Below are positions 1 to 64,000 of a stretch of DNA of 64,000 bases, piece after piece (within the stretch, counting starts at the first letter, position 1; each line of letters opens with the position of its first letter). This DNA is from Streptomyces sp. NBC_00654. Its GTDB lineage: Bacteria; Actinomycetota; Actinomycetes; Streptomycetales; Streptomycetaceae. Made by a program: the position numbers and the translations under genes. The notes under the pieces are model-generated. The model searched no databases. It was not told the DNA's origin and worked only from the letters and a program-made list of their open reading frames with translations. The stretch covers positions 868,001-932,000 of the forward strand of contig NZ_JAPEOB010000002.1 in NCBI RefSeq assembly GCF_026341775.1, in the 5' to 3' direction.

Positions 1-2
1 CG

Positions 3-488
3 GTCATGACGGAGATCGCGGCCCGGCAGGTGCCGGACGCGGTCTTCCGGTGCGCCGACATCCGTACGCTGCCGCTGGACGGCGCCGACGCGGATACGGG
101 TGCGGGTACGGGTGCGGGTACGGAGACGGAGACGGAGACGGAGACGGATGCGGGCGCCGCGGGAGCGGGGTTCGACGCGGTCTGTGTGTATTTCTCGCTG
201 CTCCAGATGCCGCGCGAAGACCAGTCCCGGCTGCTGCACAGGTTCCGCCGGTCGCTGAAGCCCGGCGGGCGGCTGGTCGTGGCGACGGTGCCGCTGGACG
301 TGGAGGACGTGGGCGGCGTGTTCATGGGGCAGCCGGTGCGCGTGACCAGTTTCGGCGCGGAGGAGTTCACCGCGCTGGTGAAGGAGGCCGGGTTCGCGAT
401 CGAGTGGCAGCAGAGCAGTGTGTTCACGCCCGACCACCCGGCGGGGGAACCCGAGCCGCACCTGTTCCTGCACTGCCGGCGGCTCTGA
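3..488 (+). CDS. Class I SAM-dependent methyltransferase, C-terminal part (cut by window edge)
   Basis: The reading frame is open to the left edge, so the glycine-rich SAM-binding motif I lies outside the window. What remains is the second half of a Rossmann-fold methyltransferase: the post-motif strand 'FDAVCVYFSLLQMP', then the helix and strand 'LKPGGRLVVATVP' typical of the family, and a C-terminal 'FTALVKEAGF' segment. Substrate is not predictable. An in-frame low-complexity insert (residues about 32-47, T/G/A/E-rich) is encoded by short tandem DNA repeats and sits where a surface loop is expected. An ATG at 6 is an internal codon, not a convincing start. Confidence 0.75.
   Translation, partial: VMTEIAARQVPDAVFRCADIRTLPLDGADADTGAGTGAGTETETETETDAGAAGAGFDAVCVYFSLLQMPREDQSRLLHRFRRSLKPGGRLVVATVPLDVEDVGGVFMGQPVRVTSFGAEEFTALVKEAGFAIEWQQSSVFTPDHPAGEPEPHLFLHCRRL
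96..147 (+). repeat. In-frame tandem hexamer/12-mer repeats
   Basis: Two copies of a 12-base unit (ACGGGTGCGGGT) run directly into four copies of ACGGAG. Both unit lengths are multiples of three, so copy-number changes keep the methyltransferase frame and only lengthen a T-E/T-G linker. Confidence 0.85.
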
Positions 489-578
489 CCCCGGGCCCGG
501 CGGGGCGCGAGGCGGAGGCGGACACCGGAGCACAAGCAAGGGGGCAGGAAGCAGGTAGCGGCGGCAGGGTCCGGCGGG

Positions 579-2627
579 TCAGGCCGGGCCGTCGTGTCCG
601 CCCACCGGCTCCCCGCCGGACGGGCCCGGCGGGGCGGGTTCGCCGCGGCGGACCGCGCCCGGGGCGCGTCCGGCCGGACGGTCGGCACGGCGGGAGGAGT
701 GCAGCTGCCACGGCACGCTGATGACCATCACCCCGGGGGTGAAGAGCAGACGGCTCTTCAGCCACAGTGCCGTCTGGTTGTGCAGCGCGTTCTCCCACCA
801 GTGTCCGACGACGTACTCGGGGATGAAGACCGCCACGACGTCGCGCGGCCCGGCCCGCCGGATCGAGCGGACGTACCCCACCACCGGCCGGGTGATCTCG
901 CGGTACGGGGAGTCGAGGACCGTGAGCGGCACCTGGATGTCGTACTCCTGCCACTTGCTCCGGACCTCGGCCACCCCCTCCGGGTCGACCGAGACGGTCA
1001 GCGCCTCCAGCCGGTCCGGACGGAAGGCGCGGGCGTAGGCCAGGGCCCGCATCGTCGGCTTGTGCACGGTGGAGACGAGCACGATCGCGAACACCCTGGA
1101 GGGAGGGGCGAGTTCGCTGTGCGCGTCGGTGACGGCGAGTTCGGCGGCGACGCTGTCGTAGTGACGGCGTACGGCCCGCATCATCAGCCACAGCAGGGTC
1201 GCGGCGAGCACGGCCAGCCACGCGCCCTGGGTGAACTTGGTGGCCAGCACGATGATCAGGACCAGCCCTGTGACGACCGCGCCGGTGGCGTTGATGACAC
1301 GGGCGATCCGGTGACCGCGCCGCACGGCGGGGGCGGTCTCGGTGCGCAGTTCACGGTTCCAGTGCCGGACCATGCCCGACTGGGAGAGCGTGAAGGAGGT
1401 GAAGACACCGAGGATGTAGAGGTGGATCAGGCTGGTCACATTGGCCCCGAAGCCCCACAGCAGCAGACCGGCGGTGATGGCCAGCGCCAGGATGCCGTTG
1501 GAGAAGGCCAGCCGGTCGCCGCGGTTGTGCAGTTGCCGCGGCAGGTAGCGGTGCTGGGCGAGGATCGAGGTGAGCAACGGGAAGCCGTTGTACGCGGTGT
1601 TCGCGGCCAGGATCAGGACCAGCGCGGTGGCCGCCTGGATGAAGTAGAAGCCGACACTGTCGCTGCCGAACACGGCGGAGGCGACCTGGGCGATGACCGT
1701 GCGCTGGGTGTGGTCCGCGCAGTCGCCGCCGAGGCCGGTGAGCCGGCAGGCGTCGTCGGTGATGTGCACGTCGGTGATCAGCGCGAGTGTGGTCACGCCG
1801 ACGAACATGGTGACGGCGATGATGCCCATGGCGGCCAGGGTGGTCGCGGCGTTCCTCGGCTTGGGACGGCGAAAGGCGGGGACGCCGTTGGAGATCGCCT
1901 CCACGCCCGTCAGGGCCGTACAACCGCTGGAGAACGCCCGCAGGACCAGCATCACCAGGGCCAGGCCCATGAGATCGGCGTCCCCCGGCCGGGGGGTGAC
2001 GCCGTACGCCGCGCTCTCCGACACCGGCGCGTCGCCCAGCGCGTAGCGGAACAGTCCGGTGGCGACCATGATCAGCACACCGCCGATGAACAGATAGGTG
2101 GGAGCGGCGAACGCGCGGCCGGACTCCCGCACTCCTCGCAGGTTCATCGCGCTCAGCAGGGCGACGAAGACCAGCGCCATCGGCACCCGGTAGTCGGCCA
2201 GCCGGGGCACGGCCGAGATGATGTTGTCCACGCCCGACGCCACGGACACGGCCACCGTCATGACGTAATCCACCATCAGCGAGGCGGCCACCACCAGGCC
2301 GGCCGACGGTCCCAGGTTCGTCGAGGCCACCTCGTACGAGCCGCCGCCGCTCGGATAGGCGTGCACGACCTGACGGTAGGAGAGGACCACCACCGTCATC
2401 AGGGCCACGACGGCGGCCGCGATCCACGGCGTGAAGTGGAGGTACGCCAGACCGCCGAGGGTCAGGACCAGCAGGATCTCCTGGGTCGCGTACGCCACCG
2501 AGGACAGCGGGTCGGAAGCGAAGATCGGCAGGGCGAGCCGTTTGGTGAGCAGCGTCCCGCCCAGTGCCTCGCTGCGCATCGCCCGGCCGATCACCAGGCG
2601 CTTGAGGAGTTCCGGCACGTTGAGCAC
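579..2627 (-). CDS. APC-superfamily amino acid/polyamine permease with cytoplasmic C-terminal domain
   Basis: A 682-residue inner-membrane transporter. The N-terminal 480 residues hold about 12 hydrophobic segments and the APC hallmarks: 'FASDPLSSVAYATQE' in helix 1 and 'YPSGGGSYEVASTNLG' in the following segment. The last 170 residues are soluble and alternate short strands and helices ('VFAIVLVSTVHKPTMRAL'), resembling the universal-stress-like tail of many actinobacterial APC permeases. The start is a GTG with no Shine-Dalgarno sequence; on the minus strand it is preceded by a TACGTT hexamer, suggesting a leaderless transcript. It converges on the methyltransferase to its left. The substrate cannot be assigned; amino acid transport is inferred from family. 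Confidence 0.85.
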   Translation of the reverse strand: MLNVPELLKRLVIGRAMRSEALGGTLLTKRLALPIFASDPLSSVAYATQEILLVLTLGGLAYLHFTPWIAAAVVALMTVVVLSYRQVVHAYPSGGGSYEVASTNLGPSAGLVVAASLMVDYVMTVAVSVASGVDNIISAVPRLADYRVPMALVFVALLSAMNLRGVRESGRAFAAPTYLFIGGVLIMVATGLFRYALGDAPVSESAAYGVTPRPGDADLMGLALVMLVLRAFSSGCTALTGVEAISNGVPAFRRPKPRNAATTLAAMGIIAVTMFVGVTTLALITDVHITDDACRLTGLGGDCADHTQRTVIAQVASAVFGSDSVGFYFIQAATALVLILAANTAYNGFPLLTSILAQHRYLPRQLHNRGDRLAFSNGILALAITAGLLLWGFGANVTSLIHLYILGVFTSFTLSQSGMVRHWNRELRTETAPAVRRGHRIARVINATGAVVTGLVLIIVLATKFTQGAWLAVLAATLLWLMMRAVRRHYDSVAAELAVTDAHSELAPPSRVFAIVLVSTVHKPTMRALAYARAFRPDRLEALTVSVDPEGVAEVRSKWQEYDIQVPLTVLDSPYREITRPVVGYVRSIRRAGPRDVVAVFIPEYVVGHWWENALHNQTALWLKSRLLFTPGVMVISVPWQLHSSRRADRPAGRAPGAVRRGEPAPPGPSGGEPVGGHDGPA

Positions 2628-2877
2628 AGGGCCAACGTAAGGCGCGCCGGGGAAGAACCTGCACAGAAGTGGCGCATTCAGCGCAATTCATGCGAGGGCC
2701 CCCGTCCGTGCACGAGGCACAGGGACCCCGGGAAGCCGCACGGCCGCCCCGCGGACCGCATGGGCGAGCACGGTCGCGGCGCCGGCCGTGTCAGACATCC
2801 GTCAAGACAGGCGACCGCAGCGTCAAAGGCACATCAGACCGTTCCGGATCCCGGTGAAGCCTTCCTAGTGTCGCCTC

Positions 2878-3438
2878 ATGCGACAACGCCCCGCATCCCG
2901 GCGCATCCGGCCGCCCGATGCAGATCCCGCGGTACCCGGCACGGTCCACGACAGCCACTGGCCGGGTGAGTTCCGGGCGGCGTGCGGCTGTGCGGTGCTC
3001 TTCCTGGGACTGCTGCTGACCGTCGACGGGGGCGACGGCACACTGACCGCGCCACGCGTGGCCCTCTGGTCCGGGCTGGCGCTGCTGCTGTTCGTGATCC
3101 TGCTGCCTGCCCGGGTGACCGCGGGGCACGGCTGGCTGGAGTCGCGCGGACCGTTGCGCAGGCAGCGGGTGCGGACCGACCTGCTCGTCTCGGCCCGGTG
3201 GTCCGGTGGTGTCGTCCGTCGGCTCGTCATCCGCGATGCCGACGGGGGGCTGGCCGAGCTGGATCCACGGGTGCTGGCCGCGAACCCCGCGCTCTGGCAT
3301 CTGGTGGACACGGCGGCCCGTTCGTCGCAGGCGCACGGGCATCTGCGGTACGGGGAGTCGGCGCTCTCGGAGTTGTCGCGGCACATCGACGGGGCCACCG
3401 CCCGCACGATCTTCAGAGTCTCGATGTTCGACGAATAG
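2878..3438 (+). CDS. Conserved membrane protein of unknown function
   Basis: A 186-residue protein with two adjacent hydrophobic helices (about residues 36-50 and 60-78, separated by a short polar turn) and then a soluble C-terminal half starting 'RVTAGHGWLESRGPLRRQRVRTD'. The layout, two TM helices then a short beta-rich domain with a basic 'RGPLRRQRV' strand, is that of small bacterial PH-like membrane proteins, but I do not recognise a named family. It precedes the two-component system on the same strand, separated by a 9-bp repeat tract. Confidence 0.65.
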   Translation: MRQRPASRRIRPPDADPAVPGTVHDSHWPGEFRAACGCAVLFLGLLLTVDGGDGTLTAPRVALWSGLALLLFVILLPARVTAGHGWLESRGPLRRQRVRTDLLVSARWSGGVVRRLVIRDADGGLAELDPRVLAANPALWHLVDTAARSSQAHGHLRYGESALSELSRHIDGATARTIFRVSMFDE

Positions 3439-3481
3439 CGGCCCCGGTCGGCCCGGAGCCTCCCCGAAGCCTCCCCGGGCC

Positions 3482-3535
3482 GACCGGGCCGACCGGGCCG
3501 ACCGGGCTGACCGGGCCGACCGGGCCGACCGGGAC
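3482..3535 (+). repeat. 9-bp tandem repeat, about six copies of GACCGGGCC
   Basis: Six head-to-tail near-identical 9-mers lie between the stop of the membrane-protein gene and the kinase gene. Copy 3 ends in T instead of C and the last copy is incomplete. No inverted structure is evident. It may be a slippage product in a GC-rich spacer. Confidence 0.85.
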
Positions 3536-3678
3536 CGGACACGGTGAGCCGGGGGAACGGTGGCCGGGGAACGGCCGGACGGCCGGGTGCCGCCGCCCGC
3601 GTAGGTCGTGAGTATGAGATCGGCGAACGGGACCTGCGACTGATGCCGCGACGACCGGCGTCTTTTAGCGTCGTTCCT

Positions 3679-5046
3679 GTGAAACCCGATCTGCTCGAAC
3701 CACCCCGGACGGCGGCCATGGTGCGCGGCACACCCAGCGGTACGAAGAGCGCCGCGGGCGGCGGCCGTTCCCCGGCCCTCGCCGCGCTGCGCGGCGACCT
3801 CTTCCGTCACGCGTTCACCGTCCGCCCCCTCCCGCCGCTGAGCGATTCGCCCGCGCTGAACCGCGCCCGCTCGGCGCTGCCGGCCGGACTGCGCGACGCC
3901 GCCCGCTGGGCACCGCACCTCGCGGTCGTCGCGCTCGCCGTGCTGGCGGTGGTGGCCGCGTTCCGGGTCTCGGGCTTCGCCCACGGGTTCCCCGTCCTCC
4001 TGCTGGCCGGCGCGCCTGTGCTGCTGACGTTGGTCATGCCGGTGGGGGCCTGGTGGCTGACGATGCTCGCGATCCTCGTCGGGTCGGCCGACCTGGCGAA
4101 CCTCGGGGGCATGGGGTTGTCACTCCTGCTTCTCACATGCCCGGTGGTGCTCGTGGTGGCCTCGATGCGGCTGGGGTCATGGGCCGCTGTCTGGATGTGG
4201 CTGATCACCGGGGCGTTCGTGCTCGGGGGTGGTGGAGTGCTCGGCATCGGTACGCCTTTGTCGTTCCAGGTGCTCGCCCTCGCTCCCGCCGGAGTCGTCG
4301 CCGTACTGATGGGCGGCTGGCAGCGGGCCGGACGGCGCGCGGCCGAGCAGACGTCGGCCGCGCAGGACGAGCGCGACCGGCGTGCCGGGCTGGAGGAACG
4401 CACCGCCATCGCCCGGGAGCTCCACGATGTCGTCGCCCATCACATGTCGGTGGTCGCTATTCAGGCGGAGGCGGCCCAGTACCGGGTGAAGAACCCGCCT
4501 CCCGAGCTGACGGAGACCTTTGCCGCCCTCCGTGAGAACGCCGTGCTCGCACTCGCCGAGATGCGCCGGATCCTGGGCGTCATCCGGGCGGACACGGAGC
4601 CGGGGACGGGTCCCGGGAACCGGGCGCCGCAGCCCACCCTCGCCCGCCTCGGCCCGGTGATCGCCGGGGTGCGCGCCTCGGGGGCGGAGGTGACGAAGAC
4701 GGTGACCGGCAAGGTGCGCGTACTGGCCCCGGGGGTGGAACTGTCCGCCTACCGGATCGTGCAGGAAGCGCTCAGCAATGTCCTGCGGCACGCGCCCGGC
4801 GCGACGGTGACCGTCGAACTCTCCTATGTGACGACCGGTCTCGGACTGCGGGTGGTCAACGGTCCCGCACAGCGTCCGGCAAGTGCCTCGCCGGGCGCCG
4901 GCCACGGTCTCATCGGGATGCGCGAGCGGATCACCATGCTCGAAGGGCGGCTGACGACGCGGCCGACCGCCGAAGGCGGGTTCGACGTCACCGCGTTCCT
5001 GCCCGATGTGACGCAGGCCCGCGAGGAGGACGCCGACCATGCCTGA
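3679..5046 (+). CDS. NarL-type (HisKA_3) sensor histidine kinase
   Basis: Membrane sensor kinase of about 455 residues from the GTG start. Five or so hydrophobic segments lie in the first 200 residues, followed by the dimerisation/phosphoacceptor segment 'IARELHDVVAHHMSVV', with His249 as the autophosphorylated residue. The C-terminal HATPase has 'QEALSNVLRHAPGA' (N box) and 'GHGLIGMRERI' (G box). The frame is open to an ATG equivalent at 3544, but the low-complexity upstream part and the block 'TTTTAGCGTCGTTCCT' just before GTG 3679 favour the later start; ATG 3718 is another option. The stop overlaps the response regulator start, implying translational coupling. Signal unknown. Confidence 0.88.
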   Translation: MKPDLLEPPRTAAMVRGTPSGTKSAAGGGRSPALAALRGDLFRHAFTVRPLPPLSDSPALNRARSALPAGLRDAARWAPHLAVVALAVLAVVAAFRVSGFAHGFPVLLLAGAPVLLTLVMPVGAWWLTMLAILVGSADLANLGGMGLSLLLLTCPVVLVVASMRLGSWAAVWMWLITGAFVLGGGGVLGIGTPLSFQVLALAPAGVVAVLMGGWQRAGRRAAEQTSAAQDERDRRAGLEERTAIARELHDVVAHHMSVVAIQAEAAQYRVKNPPPELTETFAALRENAVLALAEMRRILGVIRADTEPGTGPGNRAPQPTLARLGPVIAGVRASGAEVTKTVTGKVRVLAPGVELSAYRIVQEALSNVLRHAPGATVTVELSYVTTGLGLRVVNGPAQRPASASPGAGHGLIGMRERITMLEGRLTTRPTAEGGFDVTAFLPDVTQAREEDADHA

Positions 5047-5776
5047 GCAGCCCCCCGTGAGAGTCCTGATCGCTGACGACCAGGAGATGGTGCGCGAGGG
5101 TTTCGCCGTACTCCTGGCGTCCCAGCCCGGCATCGAGATCGCCGGTACCGCGGCGGACGGCGTCGAAGCCCTCGTCAAGGTCGCCGAGCTGCGCCCGGAC
5201 GTCGTGCTCATGGACGTACGGATGCCGGAGATGGACGGCCTGGAGGCGACCGCGCGGATCGTCGCGAGCACCCCGGACACCAAGGTCCTCATCCTCACGA
5301 CCTACGACCTGGACGAGTACGTCTATCAGGCGCTGTGCGCCGGGGCGAGCGGATTCCTGCTCAAGGACGCCTCGGCGCGGCAGCTGGCGGAAGGTGTACG
5401 GGTCGTGGCCGCGGGTGACTCCCTGCTGTCCCCCTCCTCCACCCGGCGGCTGATCACCGAGTTCACCCGCCTCGCCGGAACCGGAACAGGGGCCGGAACA
5501 GGGGCCGGTGCCGGAGACGGAGCCCGCGCCCACGCGGGACCGCTGCCCCCGGCGAGGACCGGCATTCCCGAGCTGACCGAACGCGAGACGGCCGTGCTGG
5601 CACTGATCGCCCAGGGCTTGTCCAACACCGAGATCGGCGACCATCTCTTCGTCACCGAGTCCACCGTCAAGACACACGTCAGCAAGGTGCTCGTGAAGCT
5701 GGGCCTGCGCGACCGCACCCAGGCGGCCATCTACGCCTACGAACACGGAGTGGTGGTCATCGGCGGCAGGGACTGA
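5039..5776 (+). CDS. NarL/FixJ-family response regulator
   Basis: 245 residues. The receiver domain (1-125) has acidic pocket 'ADD' at 12-14, phosphoacceptor Asp59 in 'VLMDVRMPEMDG', the switch Thr in 'ILTTYD', and Lys in 'LLKDAS'. A LuxR-type HTH at the C-terminus ('LTERETAVLALIAQGLSNTE', then 'ESTVKTHVSKVLVKLGLRDR') binds DNA. The linker is unusually long and G/T/A-rich (about residues 150-170), made of a repeated 'TGAG' unit. The start ATG lies 8 bases inside the kinase gene, so the two are one operon and a cognate pair. Confidence 0.93.
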   Translation: MPEQPPVRVLIADDQEMVREGFAVLLASQPGIEIAGTAADGVEALVKVAELRPDVVLMDVRMPEMDGLEATARIVASTPDTKVLILTTYDLDEYVYQALCAGASGFLLKDASARQLAEGVRVVAAGDSLLSPSSTRRLITEFTRLAGTGTGAGTGAGAGDGARAHAGPLPPARTGIPELTERETAVLALIAQGLSNTEIGDHLFVTESTVKTHVSKVLVKLGLRDRTQAAIYAYEHGVVVIGGRD

Positions 5777-5954
5777 ACCGGCCCGCCCCGACCGACGCGC
5801 CGCGCACTCCCCTCCCGGTCCCCTCGCCCCTCGTACCACCCTCTTCTCCCCCTCCCGTTCTGTCTCCCGTCCCGTCCCTGTCTCTTCTCCCTTGAGCCTG
5901 ACGGCGCCAACTCCCTACCCCCGCATGCCCATTTCACCTGACGAAGGTCGCATC

Positions 5955-6758
5955 ATGCCGAAAAAGACGCCCACATCCCTGGCTGCCAACCGTTCCGCCC
6001 TGTCCCACCGCGTGTCCTATGCCCTGCGCAACCCCGGGCGCATCGCTCCCTATGTGCGCCGTTCCGTGCGCGACACCTGGCTCAGCGCCAAGCACCGGGA
6101 CCACGTCGCCTACTACCGGGCGGTGATGGCGTCGGACACCGGCCGCAACCCCGAGGCGGCCGTCGGAAGCCGGACGCACGAGCGCTGGCTCGCGCTCGGC
6201 GCGATGCAGTTCGACTATCTGACGGAGCACGGGCTGAAGCCCGGCCACCGGATGCTCGACATCGGCTGCGGCAACCTGCGCGCCGGCTGGCGCTTCATCG
6301 ACTATCTCGATTCCGGGAACTACTACGGAATCGACATCTCGCCGGACATCCTCATCTCCGCCAAGCGAACGGTCAGCACGTACCACCTGCAGGACAAGCT
6401 CCCTCATCTCACGATCACCCATGATCTGACCCTCGACTTCCTTCCTCAGGGCCATTTCGACGTGGTGCACGCGCACAGCGTGTTCTCGCACTCGCCGATC
6501 GAGGTCATCGCCGAGTGCCTGGCGCACGTCGAACGGATCCTCGCTCCCGGGGGCTTCTTCGACTTCACCTTCGACCGCACCGACGGCGTCGAGCACGCGG
6601 TACTGCGGGAGGACTTCTACTACCGCACCGGGACACTGATCGCCCTCGCCGCCGAGCACGGCCTCGAAGCCCGGTTCATGGACGACTGGGAAGAGCGGCC
6701 GCACGGCCAGTCGAAGATCCGGGTGTACGCACCCGACCGAGGCACCGAGAACGGCTGA
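5955..6758 (+). CDS. Class I SAM-dependent methyltransferase
   Basis: 267 residues. SAM-binding motif I is 'MLDIGCGNLRAG', followed by the acidic ribose-contact 'YYGIDIS' and the post-motif 'FDVVHAHSVFSH' and 'LAPGGFFDFTF' strands. The N-terminal 80 residues are basic and helical ('RPYVRRSVRDTWLSAKHRDH'-like). The start was set at ATG 5955 because GAAGG lies 8 bases upstream; a longer frame from TTG 5892 has no good ribosome site. The substrate is unknown. A large imperfect hairpin follows the gene. Confidence 0.82.
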   Translation: MPKKTPTSLAANRSALSHRVSYALRNPGRIAPYVRRSVRDTWLSAKHRDHVAYYRAVMASDTGRNPEAAVGSRTHERWLALGAMQFDYLTEHGLKPGHRMLDIGCGNLRAGWRFIDYLDSGNYYGIDISPDILISAKRTVSTYHLQDKLPHLTITHDLTLDFLPQGHFDVVHAHSVFSHSPIEVIAECLAHVERILAPGGFFDFTFDRTDGVEHAVLREDFYYRTGTLIALAAEHGLEARFMDDWEERPHGQSKIRVYAPDRGTENG

Positions 6759-6798
6759 AGACCGCCGCCCAGCCTGTGGAGCACAGACCGAAACCCGA

Positions 6799-6850
6799 GG
6801 TCAGGTGGTTTTCAGGCCGTTGCCCCCAAGGGCTTGAAACCCACCTGACC
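6799..6850 (+). terminator. Inverted repeat, probable terminator of the methyltransferase gene
   Basis: Arms 6799-6818 and 6831-6850 are 20 bases each, with only two mismatched positions, around a 12-base loop. It lies 40 bases past the methyltransferase stop and 87 bases before the aldo/keto reductase start. There is no U-tract, as usual in streptomycetes. Confidence 0.6.
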
Positions 6851-6936
6851 CCGTCTTCCCGGTCGCCTATCGTCAACGTGATTCCCGGCGGCCGCCTCGG
6901 CTCCGCCGGGGCGGAACCATGACGTGGAGGATGATT

Positions 6937-7902
6937 GTGCGCTACCGCGAGCTGGGAAGCAGCGGTCTGTCCGTGTCCGAGATCGGGTACGGCGCGTGGG
7001 GCATCGGTGAGTCGGGCTGGGTGGGCGCCTCGGAGGACGAGTCCGTACGCGCCCTGCACCGCGCCATCGACCTCGGTGTGAACTTCATCGACACCGCCCG
7101 CGGCTATGGCGAGAGCGAGCGGATCGTCGGCCGGGTCGTCCGCGAACGGACCGGTGACCAGGTGCGTGTCGCGACCAAGGTTCCGCCGAAGAACGGCATG
7201 TGGCCGGCGCCGGACGGCCTGGACCCCTCGGAGACGTTCCCCGGCGCTCACATCCGCGAGAGCCTGGAGACCAGCCTGCTCGCGGCCGGCCTGGACCACT
7301 TCGACGTGCTTCAGTTCCACGTCTGGAACGACGACTGGGTCGGCCGCGGCGACTGGCTGGAGACGATCGCCGAGCTGAAGCAGGAAGGGAAGATCGGCCT
7401 GTTCGGCGTCTCGGTGAACGACCACCGGCCCGACAGCACGCTCGAACTCGTCCGCAGCGGAAACGTGGACAGTGTGCAGGTCATCTACAACATCTTCGAC
7501 CAGAGCCCCGCCGACGAACTGTTTCCGGCCTGCGAGGAGCACGGCGTCGGCGTCATCGTGCGGGTGGCACTGGACGAGGGTGGTCTCACCGGCCGGATCA
7601 CCGCCGGCACGACGTTCCCCGAAGGCGACTGGCGCAACCGCTACTTCCGTGACGACCGCCCGGCACAGGTCGAGAAGCGGGTCGCCTCGATCGTCGCCGA
7701 CCTCGGTATCGCCCCCGACGAGATCGCGGAGAACGCGCTGCGGTTCGTCCTGAGTTCGCCGGCGGTCTCCACCGTCATCCCCGGGATGCGGACTCTTCGC
7801 AATGTCGAGCGCAACACGGCTCTGAGCGACGGACACCCTCTCTCCGCCGATCAGCTCGCCGTCCTGGCCGGGCACCGCTGGGAGCGGAACTTCTACAGCT
7901 GA
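6937..7902 (+). CDS. Aldo/keto reductase
   Basis: A 321-residue NADPH-dependent oxidoreductase of the AKR fold. It begins 'RYRELGSSGLSVSEIGYGAW', shared with the AKR11/14-like 'general stress' branch. Catalytic elements visible are Asp in 'NFIDTARGYGESE' with Tyr in 'GYGES', Lys in 'VATKVPP', and His in 'LDHFDVLQFHVWND'. The start was set at GTG 6937, because GGAGG at 6926-6930 is 6 bases upstream; the ATG at 6919 is ahead of that site. Natural substrate unknown. Monocistronic, bounded by hairpins on both sides. Confidence 0.9.
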   Translation: MRYRELGSSGLSVSEIGYGAWGIGESGWVGASEDESVRALHRAIDLGVNFIDTARGYGESERIVGRVVRERTGDQVRVATKVPPKNGMWPAPDGLDPSETFPGAHIRESLETSLLAAGLDHFDVLQFHVWNDDWVGRGDWLETIAELKQEGKIGLFGVSVNDHRPDSTLELVRSGNVDSVQVIYNIFDQSPADELFPACEEHGVGVIVRVALDEGGLTGRITAGTTFPEGDWRNRYFRDDRPAQVEKRVASIVADLGIAPDEIAENALRFVLSSPAVSTVIPGMRTLRNVERNTALSDGHPLSADQLAVLAGHRWERNFYS

Positions 7903-7927
7903 TCCGCGCACACCGCAGCCCGGCATA

Positions 7928-7966
7928 CCGACGGCCCCACCGCAGACAGTGCGGTGGGGCCGTCGG
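7928..7966 (+). terminator. Strong rho-independent-type hairpin
   Basis: Perfect 17-bp stem (7928-7944 with 7950-7966) and a 5-base GACAG loop, 25 bases after the aldo/keto reductase stop. The stem is CCGACGGCCCCACCGCA and its complement. Confidence 0.88.
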
Positions 7967-8098
7967 CGTATCGGACGGATGGATGGCCCCCACCCCGAGG
8001 GAGCTGCCGCCTGCCGCTTCCCTCTCGTTGAGTACCGTGTACCCGGAACGCGGCGGAAAGAGTTTCCCGCAAAGAGTCAAAGATCCAAAGAGTCCGTC

Positions 8099-9292
8099 AT
8101 GACACGGGGGTTGGCAATCCACGCACCATCGCTCGACACATCGAAACCCGGCCGACCCCCGGAAGCGCCCGGAAAGGGGCGCCTCGACAGCGCCGCTTCC
8201 GCGGTGATCCTCTTCGCCGCGACCAAGATTCTCGGTCTCGTCGTCCTGACGATCTGGTCCGCTTCCCGCGGGAAGAGCGCTCATACGTTGCTGAGCGAGC
8301 GCTGGGATTCGCTCTGGTACACACGTATCGCCGAGAGCGGCTATGCGTTTTCGCTTCAGGCTCCCGATGGGCGAAACCTCTCCAGCATGGCCTTTTTCCC
8401 CCTCCTCCCCTGGCTGGAGGAAGGGGGGTCCCGCATCACCTCCTGGAGTACGGGCGATATCGGTCTCGTGATCAGCGCGGTCTCCTCGCTCGTTGCCGCT
8501 CTCGGGCTCTTCCGGCTCGGCGAGCAGGTGCACAGCGCGCGGGCCGGAGTGATCCTGGCCTGTCTGTGGGGCACCCTTCCGGTCGCCATCGTCCAGTCGA
8601 TGGCCTACAGCGAATCGCTCTTCGTCGCGCTGGCGGTCTGGGCTCTCCTCGCCCTGCTGCGCGACCGGTGGATGACGGCGGGCCTGCTCGCGGTTCTCGC
8701 CGGTCTGACCCGGCCCGTCGGGGTGGCGATCAGCGCTGCCATCGTCGTGTCCGCGGTCGTGGTGCTCGTGACCGAATGGTCCGAGCTCAGCAGGAACAAA
8801 CGGATCCGTATCATCGCGAGCAGCCTGGTCTCCCCGCTCGGCGCCGTCGGTTTCATTCTGTGGGTCGGACATCAGCGGCAGAAGCTCTTCGGTTATCTGG
8901 ACGTGCAGGCGGAATGGGGGAACGGATTCGACGGCGGCATCGCCTTCGCGAAATTCCTTGCCGCACCCGTCCTGGATTCCGGAGTATTCGCAGCGGGTAT
9001 TCTGGCCGTCATCGTTCTCCTCTGCGTATGGCCGCACTGGATCGCGTGGAAGCAACGGCAGCCGATCGCACTGATCGTCTATTCCGCGATCATCACCGTG
9101 ATGGCAGTAGGGGCTTCCGGATATTTCGGATCGAAACCACGTCTCCTCATACCCGCCTTTCCCCTTCTGCTGGCCCTGGCCATCCGGATGGCACGTGCCC
9201 GCCCGGCCCTCGCCCGGGCGGTGCCGGCCGCGATGGCTGTCGTCAGCTCCGTGTACGGAGCGTTCTGGCTGAACGGCTCCGGCCCTCCGTGA
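8099..9292 (+). CDS. Mannosyltransferase family protein (PIG-V/GT76-like membrane glycosyltransferase)
   Basis: A 397-residue polytopic membrane protein with about 9-10 TM helices. Motifs match bacterial PIG-V-like mannosyltransferases: an acidic first loop 'LLSERWDSLWYTRIAESGY' carrying the DSxWYxxIA motif, 'MAFFPLLPWL', 'AYSESLFVALAVWAL' and 'GLTRPVG'. It probably transfers mannose from a polyprenyl-phosphate donor at the outer membrane face. The upstream-extended frame to 7949 runs through the terminator hairpin, so ATG 8099 is preferred. The coding sequence is noticeably less GC-biased than its neighbours (codons such as GGA, ATT, GCA), hinting at a different history. Confidence 0.78.
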   Translation: MTRGLAIHAPSLDTSKPGRPPEAPGKGRLDSAASAVILFAATKILGLVVLTIWSASRGKSAHTLLSERWDSLWYTRIAESGYAFSLQAPDGRNLSSMAFFPLLPWLEEGGSRITSWSTGDIGLVISAVSSLVAALGLFRLGEQVHSARAGVILACLWGTLPVAIVQSMAYSESLFVALAVWALLALLRDRWMTAGLLAVLAGLTRPVGVAISAAIVVSAVVVLVTEWSELSRNKRIRIIASSLVSPLGAVGFILWVGHQRQKLFGYLDVQAEWGNGFDGGIAFAKFLAAPVLDSGVFAAGILAVIVLLCVWPHWIAWKQRQPIALIVYSAIITVMAVGASGYFGSKPRLLIPAFPLLLALAIRMARARPALARAVPAAMAVVSSVYGAFWLNGSGPP

Positions 9293-9523
9293 CAACCGGC
9301 CGGCCCGAAGCATCCACGGGCACCTGCGGCCCGGGGCATCCGTGGCACCGGCCCTGAGCATCCCTCGCGTCGCGCCGGTGCCGACACGGTGCTTCCAGTG
9401 ACAAATGTCAGCGAAAGCGGTGAGAGACCACCACAGGTCAGGGGCCCGGCGGCGCCTAGTTTGTGAACGGGGGCGGGCATCTCACGTGCCGCACCTCGCA
9501 CGTACGAACCGAAGGAGACCGCC

Positions 9524-10861
9524 ATGCCGCTCCCTGACCCGGCCCCCGCCTCGGCCCCCGCTCCCGCACCGGCTCGGCTCCAGCTCCGGCCCCGGCCCCG
9601 GCCCCGGCCCCGGCCCAGCAGGAGACAGGTGGTGAGCACGGGCGCGGTCATCGCCGCCGGTCTCACCACCGGCCTCGCGGCAGCCGCCGCCCCCGCCGTC
9701 GCGGCGCCCCGTCGCGCGCCCGGTGCCGCGGCACCGGCCCCCGGCGCGGAACCGCCCGTACGGCTGGTCCTGCCGCGGCCGACCGGTCCCCGGCCCATCG
9801 GCACCGCGGCTCTGCACCTCCGCGACCGCGGCCGCCGCGATCCATGGGTGCCCGCACGGCCGGTGAGGGAGTTGATGGTCCAGTTCTGGTACCCCGCCCG
9901 CAGCGCCCCCGCCCCGACCGGCACGGGCCGCCACCGGGCTCCGTGGATGACCGCCGAGGCGGCGAAGGTCTTCCAGAGGACGGGGTACCTGCTCGACGGC
10001 TATGTCACGCTCCCGGCCACCCACGCCCGTGACGGCGCACCGGCCGATACCCGCACGGGCCCGCGCCCGGTGATCCTCTACTCCCACGGGCACGGTCAGC
10101 ACCGCGCGTCCAGCACATCGCTGGTCGAGGACCTCGTGAGCCACGGGTACGTCGTCGTCACCATCGACCACACCTACGACGCCGGCCAGGTCGAGTTCCC
10201 CGGCGGCCGGGTCGAGACCTACGCCATGCCGCCCCTCGGCGACGGGGACGACGACCCGGTCATCGGCAAGGCGGTCGACGTACGGGTCGCCGACACCCGT
10301 TTCGTCCTGGAGGAGCTGTCGCGGATCGTACGCTCCCGGCGTCCGGGCGGCGGGCCGCTCCCGCGCGGTCTCGCCGATGTCCTCGACCTGTCCCGGGTCG
10401 CGATGTTCGGTCACTCGCTGGGCGGCGCGACCGCGGCCGCGGCGATGGCGTCGGGGGTGCCGCTGCGCGCCGGCGCGAACCTGGACGGTTCCCTGTTCGG
10501 CCCCGTGGTGGATTCGGGGCTGCGCAAACCGTTCCTCCTGATGAGCGAGGACGCGGACACCGATCCGAGCTGGGCCAGGGCCTGGCCCCATCTGCGCGGC
10601 TGGCGCCGCAATCTCCGGCTGACCGGGACGCGGCACTTCTCGTACACCGACTACGAGGCCTTCATTCCGCAGGCCGCCGAACGTCTTGGGGCGACCGAGG
10701 AGCAGATCGCCGAGTTCATCGGCCCGCTCGACGGGACGCGGGCCATCCGCGTCCAACGGCACTTCCTGCGCGCCTGTTTCGACCTTCATCTGCGCCACCG
10801 GCCGGCCCCCGTCCTCGAAGGTCCGTCCGCCCGCTACCCCGAGGTGCGTTTCATCGGCTGA
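9524..10861 (+). CDS. Exported alpha/beta hydrolase (PAF-acetylhydrolase/lipase-like)
   Basis: 445 residues. An unusual proline/alanine/arginine-rich N-terminus (PAPASAPAPAPAR, then RPRPRPRP) precedes a Tat-like signal 'PSRRQVVSTGAVIAAGL' and an alanine-rich h-region, so export through Tat is likely. The hydrolase fold follows: oxyanion region 'VILYSHGHGQHR', then 'VVVTIDHTYDAG', and the nucleophile elbow 'GHSLGG' with Ser298. An acidic residue in 'LLMSEDADTDP' and a later 'GTRHFSYTDYE' His complete a plausible triad, as in the isoform II PAF-acetylhydrolase family. GAAGGAG sits 8 bases before the ATG. It converges on the ferredoxin-reductase gene across a bidirectional terminator. Confidence 0.85.
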   Translation: MPLPDPAPASAPAPAPARLQLRPRPRPRPRPSRRQVVSTGAVIAAGLTTGLAAAAAPAVAAPRRAPGAAAPAPGAEPPVRLVLPRPTGPRPIGTAALHLRDRGRRDPWVPARPVRELMVQFWYPARSAPAPTGTGRHRAPWMTAEAAKVFQRTGYLLDGYVTLPATHARDGAPADTRTGPRPVILYSHGHGQHRASSTSLVEDLVSHGYVVVTIDHTYDAGQVEFPGGRVETYAMPPLGDGDDDPVIGKAVDVRVADTRFVLEELSRIVRSRRPGGGPLPRGLADVLDLSRVAMFGHSLGGATAAAAMASGVPLRAGANLDGSLFGPVVDSGLRKPFLLMSEDADTDPSWARAWPHLRGWRRNLRLTGTRHFSYTDYEAFIPQAAERLGATEEQIAEFIGPLDGTRAIRVQRHFLRACFDLHLRHRPAPVLEGPSARYPEVRFIG

Positions 10862-10869
10862 GGGCGGCC

Positions 10870-10924
10870 CGTCCGGCGTCGTCCCCCGCAGCGCGGTGTC
10901 CGCGGCGGGGGACGACGCCGGACG
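10870..10924. terminator. Bidirectional terminator between convergent genes
   Basis: Perfect 20-bp arms at 10870-10889 and 10905-10924 around a 15-base loop. It sits between the stops of the plus-strand hydrolase and the minus-strand oxidoreductase. Confidence 0.9.
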
Positions 10925-10932
10925 GCCCCGGC

Positions 10933-12582
10933 TCAGCGCAGCAGCCCGCCGAGGCTCCCTCTCGCCGTCGAGACGAGTTCCTCCACCGTCGCGAGTTTGA
11001 CGCGCGGCCGGCCGTCGCGGTGGCCGCGCGCCACCTCGGCCCGTTCGATGGCGGCCAGCCCGCGGGCGTCGACGACATGCCGGTTGCGGCGCCGGACCAG
11101 CCGCTGAAAGGCCTTCGCCGTACGGGTCGGCGCGGGCAGAGCGCCGGCCACCGCGTCCGCCAGGAGGGCGGAGACGGTCTCCGCGGCACAGGTCCGGTTG
11201 GCGCCGATGCCGCCGGTGGGTCCGCGTTTGATCCAGCCCACGACGTAGTTCCCCGGCTGTCCCGTCACCCGGCCGCCCTCGTTCGGAACGACTCCGGCAC
11301 TCTCGTCGAACGGCAGCCCGGCGACCGGTACCCCTCGGTAGCCGATCGCGCGCATCAGCAGACCCGCACGAATGGTGCGCTCCCCCGCCGCGCTCTCCAC
11401 CCGTACGGCTTCGACGCGTTCCCTGCCCTCGATCCCGACGGGCGTCGAATGGAAGCGCAGCACGATGCGGCGGCCCGGTGCGGGCGGCCCTTCCAGGTCC
11501 GGCCGGCCGGTCGCCACGCCCCGCAGCACCGCGGCCCTGTCGTTCGGCCCGGCCGCGGCGACGGCCCTGGTGATCCGGGGATCGTGGTCGTCGACGATCA
11601 GCTCGACGCCCGGCACATGGCGCAGCGCCAGCAGCTCGGAGCGGGTGCAGGCGGCGTCCTCCGGGCCCCGGCGGCCGAGCAGCACCACCTCGCGCACCTT
11701 GCTCCCGCGCAGTGCCGTCAGGGCGTGATCGGCGATGTCGGTACGGGCGAGGGCCTCGGGGTCGGCGAGCAGGATCCTGGCCACGTCCAGGGCGACGTTG
11801 CCGTTGCCGACGACGACCACGCGTTCGCACGACAGGTCGACCGGCTCCTGTGCCGCGTCCGGGTGGGCGTTGTACCAGGCGACGAACGCGCGCGCCGAGA
11901 CGCTGCCGGGCAGCTCCTCGCCCGGGACGGTGAGCCGGCGGTCGGCCGATGCCCCGACGGCGTAGACGACCGCGTCGTGGTGCGCGGCGAGTTCCTCCGG
12001 GCTGATGTCTGTGCCGATGCCGATTCCCAGGTGCATCCGTACGCGCGGATGTGTGTGGAAGCGCGCGAAGGTGTCGCCGGCCTTCCTGGTCGCGGGATGG
12101 TCGGGCGCCACGCCGTACCGCACCAGGCCGCCGGCCACCGGGAGCCGGTCGATCAGGGTCACCTCGGCGTTCGTGTGCAGCAGCAGGTCCTCCGCGGCGT
12201 ACATGCCGGCCGGCCCGGTTCCGACCACGGCCACCCTGAGCGGCGCGAAGTCCGAGGGAAGGATCCGGGAGAAGGACGGCTCGCCCCAGACGTGGAAGTT
12301 GGGACCGTCCGGGGGTGGTACGGGAGCAGCGTCCTCGTAGTACGCCGCGTTGATCGCGACGTACTCCTGCTGCGAGGGGGGCAGGCTGTCGGCGGGGAAG
12401 ATCGCGTCGACCGGGCAGGCGTCGGCACAGGCCCCGCAGTCGATGCAGGTCTTCGGGTCGATGTGCAGCATCTCCGTGCTGCCGAACGCCCGCTCCTCGG
12501 GGGTCGGGTGGATGCAGTTGACCGGGCACACGGATACACAGGTGGCGTCGTTGCAGCAGGTCTGGGTGATGGCATAGGTCAT
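10933..12582 (-). CDS. Ferredoxin/ferredoxin-NADP reductase (FprB-like fusion)
   Basis: 549 residues. An N-terminal ferredoxin module (1-75) has cysteines 9/10, 15, 19 and 23, then a classic 'CIDCGACADACP' set at 46-56, giving a 7Fe/8Fe-type dicluster domain. It is fused to an adrenodoxin-reductase-like flavoprotein: FAD motif 'VAVVGTGPAGMYAAEDLL', NADPH motif 'VVVVGNGNVALDVARILL', and C-terminal 'GWIKRGPTGGIGANR', which positions FAD. This is the domain order of mycobacterial FprB. It can pass NADPH electrons through its own clusters. Only 34 bases separate it from the upstream diiron oxygenase gene, so it is the obvious electron donor for that enzyme. No clear ribosome site was seen. Confidence 0.92.
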   Translation of the reverse strand: MTYAITQTCCNDATCVSVCPVNCIHPTPEERAFGSTEMLHIDPKTCIDCGACADACPVDAIFPADSLPPSQQEYVAINAAYYEDAAPVPPPDGPNFHVWGEPSFSRILPSDFAPLRVAVVGTGPAGMYAAEDLLLHTNAEVTLIDRLPVAGGLVRYGVAPDHPATRKAGDTFARFHTHPRVRMHLGIGIGTDISPEELAAHHDAVVYAVGASADRRLTVPGEELPGSVSARAFVAWYNAHPDAAQEPVDLSCERVVVVGNGNVALDVARILLADPEALARTDIADHALTALRGSKVREVVLLGRRGPEDAACTRSELLALRHVPGVELIVDDHDPRITRAVAAAGPNDRAAVLRGVATGRPDLEGPPAPGRRIVLRFHSTPVGIEGRERVEAVRVESAAGERTIRAGLLMRAIGYRGVPVAGLPFDESAGVVPNEGGRVTGQPGNYVVGWIKRGPTGGIGANRTCAAETVSALLADAVAGALPAPTRTAKAFQRLVRRRNRHVVDARGLAAIERAEVARGHRDGRPRVKLATVEELVSTARGSLGGLLR

Positions 12583-12616
12583 GGCGTCGGCTCGACTCGG
12601 TTCCGCTCGGCTCGGC

Positions 12617-13531
12617 TCAGATCAGGTGGGCGCGCTTGTAGAAGGCGAGGGCGGGCCCGGTGAGCAGGCCGGCCGAGGCCAGGAACTCCATCAGGCCCGA
12701 ACAGCTCGACCTCATCATGGACTTGTGGTGCTCGTTGGCCTTCGCCTCGGCCAGGGCGCGCTTCTCGTCGAGTCCCGCGTTCTCGTAGACCTTTCGGTTC
12801 ACCATGCTGGTGACGATGTAGTACGACGCGACGGCCACCACGAAGGCATTGATCTGGCGGCGCACCCGTCCCGCGCCCCTGAGCCGTTTACGTGTCTGCT
12901 CGCGGGCGAACTTCATGTGCCGCGATTCCTCGACCACATGGATGTTGTTGATCGTGCGGACGAACGGCACCACCCGTTCGTCGCGCATCCAGTCACGCTG
13001 CATGACGTCGAGAACCTCTTCGGCCACGAGGATCGCGGCGTACGCCGCCTCGCCGAACGCCAGTGTCTTGAAGGCCCTGCCGAGTTCCATCACCGGCCGG
13101 GACGGCCGGTAGGAGGGGGCTCCGAGCTTCTGGGCGCCCCTGGCGAACATGATCGAGTGCCGGCATTCGTCCGCGATCTCGGTGAGCGCCCACTGGACCT
13201 CGTCTCCGGCGGGGTCCTTCGTATACACGTCGCGCAGCACCATCTGCTGCAGGATCATCTCGAACCAGATGCCCGTACTGGCCACCGACGCGGCTTCCTG
13301 CCTGGTCAGTGCCTTGCGCTGGGCCTCGGTCAGCTCCGCCCAGTAGGTGGTGCCGTAGAGCGTGCTCCATTCCGGGCTCGCCCCGTGGCAGTCCAGGTCC
13401 AGCGGAGTGTCCCAGTCGACCTCGGTGGCCGGGTCGTACGCCAGCACGGCTGCCGAGTCGAGCAACCTGCGGGACACACCGTCGTCTTGGGCGTCGTTCT
13501 GTGTGACCGGCCGAACAGTGCTGCCTGCCAT
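12617..13531 (-). CDS. AurF-like diiron oxygenase
   Basis: 304 residues, the usual size for the p-aminobenzoate N-oxygenase AurF family (ferritin-like four-helix bundle). Putative diiron ligands appear in order: Glu in 'GIWFEMILQQ', the Glu and His of 'IADECRHSIMFAR', Glu in 'LVAEEVLDVM', and the Glu and His of 'VVEESRHMKFAREQ'. Such enzymes oxidise aryl amines, or hydroxylate or desaturate other substrates, with O2; the actual substrate is unknown. It forms a two-gene operon with the FprB-like reductase downstream. A 31-bp palindromic operator lies about 140 bases upstream. Confidence 0.88.
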   Translation of the reverse strand: MAGSTVRPVTQNDAQDDGVSRRLLDSAAVLAYDPATEVDWDTPLDLDCHGASPEWSTLYGTTYWAELTEAQRKALTRQEAASVASTGIWFEMILQQMVLRDVYTKDPAGDEVQWALTEIADECRHSIMFARGAQKLGAPSYRPSRPVMELGRAFKTLAFGEAAYAAILVAEEVLDVMQRDWMRDERVVPFVRTINNIHVVEESRHMKFAREQTRKRLRGAGRVRRQINAFVVAVASYYIVTSMVNRKVYENAGLDEKRALAEAKANEHHKSMMRSSCSGLMEFLASAGLLTGPALAFYKRAHLI

Positions 13532-13961
13532 GCTGCGGCTCCTTGGCTCGGATGCGTGCGTTCCTCTTCGCTGCCGCCCGCGCGTACGCGCTGCTCGCGT
13601 ACGGGCCGGCGACTGCCCGCCGGCGTCCGGGCAAGGGGGTCGGGCGGGGGCACGCCCGGCCCGTCACGACCCTCTTGTTAGACACAAGGTATAACAAGAG
13701 GCCCGGCTCGCCTACCCCCCGGTAGGCAACAGTCGCACCGGGCCGGGAACAGCATGGGCGAGAGCCAACCCGCCTATGGTTCCGGCCTGTTGACCGCCGC
13801 AGAGGGGGCGCGGGCCGGGAAGCGCCGGCACCGCTCCCGGCGGCCGTCCCCGGAAAGGGTGACGAGGGTGCGGAACATCGTCTGCCCGCCCCCGGGATCC
13901 CTATCGTGCTGAAGGAGGAGCGATCCGGTTCCTCGACCCCACTCCACGGAAGGGCGCTTAC
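13532..13961. other. 430-bp intergenic region between divergent genes
   Basis: Holds the operator at 13671-13701 and the small palindrome at 13710-13727. The rest is GC-rich sequence in which I see no convincing coding potential on either strand. It separates the minus-strand oxygenase operon from the plus-strand unknown gene, so both promoters should be here. Confidence 0.6.
13671..13701. promoter_or_regulatory. Large inverted-repeat operator upstream of the diiron oxygenase operon
   Basis: Arms CCTCTTGTTA (13671-13680) and TAACAAGAGG (13692-13701) match perfectly across an 11-base A/T-containing spacer. This AT-rich island stands out in a very GC-rich region and looks like a TetR-type operator overlapping the promoter of the minus-strand operon. 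A shorter GCCTACC/GGTAGGC palindrome follows at 13710-13727. Confidence 0.72.
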
Positions 13962-14573
13962 TTGTCCTACTTCGAGAAATTGCCGGAGGTCCTGACACGG
14001 TCGGACTTCGCGTCCATCGCGGGCCGCGGAGGACGCAGCCTTGAGCTGATGGCGGCCCGCGGACTCCTCGCGGACGCGACCCACCGCAACCGCGGCAGGT
14101 CCGTCTGGGTGGAGGAGCCCGCGGTGGCCTGGTTCCGCACGCTGCACGACCATGCGGTGATCGTGCCGGCCAACCGTCTGGCGATGGATGAACTCGCCAC
14201 GTACAGCGCGTACTTGTGCCCGCTCAGCAGCAGCCACGTCGGGCTCGCGCGCCCCCGGCTGCTGGTGGCGTACCGGCCGGGAGGCCGGGGCACGGTCTTC
14301 GAGGTCACGGCGGTGGAAACGGTCAATCAGGAGGTCCCGGGGACCCGCGGCACGACCGCGAAGACCCGCGAGATCGTCCGTGACGGACGGACGCTGGAGG
14401 CCTCCCGGATGCCGTGGACCGTCTTCCACCTCAGCGAGACGGGCACGATCGGCAGCATCCGGCCGGTGATCCAGCAGGGGCGGTATCTGCGGGTGGACGG
14501 TGTCCGGCAGGCACTGACCTCTGGACTGCTCACCGTACCCACGCTCGACCAGGCCTTCCCCGCCCGCACATGA
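13962..14573 (+). CDS. Conserved-looking protein of unknown function (203 aa)
   Basis: Not recognised. It starts at TTG 13962 with GGAAGGG 8 bases upstream, which is a strong ribosome site. The protein has no signal peptide or membrane segment. The N-terminal half contains a possible winged-helix-like stretch ('LTRSDFASIAGRGGRSLELMAARGLL'). The C-terminal half is strand-rich ('GRGTVFEVTAVETVNQEVPG', 'RMPWTVFHLSETGTIGSIR'). Codon use is normal for the replicon, which supports it being a real gene. No neighbour suggests a function. Confidence 0.6.
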   Translation: MSYFEKLPEVLTRSDFASIAGRGGRSLELMAARGLLADATHRNRGRSVWVEEPAVAWFRTLHDHAVIVPANRLAMDELATYSAYLCPLSSSHVGLARPRLLVAYRPGGRGTVFEVTAVETVNQEVPGTRGTTAKTREIVRDGRTLEASRMPWTVFHLSETGTIGSIRPVIQQGRYLRVDGVRQALTSGLLTVPTLDQAFPART

Positions 14574-14766
14574 CCACCGGCCGGGCCGTCTCCCGTACCG
14601 GCACGAGCGACTCCCGCGAGGTGCGGGGCGGTTCACGGACCGCGTCCGCGACCCGGCCGGCCTTCACCGGCCCGCCGGTCTCCGGTGGGTCCGCCACCCT
14701 TCCAGCAGAATCGCTCGCCCGGCCGCCCGACGGGGACCCGCCCGGCTCCGCCGGACGTCCGGCCCC

Positions 14767-15252
14767 TCAGCGGGCGGGGGGAAAGCCGTTCCGCCGAGCG
14801 AGCGCGGCCGTCAGGGCGGACACCGCGAGCAGCGCCGCCGCCACCCAGGGCAGTGCCGAGGTGCCGGCACCGGTGAGGACCGCGCCCCCGAGCAGCGATC
14901 CGCCGGCCATGCCGATGTTCCAGCCGGTGACCCAGAGGGAGTTGGCGGTGTCGGGATCGTGGGCGGCCGCTCGTACGCCCGCGGTCTGCATCAGCGTGGG
15001 GATGCCGCCGTGGGTCGCGCCCCAGAGCAGGGCACCGAGCAGTACGGCCACCACGCTGCCGCCGAACAGACCGAAGGACACCAGGCACAGGGTCGCCAGG
15101 GCCAGCAGGCCGAGTATCGCGGTGCGCGGCCGGCGGTCGGCGGTGACGCCGGCGACCCAGACGCCCCCCATGGAGCCCAGGCCGAAGACGAAGAGCACCG
15201 TGCCGGTAATGACACCGAGTTCCGACCGCTCCACGAAGGGGGCGATGTAGCC
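14767..15252 (-). pseudogene. Remnant of an MFS transporter (C-terminal half only)
   Basis: About 161 codons encode the last five to six TM helices of a drug/arabinose-type MFS permease. They start abruptly at 'YIAPFVERSELGVITGTVLF' and run through 'GSMGGVWVAGVTADRR' to a normal stop. The N-terminal half of the transporter is missing. Upstream of codon Tyr at 15249 the frame stays open, but it is read antisense to the esterase remnant and is not transporter-like. The gene therefore lost its promoter and 5' half at the junction near 15250. Confidence 0.8.
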
Positions 15253-15720
15253 GGGGTGGCCCTGCTGGCGCGTGACCGCGGCAATCCGCCGCTCGCGTTC
15301 CAGATGCTTCCGTACCCGATGCTCGACGACCGCAACACCACCCCGTCCAGCCATGAGATCACCGGCATCGGCATATGGGACCGCGCGGCCAACCTCCAGG
15401 GGTGGCAGTCCCTGCTGGGCGAACGGGCCGGCATCGACGAGGTCGACGCGTACGCCGCGCCCGCCCGTGCCGAGGATCTGAGCGGCCTTCCGCCGACCTA
15501 TCTCGACGTGGGCGAACTCGACCTGTTCCGCGACGAGAACATCGCCTTCGCCAACCGGCTCATGCAGGCAGGCGTCCCGGTCGAACTCCACGTCTACCCC
15601 GGCGGCATCCACGCCGGCGAACTGCTCGCCCCCGACGCCGAACTCAGTGCGCGCATCGTCGGCTACCGCACGGATGCCCTGACCCGCGCCCTGAACACCC
15701 CGCCCGGCACAGGCCGGTAG
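15253..15720 (+). pseudogene. Remnant of an HSL-type alpha/beta-hydrolase (C-terminal half only)
   Basis: The frame from about 15253 encodes 'VALLARDRGNPPLAFQ' and 'LPYPMLDDRN', the segment that follows the nucleophile elbow in hormone-sensitive-lipase-type esterases. It then carries the catalytic Asp region 'YLDVGELDLFRDE' and the His region 'YPGGIHAGEL', and ends normally. The HGG oxyanion motif and the GDSAG nucleophile region are absent, so it cannot be active. It abuts the MFS remnant head to head; both have lost their 5' ends. Confidence 0.8.
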
Positions 15721-15944
15721 CCCCAGCCGGCGAGCCGGACCCATGGACCGGCCGGGCGCCTCACGGACGCCCGCCGAGGTCGGGGCCGGCCCGTGGCATC
15801 GCATGCGGCGGCGCGGGACACGAACGCCGCTCCCCGCCCGCGTCCGTCCGGGGCGCCGACCGGGACCAAACCCTCCGCCACCTCCGGGACCCGGGCAGGA
15901 CGACGATATCCGCCTCCAGCCGGAGAGGAGCCGCTGACCTGCGC

Positions 15945-16973
15945 CTACGGCTCACCGGCCGCGGCGGTGAGCTCCTCGATCATCACGGCGACGGCGGCCT
16001 CGGTCATCCGATGCCCTTCTGACGTCTCCACGATGGCGCCCCGGGTGACACGGGAACTCCACCAGTCCTCCAGGAAGCCGGGGGCGTACCCGCCGGTGCG
16101 GAAGCCGAAGGGGTCGGACACAAGACAGAAGACGATCATGAGCTCGTAGTCCGGGCTCGCGTAGGAGCGCTCCTGCGTGTCCGGCGCCCTGAGGTATCGC
16201 GCGAAGGAGTCGACCCGGTTGCCGCGGGTGAACAGCCAGAACAGGCAGTCGTACATCAGCGTCGAACGCGCGTCGGCGTGCAGGGAGAAGAACCCCTTCT
16301 CCCGCACGATGGCCTCGGCGAGCCGCCTCAGGAGCCCGTCCGCGTCCGGCAGAACGTCCTCGGCCTCCCGGAAGGCGCGCAGCAGAACGGGTGAGAAGCT
16401 GCCCTCGCGCACCGTGGCGAGGGCGGCGAGCCGGTCCTCCTCCGAGGTGTCGTGGACCGACGCCTCGACCAGACCCTCGACGAACGCCTCGAAGGTCTCC
16501 GCCACCGGGGTGACGGCGAAGTCGTCCTCCTGGTCGACGTGCACCACCGACGGCTCGCCGTCCTTGCCGCAGGCGCGGTAGTCGAGGGCGAGCATGTCGT
16601 GGCCGGCCGAGGGTGTGTCGGCGAAGTAGACGCCGATGTCGGGGTACTCCCACATGTCGATCCAGAAACGGCTGCCGAACTCGCCGCCGAGCGAGTTCGG
16701 CTTCGTGCGTCCGATGCCCATGATCCCGTTGATGGCGATGTGGTCCTCGGCCCAGGATGTCGGCTCGGTCATGGGAAAGCAGTCGCGGGCCGGGATACCG
16801 CCGTTGTGCGCGCGCATCAGGGCGACATAGGAGGCGGGCAGACGGTAGCCGCCGATCTCCTTCTCCAGGGAGACGATCTGTTCCGGCGACGGCGGGTCCT
16901 CGACGTAGTTGTCCAGCGCGTACGCCGAGTCCTCCCAGAAGCCGGTGCCGTCGAAGCCCTCGAAGTACCCCAC
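15945..16973 (-). CDS. SMI1/KNR4-family protein
   Basis: About 342 residues. The SMI1/KNR4 (SUKH) domain occupies the N-terminal 170 residues: 'PSPEQIVSLEKEIGGYRLPA', 'LMRAHNGG', and the later 'MLALDYRACGKDGEPSVVHVD'. The C-terminal half is helical and unassigned. The frame is open to 17153, but GAAGGAG lies just upstream of a GTG-GTG pair, and the second GTG (16973) has the better spacing. SUKH proteins are often immunity or regulatory proteins in toxin loci; no toxin is adjacent. The gene diverges from the peptide/JmjC cassette, with 285 bases between the starts. Confidence 0.8.
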   Translation of the reverse strand: MGYFEGFDGTGFWEDSAYALDNYVEDPPSPEQIVSLEKEIGGYRLPASYVALMRAHNGGIPARDCFPMTEPTSWAEDHIAINGIMGIGRTKPNSLGGEFGSRFWIDMWEYPDIGVYFADTPSAGHDMLALDYRACGKDGEPSVVHVDQEDDFAVTPVAETFEAFVEGLVEASVHDTSEEDRLAALATVREGSFSPVLLRAFREAEDVLPDADGLLRRLAEAIVREKGFFSLHADARSTLMYDCLFWLFTRGNRVDSFARYLRAPDTQERSYASPDYELMIVFCLVSDPFGFRTGGYAPGFLEDWWSSRVTRGAIVETSEGHRMTEAAVAVMIEELTAAAGEP

Positions 16974-17257
16974 CACGTTCTCCTTCGCGTATGCGCCCGC
17001 AATCCTATCGAGGCCCGGCGACCCGCTCGTGCGGCCGGGGCGCACAACGGCGTACGGCCGCGCCACGGGCCTGACCGGGCCCGGCGTCAAGAAAACCGTC
17101 AGGGCCGTATCGAACCCGTATGAGGCCTGTCCAAGAGGTGAAGCATGCAGCAACCATTGATCACGGCACCGGATTTCGGGGCCGCAATCGATGACCGGGC
17201 ACCGGCCGACGGCCGGCGCTCGGCGACGCCCGGATCCACCGGGAACAAGGAGAGTTC

Positions 17258-17458
17258 ATGAACGTCCGCCAGGATGCCGCCGCACCGCAGCCGACCAAGC
17301 GCGCTCGGCTGACCAAGCGCGCCGCGCTCTCCGTGGCCGCGGCCGCCGTCATCGGTGGTGCCGCCTTCGCGCCGTCCGCGGTCGCGAACACGGGGCCGTC
17401 GTCGTCGGAACAGCAGACCACCGCGGGCTGCGGCGAATGCTACCCGGACGTCATCTGA
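17258..17458 (+). CDS. Small exported peptide, candidate precursor of a modified peptide
   Basis: 66 residues with AAGGAG at 17247-17252, 5 bases before the ATG. The N-terminus is basic (KR at 14-15 and 20-21), followed by an alanine-rich hydrophobic core (22-39) and an A-V-A site at 41-43. Cleavage there would release 23 residues, Asn44 to Ile66, ending 'TAGCGECYPDVI' with Cys58 and Cys61. 'LTKRAAL' resembles a Tat signal with KR in place of RR, which would allow export after cytoplasmic modification. A strong hairpin and two JmjC/cupin oxygenase genes follow on the same strand. I do not recognise the peptide family. Precursor status is inference from size and context; a plain secreted peptide is the alternative. 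Confidence 0.7.
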   Translation: MNVRQDAAAPQPTKRARLTKRAALSVAAAAVIGGAAFAPSAVANTGPSSSEQQTTAGCGECYPDVI

Positions 17459-17475
17459 CCTTCCGGCACGACCCC

Positions 17476-17509
17476 GTGGGCCCACCGGCGATCGGACCGG
17501 TGGGCCCAC
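17476..17509 (+). terminator. Intergenic hairpin between peptide gene and first JmjC gene (attenuator-like)
   Basis: Perfect 13-bp arms, GTGGGCCCACCGG at 17476-17488 and its complement at 17497-17509, around an 8-base loop. It begins 18 bases after the peptide stop and ends 18 bases before the next start. That position suits partial termination, giving more peptide mRNA than enzyme mRNA, or a 3'-end stabiliser. Confidence 0.78.
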
Positions 17510-17527
17510 CCCAACGAGAGGCGGACC

Positions 17528-18397
17528 ATGAACTGGTTCGAACGGTGCGTACCGGACACCGAGACGTTCCTGCGTACCCACTGGCGTACGGCCCCGGTGG
17601 TCCTCCGGCCCGCCGAACCGCCGCTTGAGCTGCTGACCGGCGCGGGGCTCGACGCGATCCTGGACGGCGGACTGTTGCGCACCCCGTACGCGGGCCTCTA
17701 CACGGCGGACGGCCAGATCCCCGACGAGCGGTTCTGCCCGCCCCGCCGGGTCACCGGACGTGCCGTGGAGGGCTATGTCGACGGACAGGCCGTCCGCGAC
17801 CTCATCCGGGACGAACGCGCCACGTTGCAGCTGCGATACGTCGACCAGTGGCACCCACCCGTACGCGCGCTCGCGGCCGGCATCGGCGAACAGCTCGGGC
17901 GCCTGGTGGAAGCGTTCTACTTCTTCTCCCAGCCCGGCCGCCACGGGCCGGTGCACCGCGACGACGGCGATCTGCTGGCGATCCAGCTCGGCGGCGCCAA
18001 ACGGTGGCACGTGTACGCCGGGCCCGCCGACGCGAACTGGGAGCCGGTCCGGGCGGACGAACCGGGGCCGCTGCTCCTCGACACCGTCGTACACCCCGGC
18101 GAAATCCTTTACGTACCCAGGGGTTTCGCGCACACGGCGGCGGCGGTGGGGGACGCTCCCTCGGCCCATCTCACGGTGGTGATCCGCGAGGCCGGCACCG
18201 ACCATCTGCGCAACGCCCTGCTGTCCCGGATCTCCGGGGGAATCACCCTCCCGGGCCGTCCGCTGGACGACGACGCCCTGCTCGGCGCCGCGGCCTCCCT
18301 GCTCGGACACCTCCGGGAGCAGTTGGCCGACGTGACGCCCGAGGCCCTCGTGGCCCAGGCCCGGCCGCACGCCTTCAGCAGCCGCCCGACCGCCTGA
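17528..18397 (+). CDS. JmjC/cupin-domain oxygenase, first of two paralogs
   Basis: 289 residues of the cupin_4/JmjC (ROXA/NO66-like) family of Fe(II)/2-oxoglutarate protein hydroxylases. The N-terminal signature is 'FLRTHWRTAPVVLRP'. The metal triad is visible as His143-x-Asp145 in 'GPVHRDDGDLLA' and distal His202 in 'PRGFAHTAAAV'. 'GGAKRWHVY' supplies a basic residue near the cosubstrate. A C-terminal helical/winged-helix-like region follows (about 230-289). All catalytic residues are present. The preceding ribosome site is GAGAGGCGG. Position directly behind the peptide gene suggests the peptide as substrate; this is inference. Confidence 0.85.
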   Translation: MNWFERCVPDTETFLRTHWRTAPVVLRPAEPPLELLTGAGLDAILDGGLLRTPYAGLYTADGQIPDERFCPPRRVTGRAVEGYVDGQAVRDLIRDERATLQLRYVDQWHPPVRALAAGIGEQLGRLVEAFYFFSQPGRHGPVHRDDGDLLAIQLGGAKRWHVYAGPADANWEPVRADEPGPLLLDTVVHPGEILYVPRGFAHTAAAVGDAPSAHLTVVIREAGTDHLRNALLSRISGGITLPGRPLDDDALLGAAASLLGHLREQLADVTPEALVAQARPHAFSSRPTA

Positions 18398-18482
18398 CAC
18401 CGTCCCGGCGGCACCATCCGCCGCCCCCCGCACCGCTGGTGCCATCGCGCGCCACCGCGGCGTGAAAGGAAGAGCAACGACC

Positions 18483-19406
18483 ATGGACTGGCTGACCCGG
18501 TGCGTACCGGAACCCGAGACGTTCTTCGCCGGCCACTGGCGGAAGGAGCCCGTCGTACTGCGCCCCGACAGCCCTCCCGTGGATGTGCTGACGGTCGCCG
18601 AGGTGGACCGTCTCCTGGACGCCGGGACCCTGGCGACCCCCTACGTCCAACTCGTCCACGAGGAGAGCGTGGTGGCGCCGGAGCGCTTCTGCCTTCCACG
18701 CGTGGTTCTCGGCGAGATCGTCGAGCGGTACGTGGACGCCGGGTCGGTCCGCCGGATCGTCGCGGAGGAGCGGGCCACCCTGCTCCTCCGCTACGTCGAC
18801 CAGTGGCACGCGGGTGTACGCGATCTCACGGACGGGCTCGCCGAGCGGTTCGCACGGCAGGTCGAGGCGTTCTACTTCCTCACCCCGCCCGGCACACAGG
18901 GCCGCCCCGTGCACCGCGACGACGCCGACATCCTCGCCGTCCAGATCCACGGCGCGAAGCGCTGGCGGGTGTACGGCGGACCGGCGGACGGGGAATGGCA
19001 GCCCGAACGGGCGGCGGGCGACCTGGGCGCCCCGCTCCTGGAAACGGTACTCGGGGAGGGCGAAGTCCTGTATGTGCCACGGGCGTTCGCGCACTCCGCC
19101 GTGGCAGTGGGCGACACCCCGTCGGCGCACCTGTCACTGACCGTACGGGAGGCCGGCACCGCCCAGCTCTACGCGCTGGCACGGGCCCTGCTGCTGACCG
19201 GTGACGAGATCGCGCCGCGCCCCAACGACGACGCCTCCCTGCACACGGCCGCGTCCGGCCTCCTCGCGCACTTCCGGGCCACACTCGCCGAACTCACCCC
19301 CGGGGAACTGGTGGAGCTCGCGCGGGAAACCATGCGCACGGAGCGCCCTTCGCCCGGACGCCCGCTGAGCGACCTGATCGGTACGGGGCCGACGCGCGGC
19401 GCCTGA
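18483..19406 (+). CDS. JmjC/cupin-domain oxygenase, second paralog
   Basis: 307 residues, clearly paralogous to the preceding gene over its whole length (shared 'RCVP-ETF--HWR--PVVLRP', 'ERATL-LRYVDQWH', 'VHRDD-D-LA-Q--GAKRW'). Metal ligands His144, Asp146 and His204 ('RAFAHSAVAV') are intact. The start is ATG 18483, with GAAAGGAAGAG about 8 bases upstream; a frame-open codon at 18462 lies ahead of that site. The gap to the first paralog is 85 bases, so it is likely cotranscribed. Two diverged copies kept side by side suggest two different target residues or sequential steps rather than redundancy. Confidence 0.85.
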   Translation: MDWLTRCVPEPETFFAGHWRKEPVVLRPDSPPVDVLTVAEVDRLLDAGTLATPYVQLVHEESVVAPERFCLPRVVLGEIVERYVDAGSVRRIVAEERATLLLRYVDQWHAGVRDLTDGLAERFARQVEAFYFLTPPGTQGRPVHRDDADILAVQIHGAKRWRVYGGPADGEWQPERAAGDLGAPLLETVLGEGEVLYVPRAFAHSAVAVGDTPSAHLSLTVREAGTAQLYALARALLLTGDEIAPRPNDDASLHTAASGLLAHFRATLAELTPGELVELARETMRTERPSPGRPLSDLIGTGPTRGA

Positions 19407-19512
19407 CCTGTGGAGAGGAGTGCAGATCCGCCCGCCCCGGCCGCGCAGTTCGGTGACCGCCGGTACGGCCGACGCGAAGGCCGGTGTCGACAGCAGGTCC
19501 ATGTTCTCGCCG

Positions 19513-19525
19513 ATCACTCAGTGAT
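19513..19525. promoter_or_regulatory. Short palindrome ATCACT-C-AGTGAT
   Basis: A perfect 6+1+6 palindrome between the second JmjC gene and the DUF1707 gene. It lies over a minus-strand GTG that opens a short frame (see findings) and about 120 bases before the DUF1707 start. Possible operator. Confidence 0.35.
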
Positions 19526-19633
19526 GAGAGCTGATGCCCAACGGGGGTACTGGTGCCGGGCGACCCGGCCACGCGGCAGCGGCGGTGACGCGGTGACGGT
19601 GCGGCCGGCAGGAGCGGGACGGCCCGGGTTGCC

Positions 19634-19639
19634 TATTCT
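19634..19639 (+). promoter_or_regulatory. Probable -10 box for a leaderless DUF1707 gene
   Basis: TATTCT ends 7 bases before the ATG at 19647 and there is no Shine-Dalgarno sequence, the usual arrangement of leaderless actinobacterial genes. No -35 box is obvious. Confidence 0.5.
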
Positions 19640-19646
19640 TGTGGCC

Positions 19647-20258
19647 ATGACTGCCCAGCCTCCGGAGCCCTCTCCGCGCCCCGCTCCCTCAGGAGAGCTC
19701 CGCGCCTCTCATGACGACCGCGAAGCGGTGGTGGAGCGGCTGCGCGATGCCGCAGCCGAGGGACGAATAGATCTTGACGAGCTGGATTCACGCCTGGAAC
19801 AGGCGCTGACGTCCAGGACCTACGCGGAGTTGGCCGTGCTGACCGCCGACCTGCCGGGGGCGAGCTCCCCTCAGAGCCTGCCGCCGCTGGTACTCAAGGG
19901 CGGCATGCACGGTGCGTCCCGGGGCCCCGGGTGCTGGGATGTTCCTGGGCACGTGGTCGCCCGCGGAGGCATGGGCGGCGTCAAGCTCGACTTCACCCGG
20001 ACGCGGTGCCGCCTCACCGAGGTCGCGGTGGAGGCGCATGGGGAGATGGCCGGAGTCACCATCGTCATTCCCGACTCCTGGGCCGTCGACACCACCGGCA
20101 TGGATCCCGGCATCGGCGGTCTGAAGGACAGGACCACTCCCGACCGGCTCCCCGGGACTCCGCTGATCCGGCTCACCGGGTCCGGCGGCATGGCGGGAGT
20201 CGTCATCCGCCACCCCGGCCGCTGGGAACGGCGCAAGCTGCGCGGCAACCCGGTCTGA
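19647..20258 (+). CDS. DUF1707 (SHOCT-like) domain protein
   Basis: 203 residues. The N-terminal DUF1707 module (about 18-70) has 'LRASHDDREAVVERLRDAAA' and 'GRIDLDELDSRLEQALTSRT'. This short helical domain is common in actinobacterial cell-envelope and regulatory proteins. The rest is beta-rich with two internal 'GGM-GV' repeats ('RGGMGGVKLDF', 'GSGGMAGVVIRHP'), like the cell-wall-active-antibiotics-response domain of LiaF-type proteins. No TM segment. An upstream-extended frame exists, but ATG 19647 with its -10 box fits best. Confidence 0.82.
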   Translation: MTAQPPEPSPRPAPSGELRASHDDREAVVERLRDAAAEGRIDLDELDSRLEQALTSRTYAELAVLTADLPGASSPQSLPPLVLKGGMHGASRGPGCWDVPGHVVARGGMGGVKLDFTRTRCRLTEVAVEAHGEMAGVTIVIPDSWAVDTTGMDPGIGGLKDRTTPDRLPGTPLIRLTGSGGMAGVVIRHPGRWERRKLRGNPV

Positions 20259-20288
20259 CGGATCACCCCGCGAGGCCCTGCCCTGAGG

Positions 20289-20409
20289 GCTGTCCCGTAA
20301 TCCCTGGCGGGCGCACGACGTCAGCTACGGCACCTCGCCGCGTTGTCGGAACGCCCGCATACATCCAGCATGCGGGCGTTCCTCCGCCTTGGGCGCACGT
20401 CGACATCAG
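20289..20409 (+). repeat. Dispersed palindromic repeat, member A
   Basis: The core is CTCGCCGCGTTGTC (20334-20347), a perfect 11-bp stem AACGCCCGCAT/ATGCGGGCGTT (20350-20360 and 20370-20380) with loop ACATCCAGC, then TCCTCCGCC. The outer flanks carry a related direct repeat, GGGCGCACGACGTCAG at 20309 and GGGCGCACGTCGACATCAG at 20391. The same core with a different stem recurs at 50.1 kb. No gene is evident from 20259 to 20577, and this element fills much of that gap. Confidence 0.75.
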
Positions 20410-20577
20410 TTCGATCCGGTGGTCCACCGTCGCCCATTTCCGGGCCTTCAGGATGAGCCTCGACGAAATGCTCGCCGGCCGGCTCTTCGTCACCTGACCC
20501 CACCCGCCGCGCGTGCTCGACGCGGACGTGTCCGCCGACGCCCCTGCGGGGTGAGCGCCGGACGGGCGGCGGCTGCC

Positions 20578-21057
20578 TCAGGTCCGGGCCGTGGGCTGGA
20601 ACCAGGTGGGTCCGTCCGCGATGGCCTGCTTGATCCGGAAGAGATGGAACTCGGAGAGCGGGGGAAGCGCGTCGGCCGCGAACCAGCCCACCTCCAGCGA
20701 CTCCTCGTCATTGACCTTGGCCTCGCCGCCCGTCGCCCGGCAGCGGAAGGTGATGTCGAGGAACTGGCACCGGTCGCCGTTGGCGTACTGCACCGGCTTC
20801 AGCGCCTTGGTGAGCACCACGCGCTCGGCCACACAGCGCACGGCGGTCTCCTCGAACACCTCGCGCTCGGCGGTCTCCGCGGGCTCCTCGCCCGGTTCGC
20901 AGATTCCGGCGACGAGCGCCCACTTGCCCGTGTCCGCGCGCCGCCCCAGCAGCAGCCTGCCCTCGTCGTCGAAGACCACCGCGGTGACCCCCGGCAGCAG
21001 AAGGAGCTGATGGCCGGAGGTGGCGCGGATGTCACGGATGAAGTCGGGGGTACCCAT
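20578..21057 (-). CDS. NUDIX hydrolase
   Basis: 159 residues. The NUDIX box spans residues 51-73 (G51, E57, R65-E66-V67, E69-E70), conserved except that the usual box glycine near the end is Ala72. The enzyme should cleave a nucleoside diphosphate linked to X; the 'FLDITFRCRATGGEAKVNDE' segment resembles the streptomycete ADP-ribose/NADH-type subgroup, but substrate is not determinable. Next to lnt, 9 bases beyond its stop, so likely cotranscribed. Confidence 0.9.
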   Translation of the reverse strand: MGTPDFIRDIRATSGHQLLLLPGVTAVVFDDEGRLLLGRRADTGKWALVAGICEPGEEPAETAEREVFEETAVRCVAERVVLTKALKPVQYANGDRCQFLDITFRCRATGGEAKVNDEESLEVGWFAADALPPLSEFHLFRIKQAIADGPTWFQPTART

Positions 21058-21066
21058 GCGGCGAGC

Positions 21067-22704
21067 CTACGCGGCCGTTCCCGGGCCCTGCGCCCGTGTG
21101 CTCCCGCGTGTTCCCCGCCGGGTACGCACCGCGCGGACGGTCACCCAGCCGAGGCCGGTCACGGCGAGCAGGGCGATGATGCCCTCGGGCAGCGGTCCCA
21201 TCCGGGTCGCGGGTGTCAGCGAGGACCGCAGCGGCACCTCGTCGACGAGAGCGTCCGGCGTGAACATCTCGGTCCGCTCGACGATCGTCCCGTCCGGCCT
21301 GATCACCGCGCTGACCCCGCTGGTCACCGGGACGACCACGGAGCGCCCGTGCTCGACGGCGCGTACCTGGGACATCGCCAGCTGCTGGTAGGTCATCTCG
21401 CTGCGGCCGAACGTCGCGTTGTTGCTCGGTACGGCGATCAGCTGCCCGCCGTGCTTCACCGTGTCGCGTACGGCGTCGTCGAACGCAGCCTCGTAGCAGG
21501 TGACCAGGCCGACCTTCGTACCGGCCAGGTCGAAGACCCCGACCTTCTTCCCCGGTCCGAAGTCCCGCTGGACCCGGTCGACGTCCTTGCTGAAGATGCG
21601 GACGAAGGACCGCATCGGCATGTACTCGCCGAACGGCTGGATGTGCCGCTTGTCGTAGGTGTCGATGGGGCCCTTGTCCGGCTCCCACTCGATGAGGGTG
21701 TTGCGGAGGTTGCCCGATGCCGATTCGGGCTCGACGACCGCGCCGATGACCGTGGGGACGCCGATCGCCTTCACCGCGTCGTCGATCACCGTCCGGGCGT
21801 CGGCGTTGCGGTAGGGGTCGAGGTCGGAGGAGTTCTCCGGCCAGAGCACGAAGTCGGGCCGGGGCACCTTGCCCGCCTTCACATCGCGGGCGAGCTGCTC
21901 CGTGCGCTTGGCGTGGTTGTCCAGGACCGCGCGGCGCTGGGAGTTGAAGTCGAGGCCGAGGCGCGGCACATTGCCCTGGATCGCCGCGACGGTGGCCGTC
22001 CCGTCCTCCGCCGAGTCGTCGACCAGTGGCAGTGCGGCGAGCGCGGCGGCCACGGGCACCAGCACGGTCGCCGCCGCTGCCACGACCGCGGCGCGGGGAA
22101 CCGTTCCGGTGGTGCGGTGGATACGGAACCGGCGTACCGCTTCGAAGATCCCGAAGCCGCACAGCACCACCGCGAAGGAGAGCAGCGGGGTGCCGCCCAG
22201 CGCGGCGAGCGGCAGGAACAGGCTGTCCGCCTGTCCGAAGGCGATCTTGCCCCAGGGGAATCCGCCGAAGGGCACCCGGGCCCGGACCGCCTCGTCCAGC
22301 GTCCAGACCGCGGCGGCCCAGACGGGCCAGTACGCGAGCCGGGACACCGCGGCGATCCCGACGCAGCCCACCGCGATGAACAGCGCCTCGGCGGCTGCGA
22401 GCGCCAGCCACGGAACCGGGCCGACCTCCTCACCCGTCCAGTGCAGCAAGGGGAGCATGAAGCCGAGCCCCGCGAGGAGTCCGAGGCCCAGGCCCGCGCG
22501 CGGCCCGCGTCCGTGCAGCACCCAGCCGAGCAGCGCGAAACCGGGCAGGACCAGCCACCACAGCGGCCTGGGCGGGAAGCTCGCGTAGAGCAGCAGGCCG
22601 GAGAGTACGGCGGCGGACGGCCTGACGAGCCCCGGCAGCAGCCTGCGGCCGGAGGGCGTGACGGCGGGCGACGGGTCGTCGACGGTGGTGATGGTGGCGC
22701 TCAC
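21067..22704 (-). CDS. lnt: Apolipoprotein N-acyltransferase
   Basis: About 545 residues from GTG 22704. It N-acylates the diacylglyceryl cysteine of lipoproteins at the membrane. Six or more TM helices come first, then a nitrilase-like domain from about residue 237 ('VAAIQGNVPRLGLDFNSQRR'). The catalytic triad is readable as Glu290 ('LWPENSS'), Lys352 ('TYDKRHIQPFGE') and Cys403 ('VTCYEAAF'). The longer frame to 22899 lacks a start signal; GTG 22704 has a TAGACT hexamer shortly upstream on the minus strand, consistent with a leaderless mRNA. Streptomycetes often carry more than one Lnt homolog. Confidence 0.92.
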   Translation of the reverse strand: MSATITTVDDPSPAVTPSGRRLLPGLVRPSAAVLSGLLLYASFPPRPLWWLVLPGFALLGWVLHGRGPRAGLGLGLLAGLGFMLPLLHWTGEEVGPVPWLALAAAEALFIAVGCVGIAAVSRLAYWPVWAAAVWTLDEAVRARVPFGGFPWGKIAFGQADSLFLPLAALGGTPLLSFAVVLCGFGIFEAVRRFRIHRTTGTVPRAAVVAAAATVLVPVAAALAALPLVDDSAEDGTATVAAIQGNVPRLGLDFNSQRRAVLDNHAKRTEQLARDVKAGKVPRPDFVLWPENSSDLDPYRNADARTVIDDAVKAIGVPTVIGAVVEPESASGNLRNTLIEWEPDKGPIDTYDKRHIQPFGEYMPMRSFVRIFSKDVDRVQRDFGPGKKVGVFDLAGTKVGLVTCYEAAFDDAVRDTVKHGGQLIAVPSNNATFGRSEMTYQQLAMSQVRAVEHGRSVVVPVTSGVSAVIRPDGTIVERTEMFTPDALVDEVPLRSSLTPATRMGPLPEGIIALLAVTGLGWVTVRAVRTRRGTRGSTRAQGPGTAA

Positions 22705-22997
22705 CCGGCGGAGTCTACGGTGGGCGCCTGTGCGGGGCGGCGCGGGCCGGTTCCGCGCCGCCCCGCACGGCGCGGCACCACGTGATCCGATGGACCGTGA
22801 GAACGCCCGCGCCGCCCGCACCCGCCTGCCGTGAACGGGCCCGCGCGCCCGGCCTGGTACGACGCCTCCTGCCACAACGTTTCTGCGCCATTCCTTCACA
22901 TCTGTGGCCTCCGGCCGTTACGGTGTGCGCCAGTCCCCCGCGGACCGGCCGGTCCGGCCGTCGTGGGCGGGACGGTCACAGGTCGGGGGTCGACAGG

Positions 22998-24062
22998 ATG
23001 ACTGCACCGGCGGGCCGGGTCCGCACCCGGGAACGCGGCAGTGCCTCCGACGCGGCGGGAGCCGTGATCCTGGCCGCCTGCGCGGTCTGGTCGCTGGTCA
23101 GCGCCGCGGGGCGGGACACCCGGCCGGAAGGCGTTCTCCTCGCGCTGCTGGCCGTCGCCGCGGGCTTCACCTGCGGCCGGATCGGCGGAACCCTGCTGCC
23201 GGTCGCGGCGGCCACCGCGGTCGCCGTCGCCGCACTGGTCATGGCCCTCGTGTCGCGCCACGGCATGCCGGGCGCCACGGCGGCGGCGGACATCACCCCC
23301 GGTCACACCGGGGCGGCCGCCGCCCTGCTGGTGCTGGCGGCGGGCGCCGCCTGCTGCGCGGCAGCGGCGGCGGGGCGGGCCTCGCCGCGGGCCGCCCTGC
23401 GGCTGCTGGCCCTCGGCTCCGCCTGTGCCGCTCTGACGCTCGGTTCGGCCGTCGGATTCGCCGCGGCCGTGGGGGTGCTGCTCTGCTCGCTGGCCGCGGT
23501 CCGGACGCGGCACCGGCTGGCGGGCATGGCGGGGCTCGCCCTGATCGCCGGGCTGATGGCCGGGGTCTCCTGGGCGGTGGCCGAGGACGCCCTGCCGCGG
23601 GGTCTCGCGGTCTCCCTGGAGGGTCAGCTCACCCGGAACCGGGTGCTGCTCTGGCGCGACGCGGCGGAGCTGGCGCGGGAGCATCCGCTGCTGGGAGTGG
23701 GGCCCGACCGGTTCGGTGAACTGAGCTCCACCGCGCAGGAGACGCTGGGCTCCGACGGGAAGCCGCACTCCGCCCCCCTGCAGCAGGCCGCCGAGCAGGG
23801 CGTGGTGGGTGTCGGGCTGCTGGCGGCCGCGTTCGGCTGGCTGCTGTACGTCCTGTGGCGTTCGCCCCGTACGACGGCGGTGGTCCTGACGGCGGGCGCC
23901 GCGTTGACCGCGCTGGCGGCCCTGGCCGTCGTCGGCAACGCACTGAGCTTCACCCCGGTGACGGCGGGGGCCGGCCTGCTCGCCGGTCTCGCCTCGGCGC
24001 GGTACCCGGTGGGCGGGAGCGCGGAGGGGCAGCAGCCGGCGGGCGGTGCGCCACCGGCCTGA
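22998..24062 (+). CDS. O-antigen ligase/polymerase-like membrane protein
   Basis: 354 residues, almost wholly hydrophobic, about 9-10 TM helices. The Wzy_C-type signature is a large loop 'RNRVLLWRDAAELAREHPLL' followed by 'GVGPDRFGE' and 'KPHSAPLQQAAEQGVVGV', which carries the Arg and His/Glu residues typical of O-antigen ligases. In Gram-positive bacteria such proteins probably polymerise or attach surface polysaccharide or glycolipid units. Start ATG 22998 has a weak site (GACAGG). It is divergent from lnt and convergent with the PH-like gene. Confidence 0.75.
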   Translation: MTAPAGRVRTRERGSASDAAGAVILAACAVWSLVSAAGRDTRPEGVLLALLAVAAGFTCGRIGGTLLPVAAATAVAVAALVMALVSRHGMPGATAAADITPGHTGAAAALLVLAAGAACCAAAAAGRASPRAALRLLALGSACAALTLGSAVGFAAAVGVLLCSLAAVRTRHRLAGMAGLALIAGLMAGVSWAVAEDALPRGLAVSLEGQLTRNRVLLWRDAAELAREHPLLGVGPDRFGELSSTAQETLGSDGKPHSAPLQQAAEQGVVGVGLLAAAFGWLLYVLWRSPRTTAVVLTAGAALTALAALAVVGNALSFTPVTAGAGLLAGLASARYPVGGSAEGQQPAGGAPPA

Positions 24063-24128
24063 GCGGCGACGACGAACAAGGACGGACGGGGCCGGGGCGG
24101 ATCGGGCCGGGGGCGGATCCGTCCCTTC

Positions 24129-24148
24129 GGGTCGGGTCGGGTCGGGTC
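24129..24148 (+). repeat. Four tandem GGGTC pentamers
   Basis: A short low-complexity run within the G-rich spacer between the convergent O-antigen-ligase-like and PH-like genes. Confidence 0.8.
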
Positions 24149-24215
24149 GGGGCGGGGCAGAACGCGGACCGTATCGGCGCCGGGTCGGGGGCGGCATCGG
24201 GTGGCGCCCGGGAGG

Positions 24216-24779
24216 TCAGGCTCCGGCGCGCGTTCCCGTGCCCTGGAGATGCAGACGGTCCCGGATGAACCGGACGGCCGCCTCCGCGTCGTCCACCGTG
24301 ACGGTGAAGGTCCGGCCGTCGCCGAGTCTGAGCACCAGGCCCTCGCCCTTGCGCACCACCACGGCGGTGCCCTGCTCGGGCCGCCAGCGGTAGCCCCAGC
24401 CGCCCCACTGGCGTGGGGTGACCGTGGGCGCGAACTCCGCGCCGACCACATGGGTGAGCAGGATCCGGCGGCGCGGCAGACCCGCGTGGCCGCAGCGCAC
24501 CTCCAGCGCGTCCCCGTCGACCTTGACGGCCACATGGACGAAGGCGAGCGTTCCGAACAGCATGAGCAGCCCCGCGGCGACGCAGCCGATCACGGACATC
24601 AGCAGCGGGGCGATGCCGGAGGTCCAGGTGGAGACCACGGCCAGCTGGATGCCCAGGGCCATGCATCCCGCGCCCACGGCGGCGAGCAGCCACTGCACAC
24701 GATTGGTGGCCCGGCCGGTCCATACGCTGGACGGTGCCTGGCTGGAGCCGTGACCCGCACTGTCGCCGTGGTGCGTCAT
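24216..24779 (-). CDS. PH-domain-like membrane protein
   Basis: 187 residues: a polar N-terminus, two TM helices (about 35-57 and 65-85), then a PH-like beta domain with 'VAVKVDGDALEVRCGHAGLP' and the conserved 'RQWGGWGYRWRPEQGTAVVV' tryptophan cluster, ending in a helix 'AVRFIRDRL'. This matches a family of small streptomycete membrane proteins. ATG 24779 is chosen; GTG 24797 is an equal alternative. Confidence 0.7.
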   Translation of the reverse strand: MTHHGDSAGHGSSQAPSSVWTGRATNRVQWLLAAVGAGCMALGIQLAVVSTWTSGIAPLLMSVIGCVAAGLLMLFGTLAFVHVAVKVDGDALEVRCGHAGLPRRRILLTHVVGAEFAPTVTPRQWGGWGYRWRPEQGTAVVVRKGEGLVLRLGDGRTFTVTVDDAEAAVRFIRDRLHLQGTGTRAGA

Positions 24780-24850
24780 GTCAAGCAGCGTACTCACGTC
24801 GCGCACCGCCGGGGAGGAGACCGAGACGCCGCGACCGGCGGTCGGAGCGC

Positions 24851-25636
24851 TCAGAACGCGGGGCTGACCGCCTTCAGGAGACGCCCCTCCGCGTAGGCCA
24901 TTGCGGGCTCGGGCAGGGCGGCGGCCCGTCCGCTGAGAATGATGTCGAGCGCTCCGGACGGTCCGTCCGACGGCGCGGGCACGGCACCGATCCGGCGCAG
25001 CGCCTGGGCGGCGACAGCGCCCGCGGAACCGTGCAGGGCGAGCGGCGGCCGGCCCGGCCGTCGCACCGCGGCCCGGATGCGTTCGGCGACCAGCTCGTAG
25101 TGGGTGCAGCCCAGGACGACGGCCTTCACATCGGGCGGGGTGAGGGCGGCGGCCGCGGCGACGGCACGGTCGATGGCCGCCTCGTCGGCGTTCTGCACGG
25201 CGTCGGCCAGACCGGGGCACGGGACCTCGGTGACCGCCACGGAGTCGGCGAACCGCTGGATCAGCCCCCGCTGGTACGGGCTGCCGGTGGTCGCCGGGGT
25301 CGCCCAGATCGCGACGGGTCCGCCGCCCGCGGCGGCGGGCTTGATGGCGGGGACCGTGCCGATGACGGGCAGTGCGGGTTCCAGCTCGGCGCGGAGGGCC
25401 GGCAGGGCATGGACGGATGCGGTGTTGCAGGCGACGATCAGCGCGTCCGGACGGTGCGCGGCGGCGGCGCGGGCCACGGCCAGCGCGTGGGCGGTCACAT
25501 CCTGCGGCGTACGGGGCCCCCAGGGCATCCCGTCCGGGTCGGAGGAGAGTACGAGATCCACGTCGGGCCGCAGGCGGCGTACCGCGGCGGCCGCCGGGAG
25601 CAGGCCGATTCCGGAGTCCATGAGCGCGATCTTCAC
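24851..25636 (-). CDS. murI: Glutamate racemase-like protein
   Basis: 261 residues of the Asp/Glu racemase fold. Both catalytic cysteines are present, Cys70 in 'IVACNTASVH' and Cys177 in 'VLGCTHYEL', as is the N-terminal Asp7-Ser8 ('LMDSGIGLLP'). MurI makes D-glutamate for peptidoglycan. 'MDSGIG-LL' departs slightly from the usual FDSGVGGL, so this may be a second, specialised racemase rather than the housekeeping enzyme. It diverges from the glycosyltransferase gene. Confidence 0.78.
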   Translation of the reverse strand: MKIALMDSGIGLLPAAAAVRRLRPDVDLVLSSDPDGMPWGPRTPQDVTAHALAVARAAAAHRPDALIVACNTASVHALPALRAELEPALPVIGTVPAIKPAAAGGGPVAIWATPATTGSPYQRGLIQRFADSVAVTEVPCPGLADAVQNADEAAIDRAVAAAAALTPPDVKAVVLGCTHYELVAERIRAAVRRPGRPPLALHGSAGAVAAQALRRIGAVPAPSDGPSGALDIILSGRAAALPEPAMAYAEGRLLKAVSPAF

Positions 25637-25694
25637 CCAGTCACCATAGTCGACAGCCCTTGCGGCCCGCCCGAAGTGGGGCAGACTTCGGCGG

Positions 25695-26876
25695 ATGAGC
25701 GCCGTTGCCTGGATCGCCGTGGGTTCGCTGATCGCGTGGGTGTGGCTGCTGCTGGGCCAGGGGTTCTACTGGCGCACCGACCAGCGGCTGCCCCGGCAGG
25801 CCGAACCCGCGCGCTGGCCGTCCGTCACCGTTGTCGTGCCCGCGCGCGACGAGGCGGGGATGCTGCCGGTGAGTCTGCCGTCGCTGCTGGCCCAGGACTA
25901 TCCGGGGGAGGCGGAGGTCATCCTGGTCGACGACTGCAGCACGGACGGTACGGGGCAGCTGGCCGGGGCCCTGTCGGTGCGGTACGGCGGGCTGCCGCTG
26001 ACCGTGGTCTCGCCCGGGGAGCCGGAGCCAGGGTGGACGGGCAAGCTCTGGGCCGTGCGGCACGGGATCGCGCTGGCCCGGCAGCGGAAGCCCGAGTTCC
26101 TGCTGCTCACGGACGCCGATATCGCGCATGAACCGGACAGCCTGCGGGACCTGGTGGCGGCGGCGGGGTGCGGAGGCGCCGACGGGTTCGACCTGGTGTC
26201 CCAGATGGCGCGGCTGCGGGTGGTGAGCGCCTGGGAGCGTCTGGTGGTGCCCGCGTTCGTGTACTTCTTCGGGCAGCTGTATCCGTTCCGGCGGGTGAAC
26301 CGTGCGGGTGCCCGGACAGCGGCCGCGGCGGGCGGCTGTGTGCTGCTGCGTACGGACGCCGCCGAGCGGGCGGGCATCCCGGAGTCCATCCGGCAGGCGG
26401 TGATCGACGATGTGTCGCTGGCCCGTGCGGTGCAGCGCAGCGGTGGCCGGATCTGGCTGGGGCTCGCGGAGCGGGTGGACAGCGTGCGGCCGTATCCGCG
26501 GCTCGGGGACCTGTGGCAGATGGTCTCGCGCAGTGCGTACGCGCAGCTGCGGCACAGCCCTCTGCTGCTCGCCGGTACCGTTCCGGGGCTGGCGCTCGTC
26601 TATCTCGCGCCGCCCGTCACGCTGGTGGCCGGGCTGCTGACGGGTGATCCGGCGGCGGCCTGGGCGGGCGGTGCGGCGTGGGCGGTGATGACGGGGACGT
26701 ATCTGCCGATGCTGGCGTACTACCGGCAGTCGCCGTGGCTCGCGCCGCTGCTGCCGTTCACCGCGGTGCTGTACCTCCTGATGACGGTGGACTCGGCCGT
26801 ACAGCACTACCGGGGCCGGGGGTCGGCCTGGAAGGGGCGTACCTACTCCCGCCCCGAGGCCACCCCCGACCTGTGA
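25695..26876 (+). CDS. Family 2 glycosyltransferase (HpnB-like)
   Basis: 393 residues. One N-terminal TM helix is followed by a GT-A domain with 'VTVVVPARDEAGMLPVSLPS', the nucleotide-binding 'VDDCSTDGT', 'GWTGKLWAVRHG' and the metal-binding 'LLTDADIAH'. Two to three TM helices lie near the C-terminus. The pattern matches HpnB-type glycosyltransferases associated with hopanoid or carotenoid pathways, but no such genes are nearby and the acceptor is unknown. Confidence 0.82.
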   Translation: MSAVAWIAVGSLIAWVWLLLGQGFYWRTDQRLPRQAEPARWPSVTVVVPARDEAGMLPVSLPSLLAQDYPGEAEVILVDDCSTDGTGQLAGALSVRYGGLPLTVVSPGEPEPGWTGKLWAVRHGIALARQRKPEFLLLTDADIAHEPDSLRDLVAAAGCGGADGFDLVSQMARLRVVSAWERLVVPAFVYFFGQLYPFRRVNRAGARTAAAAGGCVLLRTDAAERAGIPESIRQAVIDDVSLARAVQRSGGRIWLGLAERVDSVRPYPRLGDLWQMVSRSAYAQLRHSPLLLAGTVPGLALVYLAPPVTLVAGLLTGDPAAAWAGGAAWAVMTGTYLPMLAYYRQSPWLAPLLPFTAVLYLLMTVDSAVQHYRGRGSAWKGRTYSRPEATPDL

Positions 26877-26903
26877 CCCGGTCCTCGCCCCGGCCTCGGC
26901 CGG

Positions 26904-28232
26904 CTACTTCCGGCCCGGGGTCCAGTTCATGCCCCATCCGTAGGCGGCGTCGATGGTGCGCTGCGGGCTCACTCCGCGCTCCGGTACGAGATAGCGGGCC
27001 TCGCGCCGCACGGTGAGGTCTCCCCCGTCGCTGCTGATCAGGGCGAGGGCGCAGACGGTGGAGGGAACGGTGCATTCGTCGAGCGAGAAGTCGATCGCCG
27101 CGCCGTTCTGCGGCTGCAGGGTGACGGTGGCGTGGAGATCGGCGAAACTCCGGGCGCCTTCATAGATGGTGACGAAGATCAGAACGCGGCGGAGCCGGCC
27201 CTTGTGGTCGAGGTTGACGGTGAGGTTCTCACCGGTGGAGACCGCTCCGGTGCGGTCGTCCCCGTCCAGATGGATATAGGGCGGCTGCCGGAGCGAGCCG
27301 AAGGCGTTTCCGAGTGCCTGAACAACTCCCTTGCTGCCATCGGTGAGTTCGTAGAGGGCGCAGAGATCGAGATCGAGGTCGGCGTGCATGGCGATGGCCC
27401 TGCCGAGTTTGGCTCCCCAGCCCTTGAACTGTTTGCGCACTTCCCAGTTGAGATTGACGCGAAGTGCTCCGGAGGAACCGCCCTGTTTGGCGAGAGAGAC
27501 GGAAGGGGCTTCCTTCGTCAGTGTGACCTTGGTCAGCCTTACCGGCTGCGGGACGGGCGGAGCGGGAGGGGCGGGCGGTGCCGGCGGGGCCGCGGGGACG
27601 GACAGGGTGGGTGGGGGCTGCGCAGCGGGCGACGACGGGCGCGGGGGTGACCCCTGGGACCGGTGCGGTCGCGGCTGCCGGGGCGGACGGGGTGATGCCG
27701 GCTGTCGAGGTTCATCGACGGAAATGCCGAAGTCCGTCGCGAGGCCTTCGAGCCCTGCGCCGTATCCCTGGCCGACGGCACGGAACTTCCAGGCGCCCTG
27801 ACGCAGATACAGCTCCCCCAGGATGAGGGCGGTCTCGACCGTGGCGTCCGCGCTCTCGAAGCGGGCGATCTCGGCGCCGTCCGCCGCGTCCACGATCCGT
27901 ACGTACAGACCGCTCACCCGTCCGAAACCGCCGCCGTCCGCCGATGCCGTGACGACGACACGGTCGATCTCCGGTTCGATCCGCGTGAAGTCGACCGTGA
28001 GGGTGTCGGTGACCCCGCCGTCACCGGTCGTCCTGCCTTCGTGACGGACTGCGCCGGAGGCGTGCGCGGGCTGGTTGTAAAAGACGAAGTCCGCGTCGTC
28101 GCGCACCTTTCCCGACACCAGAAGGAGTGCCGAGGCATCGACATCCGGCGTCCCCGGAGAGGCCCGCCAACCCAATTCGACCCGCACGGCCCGAGCCGGC
28201 ACCGGAACATTGGTTCCTTTTAGCATGGTCAT
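26904..28232 (-). CDS. TerD/TerA-type tellurium-resistance domain fusion
   Basis: About 442 residues with two calcium-binding TerD-fold domains. The first (about 1-165) has 'VPVPARAVRVELGW', 'DADFVFYNQP' and 'AGAEIARFE'-like elements. The second (about 245-442) is TerA-like: 'LRVNLNWEVR', 'DLDLDLCALYELTDG', 'PYIHLDGDDRTG'. They are joined by a proline/alanine-rich linker of about 70 residues. TerD proteins act in envelope stress, tellurite and phage responses. The start is ATG 28232 with GGGGGCGAG upstream; ATG 28226 is in frame. Confidence 0.85.
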   Translation of the reverse strand: MTMLKGTNVPVPARAVRVELGWRASPGTPDVDASALLLVSGKVRDDADFVFYNQPAHASGAVRHEGRTTGDGGVTDTLTVDFTRIEPEIDRVVVTASADGGGFGRVSGLYVRIVDAADGAEIARFESADATVETALILGELYLRQGAWKFRAVGQGYGAGLEGLATDFGISVDEPRQPASPRPPRQPRPHRSQGSPPRPSSPAAQPPPTLSVPAAPPAPPAPPAPPVPQPVRLTKVTLTKEAPSVSLAKQGGSSGALRVNLNWEVRKQFKGWGAKLGRAIAMHADLDLDLCALYELTDGSKGVVQALGNAFGSLRQPPYIHLDGDDRTGAVSTGENLTVNLDHKGRLRRVLIFVTIYEGARSFADLHATVTLQPQNGAAIDFSLDECTVPSTVCALALISSDGGDLTVRREARYLVPERGVSPQRTIDAAYGWGMNWTPGRK

Positions 28233-28503
28233 GCTCGCCCCCATCGCGAGTCCGGGTGCCCAAAAGCTTTTCCCGCCAAACCTAATCCCCCGGACGCCCC
28301 CACAGACCCCGGCGGGCGCGGGGACCCGCCCGTCGATCGCCGGTAACCTGCCGTGAACTCGCCCTTTACACGATCACTACGCCGCCAGGCGCCCTTTTTT
28401 GCCAAGTTCGCTCGCATTGGGGATCGTGGTTCACTCACAACACGTAAAACAACCCTCTTATCGGGCTCCCCAACCAGCTCATCGTGGGCTTAACTTAGGT
28501 GTC

Positions 28504-28989
28504 ATGACCTCCCCTCGCTCCACCTACGGCGGCGGCTACTACGCCGCACCGTCGTTCGCCGACACTCCGATCTACGACTCCCTGGTCGCGGAGCGGGGCA
28601 CCCCTCAGATCGCTCCGATCCGAGTGCCTGCCGCCTATGACACCGGCAACAGCTATCTGCCCGCGCTGCCTTCGGCACTGCCGGCCCTTCCGGCCGCCCC
28701 CTCGCAGCCGGGCCCGTCGTACGGCTACCAGCAGCCGATGGCCCCTCAGTACCAGCAGGCCCCGGTGCAGCACGCGCCGATGCAGCCCGCCCATCTGCAG
28801 CACGCCCCGGCGCCGTACATCCCGCAGCAGCCGGCCCCGGCACGCGGCTATCAGCCCCAGCCGCAGCCGCAGCGGCCCGCCCCCGGGACCGGGTACGAAT
28901 CGATGCGGCCGGCCTCTCCCCGGCCCGCACCGGCACCGTCCCCCTACGAGGACCCGTACAACCGCCCGTACCAGGGCCGGGGGTACTGA
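28504..28989 (+). CDS. Proline/glutamine-rich conserved streptomycete protein
   Basis: 161 residues. The N-terminal 55 residues are the well-formed part ('STYGGGYYAAPSFADTPIYD', 'RGTPQIAPIRVPAAYDTG') and look strongly conserved. The remainder is a low-complexity Pro/Gln/Ala/Tyr tail with repeated 'QQP' and 'QHAP' units. No TM or signal. I believe it belongs to the DUF6643-type family, but that is from memory. The ATG is 3 bases after TTAGGT, suggesting a leaderless or very short leader. Confidence 0.7.
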   Translation: MTSPRSTYGGGYYAAPSFADTPIYDSLVAERGTPQIAPIRVPAAYDTGNSYLPALPSALPALPAAPSQPGPSYGYQQPMAPQYQQAPVQHAPMQPAHLQHAPAPYIPQQPAPARGYQPQPQPQRPAPGTGYESMRPASPRPAPAPSPYEDPYNRPYQGRGY

Positions 28990-29599
28990 CAGCCGGACGA
29001 CAGGGGAGCCGCGCAGCGGGCCCGCGGCCACGCACGACCGCGGCGCAGGCCCGATCGCGGACGGCCGTGCGCGCCGAGGGGACCGGCGGGGTGGACGCAC
29101 GGCCGCTCCGGGGCGCCGCCGTATGGGCCGCACCCGGCCGGGCCACCGGCCGCGGGTGCCCCCGGTGAAGCCGTCGTCGAGCCATGGGGACTCGACGACG
29201 ACCGCCCCCGGATGCCGGTCGACAGCGCGGGCGAGGTCGTCACGCAAGGTCAGCAGCCGTGTACGACGCAGGTGTCAGCCGCGCACCGGAAGCGGATCGG
29301 CATCGGCGAGCCCTCTTCCCGGACGGTCGGGCCGTGCGGGCACCGTGTGATCACCGCAGCCGGGATGAACCTCCTCTTCGGCCGGAATCGGATCCCCGAG
29401 CGGACCGCGGCGGACCGGGTCGGGGATCCTGTCCGCAGCACCGGCCGGCCTCCCGGCCCGAAAGCCGGGAACTCGCCCGGACAGGCCGGACGTTGGAGCA
29501 GTGAGGTTGCTCTCTCCTCGCTTCCCCGGCAGGCGATCCGTGCCATATCGGGATATCACGGATTCGGTGGGTCACGGATACGGAACGGGGTGCGCGGAG
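28990..29599. other. 610-bp region without a convincing gene
   Basis: Frames are open in several registers because of the GC content, but none has a ribosome site with a conserved-looking product. A minus-strand frame ending near 29247 begins 'RDDLARAVDRHPGAVVVESP', which could be a decayed coding remnant. No hairpin or repeat stands out. Confidence 0.45.
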
Positions 29600-30208
29600 A
29601 TGCGAGCCGTCTCGGGAGTCTGGCGTTGGCGCCACAATCCCCTGCGCCGTGCCACCGACCGGTGCGAAGCCTGGCTGGCGCTGGCCGCCCTGCTGCTGGT
29701 GGTGCTGGTGGCGCCGGTGCTCGGCTGGGTGTGCGGCGCGCTCACCGACGACGCCCTCCAGGAGTCGGTCCGCGCCCAGCGGGCCCAGCGCCATCTCACG
29801 ACCGCGGTCGTGGTGCGCCGCGCGGCGGGCCCGCCGCGCTTCGCCGGGGAGCAGGAGGGCTCCTCCGGACGGGCCGCGCACACATCGGTGGTAGCCACGT
29901 GGCGGGCACCCGACGGCAGGCCCCGCAAGGGCACGGTGTCCACCACCTCCAAGGCCGGGGGTCCCGGTTCCCGGGTCCGGATCTGGACCGACGCCGCGGG
30001 GCGGCCGGCGCCGCGCCCCATGGACGTGCCCACCGCCCACACCCACGCGGTGCTGGCCGGAGTCGGCGTGTTCCTGCTCGCCACCGGATTCATCGAAGTG
30101 GGCAGACGGCTGATCGTCTGGCGCATGGCGCACCGGCGTTACGCACAGCTGGACCGGGCCTGGGCCAGGGCCGGTCCGGACTGGGGCAGAGCCGGGACCG
30201 GCAGCTGA
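29600..30208 (+). CDS. Rv1733c-like membrane protein
   Basis: 202 residues. Arg-rich N-terminus 'WRWRHNPLRRATDRCEAW', a TM helix (about 25-48), an extracytoplasmic domain of about 100 residues containing 'VVATWRAPDGRPRKGTV', then a second TM helix (about 148-165) and a short cytoplasmic tail. This layout matches the Rv1733c-type family of actinobacterial membrane proteins. ATG 29600 is favoured because the family begins just before the WRxxNPLRRxxD segment. Confidence 0.78.
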   Translation: MRAVSGVWRWRHNPLRRATDRCEAWLALAALLLVVLVAPVLGWVCGALTDDALQESVRAQRAQRHLTTAVVVRRAAGPPRFAGEQEGSSGRAAHTSVVATWRAPDGRPRKGTVSTTSKAGGPGSRVRIWTDAAGRPAPRPMDVPTAHTHAVLAGVGVFLLATGFIEVGRRLIVWRMAHRRYAQLDRAWARAGPDWGRAGTGS

Positions 30209-30507
30209 CCGCCCCTCCCCGCGCACAGCCCCGCCCGCGCTCCCGGCCCCGGCACCCCTCCCGCCGGGTGCGGCCGTGACCGGCGGGCCACGGACCGTCA
30301 CACAGGGCCGCCCATCCGGCTGATCAGCGGCAGACCCGTCAACTCCCGCGCCTCGCGCGCGCTACGGTGGACCGGCCGCCCGCCCCCTCGGCAGGCGGAC
30401 CCGGAGCTGTCGCCGTCCCCTGGACGGCGGCACCGGCGCATCGCCCGCCGCAATGCGGACGTACCCGGGGGATCGCACACAGCACGAGGTGGGGGCACAG
30501 CAGCGCC
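30209..30507 (+). other. 299-bp intergenic region
   Basis: C-rich spacer ahead of the beta-helix/AAA+ gene. A long frame runs through it into that gene, but its product is low-complexity and the downstream ATG fits better. No clear promoter motif, repeat or hairpin seen. Confidence 0.45.
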
Positions 30508-32952
30508 ATGGCACAGGGAACCGTCCAGGTGACGCACACCGGCACATCTCGATGGCGGCGCCGCACGGGCGAATACGCCTCCCTCTCCGCGGCTCTGGAA
30601 GCGGCGGCCGACGGTGACGTCCTCACCGTCGCGCCCGGGACCTACCGGGAGAATCTCGTCGTCCGCCGCGCGGTGACGCTGCGCGGCCCCGAGGGCTCGG
30701 TCGGCTCCGTACGCATCGCGCCGGTCGACGGCGTGCCACTGACCGTGCGGGCCTCCGCGATCGTCCAGGACCTGCATGTGGAGGGCCAGGACTCCGCGGC
30801 TCCCGCGCTGCTCGTCGAGGACGGGGCGCCCGAGTTCGCCGATCTGCGGATCGTGACCCGGTCGGCTGCCGGGATCGAGGTACGCGGCGCCGCCCGGCCC
30901 ACCGTGCGGCGTTGCACCGTGGACAATCCGGCCGGGGTCGGCATCGCCGTACTGGACGGGGCGGGAGGGGTGTTCGAGGAGTGCGAGGTCGTCTCCGCCG
31001 GGCAGTCCGGTGTCGCCGTGCGCGACGGCGGACATCCCCGCCTGGACCGGTGCCGGATCCACCACGCCTCGGGCGCGGGCCTCAGCGTCACCGGCGAGGG
31101 CAGCGGCCTGGAGGCCGTCGGCTGCGAGGTGTACGAGATCAAGGGCAGCGGGATCCAGGTCACCGCCCGTGCGTCCGCCCATCTCACCGACTGCACCGTG
31201 CACCGCACGTCCGCGGACGGCGTCACGCTGGACACCGACGCCGTGCTGACGCTCGCCGACTGCGACATCCATGACATTCCCGAGAACGCGGTGGATCTGC
31301 GGTCCCGTTCCGTGCTCACCCTGACCCGCTCCACGGTGCGCCGCTTCGGCCGCAACGGACTCTCGGTCTGGGACCCCGGCACCAGGGTCGACGCCAACCA
31401 GTGCGAGATCCACGACAGCACGGGCGACTATCCGGCGGTCTGGGTGAGCGACGGGGCGACGGTGATACTCGACGCGTGCCGTGTCCACGACGTGCCCGAC
31501 GCGCTGTTCGTCCTCGACCGGGGTTCGCGCGCCGATGTCGTGGACAGCGATCTCTCCCAGATCCGCAACACCGCGGTCTCCGTGAGCGACGGAGCCACCG
31601 CCCAACTGGACGACTGCCGGATCCGGGAGGCCTCCACGGGCGCCTGGTTCCGCGACCACGGCAGCGGCGGCACGCTGAACAACTGCACCATCGACGCCGC
31701 CCAGACCGGAGTCATCGTCACCAAGGGGGCCGACCCGACCATCGAGCGCTGCACGGTCACCTCACCCGCCGAGGCGGGGTTCTACGTCTCCGCGGAGGGC
31801 CGCGGCACCTTCCACGGCTGCCGTGTCACCGGCAGCGACGGCTACGGCTTCCATGTGATGGACGGCTGCCGCACCACCCTCACGCGCTGCCGCACCGAGC
31901 GGTGCGCACGGGGCGGCTACGAGTTCGCGGAGGGCGGCTCGCCGAGCGGCGACGGGAGCGGGACGGGCCCGGTGGTGGAGGACTGCACGAGCGACGAGAG
32001 CGGGCTGCGCGGGGCGGCCGCTCCCCCGGCGCCCGCGGTACTGACGGCGACCCAGTCGACCCCCGGGCTGCTGGGGGCGATGCCGGGGCAGCGTACGGCC
32101 CCGCAGGGCGTCCCGGTCCCGGAGCCCGCGGCGGCGGCCGCACGCGATTCGGTGGCCGTCCTCGGCGAACTGGACGCGCTGGTGGGCCTGGACAGCGTCA
32201 AGCGCGAGGTGCGGGCGCTCACCGACATGATCGAGGTCGGCAGGCGCCGCCGGGAGGCCGGGCTCAAGGCCGCCTCGGTGCGCCGCCATCTCGTCTTCAC
32301 CGGCTCCCCCGGTACCGGCAAGACGACGGTGGCCCGGCTGTACGGGGAGATCCTGGCCTCCCTCGGAGTCCTGGAACGCGGCCATCTCGTCGAGGTGTCC
32401 CGGGTCGACCTGGTCGGCGAGCACATCGGCTCGACCGCCATCCGGACCCAGGAGGCGTTCGACCGGGCGCGCGGCGGGGTGCTGTTCGTCGACGAGGCGT
32501 ACGCGCTCTCGCCCGAGGACTCGGGCCGGGACTTCGGCCGGGAGGCCATCGACACGCTGGTGAAGCTGATGGAGGACCACCGGGACGCGGTCGTGGTGAT
32601 CGTCGCCGGATACACCCACGAGATGGAGCGGTTCCTCACCGTCAATCCCGGTGTGGCGTCCCGTTTCTCCCGGACCATCACCTTCAGTGACTATCTGCCC
32701 GAGGAACTGCTGCGGATCGTCAAACAGCAGGCCGAGGAGCAGGAGTACAGCCTCGCGGACGGCACCGGGGAGGCCCTGCTCACGTACTTCTCGGAGCTGC
32801 CCAAGGGCCCCGCCTTCGGTAACGGCCGCACGGCCCGCCAGACCTTCGAATCGATGGTGGAACGGCATGCGGGCCGGGTCGCCCAGCTCGTCGAGACAAG
32901 CACGGACGACCTCACCCTGCTCTACCCGGAGGACCTCCCGGAGCTTGTCTGA
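30508..32952 (+). CDS. Parallel beta-helix repeat protein fused to a CbxX/CfxQ-type AAA+ ATPase
   Basis: About 814 residues. Residues 25-490 are right-handed beta-helix repeats of about 22-24 residues (recurring 'GA-P-V--C-V-----GI-V' pattern, e.g. '[20 protein letters not shown]', '[20 protein letters not shown]'). After a linker comes a CbxX/CfxQ ATPase: '[14 protein letters not shown]', Walker A 'GSPGTGKTT' at 599-607, Walker B '[12 protein letters not shown]' near 664, and '[12 protein letters not shown]' with the arginine finger region. The AAA part resembles EccA of type VII secretion, but no other ESX genes are nearby. No signal peptide, so the helix domain is cytoplasmic. ATG 30508 was chosen over the in-frame upstream codons. 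Confidence 0.88.
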
Positions 32953-35462
32953 GCCTCCCCGTCGGCCTGCGTCGGCAGGAGCGGCCCGAGCTGTTCGAGC
33001 AGCGCGGCCCGTTCCTGCGCGAAGACCGGGTCGGCCTGGTAATCGGAGTGCCCCAGGATCGGTTCGGGCAGCGGGAGTTCGGGGGTACGTCCATAGGCCA
33101 GCGGGTCCTTCAGCGGCCCTCGGTCGACCTCCGTGCGCCGGCCCTCGTCGAGGCGGACGGGGCCGCCTATCGGGTCGGTGGCCCGCCACAGATTGCGCCA
33201 GCAGTGCACGGAGCGGTGCAGCCCGTGCAGGGGTACGGGACCGAAGTAGGCCGGAAACCACCGCCCGTACAGCCGCTCGATCGGTGAGCCGTAGGTGAGC
33301 AGGGCGACCCGGCGGCGGGTCGCGTCGGGCAGCTGCCACACCGCGGACGCCGCGAGGACGCTGCCCTGGGAGTGACCCGAGATGACGAGCCGGCCGCGGG
33401 TGTTCGCGCCGGTCCAGGCGGACATCCGGGAGGCCAGGTCGGGGACGGCCCGCTCGGCGTAGCAGGGCGGGGCGAAGGGGTGGGCGGCACGCGGCCAGAA
33501 CGTCCCCACGTCCCAGAGGATGCCGATGGTGCGCCGGGCGGAGGCGTCGCGGTAGGCGCGGCGCCCGCAGGCGACGAACAGGACGAACCCGAAGCCGACC
33601 AGCCAGGAGCCGGTCGACTGGGCGGTCTCGGCGAGCGATTCGACGAAGGGACTGGACCCTTCCATCGCCAGGCCCGGTACCTGTCCGCTCAGCCAGGCCC
33701 CGCCCACCGCACCGGCTCCCAGCAGCAGGGAGGCGCCGGAGACCACGCCGACGATCCAGGGCGCGGAGTCGGTGAGCGCGGCCAGCGCCCGGGTCCGCGC
33801 GATCCGCCGGGTACGGCCGGGCTCGGGCCGCTCGGCCCCGTACTCCGCCTCGATTCCGGGGCCCGCGCGGCGGGCGTCGCGCGCGGTGCGGACGACCAGC
33901 GCGATCACCGGGACGAGCAGGAGCAGAAGCAGGACCGGGATGACCGATGCCTGCCAGCTGAGCAGTACGGGCGGGCCCTCGATGGCGGCGCCGCGGCCCA
34001 TGCCCGGTGTGCCCGGCCCGTCGAGCCAGTCGGCCACGCGCTGGGCGACCCCGCCGGTCATGACACCGCCGAGCGCGCAGGCGAGCATCGCGACGGCGGG
34101 CCCACCCAGTCCGTACATGGTGGTGCGGGGTTCCGGAGCGCGGCGGTACAGGGTGCGGGCCACGACGGCGAGCACGACGACGAGGGCGCCCTGGCCGATG
34201 GCGAGGGCCCGGAACGCCGTCTCGCCGGGCAGGGAGCCCGTGGACTCCCAGGCCGGACGTGACCAGGCGGCGTATCCGGCGGCGAGAACGAGCAGGGCCA
34301 GCGCGGTGCCGGGCAGGAAGGTGATGAGGGCGCTGTCGAGCCGCTGGTCCAGGCGCCGCTCGCTGCGGCCCCGCCGGCACACGACCCAGACCGCCACCAG
34401 CGCGCACGCCCCGACGGCCGCCTCGATCAGGCCGCCGACCGTCTCCGGTACGGGACCGTCCGCGGCCCGGTCGTGGCGGACCGCGGCACCCGCGACGCAG
34501 GAGGCGACGGTGAGGAACCCGGCCGCGGTGTGGGCGGCGCGGAGCCGGGCGACGATCCTGCGCCCGTACCAGAATCCGGGCCGGCCGAGCGCGGGACGGA
34601 CCGGACCGGCGGCCGGCTGCGAGGCCGCAGGAGTGTCGGGGGTGTGGGTCGTTTCGGAGGTGCCGGAAGTGCCGGAGGTGTCCTCGCCCGGTTCCGCCCC
34701 GTCCAGTGGGCGCTGCGATTCGTACGCGCTCCAGGTGCGGTTGGACAGGTACCACAGAAGCCCCACCAGCGAGGTGGGCACGAGGGCCGCGACCGCCAGG
34801 CGGCGTCCCGGCTGGGACCACCAGCCGCCCTGCTCGGCCGACAGGAAGCCCAGCCAGGACCGCCGGCCGGAGCAGTCGGGCGTGCCCGCACACTGCCAGG
34901 CCACCAGATCCAGGGCCACTTCGCAGGCCGCGGCCGTCAGCAGGACGGTCAGGCTGAGCGCGAGGAGCCGCACCAGTACGCCGTACAGCCGGACGGCGCG
35001 GGTACGGCCGGAGGCGGTCGGCCGCATCCAGTGGGCGAGGTTGACCACCATGAACGGGAGCAGGAGCAGCCACAGGGCGCGGGAGGCGTTGCCGGAGGTG
35101 AGGTTGGACCAGCAGTACGCCTCCGCGACGGGTTCCTCCCGGTACCGCTCCGGGTGCCGCTCGCCGTCGATGTCCTCGGGACGCCGGTACACGGCGGCCG
35201 TCGCGTCACCGGTGACCCGGACCGCCCGGGGATCGTCGAGCATCTCCTGGGGTGTGGTGCCGCCGACACCGTGGACCAGCAGTTCGAGCGCTGCCCCGGA
35301 GCTCTGCGGGGCCTGGGTGGCAGGGGGCAAGGGGGTGACTCGCTCTCTGGGCCGTCCGGCCTCGCGGCCGGGGGTGGAAGGAGTGGAAGGAGCAGGGAGA
35401 ACAGCAGGAGGACCGGGAAGGCGAGGACACGGGGAGCCGGACAGGGAAGAGTGGCGCGACAA
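32922..35462 (-). CDS. Large polytopic membrane protein with a C-terminal alpha/beta-hydrolase (lipase-like) domain
   Basis: About 846 residues. A first segment '[19 protein letters not shown]' resembles a hydrolase oxyanion strand. It is followed by about 10-12 TM helices and then a C-terminal soluble part carrying a nucleophile elbow '[19 protein letters not shown]' with Ser698. The hydrolase fold thus appears split by the membrane region. The only upstream start in frame is TTG 35462, with no ribosome site, so the true N-terminus is uncertain. Its 3' end overlaps the convergent beta-helix/AAA+ gene by 31 bases. Role unknown; a lipid or ester substrate at the membrane is plausible. Confidence 0.75.
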
Positions 35463-35650
35463 AAATTGGGGCGGCGCGCGGGGACACGAGCCGAAGCGCG
35501 GTCACCAGAATCCCGGACCCGGGCCGGGTACGGCAGATGTCTCACCGAATCTCCCCAGTGACGCGGCCAACATTCCTGCGTGGCAGGATGAACCACGTTC
35601 TGCGGCCCGACGCGGAACCGCATGGCCAGAAGGAAGGACCGGACCCGGCG

Positions 35651-36496
35651 TTGAGCGAGAATCAGAACCTGCTCGCGGAGCAGCGGCGCGCCCTGATCCT
35701 CGACGAGGTGCGCAGGCGCGGCGGGGTCCGGGTCAATGAGCTGACCCGCAAGCTGAGCGTCTCCGACATGACCATCCGCCGGGATCTGGACGCGCTCGCG
35801 CGGCAGGGCGTCATCGAGAAGGTGCACGGCGGCGCGGTGCCGGTGGTCGAGGCGAGCACCCATGAACCGGGGTTCGAGGCGAAGTCGACGCTCGAACTGA
35901 GCGCCAAGGAGGACATCGCGCGGGCTGCCGCGGCGATGGCGGTGCCGGGCAGCGCCATCGCCCTGTCCGGGGGAACCACCACGTACGCGCTGGCCCAGCA
36001 TCTGCTGGACGTACCGGATCTGACGGTGGTGACCAACTCGGTGCGGGTCGCCGATGTGTTCCACGGCGCGCAGCGCCCCGCGGCGGGCGGCGCGGCACGG
36101 GCGGGGGCGGCGACGGTGGTACTGACGGGCGGTGTACGCACTCCGTCGGACTCCCTGGTGGGTCCCGTCGCCGACCGGGCCATCGGATCACTCCACTTCG
36201 ATGTGCTGTTCCTCGGCGTGCACGGGATCTCGGTCGAGGCCGGTCTGTCGACGCCGAATCTCGCGGAGGCGGAGACCAACCGCCGTTTCGTACAGGCGGC
36301 GCGGCGGGTCGTGGTGGTGGCCGATCACACCAAGTGGGGCACGGTCGGGCTGAGTTCCTTCGCGTCGCTGGACGAGGTGGCCGCCTTCGTCACGGATTCG
36401 GGCCTCTCGGCCGGTGCCCGCGAGGAGATCGAGGAGCATCTGCCGGGTCTCGTGGTGGCGGGCGAATCGTGTGACGAGGCGGCCCCGGAGAGCTGA
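35651..36496 (+). CDS. DeoR/GlpR-family transcriptional regulator
   Basis: 281 residues from TTG 35651. The N-terminal DeoR helix-turn-helix is 'ALILDEVRRRGGVRVNELTR' with recognition helix 'LSVSDMTIRRDLDALARQGV', then the family hallmark 'KVHGGAV'. The C-terminal sugar-phosphate sensor domain has 'IALSGGTTTYALA', 'LTVVTNSVRVAD', 'DVLFLGVHGI' and 'VVVVADHTKWG'. An in-frame ATG at 35588 lengthens the protein by 21 residues; TTG is chosen because family members begin right before 'ENQNLLAEQRR'. The controlled genes are not evident here. Confidence 0.88.
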   Translation: MSENQNLLAEQRRALILDEVRRRGGVRVNELTRKLSVSDMTIRRDLDALARQGVIEKVHGGAVPVVEASTHEPGFEAKSTLELSAKEDIARAAAAMAVPGSAIALSGGTTTYALAQHLLDVPDLTVVTNSVRVADVFHGAQRPAAGGAARAGAATVVLTGGVRTPSDSLVGPVADRAIGSLHFDVLFLGVHGISVEAGLSTPNLAEAETNRRFVQAARRVVVVADHTKWGTVGLSSFASLDEVAAFVTDSGLSAGAREEIEEHLPGLVVAGESCDEAAPES

Positions 36497-36518
36497 CCCG
36501 GGGCCGTGTTTCCGTGCG

Positions 36519-36626
36519 CGCGCCGACAGGTGCCCGCACGCCGGCCGATGCCCGCACGCCGACGGGCGTCGTACGACGACCGATGGCCGTACACCGACAG
36601 ATGTCCCGTTCGCCGACAGGTGCCCG
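36519..36626 (+). repeat. Degenerate 18-bp tandem repeat, six copies
   Basis: Consensus approximately YACGCCGACAGATGCCCG, with units starting at 36519, 36537, 36555, 36572, 36590 and 36609. Two of the units are 17 or 19 bases long. It fills the gap between the DeoR gene and the SRPBCC gene. Confidence 0.75.
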
Positions 36627-36686
36627 TACGGGGACCCGGCCGCTGCCGGAAGATTCCGCTCGGCTCGCCGTATGCCCCGGGCGTCC

Positions 36687-36692
36687 TAGAAT
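36687..36692 (+). promoter_or_regulatory. Probable -10 box of a leaderless SRPBCC gene
   Basis: TAGAAT lies 6 bases before GTG 36699, with no Shine-Dalgarno sequence. The AT-rich patch is conspicuous in this GC-rich context. Confidence 0.55.
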
Positions 36693-36698
36693 TCATGT

Positions 36699-37151
36699 GT
36701 GGCCGTCTTCCGGATCGAGCGCTTCACTCCCCTTCCCGCCGCCGAGTCCTGGCGGCGGGTGACCGACTGGGAACGGCACGGCACGCATGTCCCGCTCACC
36801 TCGGTGACCGTCCCGACTGGGCTGCCGACCGCGAGGGGCACTCTGTTCGTGGCCCGGACGGGCATGGGCCCGCTGGGCTTCGACGATCCGATGGAAGTGG
36901 TGCGGTGGACTCCGCCGGCCGTCGGGCGTGCCGGGGTCTGCAGACTGGAGAAACGGGGGTCGGTGGTGCTGGGCCGGGCCTCGATCGATGTGCTGCCGAC
37001 CAATTCCGGATCCCATGTGGTGTGGGTGGAGGAGTTGCACGTCCGGCTGCTGCCGGGCTGGGGAGACCCCTTGCTCGCCTCGTGCGGGCGACGGGTGTTC
37101 GGCGGGGTCCTCGACCATCTGCTCGACGACCCGGTCCAGTGGGACCGCTGA
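36699..37151 (+). CDS. SRPBCC-fold (polyketide cyclase/START-like) protein
   Basis: 150 residues. It begins 'FRIERFTPLPAAESWRRVTD', the usual first strand and helix of the SRPBCC lipid/small-molecule-binding fold, and ends in the long C-terminal helix 'RVFGGVLDHLLDDP'. No catalytic residue can be assigned. Function unknown; these proteins often bind hydrophobic ligands. Confidence 0.78.
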   Translation: MAVFRIERFTPLPAAESWRRVTDWERHGTHVPLTSVTVPTGLPTARGTLFVARTGMGPLGFDDPMEVVRWTPPAVGRAGVCRLEKRGSVVLGRASIDVLPTNSGSHVVWVEELHVRLLPGWGDPLLASCGRRVFGGVLDHLLDDPVQWDR

Positions 37152-37281
37152 GGGACCTGCCCGCTCCTCCGTACCGGCACCCGTGCCGGATCCGCCCACC
37201 GCGGCGGCACCATCCCATGTCGCCCGGGAAACGGGAGATACGGCGCGGGACGGAAGTGGCGATGCCTGGCAGGCCGTACGA

Positions 37282-37291
37282 ACCGATCGGT
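37282..37291. promoter_or_regulatory. Palindrome ACCGATCGGT in the promoter region of the second SRPBCC gene
   Basis: A 10-bp perfect palindrome followed by an AT-richer stretch (TCTATTGGTACAGACATCTG), about 80 bases before the start. It resembles half of a TetR-type operator, but no regulator gene is adjacent. Confidence 0.35.
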
Positions 37292-37371
37292 CTATTGGTA
37301 CAGACATCTGGTTGGCGGACGGCTATGGTATGCCCCGCCCGTCCGCCGCCGATCGCCCGGGAGGTGCGTTC

Positions 37372-37851
37372 ATGGCACGCCGACTCCGTACCGTGGGACT
37401 GGACTTCACCGAGTCCGCGCCGCTGCGCCTGGTCTTCGCCGCCGAAGTGGCCGCACCCCCCGACGCCGTGTACCGGGCGCTGGCCGACGACGTGGAGGCC
37501 TGGCCCCGCTGGTTCACCGCGGTGACCAGTGCCGCGTCCACCGACGCGGGGGCGGGCCGGGAGGTACGGCTCAAGGGCGGCACGCTGCTGCGCGAGACGA
37601 TCGTCGCGGCGGAACCCGACGAGCGGTACGCCTACCGGGTCGACGACGCCAACGCACCCGGTCTCACCGCCCTGTTGGAGGAGTGGCGGCTCACCCCCGC
37701 CGGGACCGGCACGCATGTCCAGTGGACGTTCGCCGCCGACGGGAGCGCGCTGTTCCGGTTCGCGCTCGGGCTGGGCCGCGCCGGGGTGGGCCGCTCGTTC
37801 CGCGGCGCCGTGCGCCGGCTCGACAAGCGGCTGGCGGGGGCACCGGCCTGA
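37372..37851 (+). CDS. SRPBCC-fold protein
   Basis: 159 residues from ATG 37372, with GGGAGG 8 bases upstream. Fold landmarks: 'LRLVFAAEVAAPPDAVYRAL', 'VEAWPRWFTAVTSA' and C-terminal helix 'SFRGAVRRLDKRLA'. It is the second SRPBCC protein in a row, only distantly similar to the first. Ligand unknown. Confidence 0.8.
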   Translation: MARRLRTVGLDFTESAPLRLVFAAEVAAPPDAVYRALADDVEAWPRWFTAVTSAASTDAGAGREVRLKGGTLLRETIVAAEPDERYAYRVDDANAPGLTALLEEWRLTPAGTGTHVQWTFAADGSALFRFALGLGRAGVGRSFRGAVRRLDKRLAGAPA

Positions 37852-37933
37852 GAGCGGCGCAGCACCCCGGCGCACCGGCTCCCGCACCGGCTCCCCGGTG
37901 TCCCGGCGCGCGGTGTCCCGGCGCCCGGGACGG

Positions 37934-39067
37934 TCAGCCGGACCAGCTTCCCGTACCGAGGAATCGCTCGATGGTCTCGGTGTACGGGGCGATGTCCAGG
38001 CCCTGTTCCCTCAGCCAGCTGTCGGAGTAGTACTTGTCGAGGTAGCGGTCGCCCGGGTCGCAGAGCAGCGTGACGATGCTGCCGGTGCGCCCCTGCTCCA
38101 CCATCTCGGCGACCAGCTTGAGCGCGCTCCACAGGCCGGTGCCCGTCGAACCGCCCGCCTTTCGTCCGATAGCACGCTCCAGCGCGCGTACGGCGGCGAC
38201 GCTGGCGGCGTCGGGCACCTTCATCATCCGGTCGATGGCGCCCGGCACGAAGCTCGGCTCCATACGGGGCCTGCCGATGCCCTCGATACGGGAGCCGCAG
38301 TCGCTGGTGGCCAGCGGGTTGTGCTGGGTCCAGCCGTCGAAGAAACAGGAGTTCTCCGGGTCGGGCACACAGATCCGGGTGTCGTGCTGCATGTAGTGGA
38401 CGTAGCGGGCGATGGTCGCCGAGGTGCCGCCGGTCCCGGCCGTGGCGACGATCCAGGCGGGTTCCGGATACCGCTCCAGCCGCAGCTGCTGGTAGATCGA
38501 CTCCGCGATGTTGTTGTTGCCCCGCCAGTCGGTGGCCCGCTCCGCGTAGGTGAACTGGTCCATGTAGTGTCCACCGGTCTCGGCGGCGAGAGCCGCGGAC
38601 TCCTCGTAGATCTTCCACGACGCGTCGACGAAGTGGCACTGTCCGCCGTGGAATTCGATCAGGCGGCACTTCTCCGGGCTGGTGGTGCGCGGCATCACGG
38701 CGATGAACGGCACGCCGATCAGTTTCGCGAAGTACGCCTCCGAGACGGCGGTCGAGCCGCTGGACGCCTCGATGACCGGCTTGCCCCGGCGGATCCAGCC
38801 GTTGCAGAGCCCGTAGAGGAACAGGGAACGGGCCAGCCGGTGCTTGAGACTGCCCGTGGGGTGTGTGGACTCGTCCTTGAGGTAGAGGTCGATGCCCCAC
38901 TGCTCGGGCAGCGGGAAGCGCAGCAGATGGGTGTCGGCCGAGCGGTTCGCGTCGGCCTGGACCTTGCGTACGGCTTCCTTGAGCCAGGCCCGGTACTCCG
39001 GGTCGCTGCGGTCGATGTCCAGGGTCGCCGTGGCCCCACTGTCACGCCCGTGCTCACTGGTGTCCAT
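37934..39067 (-). CDS. PLP-dependent cysteine synthase-family enzyme, Cds1-like cysteine desulfhydrase
   Basis: 377 residues of the fold-type II cysteine synthase/cystathionine beta-synthase family. The PLP lysine is Lys75 in '[19 protein letters not shown]'. The phosphate-binding loop is '[14 protein letters not shown]' and the substrate loop '[20 protein letters not shown]'. The HPTGSLK form and the long C-terminal region resemble mycobacterial Cds1, which degrades L-cysteine to sulfide, pyruvate and ammonia, rather than CysK. GAGGAGG lies upstream of the ATG. Confidence 0.85.
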
Positions 39068-39249
39068 CAGCGCGTGCCTCCTCGTGTCATCGCTGTTGCC
39101 CACCCACCACGATATTCCCCCCACCTGCGCAAACATTGACTTTGATGACCCATAGCACTGCCTTGGTGTTGACCGGTGGGGCGGTTGTGGCGCGCGACGC
39201 CGCCGGAGCGCGATTCGGTCCGGATGCCACCTGGCGAATCCGGCTCGGT

Positions 39250-39266
39250 TTGGGCAGACTGCCCAA
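39250..39266 (+). promoter_or_regulatory. Palindrome TTGGGCAG-A-CTGCCCAA ahead of a small gene
   Basis: A perfect 8+1+8 inverted repeat ending 33 bases before the ATG at 39300. It could be an operator or a 5'-UTR hairpin. Confidence 0.5.
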
Positions 39267-39299
39267 GCAGGAGTCGGTACGAAGGGGGGCGAAGCCACA

Positions 39300-39617
39300 A
39301 TGGCGGACGTCGAGTTCAGTGCGACCGGGGTCAGGATCGAGCGATGGACCAGGTCGCTCACCAATGCCGGACAGGTGATCGTCAAGGACGGCCGGGTGGC
39401 TCTTCTGACGAGCAATGGGCGCGAGATCGACAGCGCCCCGCTGGGGACGGTGAGTGCGGGCAAACGCTGGTTCGCGGCCGCCGATTCGGCGATCGCGCGG
39501 GTCAACGGGGTGCGGTACAGGCTGACGATGGGCCAGCGCAGCCACCTGCGGGACGGCGCGGCTCCCGTGAGCCGGTTCCTGGAGGTGCTGGGCAGCACGG
39601 GTGGCCGACGCGGCTGA
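39300..39617 (+). CDS. Small conserved protein of unknown function
   Basis: 105 residues, starting at ATG 39300 with GAAGGGGGG upstream. The protein is beta-rich ('[17 protein letters not shown]', '[20 protein letters not shown]', '[13 protein letters not shown]'), with no TM segment, and resembles a compact PH-like or sandwich domain. I do not know its function. Confidence 0.65.
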
Positions 39618-39812
39618 GCCGGAGCCGGCGAGGCCCGGCGACGGCCCGAGCGGGCCGGAGGAGGTGAAGGGCGGCCGGCGGGGATCCGTCGGCCGGGCAC
39701 CGCGAGTTGCGGCGCGGTAACCCCTGGTCCACTCTGGAGATACGTCACTGATGGTGTACCGGTGGTGACACTGTGATCCAGTCCGCCGGCCGGCAGCATT
39801 CAGGACGCGCAG

Positions 39813-39848
39813 CAGTCCCAGCAGTCCCAGCAGTCCCAGCAGTCCCAG
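39813..39848 (+). repeat. Four perfect 9-bp tandem repeats (CAGTCCCAG)
   Basis: Head-to-tail identical 9-mers lie about 85 bases before the start of the ATPase gene. On the plus strand they read Q-S-Q or P-S-S type tripeptides; on the minus strand a Leu-Leu-Gly run. No ribosome site connects them to a real gene. The 316-bp gap 39618-39933 holds nothing else recognisable. Confidence 0.85.
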
Positions 39849-39933
39849 CAAAAGCAGACCAGAAACAGCAGCCAGCCACATGCTGGATCCGTTCCTTCGT
39901 CTTCTTCCGGACCTATTTCGGGGAGTCGCAGCC

Positions 39934-40452
39934 GTGATCAGCGAGCCAAGCAGGCACTGCACGGTGGAGCTCCAGGCCCTGCCGTCGCGGATCGGTCAGG
40001 TCCGCAGAATCATCTCGGCGCAACTGCGCTACTGGCATCTCGATCCTCTGATCGACCAGGCAGCACTGGGCGTCACCGAACTGCTGACCAATGTCCACCG
40101 GCACGCACAGCCGGACAAGTCATGCACCGTCGAGATCGAGCTGCTGCTCGACCGGCTGACGGTCTCCGTCCACGACCACGACCCACGGCTGCCCACCGTG
40201 AACGACGCGGACTCCTTCGCCACCTCGGGCCGGGGCCTGGCCCTGATCGCCGCGGTCAGCGAGAGCTGGGGTGTACGGCCGAGCGGCCGGTCCGGCAAGG
40301 CCGTCTGGTTCACCTTGCCGGCGCCGTCCGACACCTCCACCCTGCCACCGCTCCCGGTGTACGGGTCGATGACCGACGGGCCGTTCGGTGCCGAGCGCAC
40401 CGGCCCCGCAGCGGCGGTCGCGGTCCCCGTACGGCCCGCCGTCGTCGGCTGA
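39934..40452 (+). CDS. Anti-sigma-factor-type ATP-binding protein (HATPase_c_2)
   Basis: 172 residues from GTG 39934, with GGGGAG 8 bases upstream. A GHKL ATPase of the RsbW-like serine kinase type: N box 'ALGVTELLTNVHRHAQP', then 'LTVSVHDHDPRLP' (G1 region) and 'SGRGLALIAAVSESWGV' (G2), ending with a low-complexity Pro/Ala tail. Streptomycetes have many such proteins controlling alternative sigma factors or anti-anti-sigma partners; no partner gene is adjacent. Confidence 0.87.
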   Translation: MISEPSRHCTVELQALPSRIGQVRRIISAQLRYWHLDPLIDQAALGVTELLTNVHRHAQPDKSCTVEIELLLDRLTVSVHDHDPRLPTVNDADSFATSGRGLALIAAVSESWGVRPSGRSGKAVWFTLPAPSDTSTLPPLPVYGSMTDGPFGAERTGPAAAVAVPVRPAVVG

Positions 40453-40460
40453 CCGCACGG

Positions 40461-40490
40461 GGAGCGGCCCGCCGTCGGGCGGGCCGCTCC
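40461..40490. terminator. Bidirectional terminator
   Basis: Perfect 13-bp arms (GGAGCGGCCCGCC and complement) around a GTCG loop, between the convergent ATPase and SHOCT genes. Confidence 0.9.
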
Positions 40491-40521
40491 GGCCGCTCCA
40501 TCCGCTACGCGCGGTCTTCCG

Positions 40522-40815
40522 TCATACCGCACCGCCCTTGGAGGCGGGGCCGAACTGCTCGTCCAGGACGGAGAGCCGGCGCCAGTACTCGTCCTCGTCG
40601 ATCTCGCCCGTCGCGAAGCGGCGGCCCAGCAGGGCTATCGGCGAGGGCTCGCCGGGAGCGTTGTGCAGGGGCCGGGCGGCCTGCCAGGGGCCGCGTCGGC
40701 CGCGCCACACGGTGCGCCGCAGCAGGGTGACGGCGCCGACGACGACCGCCGCCCAAATGATCGGGAAGAGGAGGATCCAGGGTCCGGGTCCGCCGTTGTA
40801 CGCCAGGGTGTTCAT
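40522..40815 (-). CDS. SHOCT-domain small membrane protein
   Basis: 97 residues. One N-terminal TM helix ('PWILLFPIIWAAVVVGAVTLL'-like), a basic cytoplasmic linker and a C-terminal SHOCT motif 'LLGRRFATGEIDEDEYWRRL'. These short C-terminal oligomerisation motifs occur in many actinobacterial membrane proteins. Function unknown. Confidence 0.85.
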   Translation of the reverse strand: MNTLAYNGGPGPWILLFPIIWAAVVVGAVTLLRRTVWRGRRGPWQAARPLHNAPGEPSPIALLGRRFATGEIDEDEYWRRLSVLDEQFGPASKGGAV

Positions 40816-41046
40816 CTTCGGTCAGCTCCCTCGTGCAGGGGGTGTTGTCGTGCTTTCCTGACGCTTACGAGAATGTCCCCGGCAGGGGGTCCGGGGCGTC
40901 GTACGGCCGGCGGCAGTGTGTGTACCCCCTCGGGAGCAGTCGGCGCACTCCCGGCTGCTCCCCCGCCCCCCTCCCTCCCGCCGCTCCCGGTCGACGTGGC
41001 AGTCCGCGGCCCGCTCCCCCTCGTCCTCCGTACCGCACGGGAGCGG

Positions 41047-42261
41047 TCAGGCGAGGGCGGCGAGCGGGTCGTCGAGCACCGGCTGCCAGGCCAGCTCGGC
41101 GGCGCCCACCAGGCTGTTGTGGGAGAGGGTGCAGGACAGGATCGGCACACTGCCGCTGCGCCCCCAGAGGCTGCGGTCGGCGACGACGGCGCGCAGCCGC
41201 TCCGGGTCGGCTTCGAGCAGGTCCCGGTGCAGCCCGCCCAGGATGATGCGGTCCGGGTTGAGGATGTTGACCAGACCGGCGAGGCCGAGACCGAGCCGGT
41301 CGATCAGCTCCTCGGCGGCGTTCCGCACGTCGGCGTCCTCGTACTCCGTACGCAGCAGGTTTCCGGCCTGCTTCAGCAGTGACTCCTCCGGCCCCGGCTC
41401 CCGGCGGGCGGCGGTGAGAAAGGCCAGCGGATCCGTTTCGACGTCGAGGCAGCCACGTCCGCCGCAGTGACAGGGGCGCCCCTCCGGGTTCACCGTGAGA
41501 TGCCCCACTTCCAGGGCGAGCCCCGAACTCCCGCTGTGCAGGCGGCCGTCGAGCACCAGGGCGCCGCCGACACCGCGGTGTCCGGTGGCGACGCAGAGCA
41601 GATGCTGCGCCCCGCGCCCCGCGCCGTGCCGGTGCTCCGCGAGCGCGGTGAGGTTGACGTCGTTGCCGGTGAACGCGGGGGCGGTGATGCCCGCCTCGCG
41701 TACGCACGAGGCGAAGATCTCGCGGACCGGCGATCCCGCGGGCCAGGCGATGTGGAGCGGGTTGAGGGCCGTGCCCTCGGGTTCGGCCACCGCCGAGGGC
41801 ACGGCGAGCCCGGCGCCGACGCAGCGCAGCCCGCTCTCTCGCAGCAGCCGGGCGCCCTCCCCGACGACCTCCCCGAGCACCTGCGCGGGGTCGGCCATCA
41901 CGGCGACACAGCCCGGTGCGGTGGCGACGATCCGGCCGCCGAGCCCGACGAGTGCGGCACGGAAGCCGTCCGCGTGCACCTGGGCGGCGAGGGCGACCGG
42001 TCCGGTCTCGCGGACGGCCAGCCGGTGCGAGGGGCGGCCCTGCGAACCGGCCGCGGAACCGGGGCTGGAGTCGACCCGGATGAGCCCGAGCGCTTCCAGT
42101 TCCGCGGCGACCGCGCCGGCGGTGGCACGGGTGACACCGAGCTCCGAGGTGAGCACGGCGCGGGTGGGCGCGCGTCCGGTGTGGACCAGCTCCAGGGCGG
42201 GCCCGAGCGCGCTGCGGCCCCTCTCCAACTTCGTCCGGGTGGTGGTCACCTTGCCGTTCAT
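41047..42261 (-). CDS. ROK-family transcriptional regulator
   Basis: 404 residues. An N-terminal winged helix ('LVHTGRAPTRAVLTSELGVT', 'ATAGAVAAELEALGLIRVD') binds DNA. The ROK sugar-kinase-like domain has 'FTGNDVNLTALAE', 'GVGGALVLDGRLHSG' and the zinc motif 'CHCGGRGCLDVE'. The start is ATG 42261, where the family's 'LERGRSALGPALEL' segment begins shortly after. It diverges from an MFS gene whose promoter contains an inverted repeat, so that transporter is its likely target. Confidence 0.9.
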   Translation of the reverse strand: MNGKVTTTRTKLERGRSALGPALELVHTGRAPTRAVLTSELGVTRATAGAVAAELEALGLIRVDSSPGSAAGSQGRPSHRLAVRETGPVALAAQVHADGFRAALVGLGGRIVATAPGCVAVMADPAQVLGEVVGEGARLLRESGLRCVGAGLAVPSAVAEPEGTALNPLHIAWPAGSPVREIFASCVREAGITAPAFTGNDVNLTALAEHRHGAGRGAQHLLCVATGHRGVGGALVLDGRLHSGSSGLALEVGHLTVNPEGRPCHCGGRGCLDVETDPLAFLTAARREPGPEESLLKQAGNLLRTEYEDADVRNAAEELIDRLGLGLAGLVNILNPDRIILGGLHRDLLEADPERLRAVVADRSLWGRSGSVPILSCTLSHNSLVGAAELAWQPVLDDPLAALA

Positions 42262-42393
42262 GGGGGCGAGTCTCCCATGATCCGGAGGCATTGCCGACGC
42301 CCCGGGGACCGGTGACCGCCACTCCCCCGCTGTCCGCCCACGCATCGCCGGGCGCCCCCGGCAACTGTCTTGCGTCCCTCGGCCGCGCGCCCC

Positions 42394-42425
42394 TATGCTG
42401 AGTTTGTGCCGCAACTAAACAAACT
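42394..42425 (+). promoter_or_regulatory. Promoter and inverted-repeat operator of the MFS gene
   Basis: -10 TATGCT (42394-42399), 6 bases before GTG 42406, with TTGCGT (42370-42375) at an 18-base spacing. The arms AGTTTGT (42401-42407) and ACAAACT (42419-42425) form an inverted repeat over the start codon, placed so that a bound repressor, presumably the divergent ROK protein, would block initiation. Confidence 0.6.
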
Positions 42426-43626
42426 GCGGACGGCCCTGACGGGGGGACTCGGCGAAGACACCGCCCCACCCTCGTCGGCCCGCCTCCGTACCGCGCTGAC
42501 CGTGTTCTTCGCCCTCGACGGTTTCCTCTTCGCCGGCTGGGTGGTCCGTATCCCGGCCATCAAGCAGCAGACCGGCGCCTCCGCCTCCACCCTGGGACTC
42601 GCCCTGCTGGGCGTCTCGGCGGGTGCGGTGATCACCATGATGCTCACCGGCCGGCTCTGCCGCCGCTACGGCAGCCATGCCGTCACCGTGGTCTGCGGAG
42701 TCCTCCTCTCCCTGAGCATCGCGCTTCCCGCGCAGACCCATTCGGCGACCTCGCTCGGCCTGGTGCTGCTGGTCTTCGGCGCCGCCTACGGCGGCATGAA
42801 CGTGGCGATGAACAGCGCCGCGGTCGATCTGGTCGCCGCCCTGCGACGACCGGTGATGCCGAGCTTCCACGCCGCGTTCAGCCTCGGCGGGATGATCGGC
42901 GCCGGGCTCGGCGGGCTGGTCGCGGGCGGACTCTCGCCCGCCACGCACCTCTTCGTCCTGACCGGAGTCGGGCTGGTCGTCACCGCCGCCGTGGGGCCGG
43001 TGCTGCTGCGCCACCCCTCGCGCTCCGCGGCGCCCGCCGCCCCGCGCACCCCTTCGGCCCCGAATCGGCGGCTGGACGGACGGGCCCGCCGGGTCGTCCT
43101 GCTCTTCGGGGTGATCGCCCTGTGCACCGCGTACGGCGAGGGCGCGCTCGCCGACTGGGGCGCGCTGCACCTGGAACAGGATCTCCACGCCCACCCCGGT
43201 CTGGCCGCAGCCGGATACTCGCTCTTCGCCCTGGCCATGACCATCGGCAGGCTCACCGGCACCACGCTGCTCGAACGGCTCGGCCAGACCCGGACGCTCG
43301 TCATGGGCGGCGCGATCGCCGCGGCCGGAATGCTGCTCGGCGCGCTCGCGCCGGCCACCTGGCTCGCCCTCGCCGGCTTCGCCGTCACGGGCCTGGGTCT
43401 CGCCAATATCTTCCCCGTCGCGGTGAGCCGGGCCGGGGAGCTGGCAGGGCCGAGCGGGGTCGCCGCCGCCTCGACGCTCGGCTACGGCGGAATGCTGCTG
43501 GGTCCGCCCGCGATCGGCTTCCTGGCCGACTGGTCCTCCCTGCCGGTGGCTCTGACGACCGTGGCCCTGCTGGCCGCCGCGGCCGCCGCGCTGGGCTACG
43601 GCGCCCGCAACGCGACACACACCTGA
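42406..43626 (+). CDS. MFS transporter
   Basis: 406 residues, 12 TM helices. Helix 1 'ALTVFFALDGFLFAGWVVRI' followed by 'PAIKQQTGAS' and the 'FGAAYGGMNVAMNSAAVDL' segment resemble the FucP/YbjJ-like branch often paired with ROK regulators, suggesting sugar or sugar-derivative transport. GTG 42406 is leaderless. The ROK gene is divergent, 144 bases away. Confidence 0.87.
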   Translation: MPQLNKLRTALTGGLGEDTAPPSSARLRTALTVFFALDGFLFAGWVVRIPAIKQQTGASASTLGLALLGVSAGAVITMMLTGRLCRRYGSHAVTVVCGVLLSLSIALPAQTHSATSLGLVLLVFGAAYGGMNVAMNSAAVDLVAALRRPVMPSFHAAFSLGGMIGAGLGGLVAGGLSPATHLFVLTGVGLVVTAAVGPVLLRHPSRSAAPAAPRTPSAPNRRLDGRARRVVLLFGVIALCTAYGEGALADWGALHLEQDLHAHPGLAAAGYSLFALAMTIGRLTGTTLLERLGQTRTLVMGGAIAAAGMLLGALAPATWLALAGFAVTGLGLANIFPVAVSRAGELAGPSGVAAASTLGYGGMLLGPPAIGFLADWSSLPVALTTVALLAAAAAALGYGARNATHT

Positions 43627-43723
43627 GCGTGCGTACACGTGAGCGATTGAGTAGGTGTACTCAGGCCGGACCGGCTGTCCCGGCGCACGATGGAGGTCTC
43701 GACCATTCACCCGGGAGCCCTCA

Positions 43724-44092
43724 GTGAAGAACCAGCTCGTCAACCACCCGCACCTGCGCGCACTGGTCCGGCTGACCTTCGGCAACGCCGCCTCACTGTG
43801 CTACCTCGCCCTGGTGCTCGCGGCAGCGGTCTTCGTGACCGTGGACACCCTGTTCGTCTCGCACGACGACGCCTCGTTCGCCGGAGTCTGGCTGTTCCTG
43901 CTGGCCGCGCCGACCGTGTTCGTCTTCTTCGTCGGCAGCTCCCTGGCGGGGGCGGAGTCGGGCGGGCCCGCCTGGTTCATGTATCTCGCCCTCGTGGTGT
44001 CGGTACTGGTGCAGTCGCTGGCGCTCGGCTGGTTCGCTCGGCTGCTGCGCCGGGGCGGCGGGGCCCGGTCCGCGCACCCTCAGGGCGTCTGA
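43724..44092 (+). CDS. Small three-TM membrane protein
   Basis: 122 residues from GTG 43724 (GGGAGC upstream). Three hydrophobic helices (about 22-44, 55-75, 82-103) and a basic C-terminal tail. It resembles the streptomycete SCO4225-type membrane protein family. No functional prediction. Confidence 0.68.
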   Translation: MKNQLVNHPHLRALVRLTFGNAASLCYLALVLAAAVFVTVDTLFVSHDDASFAGVWLFLLAAPTVFVFFVGSSLAGAESGGPAWFMYLALVVSVLVQSLALGWFARLLRRGGGARSAHPQGV

Positions 44093-44136
44093 AACCTGCT
44101 CCCCCGAGCCGCCGGGCCCCTGGCACAATCGGCCTC

Positions 44137-44910
44137 ATGGCGATCTCGGAGAACATCGCGGCCCTGGCCGCGGAAGGCCGTCTGCTCGCGGCGGCGGCCG
44201 GAGCGGCGGGTCCGGGCGCCTCGGTCCCCACCTGCCCCGGCTGGCAGGTACGTCATCTGGTGCGGCACACCGGCATGGTGCACCGCTGGGCGGCGGATCT
44301 GGTGACCGAGGGACACAGGAAGTACCGCCCCGGCGACGGTGAGCCGGATCTCGACGGGGAGGAACTGCTCGACTGGTTCCGCGCGGGCCATCGCCATCTG
44401 GTCGAAGCCCTGGAAGCCGCACCCGCCGACCTCGACTGCTGGACGTTCCTGCCCGCGCCCTCACCCCTGGCGTTCTGGGCGCGCCGTCAGCTGCACGAGA
44501 CCACGGTGCACCGGGTCGACGCCGAGTCGGCGCTCGGCGGGCCGCTCACGCCGGTGACCGCGGAGCACGCGCTGGACGGCATCGACGAGTTGCTGACCGG
44601 GTTCCATGCCCGCTCCACGAGCAAGGTGCGCACCGGCACTCCGCGCACCCTGCGGCTGTGGGCCACGGACGCGGCCGACGGAGCCGGGGGACGGACGGAC
44701 GCGGTGTGGACCGTACGGCTGTCCGCCGAGCCGCCGACGGCGGTACGGGAGCACGGGAGCGGCCACCTGCCGCCCGCCGACTGCGAGTTGCGCGGGACGG
44801 CCGAGGGGATCTATCTGACGCTGTGGAACCGGCTGCCGCTCTCCGCCGTCACCCTGACCGGCGACCGCGCGGTGGCGCGGCTGTGGGCGGACCGCTCCGC
44901 GGTCACCTGA
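44137..44910 (+). CDS. Maleylpyruvate isomerase-family (DinB-like) protein
   Basis: 257 residues. The N-terminal DinB-like metal-binding bundle has 'PTCPGWQVRHLVRHTGMVHR' (first His) and 'FWARRQLHETTVHRVDAESA' (HExxxHRxD ligands), as in mycothiol-dependent maleylpyruvate isomerase relatives. The C-terminal SCP2-like domain includes 'ADCELRGTAEGIYLTLWNRL'. Mycothiol is probably the cofactor; the reaction is unknown. Confidence 0.87.
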   Translation: MAISENIAALAAEGRLLAAAAGAAGPGASVPTCPGWQVRHLVRHTGMVHRWAADLVTEGHRKYRPGDGEPDLDGEELLDWFRAGHRHLVEALEAAPADLDCWTFLPAPSPLAFWARRQLHETTVHRVDAESALGGPLTPVTAEHALDGIDELLTGFHARSTSKVRTGTPRTLRLWATDAADGAGGRTDAVWTVRLSAEPPTAVREHGSGHLPPADCELRGTAEGIYLTLWNRLPLSAVTLTGDRAVARLWADRSAVT

Positions 44911-44994
44911 AGCTCCACGAGGAGCGACGCGGAGCCGGCGCGCGGCACCCGGGGGTCCCTTGCCGCCGTCCGGCACCCCTGTGAGAATCCGGGT

Positions 44995-45291
44995 ATGGGG
45001 CGACGCACACAGGCAGACCGGGACGCCATCACCATCGAGATCGGTTACGCGGTGGTGAGCGGTGTCGCGGTCGCCGCGGTCACCTGCGCGGGCATCTACG
45101 TACCGGCCATGTTCCTCGATCTCACGCGCACCGGCGAGCATCTGCTGTTCAAGATCGCCGTGGGGGCCGCCGCCGTGGTGTTCCTCGCCCGGGTCGTCCA
45201 TGTGCTCCGGCGTTTCCCGCGTCCGGCGGAGGGCCGCAGGGTGCCCGACGCTCAGCCCAGCCAACCGGGCCGTACGAGCCCCGACTCATAG
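44995..45291 (+). CDS. Small two-TM membrane protein (DUF6332-like)
   Basis: 98 residues: 'MGRRTQADRDAITIEIGYAV', then two TM helices (about 17-38 and 51-69) and a polar tail. I associate this pattern with DUF6332. Its 3' end overlaps the convergent response regulator gene by 40 bases. Confidence 0.65.
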   Translation: MGRRTQADRDAITIEIGYAVVSGVAVAAVTCAGIYVPAMFLDLTRTGEHLLFKIAVGAAAVVFLARVVHVLRRFPRPAEGRRVPDAQPSQPGRTSPDS

Positions 45292-45917
45292 GCGAGCACG
45301 ACGAGCTGGGCCCGGTCGCGGGCGCCCAGCTTGACCATGGTGCGGCTCACATGGGTCTTGGCCGTGAGCGGGCTGACCACGAGCCTGCGGGCGATCTCCT
45401 CGTTCGACAGCCCGATACCGACCAGCGCCATCACCTCCCGCTCCCGTTCCGTGAGCCGGCCGAGGGCGGTGGCCGCCGCGGGTTCCTTGGACCGGGCGGC
45501 GAACTCCGCGATCAGCCGGCGCGTCACTCCGGGCGACAGCAGGGCGTCCCCGCCCACCACCGCCCGTACCGCGCGCAGCAGTTCCTCGGGCTCGGTGTCC
45601 TTGACGAGAAAGCCGGAGGCCCCGGACCGGATCGCCTCGAAGACGTACTCGTCCAGTTCGAAGGTGGTGAGCATGACCACCTTCACCTCGCCGAGCCCGG
45701 GGTCCCCGGTGATCCGCCGGGTGGCGGCCAGGCCGTCCAGGCGGGGCATCCGGATGTCCATCAGCACGGTGTCGGGCCGCAGCTCGCGCACCAGCCGGAC
45801 CGCTTCCTCCCCGTCGGCCGCCTCCCCGACCACCTCGATGTCCGGCTGGGCGTCCAGCAGCGCCCGGAAGCCGGCCCGGACCAGCAGTTGGTCATCGGCG
45901 AGCAGGACACGGATCAC
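45252..45917 (-). CDS. NarL/FixJ-family response regulator
   Basis: 221 residues. Receiver domain with phosphoacceptor Asp54 ('VLMDIRMPRLDG'), 'MLTTFELDEYVF' switch and 'LVKDTEPEELL'. LuxR HTH 'LTEREREVMALVGIGLSNEE' and 'TAKTHVSRTMVKLGARDRAQ'. The GTG start overlaps the kinase stop as GTGA, so the pair is translationally coupled. The product probably binds the palindrome upstream of the operon. Confidence 0.93.
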   Translation of the reverse strand: MIRVLLADDQLLVRAGFRALLDAQPDIEVVGEAADGEEAVRLVRELRPDTVLMDIRMPRLDGLAATRRITGDPGLGEVKVVMLTTFELDEYVFEAIRSGASGFLVKDTEPEELLRAVRAVVGGDALLSPGVTRRLIAEFAARSKEPAAATALGRLTEREREVMALVGIGLSNEEIARRLVVSPLTAKTHVSRTMVKLGARDRAQLVVLAYESGLVRPGWLG

Positions 45918-47191
45918 GGGGTCTCCTCCGGGTGTGCCCCGGGGTCCCGGGGCGGGGCGGCACGGTCCGGCTCGGTGGCGGCCAGCGGGAGTTCCGCCCG
46001 CACCCGGAAGCCGCCGCCGGGCCGGGGGCCCGCCTCGATCGTGCCACCGAGCGCCGCCGCCCGCTCCCGCATCCCCACGAGTCCGTTGCCGCTGCCGCCC
46101 GCGTCGCCGCCGGTCGCCGGTCCTTCGTCGTCGACACGGAGCCTCAGGCGCCCGGTGCCGTATCCGATCCGGACCAGTGCGGTGCGGGAACCCGAGTGCC
46201 GTACGACGTTGGTCAGGGCCTCCTGCACGATCCGGAAAGCGGCCAGGTCGGTGCTGGGCGGGACGGCCGCGCGCACGCCCCCGGTCTCGACGGTGACGGT
46301 GAGACCGGCGCTCGCCGCCTGCTCCACGAGTTCGGGCAGATGGCCCAGTCCCGGGGCCGGGGCGCGGGGGGCCTCGCCGGGCGTACGGAGGCCGGCCAGG
46401 ACCTGGCGCACCTCGCCGAGCGCCTCCTTGCTGGCCCCCTTGATGGTGATGAGCGCGGTGCGGGCCTGCTCGGGATCGGAGTCGAGCAGCGCGAGCCCCA
46501 CACCGGCCTGCACATTGATGACGGAGATGCTGTGGGCGAGCACATCGTGGAGTTCGCGGGCCATGCGCAGCCGTTCCTCGTCGGCCCGCCGCTGCTCCGC
46601 GGCCTGCCGTTGTGCCCTGGCCGCCGCCCATTGTTCGCGGCGTACCCGCAGCAGTTCGGCGGCGGCGGCGATGGCGAGAACCCAGGCGGCGATGAACGCC
46701 TCCTGCCCCCAGGGGGCGGCGCCGTCCCCGGCGGGCGGCAGCCACCGGTAGAGCCAGTGGCCCACCAGCACATGGCCGGCCCACAGTCCGCCGAGCGACC
46801 ACCAGGCCGCCTTGCGGTGCCCGGACACGATGGCGCCGAAGCAGCCCACGGCGACGGCGACGAAGACCGGTCCGTACGGATAACCCGCCCCCATGTAGAG
46901 CAGGGTCACGGCGGAGGTCGTGGCGACGGCCACCACGGGGTGCCGGTGGCGCACCAGCAGCACCGCGACCGCGACGAACAGCAGCAGCCGCGCGAAGAGG
47001 TCCACCGGCTGCCGGTCCTGGCCGTGCGCCGCGAAGCCCGTGCCGACCATGACGAACACCAGCAGCGCGGCCGTCGAGGGCCAGGGCAGCCCGGCGGCGG
47101 ACCGCTCCCCCAGGACCGCCGGCCAGTGCGGTGCGCCCCCGCGGCCCCCGGGGGGAGCACCGCCCGTGCGTGATGGCTGCTGTTCGTCCAT
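45914..47191 (-). CDS. NarL-type (HisKA_3) sensor histidine kinase
   Basis: 425 residues. Four to five TM helices in the first 180 residues, a coiled-coil-like stretch, then 'RMARELHDVLAHSISVINVQ' with phosphoacceptor His215. The ATPase domain has 'QEALTNVVRHSGS' and 'GNGLVGMRERAAALGG'. Such DesK-like kinases often sense envelope conditions; here the signal is unknown. A perfect 20-bp palindrome lies 59 bases upstream. Confidence 0.92.
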   Translation of the reverse strand: MDEQQPSRTGGAPPGGRGGAPHWPAVLGERSAAGLPWPSTAALLVFVMVGTGFAAHGQDRQPVDLFARLLLFVAVAVLLVRHRHPVVAVATTSAVTLLYMGAGYPYGPVFVAVAVGCFGAIVSGHRKAAWWSLGGLWAGHVLVGHWLYRWLPPAGDGAAPWGQEAFIAAWVLAIAAAAELLRVRREQWAAARAQRQAAEQRRADEERLRMARELHDVLAHSISVINVQAGVGLALLDSDPEQARTALITIKGASKEALGEVRQVLAGLRTPGEAPRAPAPGLGHLPELVEQAASAGLTVTVETGGVRAAVPPSTDLAAFRIVQEALTNVVRHSGSRTALVRIGYGTGRLRLRVDDEGPATGGDAGGSGNGLVGMRERAAALGGTIEAGPRPGGGFRVRAELPLAATEPDRAAPPRDPGAHPEETP

Positions 47192-47249
47192 GACGGCAAC
47201 GCTAGACGGGCCACCGCCGCGCGGGCGTCCGCCGGGCGTGGTGGTCGCC

Positions 47250-47269
47250 CGTACTCCCCGGGGAGTACG
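47250..47269. promoter_or_regulatory. 20-bp perfect palindrome upstream of the two-component operon
   Basis: CGTACTCCCCGGGGAGTACG, fully self-complementary, between the divergently facing ends of this operon and the flavoprotein gene. A likely binding site for the response regulator dimer. Confidence 0.65.
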
Positions 47270-47319
47270 TCGTCCGGGCGGGCGGCCGGACTTCCAGCTC
47301 ACGCCCCGCGGGACAGCCT

Positions 47320-48615
47320 CTACCGGTCCATCGCGCTCAGCGCGCGCTGCGCCAGCGGGTGCGTACGGACGAGCTCGGCCAGGGACGTGGTGCCCCGGGT
47401 GATGCCGGCGAACGCGTTCCAGGCGGGCCGGAAACCGGTCAGCACCGCGTGCAGCAGTCCGGGGCGGCGCTCGAACAGCCTCAGCATGCGCCGTCCGACG
47501 CCCATCTCCACGCCCAGCCCGGCCTTGATGGCGAAGGCGTAGTTGAGGGCCTGCCTGCGGGCGTCCACCGCGTCGTGGGACTCGGCGATCCGCACCGCCC
47601 ACTCACCGGCGAGCCGTCCGGAGCGCAGCGCGAAGGAGATGCCCTCCCGCGTCCACGGCTCCAGCAGCCCCGCCGCGTCGCCGCACACCACGACCCGGCC
47701 GCGCGACAGCGGGGAGTCGTCGCTGCGGCAGCGGGTCAGATGGCCGGAGGAGATCTCCGGCTCGAACCCGGCGAGGCCGAGCCGGGCGATGAAGTCCTCC
47801 AGATACCGCTTGGTCCCCGCGCCGTCACCGCGCGCCGAGATCACCCCGACGGTCAGGGTCTCGCCCTTGGGGAACACCCAGCCGTAACTCCCGGGCAGCG
47901 GGCCCCAGTCGATGAGCACCCGCCCCGCCCAGTCCTCCGCCACCGTCGCCGGGACGGGGATCTCCGCCTCCAGCCCGAGGTCCACCTGGTCGAGCTTGAC
48001 CCCGACATGAGCCCCTATCCGGCCCGCACTGCCGTCCGCGCCGACGACGGCCCGCGCGAGCACGGTCTCGCCCCCGGCCAGCACCACGGCGACGGTGCGC
48101 CGGTCGGGGACGGCGGGACCGTGCTGCTCCACCCGCGCCACCGCGACTCCGGTGCGCAGTTCGGCGCCGGCCTTCTGCGCCTCCTCGACCAGACCCGCGT
48201 CGAACTCGGAGCGGTTGATGAGCCCGAAGAGCATGCGCTTGGACCGGCGTGTACGCGACAGCTTCCCGTTGAGCGAGAACGTCACCGCGTGGATGCGGTC
48301 CCTGAGGGGCAGTTCGAAGCCCGGAGGCAGCGAATCGCGGGAGTACCCGATGATTCCGCCGCCGCAGGTCTTGTAGCGGGGCAGTTCCGCCTTCTCCAGC
48401 AGCAGCACCCGTCGGCCCGCGACAGCGGCCGCGTATGCCGCCGATGCTCCGGCCGGACCCGCGCCGACCACGACGACGTCCCACACGGACGACTCCTCCG
48501 GAACGGACGATTCCTCCGAAATGGACGGCTCTTCCGACTCACGTCCGGCGTCTGCGTTCTCGCTGCTCACGATGTGCTTCTGCTCCCGATCAACCAGTGG
48601 CCCCAAGCTGCTCAC
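47320..48615 (-). CDS. Geranylgeranyl reductase-family FAD-dependent oxidoreductase
   Basis: 431 residues. N-terminal dinucleotide-binding 'DVVVVGAGPAGASAAYAAA' (starts about residue 46), 'CGGGIIGYSRDSL' (the CGG motif of the family), 'VVGADGSAGRIGAHVG' and the FAD-ribityl 'VVVCGDAAGLLEPWTREGIS'. Such enzymes reduce isoprenoid double bonds or oxidise quinone-like substrates. The start is GTG 48615; a second GTG at 48570 is equally possible because the intervening residues and the Ser/Glu-rich 'SEESSVPEESSV' repeat are not conserved parts of the fold. Confidence 0.85.
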   Translation of the reverse strand: MSSLGPLVDREQKHIVSSENADAGRESEEPSISEESSVPEESSVWDVVVVGAGPAGASAAYAAAVAGRRVLLLEKAELPRYKTCGGGIIGYSRDSLPPGFELPLRDRIHAVTFSLNGKLSRTRRSKRMLFGLINRSEFDAGLVEEAQKAGAELRTGVAVARVEQHGPAVPDRRTVAVVLAGGETVLARAVVGADGSAGRIGAHVGVKLDQVDLGLEAEIPVPATVAEDWAGRVLIDWGPLPGSYGWVFPKGETLTVGVISARGDGAGTKRYLEDFIARLGLAGFEPEISSGHLTRCRSDDSPLSRGRVVVCGDAAGLLEPWTREGISFALRSGRLAGEWAVRIAESHDAVDARRQALNYAFAIKAGLGVEMGVGRRMLRLFERRPGLLHAVLTGFRPAWNAFAGITRGTTSLAELVRTHPLAQRALSAMDR

Positions 48616-48764
48616 GGCATCCTACGGCGCGATTCGGCCAAGCCCCTCTGTGGGAGGATCGGCCATGATTTCGTCGTACGAACAACGCCGGACAAAAGGC
48701 GTCGCCCACGGTCGCGTACACACCGCGCCGTATTCATAACGTCGCACCCACGAGGAGCGTGCCC

Positions 48765-50129
48765 ATGACCGCCCGTCCGATTTCCGAGACCGTCGCCTCG
48801 CTGATGCCCCGCGCCAGGACGGAGCTGGCCGAACTGGTGGCGTTCCGGTCGGTGGCGGACCCCGCCCAGTTCCCGAAGAGCGAGTGCGAAGCGGCGGCCG
48901 AATGGGTCGCCTCGGCACTGCGCGCCGAGGACTTCCAGGACGTCGCCCTGCTCGACACCCCCGACGGAACCCAGTCCGTCTACGGCTTCCTGCCCGGCCC
49001 GGCCGGTGCGCCGACCGTGCTGCTCTACGCGCACTACGATGTGCAGCCGCCGCTGGACGAGTCCGCCTGGCTCTCCCCGCCGTTCGAGCTGACGGAGCGC
49101 GACGGCCGCTGGTTCGGCCGGGGCGCGGCCGACTGCAAGGGCGGGTTCATCATGCATCTGCTCGCGCTGCGCGCGCTCAAGGCGAACGGCGGCGTGCCGG
49201 TCTCCGTGAAGGTGATCGCCGAGGGTTCGGAGGAGCAGGGCACCGGCGGCCTGGAGCGGTACGCGGAGGCGCACCCCGAACTGCTGGCCGCCGACACGAT
49301 CGTCATCGGCGACACCGGTAACTTCCGTGTCGGGCTGCCGACCGTCACCGCGACACTGCGCGGGATGACGATGCTGCGGGTGAAGCTCGACACGCTCGAA
49401 GGGAACCTGCACTCGGGGCAGTTCGGCGGCGCGGCCCCGGACGCGCTGGCGGCCATGATCCAGCTGCTGGCCTCGCTGCGCGCCGAGGACGGCACGACGA
49501 CGGTCGACGGTCTCACCACGGACACGGAGTGGGAGGGGCTGCAGTACCCGGAGGCGGAGTTCCGCAAGGACGCGAAGGTCCTGGACGGTGTGGAACTGAT
49601 CGGTACGGGGAGTGTCGCGGACCGGATCTGGGCGCGTCCCGCCGTCACGGTCATCGGCATCGACTGCCCGCCCGTGGTCGGTGCCACGCCGTCCCTCCAG
49701 GCGAGCGCCCGCGCGCAGGTGAGCCTGCGGGTGCCGCCCGGCCAGGACGCCGCCGAGGCGACGAAGCTGCTGACCGCCCATCTGGAGTCGCACGCCCCCT
49801 GGGGAGCGAGGGTCTTGGTGGAACAGGTGGGCCAGGGCCAGCCGTTCCGCGCCGACATCACGAGCCCGGCGTACACGTCGATGGCCGACGCCATGCGGGA
49901 CGCGTACCCGGGCGAGGAGATGCAGTCCTCCGGCATGGGCGGCTCGATCCCGCTGTGCAACACGCTCGCGAGCCTGTACCCGGAGGCGGAGATCCTGCTG
50001 ATCGGTCTCAGCGAGCCCGAGGCCCAGATCCACGCGGTGAACGAGAGCGTGTCCCCGGAGGAACTGGAACGTCTCTCGGTGGCCGAGGCGCTCTTCCTGC
50101 GCAACTACGCGGAGTCCAAGAAGGGTTAG
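48765..50129 (+). CDS. M20-family dipeptidase
   Basis: 454 residues. Zinc ligands of the M20 family: His90 and Asp92 in 'YAHYDVQPP', Asp in 'GRGAADCKGG', the Glu pair of 'AEGSEEQGTGG', Asp in 'VIGDTGNF', and a C-terminal His in 'QIHAVNES'. The dimerisation lid lies in the middle. It cleaves dipeptides or related amides in the cytosol. ATG 48765 is preferred over GTG 48759 because GAGGAG is 7 bases upstream of it. Its TAG stop forms the first bases of the inverted-repeat element that follows. Confidence 0.92.
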   Translation: MTARPISETVASLMPRARTELAELVAFRSVADPAQFPKSECEAAAEWVASALRAEDFQDVALLDTPDGTQSVYGFLPGPAGAPTVLLYAHYDVQPPLDESAWLSPPFELTERDGRWFGRGAADCKGGFIMHLLALRALKANGGVPVSVKVIAEGSEEQGTGGLERYAEAHPELLAADTIVIGDTGNFRVGLPTVTATLRGMTMLRVKLDTLEGNLHSGQFGGAAPDALAAMIQLLASLRAEDGTTTVDGLTTDTEWEGLQYPEAEFRKDAKVLDGVELIGTGSVADRIWARPAVTVIGIDCPPVVGATPSLQASARAQVSLRVPPGQDAAEATKLLTAHLESHAPWGARVLVEQVGQGQPFRADITSPAYTSMADAMRDAYPGEEMQSSGMGGSIPLCNTLASLYPEAEILLIGLSEPEAQIHAVNESVSPEELERLSVAEALFLRNYAESKKG

Positions 50130-50322
50130 GGAGTGTGCCGAAAGTCCCGCCTGGCTCGCGACGCCCGCCACGCACGCTCGCCGCGTTGTCCGCGTTGTCG
50201 GCGTTGTCGGGGTGTCCTTGTACGTCCAGTACGAGGACACTCCTCCGCCGTGCGATCGCACGCACCGGACGCCGTGAGCCCCGCCCTTCGGGCGGACGGC
50301 GCCACTTTCGGCACACGCCCTA
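50127..50322. repeat. 196-bp MITE-like element, dispersed palindromic repeat member B
   Basis: Terminal inverted repeats of 19 bases (50127-50145 and 50304-50322, TAGGG[A/C]GTGTGCCGAAAGT) differ at one position. Internally there is CTCGCCGCGTTGTC (50177-50190) followed by GTTGTC repeats, a 12-bp stem GTGTCCTTGTAC/GTACGAGGACAC (50212-50223, 50229-50240; one G-T pair) with loop GTCCA, then TCCTCCGCC. It contains no transposase. The core motifs and loop match the element at 20.3 kb. Confidence 0.8.
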
Positions 50323-50398
50323 GAGCCCTTCGTGTCCGGCCGGGGTGCGGGGTGCGGGGCGTGCTCCCCGCGCCCCGGCCCACCCGCGCCCCGGCCCC

Positions 50399-51436
50399 TC
50401 AGCCCACCGGCACGCCGGCCTCCAGATTGAGCACGACCGACCGTTCGCGTGCCCGCAGCGCCCAGCGCAGCCGCTCGTAGCGGGTGGGCGGCAGCATCGT
50501 CGCCGCCTCCGCCTCGGTGACGAACCGCCAGCCGCGCAGCTCCGACCCCGGAAGCAGCAGATGCGCGGCGTCCTCACCGCGCAGCAGGCCACCGTCGAAG
50601 AGGAAGCGCAGCCCCCCGTAGCCGGGCGGCTTCGGCGACTCCCAGTCGACCACCAGGAGTTTCGGCACCCGGTCCAGCCGGATCCCTATCTCCTCCGCGA
50701 CCTCCCGCATCCCCGCCTGCGCCGGAGCCTCCCCCGCCTCCACCACTCCGCCGGGGAACTCCCAGCCCGGCTTGTAGGTGGGATCGACGAGCAGGACACG
50801 GTCCTGTTCGTCGAAGAGCAGGACTCCGGACGCGACGGTCTCCGCGGTCGGATCGGGGGTCTGGACTATCTCGCACGCCCCGGCCGCTCCGGTGCGTACC
50901 GCCTCGGCGATCCGCTCGGCCGTCTCGTACGGGGTGAGCGCGCTGGTGTCGATCGTGTGGGCGTCCGCCTCGATCCAGTCGAGGGCCGCCAGATAGGGGT
51001 CGATGTGCTCATATGCCCACCGTCGGACGCGTTCGCTGTGCTCGGGGTCGGCCGGCACTTCCTCCCGGCCCGCGATCCGGCTTCGAAGGATCGTTTCCTC
51101 AGGTGAGAGCAGTACATGGCACACAGGAATGCGCCGGGAGGCGAACCCGCCGAAGATCTCGTCGCGGTACTCCTGGCGCAGGAGCGTCATCGGCACCACG
51201 AGCACCCCCGGCACCTCGGCGAGCAACGCGGCCGCCGTGTCCACCACCAGCCGCCGCCAGATCGGCAGGTCCTGGAAGTCGCTCACCTCGGCCAGCTTCT
51301 TCTGGGGCAGCAGGCCGCGCAGCCCGGCGCCGGTCAGCTCGGGGTCGTACAACGTGCTGTTCGGGATCAGATCGATCAGTTCGCACGCGGCGCTCGTCTT
51401 GCCCGCACTGAACGCACCGTTGACCCAGACGATCAC
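50399..51436 (-). CDS. P-loop kinase-NUDIX hydrolase fusion
   Basis: 345 residues. The N-terminal AAA/nucleotide-kinase-like domain begins at once with P-loop 'GAFSAGKT' (7-14) and continues to about residue 185 ('VCHVLLSPEETILRSRI'). The C-terminal NUDIX domain has the box 'GGVVEAGEAPAQAGMREVAE' followed by E-I-G. A phosphotransfer and a pyrophosphohydrolase activity on one chain suggest salvage or detoxification of a nucleotide-like compound; substrates are unknown. The GTG start has a GAGGGGG site 6 bases upstream. Confidence 0.87.
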   Translation of the reverse strand: MIVWVNGAFSAGKTSAACELIDLIPNSTLYDPELTGAGLRGLLPQKKLAEVSDFQDLPIWRRLVVDTAAALLAEVPGVLVVPMTLLRQEYRDEIFGGFASRRIPVCHVLLSPEETILRSRIAGREEVPADPEHSERVRRWAYEHIDPYLAALDWIEADAHTIDTSALTPYETAERIAEAVRTGAAGACEIVQTPDPTAETVASGVLLFDEQDRVLLVDPTYKPGWEFPGGVVEAGEAPAQAGMREVAEEIGIRLDRVPKLLVVDWESPKPPGYGGLRFLFDGGLLRGEDAAHLLLPGSELRGWRFVTEAEAATMLPPTRYERLRWALRARERSVVLNLEAGVPVG

Positions 51437-51707
51437 GGTTCCCCCTCTTCCGTAGCCCCCTGTGGCTTGCCCGCAACACCCTGCCGCGGAAACCCCGATG
51501 TGGCGATGCCGTTGCCGGGACGTGGCGGCCGGATGCCCGTTGCCGGGCGTACCACTGTACGAGGCCCGGCTCCCGGAGCGCCGTAACGGCGGGCTGCCGG
51601 GCGTCGTCGGAGCCCGCGGCCAGGGAGCCGGGGACCGGGGCCGCCGCCGGGGACGGGTTCCCTCCGGTGCCGGCCCGCCGGCCGGCCGCGGGAGCGCCGG
51701 GAATCGT

Positions 51708-51746
51708 CCGGGGGGTGTCCGGCCTGACGAACCGGGCACCCCCCGG
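51708..51746 (-). terminator. Terminator of the ROK kinase gene
   Basis: 15-bp arms (51708-51722, 51732-51746), one G-T pair, 9-base loop, starting 4 bases past the ROK gene stop. The rest of the 313-bp gap 51437-51749 shows nothing recognisable. Confidence 0.85.
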
Positions 51747-51749
51747 AAG

Positions 51750-52697
51750 TCAGGGGGCCGTCGGCCGTCGCGCGGCCGTCGCGGCGGCGGCCGCGGCTCC
51801 CACCAGCCCCGCGTCCGTCCCCATCACGGCGGGCGCCACCACGAGCTGACGGACGAACGAGAGCGTGGCGTAGTCACGCAGGGACCGGCGCAGGGGGGCG
51901 AAGAGCACGTCTCCCGCACCGGCCACGCCTCCGCCGATCACCGCGATCCCGATCTCGACGAGCGTGGCGGTAGCGGCGATCCCGGCGGCCAGTGCCTGGG
52001 CCGCCCGCTCGTACGAGGCGACGGCGACCGGGTCCCCGGCACGGGCGGCGGCGGCCACGGCGGCGGCTGTGACATCGCCGTCCGGGCCGGGGCTCCAGCC
52101 GCTCTCCAGGGCCCGGCGGGCGATGTTCGGCCCGCTGGCGAGGCGTTCGACGCAGCCGCGGGAGCCGCACGGGCACGGGTCACCGTCCAGGTCCACACTG
52201 AGGTGACCGATGTGACCGGCGTTGCCCGTGGGGCCCGGGTGCAGTCTGCCGCCGAGGACCAGACCACCGCCGACGCCCGTGGACACCACGAGGCAGAGCG
52301 CGTTGTCGTAGCCGCGCGCCGCACCGAGCCAGTGCTCGGCCGCAGTCATCGCCACCCCGTCGCCGACGAGTGTGACGACCAGTCCCCCGGTCGCCTTGTG
52401 CACCCGCTCCACCAGCGGAAAGTCCCGCCAGCACGGGACGTTGACCGGGCTCACCGTACCGGCCGAGGCATCCACGGGGCCCGCGCTGCCGATCCCGACG
52501 GAGGCCGCCCGGCTCCACAGCGGCGACGCCATCAGTTCGGACAGCACCTCACCGACGGCGCCCATCACCGTCTCGGCATCCCGCCGGGCGGGCGTCGGCC
52601 GTTGCGCCCGTACGAGAAGGGTTCCGCCGCCGTCCACCAGCGCACCGGCGATCTTGGTGCCTCCGATGTCGAGCGCGGCGACGAGGTCGGTATGCAT
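51750..52697 (-). CDS. ROK-family sugar kinase (glucokinase/N-acetylglucosamine kinase-like)
   Basis: 315 residues. ATP phosphate loop 'AALDIGGTKIAGALVDGGG', catalytic Asp in 'VVTLVGDGVAMTAAEHWLG' (a less common version of the ENDANAA motif), 'STGVGGGLVLGGRLH', 'GNAGHIGHLSVD' and the zinc motif 'CPCGSRGCVERLASG'. It phosphorylates a hexose or amino sugar. ATG 52697 begins right before the phosphate loop and has GGAGAG upstream. It is divergent from a LacI regulator, with a palindrome between them. Confidence 0.9.
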   Translation of the reverse strand: MHTDLVAALDIGGTKIAGALVDGGGTLLVRAQRPTPARRDAETVMGAVGEVLSELMASPLWSRAASVGIGSAGPVDASAGTVSPVNVPCWRDFPLVERVHKATGGLVVTLVGDGVAMTAAEHWLGAARGYDNALCLVVSTGVGGGLVLGGRLHPGPTGNAGHIGHLSVDLDGDPCPCGSRGCVERLASGPNIARRALESGWSPGPDGDVTAAAVAAAARAGDPVAVASYERAAQALAAGIAATATLVEIGIAVIGGGVAGAGDVLFAPLRRSLRDYATLSFVRQLVVAPAVMGTDAGLVGAAAAAATAARRPTAP

Positions 52698-52775
52698 CGG
52701 TGTGGGCTCTCCGGGTGAAGTGAAGGGGCGGGACCTGCGAGTTCGGTCGATGGTCTGCACAGTCTCCATTCTGCT

Positions 52776-52787
52776 GACAACGTTGTC
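52776..52787. promoter_or_regulatory. LacI-type operator palindrome
   Basis: GACAACGTTGTC, perfect and centred on CG as LacI-family operators are. It lies between the divergent ROK kinase and LacI genes, so the LacI protein probably controls both. Confidence 0.7.
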
Positions 52788-52891
52788 CAGGGCCTATGCT
52801 CGACGCCACAGCCTTCCGGCCCCTCCCGGCACCTTTCACGGGACCGCCCGGACCCGCCGGACCCGACCTTATCGACGACAGGACAGCGCAC

Positions 52892-53920
52892 GTGGCCGAG
52901 ACCACCCGTCACTCCGAGCCCCGCTACGGCAACCGGCCGACCATGAAGGACGTGGCGGCCCGCGCCGGAGTGGGCCTCAAGACGGTCTCGCGGGTGGTGA
53001 ACAGCGAACCGGGTGTCACCCCCGACACCGAACGCCGGGTCCAGGAGGCGATCGACGCTCTCGGCTTCCGCCGCAACGACAGCGCGCGCGTCCTGCGCAA
53101 GGGCCGCACCGCCTCCATCGGCCTGGTCCTGGAAGACCTCGCCGACCCCTTCTACGGCCCGCTGAGCCGCGCGGTGGAGGAGGTGGCCCGCGCGCACGGC
53201 GCGCTCCTGATCAACGGTTCGAGCGCCGAGGACCCCGAGCGCGAGCAGGAACTCGTCCTCGCGCTGTGCGCCCGCCGTGTGGACGGTCTGATCGTGATCC
53301 CCGCGGGCGACGACCACCGGTATCTGGAGCCGGAGATGAAGGCGGGCATCGCCACGGTCTTCGTGGACCGCCCGGCGGGCCGGATCAACGCCGACATGGT
53401 CCTCTCGGACAGCTTCGGCGGCGCCCGCGAAGGCGTCGCCCATCTGATCGCGCACGGCCACCGGAGGATCGGCTTCATCGGCGACCAGCCCCGTATCCAC
53501 ACGGCCACCGAGCGACTGCGCGGCTACCACGCGGCGATGGCGGACGCGGGCGTCGAGGTCGAGGACGGCTGGGTCTCGCTCGGCTCCACCGACCCCGGGC
53601 GGGTCCGGGCGGCGGCCGAGAGGATGCTCGCCGGACCGGAACCGGTCACCGCGCTGTTCGCGGGCAACAACCGGGTGACGGTGACCGCGGTACGCGTCCT
53701 GGCGGAGCGGGAACGCCCCGTGGCCCTGGTCGGCTTCGACGACATCGAGCTGGCCGATCTGCTCGGCATCACCGTCATCTCGCAGGACGCGGCGGCAGTG
53801 GGCCGCACCGCCGCCGAGCATCTGTTCCGCCGCCTGGACGGCGTCGACCACGCCCCGGTCCGGGTGGAGCTCCCGACGACGCTCATCGCACGCGGCTCCG
53901 GCGAACTGCCGCCCGCCTGA
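52892..53920 (+). CDS. LacI-family transcriptional regulator
   Basis: 342 residues. N-terminal LacI HTH 'TMKDVAARAGVGLKTVSRVV' and hinge helix 'RRNDSARVLRKG', then a periplasmic-binding-protein-like sensor ('SIGLVLEDLADPFYGPLSRA', 'VDGLIVIPAGDD', 'VALVGFDDIELADLL'). GTG 52892 precedes the HTH by about 18 residues. Sugar ligand unknown; the adjacent kinase suggests a hexose derivative. Confidence 0.92.
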   Translation: MAETTRHSEPRYGNRPTMKDVAARAGVGLKTVSRVVNSEPGVTPDTERRVQEAIDALGFRRNDSARVLRKGRTASIGLVLEDLADPFYGPLSRAVEEVARAHGALLINGSSAEDPEREQELVLALCARRVDGLIVIPAGDDHRYLEPEMKAGIATVFVDRPAGRINADMVLSDSFGGAREGVAHLIAHGHRRIGFIGDQPRIHTATERLRGYHAAMADAGVEVEDGWVSLGSTDPGRVRAAAERMLAGPEPVTALFAGNNRVTVTAVRVLAERERPVALVGFDDIELADLLGITVISQDAAAVGRTAAEHLFRRLDGVDHAPVRVELPTTLIARGSGELPPA

Positions 53921-54001
53921 AGCCGTCCGGCCCCGCCGGAAGCCGTCCGGCGTTGCCCGGCACCGTCCGGCGTGTCCCGGAGAACGCCCGCGGGACGGCC
54001 C

Positions 54002-55300
54002 TCAGGGCGCGGTGACCGTCAGCCCGCCCCGGCGCGGCGAGGCGAAGGCGTCGAGGTCCGCGCGGGTGAGACCGGTGAGCCGGGCGACCTCGGCGGTGTC
54101 CAGGGCGCCGCAGTCGATGCCGCGCAGCAGGTAGCCGCTGAGCGCCTTGGCGGTGGCCGGTTCGTCCATGACGTCGCCGCCCGCCTTGGCGACGTACGCG
54201 GCGAGGCGGGCCGCGGCCTGTTCCAGGCCCTCGCGGTAGAAGGTGTAGACGGCCGCGTAGCGGGTGGGCAGATGCCCCGGGTGCATGTCCCAGCCCTGGT
54301 AGTAGGCGCGGGCCAGGGCACGGCGGGTGAGTCCGTAGTGGAGCCTCCAGGCGTCGTGGACCTGAGGGGTGGGACCGACGGGCAGGACGTTGGTGGAGCC
54401 GTCGGAGACGCGCACGCCGGTGCCCGCGGCGGCGACCTGCATGACCGCCTTGGCGTGGTCGGCGGCCGGATGGTCACTGGCCTGGTACGCGGCGCTGACA
54501 CCGACGCAGGCGCTGTAGTCGAAGGTGCCGTAGTGCAGACCGGTCGCCCGGCCCCCAGCGGCGTCGATCATGCGGGCCACGGCGGCGGTGCCGTCGGCGG
54601 CGAGGATCGACTGACTGGTCTCGATCTGGATCTCGAAACCGAGCCGGCCGGCGTCGAGGCCATGGGCCTCCTCGAAGGCTTCGAGAAGGCGGACGAACGC
54701 GGTGACCTGTTCCGGGTACGTCACCTTCGGCAGCGTCAGCACGAGCCCGTCGGGCAGCCCGCCGGCCCGCATCAGTCCGGTGAGGAACACATCCGTGGTA
54801 CGGATTCCGCGGTCCCGTACGGCGGCCTCCATGCACTTCATCCGGATCCCCATGTACGGGGCCGCGGTGCCGTCCGCGTACGCCTGCGAGACGAGCTGTG
54901 CGGCGCGGGCCGCGGCCTCGTCCTCCTCGGCGTCGGAGCGCGGGCCGTAGCCGTCCTCGAAGTCGATGCGCAGGTCCTCGACGGGCTCGCGCTCCAGCTT
55001 GGCGCGTACGCGGTCGTGGACGGGCCCGGCCAGGTCCTCCGGAATGCCGAGGACGGCGGCGAAGGAGGCGGCGTCGGGAGCGTGGGTGTCGAGGGCCTCC
55101 AGCGCCCTGTCTCCCCAGGAACGAATGGTGCCGGCGGTGAACACGTCACCGGGGACGTAGACGGTGTGCACGGGCTGGCGGGTGCCGGGGTCACCCGGGT
55201 AGCGGCGGGCGAGTTCCGCGTCCACCGCCGTGAGGGAGGCGCTGATGGCCTCGCTGACCGTACCGGCGAGGCTCGTTGCCACCTGCTCCTGCTGACCCAT
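54002..55300 (-). CDS. Aldolase/citrate-lyase-fold protein (DUF6986-like)
   Basis: 432 residues of a HpcH/HpaI/citrate-lyase-beta TIM-barrel relative. Metal and substrate elements include 'DLRIDFEDGYGPRSDAEEDE', 'MKCMEAAVRDRG', 'LTLPKVTYPEQV' and 'GFEIQIETSQSIL'. I associate this family with allantoin/glyoxylate gene sets under an IclR regulator; that is memory, not shown here. ATG 55300 has GGAGGG 8 bases upstream; the GTG at 55319-55321 lies ahead of that site. An IclR-like palindrome starts 23 bases upstream. Confidence 0.8.
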   Translation of the reverse strand: MGQQEQVATSLAGTVSEAISASLTAVDAELARRYPGDPGTRQPVHTVYVPGDVFTAGTIRSWGDRALEALDTHAPDAASFAAVLGIPEDLAGPVHDRVRAKLEREPVEDLRIDFEDGYGPRSDAEEDEAAARAAQLVSQAYADGTAAPYMGIRMKCMEAAVRDRGIRTTDVFLTGLMRAGGLPDGLVLTLPKVTYPEQVTAFVRLLEAFEEAHGLDAGRLGFEIQIETSQSILAADGTAAVARMIDAAGGRATGLHYGTFDYSACVGVSAAYQASDHPAADHAKAVMQVAAAGTGVRVSDGSTNVLPVGPTPQVHDAWRLHYGLTRRALARAYYQGWDMHPGHLPTRYAAVYTFYREGLEQAAARLAAYVAKAGGDVMDEPATAKALSGYLLRGIDCGALDTAEVARLTGLTRADLDAFASPRRGGLTVTAP

Positions 55301-55323
55301 TCCCGTACCCTCCACGCTCACAT

Positions 55324-55340
55324 ATTCCGCTTCACGGAAT
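55324..55340. promoter_or_regulatory. IclR-like operator
   Basis: ATTCCG-CTTCA-CGGAAT, an interrupted palindrome of the TTCCG-N5-CGGAA type used by IclR-family regulators, followed by a partial half-site (AATCCGCATAGTGAAGC). It is directly upstream of the aldolase-like gene. Confidence 0.6.
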
Positions 55341-55503
55341 CAAGAATCCGCATAGTGAAGCTATAAGGCCGTCGAACCTGCGTCAATGGTGTCCGGAACG
55401 GGGCCGGGGCCGCGCGGTGGGTGTCACCGTGCGGCCCCGGCCGGGGTGGTGCTGTGGGTGGTGCTGTTGTGGTGGTACGTGTGTGTTGCGTGTGTGGTGG
55501 GGG

Positions 55504-56466
55504 TCAGCCCTTGCGGGTGTTGATCTCCTCGGTGAGCTGGGGCACGACGTCGAAGAGGTCTCCGACGATCCCGTAGTCGACGAGGTCGAAGATCGGGGCC
55601 TCGGCGTCCTTGTTGATCGCGACGATCGTCTTCGAGGTCTGCATCCCGGCCCGGTGCTGGATCGCGCCGGAGATCCCGGAAGCGATGTACAGCTGCGGGG
55701 AGACCGACTTGCCGGTCTGCCCGACCTGGCTGGAGTGCGGGTACCACCCGGCGTCGACCGCGGCACGCGAGGCACCGACCGCCGCGCCGAGGGAGTCCGC
55801 GAGCGCCTCGATCAGCGGGAAGTTCTCCGCCCCGTTCACCCCCCGGCCGCCGGACACCACGATCGCGGCCTCGGTCAGCTCGGGACGCCCCGTCGACTCC
55901 CGCGGCGTCCGCGACAGCACCCGCGCCGCCGTCGACAGGTCCGAGAACTCCACCGCCAGCTCCTGGACCGCACCCGCGGCCGGAGCCGCCTCGACCGGCG
56001 CCGAGTTCGGCTTCACCGTGATCACCGGAACCCCCTTCACGACCCGCGACCGCGTCGTGAACGACGCCGCGAACGCGGACTGCACCGCGACCGGACCCGC
56101 CTCGCCCGCCTCCACGTCCACCGCGTCCGTGATGATCCCCGAACCCGTACGCACCGCGACCCGCGCCGCGATCTCCTTCGCCTCCGCCGACGACGGCAGC
56201 AGCACCGCCACCGGCGACACCGCCCCGAACGCCGCCACCAGCGCGTCGACCCGCGGCACCACCAGATAATCCGCGAACTCCGGACCCTGCGCGGTCAGCA
56301 CCCGCACCGCACCGTGCTCCGCGAGCACCCCCGCCGTCCCGGCCGCACCGGCACCCACCGCCACCGCCACCGGATCACCCAGCCGCCGCGCCAGCGTCAG
56401 CAGCTCCAGCGTGGGCTTACGGACCGCACCGTCCACATGATCGACAAAAACCAGAACTTCAGCCAT
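55504..56466 (-). CDS. etfA: Electron transfer flavoprotein alpha subunit
   Basis: 320 residues. N-terminal domain '[20 protein letters not shown]'. The C-terminal FAD-binding domain has '[20 protein letters not shown]', '[20 protein letters not shown]' and '[20 protein letters not shown]', all diagnostic. With EtfB it carries electrons from acyl-CoA and other dehydrogenases to the quinone pool via ETF-QO. Downstream of etfB in the same operon, with a 165-base spacer containing short repeats. Confidence 0.97.
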
Positions 56467-56538
56467 GACAAGATCTCCCGCACATACGAAGAAACAGGTA
56501 GAGGAACACACACACCACCCACCGCACGACCCGGCCGG

Positions 56539-56583
56539 ACCAACCAGACCAACCAGACCAACCGGATCAACCAGATCAACCGG
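56539..56583 (+). repeat. Five 9-bp tandem repeats (ACCAACCAG family) between etfB and etfA
   Basis: Units ACCAACCAG x2, ACCAACCGG, ATCAACCAG, ATCAACCGG, followed by an ACCGGCACA-type continuation. They lie inside the etfB-etfA transcript, where the intergenic gap is unusually long for this gene pair. Confidence 0.8.
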
Positions 56584-56631
56584 ACCGGCACAACCGGCAC
56601 AACCGGCCGGACACGGCGGGCGAGGAGCGCG

Positions 56632-57417
56632 TCAGATGAACTTCCGGCCCGCGAGGAACTCGGCCAGCCGCCTGCCGCCCTCACCCTCGTCCTTCACGAC
56701 CGTGCCCGCCGTCCGCGCCGGACGCTCCACCGCCGCGTCCACGACCGTCCACGCACCCCCCAGACCGACCTCGTCCGCGCCGATCCCCAGATCATCCAGA
56801 TCCAGCGACTCCACCGGCTTCTTCTTCGCCGCCATGATCCCCTTGAACGACGGATACCGCGCCTCGCCCGACTGGTCGGTCACCGACACCACCGCCGGCA
56901 ACGACGCCTCCAGCACCTCACTGGCCGTGTCACCGTCCCGACGCCCCCGCACCGCACCGTCCCCGACCGACACCTCCGACAACAACGTCACCTGAGCCAC
57001 CCCCAGCCGCTCCGCGAGCAACGCCGGCAGCACACCCATCGTGCCGTCCGTCGACGCCATCCCACAGATCACCAGATCGAACCCCGCCCGCCCGACCGCC
57101 TTCGCCAGCACCAGCGACGTCCCCATCGCGTCCGTACCGTGCAGAGCGTCGTCCTCCACATGAACAGCCCGGTCCGCACCCATCGACAACGCCTTGCGCA
57201 ACGCGTCCTTCGCGTCCTCGGGACCCACCGTCAGCACGGTCACCTCAGCCCCGTCCACCCCGTCCGCGATCCGCAACGCCTGCTCGACCGCGTACTCGTC
57301 CAGCTCCGACAACAGACCATCGACATCCTCACGGTCCACCGTCAGGTCATCGGCGAAACGCCGGTCACCGGTCGCGTCGGGCACATACTTCACACAGACA
57401 ACGATCCTCAAGCTCAC
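56632..57417 (-). CDS. etfB: Electron transfer flavoprotein beta subunit
   Basis: 261 residues. Begins 'LRIVVCVKYVPDATGD', with 'LSELDEYAVEQALRI', the AMP-binding 'VICGMASTDGTMGVLPALLA' and 'YPSFKGIMAAKKKPVESLDL', the ETF-beta signature. GTG 57417 has AGGAGAG upstream. An AT-rich element on the minus strand (TAATAT, 57527-57522) about 105 bases upstream is a promoter candidate. Confidence 0.97.
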   Translation of the reverse strand: MSLRIVVCVKYVPDATGDRRFADDLTVDREDVDGLLSELDEYAVEQALRIADGVDGAEVTVLTVGPEDAKDALRKALSMGADRAVHVEDDALHGTDAMGTSLVLAKAVGRAGFDLVICGMASTDGTMGVLPALLAERLGVAQVTLLSEVSVGDGAVRGRRDGDTASEVLEASLPAVVSVTDQSGEARYPSFKGIMAAKKKPVESLDLDDLGIGADEVGLGGAWTVVDAAVERPARTAGTVVKDEGEGGRRLAEFLAGRKFI

Positions 57418-57619
57418 GCCGGCTCTCCTACTGCATCGTCTTTTCCGGGCTGCCTTGTTGCACGCAGCATAGGCGCCTTTTGGGGCGGTTTCCGGTCGGG
57501 GCGACCGACGCTCCGAACGAAATATTACTCGCCAGTACACCCAGTGTTCCACGCGCGGGCAAGCGCTCCGCACTGTGACGTTGCCAACGCGGTGCGCCCC
57601 CTGCGCCGCCTGCGCGTTC

Positions 57620-58126
57620 TCAGTCTCGCAGAGCCGTGAAACGCCCCTGGTGGTAGACCAGCGGACGGCCGCCTCCGGCCGGGTCACCGGCCTCCGCCCG
57701 AGCGATCACGATGCGGTGGTCCCCGGCGGGGACACGGGCGACCACACGGCACACCAGCCAGGCCGACACCCCGCCCAGCACCGGTACGCCTTCGGGGCCG
57801 CTGCGCCAGTCGGTGGCCGGGCCGAACCGGTCGGACCCGCTCCGCGCGAACCTGGCGGCCAGCTCCTCCTGGTGCTCACCGAGTATGTGGACGCCGACGA
57901 ATTCGGCCTCGGCGATCACCGGCCAGCTGGAGGAGGAGACGCCCACGCCGAAGGAGACGAGCGGCGGTTCGGCGGCGACGGAGTTGAGCGACGTGGCGGT
58001 GAAGCCGACCGGGGAGTCGCCGGCCGCGGTGATCACAGCGACGCCCGCGGCGTGCTGCCTGAAGACGGAGCGGAGAAGGTCGGGCGAGGCGGTGCGGGTG
58101 GTGGCGAGATCGGGCGAAGCCGTCAT
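57620..58126 (-). CDS. Flavin reductase-like (FMN-binding split-barrel) protein
   Basis: 168 residues. 'LLRSVFRQHAAGVAVITAAG', 'VGFTATSLNSVAAEPPLVSF', 'VHILGEHQEELAARFA' and the C-terminal 'GRPLVYHQGRF' define the HpaC-like flavin reductase family, which reduces FMN/FAD with NAD(P)H for partner monooxygenases. No monooxygenase is adjacent. GAAGGAC precedes the ATG. Confidence 0.9.
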   Translation of the reverse strand: MTASPDLATTRTASPDLLRSVFRQHAAGVAVITAAGDSPVGFTATSLNSVAAEPPLVSFGVGVSSSSWPVIAEAEFVGVHILGEHQEELAARFARSGSDRFGPATDWRSGPEGVPVLGGVSAWLVCRVVARVPAGDHRIVIARAEAGDPAGGGRPLVYHQGRFTALRD

Positions 58127-58252
58127 GGAAGTGTCCTTCTGCGTGAGTGGCGTACGTGGCCGTAGGTGCTCAGGCACCCGGACAGCGCGCACTCGCGTTG
58201 CGTGCGAGGTCCACGTGGACCCGGCCGTAGAGAAGGAGTACTGGCGGCATAG

Positions 58253-58265
58253 CGTCAGACTGACG
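58253..58265. promoter_or_regulatory. Palindrome CGTCAG-A-CTGACG upstream of the flavin reductase gene
   Basis: A perfect 6+1+6 inverted repeat about 130 bases upstream of the minus-strand start, next to a TATGCC hexamer on that strand. Possible operator. Confidence 0.45.
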
Positions 58266-58322
58266 ATGCGCAGCGGGTGCGGTCAAGGGCGTTCCGCAAT
58301 GTGGGAGATGTGTCACGGTCCG

Positions 58323-58649
58323 TCATATGGCCCGCCCCAGTGCCGCGACGACGTCCATGGTGCGCGGCTGCCCCGATGCCCGGCGGACGACGTCCCCCCG
58401 GGCATCGAGCACCAGTACGGTCGGCGTACTGGTGATGTCCAACTGCCTCACGAGAGTGAGATGCGCCTCCGCGTCGATCTCGATGTGGGCGACCCCTTCG
58501 ACCATCCCGGCCACCTCCACGAGCGTGCGCCGGGTGGCCCGGCAGGGCTGGCAGAAGGCGCTGGAGAACTGGACGAGGGTGGCCCGATCCCCCAGTTCCG
58601 CGCCGAGTTGGGACGCGTCGAGCCTGTCGTTGCGTGTCCGCCCGTCCAC
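58323..58649 (-). CDS. Thioredoxin-family protein
   Basis: 108 residues. Redox motif Cys33-Gln-Pro-Cys36 in 'QFSSAFCQPCRATRRTL', where the Trp before the first Cys of classical thioredoxins is Phe; cis-Pro is in 'ITSTPTVLVLDARG'. Cytoplasmic. GTG start with GGAGG 8 bases upstream. Confidence 0.9.
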   Translation of the reverse strand: MDGRTRNDRLDASQLGAELGDRATLVQFSSAFCQPCRATRRTLVEVAGMVEGVAHIEIDAEAHLTLVRQLDITSTPTVLVLDARGDVVRRASGQPRTMDVVAALGRAI

Positions 58650-58867
58650 TTCCGGCCTCCTGTCAGAGCTCTACGCAAAGAGTCAGCACCGGCCGGCGGC
58701 GGGACATTCCCGCAGTTCCCACGTGACGAGAATCTCGCGCCCCGCACCCACCGGGACTGGCCAGCGCGTCGCGCATGGGGCACCATCGCCACAATGCCGA
58801 AAACCTACGGCTGCGTAACTTCCGCCGGGAGAACCCTCCTCAGGCGCTGAAGAAGGGTCTTCCCCAG

Positions 58868-59590
58868 ATGGCAGAACTCGTCTATCGGCCGGTCATCGGC
58901 GCCGCTCGCACTCTGTTCAAGGCGCTCGACCTGAAGATCGACACTCAGGGTTCGGAGCACATCCCGAAGACCGGCGGTGCGGTACTGGTCAGCAACCACA
59001 TCAGCTATCTGGACTTCATCTTCACCGGCCTCGGCGCCCTGCCGCAGAAGCGGCTCGTCCGGTTCATGGCGAAGGAATCGGTCTTCCGGCACCGGATCTC
59101 CGGCCCCCTGATGCGCGGGATGAAGCACATCCCGGTCGACCGCAACCAGGGCGAGGACGCGTACGCGCACGCGCTCGAATCGCTGCGCTCCGGTGAGATC
59201 GTCGGGGTGTTCCCGGAAGCGACCATCTCGCAGTCGTTCACGCTCAAGAGCTTCAAGTCGGGCGCCGCCCGGCTGGCCCAGGAGGCCGGCGTACCGCTGA
59301 TCCCGATGGCCCTGTGGGGCACGCAGCGGATCTGGACCAAGGGACGGCCGCGCAATTTCAAGCGCAGCCACATCCCGATCACCATCCGGGTCGGCGAGCC
59401 CGTGGAGGCGCCCGCAGACCAGTACGCCGGTGCCATCACCCGGCGACTGCGGGAGCGGGTGCAGGAGCTCCTCGAAGCCGCGCAGCGCGCCTATCCGGTG
59501 CGCCCCCGGGACGCGAGCGACACCTGGTGGGTGCCCGCCCACCTCGGAGGCACGGCCCCGACACCCGCCGAGGTGCGCGAGCTCGGCTGA
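58868..59590 (+). CDS. 1-acyl-glycerol-3-phosphate acyltransferase-like protein
   Basis: 240 residues of the PlsC family. Catalytic His44-x4-Asp49 in 'LVSNHISYLDFIFTG', glycerol-phosphate contacts 'HIPVDRNQGED', 'VGVFPEATISQSFTL' (block III) and 'VPLIPMALWGTQRIW' (block IV). It transfers acyl chains to lysophosphatidate or a related acceptor at the inner membrane surface. Confidence 0.9.
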   Translation: MAELVYRPVIGAARTLFKALDLKIDTQGSEHIPKTGGAVLVSNHISYLDFIFTGLGALPQKRLVRFMAKESVFRHRISGPLMRGMKHIPVDRNQGEDAYAHALESLRSGEIVGVFPEATISQSFTLKSFKSGAARLAQEAGVPLIPMALWGTQRIWTKGRPRNFKRSHIPITIRVGEPVEAPADQYAGAITRRLRERVQELLEAAQRAYPVRPRDASDTWWVPAHLGGTAPTPAEVRELG

Positions 59591-59596
59591 CCCCTG

Positions 59597-59620
59597 CCGC
59601 CCGGCCGGGCGCTCGGGCGG
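59597..59620 (+). terminator. Short hairpin after the acyltransferase gene
   Basis: Arms CCGCCCG and CGGGCGG with a 10-base loop, 6 bases after the stop codon. Confidence 0.45.
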
Positions 59621-59857
59621 AAACGTCACTCCGGGACGCGGAGGGTGATCCGCGCACCGGGGACCGGCCTCTTCCACTGATCGGCGAGTTCGGTGCCTGT
59701 GGCTCCGGGCTCGCCGATCCGTCATGGGCGCGAGGCTCACGACGGGAGGACCGTCGGCGAAGCTCACCGGCGGGAGGACCGCCTTCGTGGACCCGCGGTG
59801 ACGCCCCCGTCGCCGCATGGACGACAACGCCCCCGCAGACCCGTCCCCTTTATTTGT

Positions 59858-59872
59858 CACACCTGTGATAAT
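59858..59872 (+). promoter_or_regulatory. TetR promoter/operator region
   Basis: The palindrome TCACA-CC-TGTGA (59858-59869) overlaps a GATAAT -10 box (59867-59872), 8 bases before ATG 59881, in an AT-rich island. It suits autorepression by the TetR protein and control of the downstream MFS gene. Confidence 0.55.
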
Positions 59873-59880
59873 GTTTGGCG

Positions 59881-60501
59881 ATGCCAGCTCGAATTGATCT
59901 CGAACAGCGCCGCGCGGATGTCATCGAGGCTGCTTTCCGCCTCCTGGTCGACGAGGGCTTCAGCGGTTTGTCACTGCGGAAGGTCGCCGCCGAATCGGGG
60001 TGGAACATCGGATCGGTACGCCATTACTTCGACGACCACCGCAGTCTTCTCATGGCGGCCGCGAGCGAGGTCGGCGCCCGCATGGGAAGAAGACTCACCC
60101 GGTATCCGGCCGACGCCCTGTCCGGACTCACGGGCGAATCCGCCGTCAACGCCCTGCAGGAACTGGTCGAGGAACTCCTGCCGATCGACGAGGAACGCCG
60201 CGTCGAGTCGATCGTCCTGACGGAATTCATCGTTGCCGCCCGGGTGAACCCGATCTTCCGCCCGGTGACCGAACAGATGGCCGCCGACATGCGTCAGGTC
60301 ATCACGGACGCCCTGGGCGTTCTCGATGTGGACGAGCCGGCCGAGGAGGCCGAGCGGCTCATCGCGGTCCTGGGCGGCCTGATTCTCGATTCGGTGACGC
60401 CGCACGGGTCGATCGGCGTCGAGCGGCTGCGCAGAACACTGCGGGCGCACCTGCGCTCGATCCTGGTGAATTCGCCCGGCGCCGCACCGACCACCCATTG
60501 A
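59881..60501 (+). CDS. TetR-family transcriptional regulator
   Basis: 206 residues. HTH 'VIEAAFRLLVDEGFSGLSLR' with recognition helix 'ESGWNIGSVRHYFDDHRSLL'; the C-terminal ligand domain has the 'LTEFIVAARVNPIFRPVTEQ' pattern of the BetI-like subgroup. ATG 59881 is leaderless. The MFS pump gene follows in the same direction after a short repeat tract and is its likely target. Confidence 0.92.
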   Translation: MPARIDLEQRRADVIEAAFRLLVDEGFSGLSLRKVAAESGWNIGSVRHYFDDHRSLLMAAASEVGARMGRRLTRYPADALSGLTGESAVNALQELVEELLPIDEERRVESIVLTEFIVAARVNPIFRPVTEQMAADMRQVITDALGVLDVDEPAEEAERLIAVLGGLILDSVTPHGSIGVERLRRTLRAHLRSILVNSPGAAPTTH

Positions 60502-60546
60502 TCCGACCCCGCCCATTGATCCGACCCCGCCCATTGACCTGATCCG
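60494..60546 (+). repeat. 18-bp tandem repeat at the TetR stop codon
   Basis: CCCATTGATCCGACCCCG occurs twice perfectly (60494 and 60512) and a third time degenerately (60530). The TetR stop codon lies in the first copy. Confidence 0.85.
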
Positions 60547-60587
60547 CTCACTTTCAGGCTTCTTCGAAGCGCAAAAGGAGATCGGTT

Positions 60588-61781
60588 GTGCCCGCATGGC
60601 TTTTCGCTCTGCTCGCTGCGGCTTTTGTGTTCTATACGGATGACTATGTGATCGCGGGGGTTCTGCCGGAACTCGCGAAAGATATGGAGGTCAGCGAGGC
60701 GCACGCCGGTCAGCTGGTCACCGTTTTCTCTCTCACTGTCGCGCTGGCCGCACCGGTCGCCGCGTTCGCCTTGGCCCGGGTGTCACGCCGTCGCCTGTTC
60801 ACCGCCTCGTTCGCGATCTTCATCGTGGCGAACCTGGCAGCTGCCTCGGCAACCGGCTTCGGCCTTCTGGTGGCCCTGCGGATCGTGGCCGCGCTCGCGG
60901 CGGCGGCCTCCACACCGGCGGTGTTCGCGTACGCCGCCGGGCGGGCTCCGGCAGGCCGGATCGGCGGGTACGTGGCGGTGGTGTCACTCGGCGTCACGGG
61001 GTCGATCGCCGCCGGGGTTCCGATCGGCACCTGGATCGGCGGCCACTACGGCTGGCGAGCGACGTTCCTCTCGATGGCGGTGGCGGGGGCCGCGGCGCTG
61101 CTCCTCCTGCTCCTGACCCTGCCCCGCGAGCGGGAGGCGGCCGGTGAGGCGCTCAGCGTCCCCGAACAGCTGCGCGCCCTCGCCAACGCGCCGGTAGCGC
61201 TGGGACTGCTGGCGAACTGCGTGCTCATGACCGGTTCGATGATGATGCTGACGTACATGGCTCCCTTCCTCACCTCCGTGAGCCGGGCCGACGTGGATCA
61301 GCGCGCGCTGTCCTTCAGCCTGTCCGGGGTCGCCGGCATCCTCTGTATCTGGGCGGGTGGGAAGGCCACCGACCGGTGGGGGCCGGACCGCACGCTGATC
61401 GCCGGAATCAGCGCGTTCACCTGCGTCATGGCGGCACTCGGGGTGCTGTGGTCCGTCCGTCCGGTGCCGTTCTCCGTGCTCCTCGTGGTGGGGACGGTCT
61501 GGGGCGGCATCGCCTTCTGGAACTCCCCGGCGATCCAGGCACGCCTCTATCTGCTCGCCGGGCCTGCCGCCCCGCAGGCCATGGCGCTCAACACCTCGGG
61601 CACCTATCTCGGAGTCTCGCTGGGCGGAGTCGTCGGGGGCCTGACCCTGAGCACCCTGGGGGCCGGGCTTCTGCCGGCCATCGCGGCCGCCCTCGGGCTG
61701 GGCGCACTGGCGCTGCTGGCACTCGCTGTCGGCGCCTCGAAGAGATCACCGAGCGGCAGGGAAGCCGTCGTGGAGCCCTGA
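60588..61781 (+). CDS. MFS drug-efflux transporter
   Basis: 397 residues, 12 TM helices. Helix 1 'FVFYTDDYVIAGVLPELA' and the motif C-like 'VSLGVTGSIAAGVPIGTWIG' resemble the Cmx/CmrA and arabinose-efflux type of DHA1 exporters. GTG 60588 with AAAGGAG 8 bases upstream. It is downstream of the TetR gene, probably one inducible efflux operon. Codon use at its start is less GC-biased than neighbours. Confidence 0.88.
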   Translation: MPAWLFALLAAAFVFYTDDYVIAGVLPELAKDMEVSEAHAGQLVTVFSLTVALAAPVAAFALARVSRRRLFTASFAIFIVANLAAASATGFGLLVALRIVAALAAAASTPAVFAYAAGRAPAGRIGGYVAVVSLGVTGSIAAGVPIGTWIGGHYGWRATFLSMAVAGAAALLLLLLTLPREREAAGEALSVPEQLRALANAPVALGLLANCVLMTGSMMMLTYMAPFLTSVSRADVDQRALSFSLSGVAGILCIWAGGKATDRWGPDRTLIAGISAFTCVMAALGVLWSVRPVPFSVLLVVGTVWGGIAFWNSPAIQARLYLLAGPAAPQAMALNTSGTYLGVSLGGVVGGLTLSTLGAGLLPAIAAALGLGALALLALAVGASKRSPSGREAVVEP

Positions 61782-61827
61782 TTCCGGCCAGCCGGCGGTC
61801 CGGTACGAACGGACGGCGCGCCGGCAC

Positions 61828-61876
61828 GAACAGGCGGCCGACGGGAATCAGTTGATCTCCCGTCGGCCGCCTGTTC
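61828..61876. terminator. Bidirectional terminator
   Basis: Perfect 19-bp arms (61828-61846, 61858-61876) with an 11-base loop between the convergent MFS and threonine aldolase genes. Confidence 0.92.
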
Positions 61877-61899
61877 ACATGGGTCCCGGGCGAGGGGCG

Positions 61900-62994
61900 C
61901 TACTTCGCCGCCGAGCTGTTCGCCATTTCTTCCTTGAGCGCCTGGATGAACGCGTCGACGTCGTCCTCGGTCGTGTCGAAGGCGCACATCCAGCGGACGT
62001 CCCCGGCCGTCTCGTCCCAGTAGTAGAACCGGAAGCGCTTCCGCAGACGTTCACCGACATCGTGCGGCAGTCGCGCGAAGACGGCGTTGGCCTGCACGGG
62101 GTACAGGATCTCCGCCCCGTCGATCGCCCGCACCCCCTCGGCGAGCCGCTGCGCCATGGCGTTGGCCTGGCGGGCGTTGCGCAGCCACAGGTCACGCGAG
62201 AGCAGGGCCTCCAGCTGGACGGAGACGAAGCGCATCTTGGAGGCGAGCTGCATCGACAGCTTGCGCAGGTGCTTCATCGCCCGGACCGCGTCGGGGTTGA
62301 GCACGACGACGGCCTCGCCGAAGAGGGCACCGTTCTTCGTGCCGCCGAAGGACAGCACATCGACACCGACCGTGTTGGTGAACGTACGCATCGGTACGTC
62401 CAGCGACGCGGCGGCGTTGGCTATCCGGGCACCGTCGAGGTGGACCTTCATGCCCCGCTCGTGGGCGTGGTCGCAGATCGCGCGGATCTCGTCCGGTGTG
62501 TAGACCGTGCCCAGCTCGGTGTTCTGGGCGATCGAGACGACCTGCGGCATCGCCCGGTGCTCGTCGTCCCAGCCGAACGCCTGCCGGTCGATGAGCTCGG
62601 GTGTCAGCTTGCCGTCCGGGGTCGGCACGGTGAGCAGCTTCAGTCCGCCCATCCGCTCCGGGGCGCCGCCCTCGTCCACATTGATGTGGGCGGACTCGGC
62701 GCAGATCACGGCGCCCCAGCGGTCGGTCAGCGCCTGGAGGGCGACGACGTTGGCCCCGGTGCCGTTGAAGACCGGGAAGGCCTCGGCGGTGGATCCGAAG
62801 TGACTGTGCATGACCCGCTGGAGGTGGCCGGTGTAATCGTCCTCCCCGTAGGCGACCTGATGGCCGCCGTTGGCGAGGGCGAGGGCGGCCAGGACCTCCG
62901 GGTGCGCGCCCGCGTAGTTGTCACTGGCGAAGCCACGTGCCTGCGGGTCATGGTGACGTCGGGCGTCGGTCCTTACGGTTGCGGAGTCAGCCAC
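61900..62994 (-). CDS. Low-specificity L-threonine aldolase-like enzyme
   Basis: 364 residues, PLP fold type I, beta-eliminating lyase group. 'GFASDNYAGAHPEVLAALAL', 'YGEDDYTGHLQRVMHSHFGS', 'FNGTGANVVALQAL', Asp of 'MKVHLDGARIANAAASL' and the PLP lysine in 'VLSFGGTKNGALFGEAVV'. It cleaves threonine or allo-threonine to glycine and acetaldehyde. The GTG start lies 22 bases inside the upstream SDR gene, so the two are coupled. Confidence 0.93.
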   Translation of the reverse strand: MADSATVRTDARRHHDPQARGFASDNYAGAHPEVLAALALANGGHQVAYGEDDYTGHLQRVMHSHFGSTAEAFPVFNGTGANVVALQALTDRWGAVICAESAHINVDEGGAPERMGGLKLLTVPTPDGKLTPELIDRQAFGWDDEHRAMPQVVSIAQNTELGTVYTPDEIRAICDHAHERGMKVHLDGARIANAAASLDVPMRTFTNTVGVDVLSFGGTKNGALFGEAVVVLNPDAVRAMKHLRKLSMQLASKMRFVSVQLEALLSRDLWLRNARQANAMAQRLAEGVRAIDGAEILYPVQANAVFARLPHDVGERLRKRFRFYYWDETAGDVRWMCAFDTTEDDVDAFIQALKEEMANSSAAK

Positions 62995-63740
62995 AGGCGC
63001 TTTCCGTTCACTTCTGCGGCGGGCTTGTCCCAGACGCCGGCGATGGCCTCGGCCAGCTCCTTGACGTCGGTGAAGCCCGCGAACTTCGCATTCGGGCGCT
63101 CGGCGCGCATCGCGTCGTGCACCAGTGCCTTGATGACCAGGATCGCAGCCGCCGTCCTCGGCCCCTCGTCGCCCCCCGCTCTGCGGAAGGCGTCGCCGAG
63201 CGCGAGCGTCCAGGCCTCTGCCGCGGCCTTGGCGGACGCGTAGGCGGCGTTGCCCGCCGTGGGCCTGCTCGCCCCGGCGGCGCTGATCAGCACATAGCGG
63301 CCCCGGTCGCTGCGCTGCAGACCGCCCTGGAAGGCGAGCGAGGTGGACTGCACTGTGCGGATCAGCAGTTTCTCCAGCACGTCCCAGTCGGCCAGGTCGG
63401 TCTCCTCGAAGGTGGCGCTGCCGCGCCAGCCGCCGACGAGGTGGACCAGGCCGTCGATCCGGCCGAATTCCTTCTCCGTCTTGGCCGCCCAGTCCCGGGC
63501 CGCCGAAAGATCGAGCAGATCGACGGTGTCGCCGGTGACGGTCGCACCGCCGTGGGCGTACCGCGCCGCGTCGACCGCTTCGGCCAGCCGCTCGGGGTTG
63601 GCGTCGGACGCGACGACGGTCGCGCCGGCCTCGGCGAGCCGGAGCAGTGTCGCCCGGCCGGCCGGGCCCGCCGCTCCGGCCACCGCGATCACCGCGCCTT
63701 CGAGCGTCCCGGTTCCGTTGCCCTTACCGATTCCGTTCAT
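62973..63740 (-). CDS. Short-chain dehydrogenase/reductase
   Basis: 255 residues from ATG 63740, chosen because AAGGAG is 9 bases upstream; GTG 63770, overlapping the previous stop as GTGA, is a coupled alternative. Rossmann loop 'VIAVAGAAGPAGRATLLRLA' (variant of GxxxGxG), catalytic Ser, Tyr and Lys in 'LISAAGASRPTAGNAAYASA' followed by K. Classical SDR of unknown substrate, sandwiched between a conserved protein and threonine aldolase in one operon. Confidence 0.88.
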   Translation of the reverse strand: MNGIGKGNGTGTLEGAVIAVAGAAGPAGRATLLRLAEAGATVVASDANPERLAEAVDAARYAHGGATVTGDTVDLLDLSAARDWAAKTEKEFGRIDGLVHLVGGWRGSATFEETDLADWDVLEKLLIRTVQSTSLAFQGGLQRSDRGRYVLISAAGASRPTAGNAAYASAKAAAEAWTLALGDAFRRAGGDEGPRTAAAILVIKALVHDAMRAERPNAKFAGFTDVKELAEAIAGVWDKPAAEVNGKRLWLTPQP

Positions 63741-63766
63741 GGCCACCGTCTCCTTGGCACCAGCGC

Positions 63767-64000
63767 TCACGCGGCTGCCCGCTCTGCATTCGTCGCGGTG
63801 ATCCCCTTGGTGGAGGCGATCACGTTCTTCAGCTTCTTGGAAAGCGCCTCATAGAACATGCTCAGGGGAAACTCGTCCGGAAGCACGTCGTCAACGAGCT
63901 TACGCGGGGGCAGACTGAGGTCCAGGGCGTCCGGACCCTTGGCCCAGCGCGAGCCGGGGTGCGGAGAGAGATAGGTCGCGACCAGGTCGTACGCGGCGAA
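63767..64000 (-). CDS. Conserved protein (DUF6421-like), C-terminal part cut by window edge
   Basis: The last 77 codons of a gene that enters from the right: 'FAAYDLVATYLSPHPGSRWA', 'LSLPPRKLVDDVLPDEFPLS', 'MFYEALSKKLKNVIASTKGI', then the stop. I associate this tail and the downstream SDR/threonine aldolase order with streptomycete DUF6421 proteins, from memory. No function known. It is the first visible gene of the minus-strand operon. Confidence 0.65.
   Translation of the reverse strand, partial: FAAYDLVATYLSPHPGSRWAKGPDALDLSLPPRKLVDDVLPDEFPLSMFYEALSKKLKNVIASTKGITATNAERAAA

Follow-up and report, generated by a model that had tools for sequence, protein, structure and literature searches.

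Among pathways for ribosomally synthesized and posttranslationally modified peptides (RiPPs), the one that we found described with JmjC or cupin oxygenases, according to the accessible portions of its reports, is that of biphenomycin (PMC12707348, PMC12257519). There, BipG/PbsQ hydroxylate ornithine, with BipG adding one hydroxyl (PMC12707348). Bacterial JmjC homologues are also placed in RiPP-like contexts by the available part of a further study (PMC12710340), and RiPP precursors equipped with a Sec signal have a precedent in the bufferins, as outlined in the accessible text on that group (PMC12452194).

We analyzed a 64,000-nucleotide stretch (the window) of the 9.6-Mb genome of Streptomyces sp. 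NBC_00654, in which the gene for a 66-aa peptide precedes a tandem pair of JmjC genes. The features of this unit, with the basis for each in parentheses, are as follows:

17247..17252, plus strand: ribosome-binding site AAGGAG, 5 nt before the ATG (sequence)
17258..17458, plus strand: 66-aa precursor peptide gene with ATG start (homologues adjoin every JmjC pair found)
17258..17386, plus strand: signal-peptide part, residues 1 to 43, ending AVA (Sec-like by inspection; AxA-type ends also in relatives)
17387..17455, plus strand: predicted mature 23-residue peptide NTGPSSSEQQTTAGCGECYPDVI, residues 44 to 66 (sequence)
17429..17455, plus strand: conserved core C-x2-C-x2-D-V-[I/M], the last nine codons (purifying selection)
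17476..17509, plus strand: perfect 13-bp inverted repeat between the peptide gene and JmjC1, likely an intercistronic stem-loop (no T tract)
17528..18397, plus strand: JmjC1, a PF08007 JmjC_2 oxygenase of 289 aa (Pfam and structure comparison)
17954..17962, plus strand: HxD metal motif of JmjC1, H143 and D145 (invariant in 104 close-clade rows)
18131..18133, plus strand: distal metal His of JmjC1, H202 (sequence, close-clade alignment)
18483..19406, plus strand: JmjC2, a PF08007 JmjC_2 oxygenase of 307 aa from its ATG (Pfam)
18912..18920, plus strand: HxD metal motif of JmjC2, H144 and D146 (sequence)
19092..19094, plus strand: distal metal His of JmjC2, H204 (sequence)

JmjC1 and JmjC2 score 53.5 and 68.8 bits, respectively, against PF08007 (Pfam cut-off, 22 bits), are 53% identical to each other, and possess the full set of active-site residues (H143-D145-K158-H202 in JmjC1 and H144-D146-K159-H204 in JmjC2). 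The initial annotation was thus right to recognize two full-length paralogous genes with intact HxD...H sites, and both proteins show the JmjC fold with the HxD...H site that marks the ribosomal oxygenase (ROX)/JmjC_2 family. The conserved Lys of this site is presumably the residue that holds 2-oxoglutarate (2OG). Across the 104 close-clade rows, the four catalytic residues (H, D, K, and H) are kept, except in three proteins from two loci. At position 220, an Arg found clade-wide is a candidate for holding a carboxylate. None of the NCBIfam models matches either enzyme; among solved structures, NO66, MINA53, and YcfD come closest. Characterized ribosomal oxygenases carry a C-terminal winged-helix domain; the JmjC1 model aligns only with positions 188 to 502 of NO66, and the protein ends at 289 aa. 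The predicted secondary structure of the window enzyme, read by eye, contains no RRE-like unit.

The 66-aa peptide gene with a good ribosome site, as first annotated, is present and combines a stretch of basic and hydrophobic character ending in A-V-A (residues 1 to 43) with a C-terminal core that reads CGECYPDVI. Comparison of 17 such genes revealed a pN/pS of 0.29 in the last nine codons versus 0.74 over the whole gene, a sign of purifying selection on this end. A ribosomally made precursor, the starting point of any RiPP, is therefore in place, given the open reading frame, its ribosome site, and the selected core. Searches of the protein database recovered seven homologues at an E value of 0.001, of which those with names are called "hypothetical protein"; one of the seven (P0002) has the C terminus FPDVM, and the contigs of three match in length those that carry JmjC1 homologues.

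The signal of this peptide had been described as KR-type and Tat-like, a description that did not survive comparison with its relatives, in which the basic pair is KR, RK, RR, RQ, or RH rather than a conserved RR. Tat export was rejected on this variation. A Sec route is preferred because the pair varies (RK, RQ, RH), in contrast to the conserved hydrophobic stretch and AxA-like end; read by eye, the signal resembles one of the Sec type, with an AxA-type site. Proteolytic removal of the leader would, likewise judged by eye, fall at the AVA end of this Sec-like signal.

The peptide gene lies upstream of the tandem JmjC genes in all 19 distinct pair loci, which come from Streptomyces and Kitasatospora. 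A JmjC1 search of 392 same-genus genomes matched 38 at 1e-20, and a tandem pair (at least 52% identity) is present in six of them, the window's own included. The peptide, searched against the same 392 genomes, matched 20 at 1e-3: the six best (E < 1e-10) are precisely the six pair genomes, with each match adjoining the pair and two copies in one genome (G150), and the other 14 are weak, fall in the signal part, and lie within frames of 174 to 704 aa. A family-wide search of 297 genomes added ten pairs to the window's own, and a scan of genome contigs from named organisms gave six pair loci, including those of Streptomyces atratus, S. hiroshimensis, and Kitasatospora griseola. At class level, four of 296 genomes gave a match, three of the four from the same genus, and no new pair locus was seen in 70 further genomes of the genus of genome G459 plus 160 relatives. 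In one locus (L057, on the contig of L088, from Streptomyces sp. ISL-66), the stop after YPDVI is replaced by a Trp codon and the frame continues. On the basis of these counts, the peptide and the paired JmjC genes are one conserved unit, as the initial annotation had supposed; JmjC pairs regularly lacking the peptide, which it had named as evidence against its proposal, did not occur among the 19. Genes for putative modifying enzymes thus stand beside the precursor in every distinct pair locus. In a tree of 115 JmjC proteins, in which bootstrap support is not fully settled, all 19 first-position genes group together (100/100), as do the second-position genes (99/93), and these two clades are sister to each other (99/89); hence, the pair derives from one duplication, with both copies kept.

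The same data bear on the possibility that the pair are hydroxylases of a ribosomal or other protein, as in the ROX family, and that the peptide is an unrelated secreted product of the same operon. The structural neighbors given above, and the name "ribosomal protein L16 Arg81 hydroxylase" attached by one source to two relatives, speak for this reading. We nevertheless consider it very improbable, in view of the patchy distribution (six of 392 same-genus genomes), the constant linkage to the peptide, the missing counterpart of the C-terminal part of NO66, and the RiPP-like contexts of the relatives described below.

The perfect hairpin noted earlier after the peptide gene was also confirmed: its arms (17476-17488 and 17497-17509) are complementary at 13 of 13 positions, and the 81-nt RNA folds at -38.7 kcal/mol (z, -3.3). 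Strong hairpins (z of -2.4 or lower) directly follow the peptide gene in nine of the 19 distinct pair loci, window included, and are unrelated in sequence; in the remaining ten the hairpin is weaker or absent. A role as terminator was rejected, given the lack of a T tract and the restriction of strong hairpins to those nine loci. The element may instead determine how much peptide mRNA is present relative to enzyme mRNA.

Beyond the peptide and the pair, the surroundings vary. A Pfam scan placed SMI1/KNR4-like and DUF1707 genes next to the window unit, and clustering of open reading frames, which picked up the JmjC genes of no more than 14 of the 19 pair loci, showed no further gene common to the pair loci, the neighborhoods being different; fixed neighboring genes were accordingly rejected. 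A LuxR-type regulator (PF00196) lies near the pair in 11 of the 19 distinct loci by tblastn and in ten by clustering. It is not near the window pair: the best relative in that genome is on another contig (56%), and the sole match inside the window is weak (E, 1.2e-4) and confined to the helix-turn-helix part. Probes for LanB, LanC, and YcaO matched none of 20 pair loci, and the adjacent genes scanned in the window include no LanB/LanC, radical SAM, or YcaO gene of the kind that would mark a lanthipeptide, sactipeptide, or thiazole peptide.

The closest relatives of the pair are single-copy JmjC genes, about 38 to 52% identical, that occur in at least six further kinds of RiPP-like cluster, characterized by LanB/LanC, an StsB sactipeptide maturase, a SagD-type YcaO, a P450, a C39 transporter, or an SGG-leader peptide. 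In the P450 kind, a P450 gene adjoins the JmjC gene in 23 of 23 loci; in the LanB/LanC kind, LanB is present in 17 and LanC in 15 of 18. Five of seven GG-leader loci have an ABC transporter with a C39 leader peptidase, as detected by a probe that may match other ABC transporters. One locus (L150) encodes an StsB-family maturase (673 bits; cut-off, 625) with a peptide that scores 36.5 bits against StsA, below the cut-off of 42, and another (L059) encodes a SagD-type YcaO (262 versus a cut-off of 219). SGG-leader peptides occur in three loci, end in EVI or LVI, and match the NHLP type weakly (14 bits versus 40). YcaO genes are also found in four of five loci with more distant JmjC sets and in L151, a locus lacking the Ile-type candidate introduced below. 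The RiPP-type setting proposed for the enzymes thus gains support from other members of their clade, and a RiPP reading of the window is, from context, well supported.

To compare the precursors, we assembled 92 loci: 30 plus 58 from fetched regions (88) and four of the six from the named-organism scan, the other two, L084 and L088, having contigs equal in length to those of L055 and L057. Also left out were the four weakest same-genus matches, which lie outside the clade, and partial matches beyond the 88 fetched regions. A JmjC protein with a start codon was recovered at 1e-15 in 91 of the 92; L078, with a partial JmjC, was dropped, and the five loci with distant JmjC sets (L076 and L079 to L082) were excluded, so that 86 remained. 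L145, a repeat of L085, enters the 86 but not the 19. Small intergenic open reading frames around the JmjC genes were then clustered with no filter on their ends. L057, L150, and L059 were labeled by hand; the candidates of L059 and L150 were picked using an Ile filter and are not in families of the unfiltered clustering, and those of L065 and L067 were first picked in that way and their families later listed by the unfiltered clustering. The initial annotation made no mention of a C-terminal Ile shared across unrelated precursors.

Six conserved small-ORF families emerged with a C-terminal Ile:

Window type: 16 peptides end in Ile and three in Met; a stray ORF of this cluster ends in Asp
P450 type, ..LHVI: 16/16 with Ile in the unfiltered clustering
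FxLD-like LanB/LanC type, ..YCI or ..KTTI: 15/15 with Ile
Second LanB/LanC type, ..CDCI: 2/2 with Ile
GG-leader type, ..CVI/..NCI: 7/7 with Ile
SGG type: 3/3 with Ile

The stray ORF, from L180, clustered with the window-type peptides and was excluded from the count. Many other clusters, mostly not RiPP-like by eye, have various C-terminal residues. The hand-picked candidates end in ..GCCI (L059) and in ..ASVI and ..GEVI (L150). Altogether, 73 of the 86 close-clade loci have an Ile-type candidate (69 Ile, three Met, and one read-through), against a background of ten C-terminal Ile in 968 large ORFs and 3.3% of 2,821 small ORFs, candidates included. At the penultimate position, the clustered families have Val, Cys, or Thr, the one exception being a locus with Leu. 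The remainder comprises three M16-peptidase loci, inside the same enzyme clade, with a 20-aa RiPP-like candidate ending in Arg (e.g., MMKHASILRPRLDKVKPQSR) and ten loci without an Ile-type candidate. Nine of these ten gave no candidate; in the other, L167, the candidate has a GG leader, terminates in Leu, and is related to an L162 peptide with a Val-Ile end. The leaders of the precursors, compared by eye, have nothing in common, so the shared enzyme would most simply read the C terminus. This suggests that the JmjC enzymes recognize the C terminus rather than the leader, and a C-terminal target is a good hypothesis, with the exceptions just named.

Natural variation at this position is also informative. 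Three pair loci (L140, L141, and L148) have peptides ending YPDVM. In L141, the distal metal His of JmjC1 is Tyr and the Lys of JmjC2 is Met; in L148, JmjC2 has lost both its Lys (to Ala) and its His (to Tyr); in L140, the enzymes are intact. Catalytic residues are thus lost in two of the three Met loci versus none of the 16 other distinct pair loci, a coincidence with a probability of 0.018 by simple counting, which is a post hoc figure and involves the close kin L140 and L141. The genome with L141 (G513) also holds an intact pair with a YPDVI peptide (L142). No enzyme residue common to all three Met loci tracks the change from Ile to Met. The direction fits a C-terminal Ile that is kept only while the enzymes work.

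The conserved gene unit, the intact catalytic sites, the RiPP-like contexts of the relatives, and the shared C-terminal Ile can be read directly in the genomes; from them we infer a modification, its target residue, the order of steps, an export route, and the function of the product. We regard it as likely that the locus encodes a minimal RiPP-type system in which cytosolic JmjC enzymes bind and oxidize the C-terminal end of the peptide, which is then exported by Sec. The 66-aa protein would be the precursor, with a Sec signal peptide standing in for a classical leader and approximately 23 C-terminal residues as the product. One or both of the two Fe(II)/2OG oxygenases, old paralogues, would bind the free D-V-I end in the cytoplasm, which contains both 2OG and Fe(II), and oxidize it at or near the C-terminal Ile, the simplest outcome being a hydroxylated Ile plus a second nearby residue, e.g., the invariant Asp or Val. 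Sec export and a signal peptidase cut after AVA would follow, and a disulfide in C-x2-C could close outside the cell.

The Ile could alternatively serve only as a handle, with the oxidized residue elsewhere in the core (Pro, Tyr, Cys, or the Asp of D-V-I, the last as β-hydroxy-Asp). In the window-type core, Asp and Val never vary and Ile can be replaced by Met, and iron oxygenases β-hydroxylate Asp in other RiPP pathways, as with the nitrilobacillin MNIO in the portion of that report available (PMC13060819). However, the C-terminal dipeptide is all that the Ile-type kinds have in common, and several (e.g., ..TRPYCI and ..AAHCVI) have no Asp or Glu within the last five residues; we hold this alternative to be unlikely. 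A mark always placed at the last residue would equally fit a residue destined for removal, i.e., oxidation of the α-carbon of the Ile with loss of that residue and a C-terminal amide left behind. According to the accessible part of one study, α-ketoglutarate-dependent HEXXH enzymes in RiPPs cleave the backbone oxidatively to such amides, yet Val at the cleavage site leads to β-hydroxylation without cleavage (PMC12636437). Taken together, these points make loss of the Ile an improbable outcome. We know of no JmjC enzyme that forms a C-terminal amide by oxidative removal of a residue.

The system is real, conserved, and more general than first annotated. More broadly, the Streptomycetaceae JmjC clade might be a cross-class tailoring enzyme, independent of the leader, that recognizes a free [V/C/T]-Ile at the C terminus and oxidizes the last residue of peptides with nothing else in common (lanthipeptides, sactipeptides, azole, P450-modified, and GG-leader peptides), with the window as its stripped-down form, a Sec-exported peptide plus the enzyme pair only, and a new RiPP class; we judge this wider proposal to have an even chance of being correct. 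If it is, one enzyme clade finishes the C termini of many peptide natural products, with the address in the C terminus and not in the leader; a JmjC_2 gene next to a small ORF ending in [V/C/T]-I becomes a handle for genome mining; the enzymes become candidate tools for modifying the C terminus of chosen peptides; and one peptide, two enzymes, and general secretion make up a very small RiPP system. The pattern points to a previously unrecognized tail-end finishing of peptide natural products. The open-access literature, to which our search was mostly confined, yielded no description of the pair, the peptide, or the C-terminal Ile rule; individual relative clusters may already be listed in genome-mining tables.

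Among described systems, the report on bacterial JmjC homologues notes RRE-fused JmjC proteins and, in the part available, says nothing of a C-terminal Ile or of a Sec-exported peptide accompanied by a JmjC pair (PMC12710340). The biphenomycin enzymes BipG/PbsQ, as presented in the accessible text, resemble the window enzymes in being described as JmjC or cupin-fold oxygenases that act on a RiPP precursor. Their target, in contrast, is an ornithine that an arginase generates from the Arg of an F-R-F motif, whereas the window core is CGECYPDVI; and of the MNIO, B12-radical SAM, MFS transporter, and TldD peptidase of that cluster, none is among the scanned genes beside the window pair. The bufferins and other MNIO-modified precursors, so far as the available portion of their description goes (PMC12452194), share with the window a Sec signal that replaces the classical leader, a Cys-containing product, and an iron oxygenase; they differ in using MNIO (DUF692) enzymes, mostly with a partner protein, neither of which was found among the adjacent genes scanned with Pfam, where the window has two JmjC oxygenases. 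Finally, the window enzymes share with the ROX oxygenases NO66, MINA53, and YcfD (PF08007) the fold, the HxD...H site, and the conserved Lys, but are shorter and belong to a small, patchy clade that resides in RiPP-like clusters.

Among the single-JmjC relatives of the pair genes, a P450 and a JmjC protein accompany a peptide of about 27 residues in all 23 loci of the P450 kind (L064, L066, L071, L073 and 19 more); the peptide ends in LHVI, with one member ending in NHLI instead. A search with one of these peptides retrieved no match in NCBIfam. Four P450-type loci (L166, from 5127, and three more) also carry a further conserved small ORF several kilobases from the JmjC gene; its start resembles a leader, and its end is rich in Cys and Trp.

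The peptide gene of the window type, which is followed by tandem JmjC genes, occurs in two or three tandem, near-identical copies in loci L056, L085, L143 and L146. In Streptomyces sp. ISL-66 (locus L057, on the same contig as L088), TGG replaces the stop codon after YPDVI. Many of these pair loci also code on the opposite strand, near a LuxR-type regulator, for a second small, secreted-looking peptide (e.g., one containing DTSWGGSCELPLCQP), which was found in nine loci, including L056, L058, L085, L086 and L143.

In the window, an ORF of 38 codons at 17144-17261 has a stop codon that overlaps the start of the gene for the 66-aa peptide (ATGA). The neighborhood also includes a divergent gene, assigned by family match:

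15945-16991, minus strand, SMI1/KNR4 (SUKH) family gene

A comparison with five other pair loci turned up no relative of this gene.

In the five loci with more distant JmjC sets (L076 and L079-L082), YcaO genes accompany these sets in four, and metal residues are missing from one JmjC protein each in L076 and L079. Within the same clade as the window's JmjC proteins, a JmjC gene and an M16 peptidase gene adjoin one for a 20-aa peptide (e.g., MMKHASILRPRLDKVKPQSR) in loci L060-L062, a combination that looks like a separate small kind of RiPP system.
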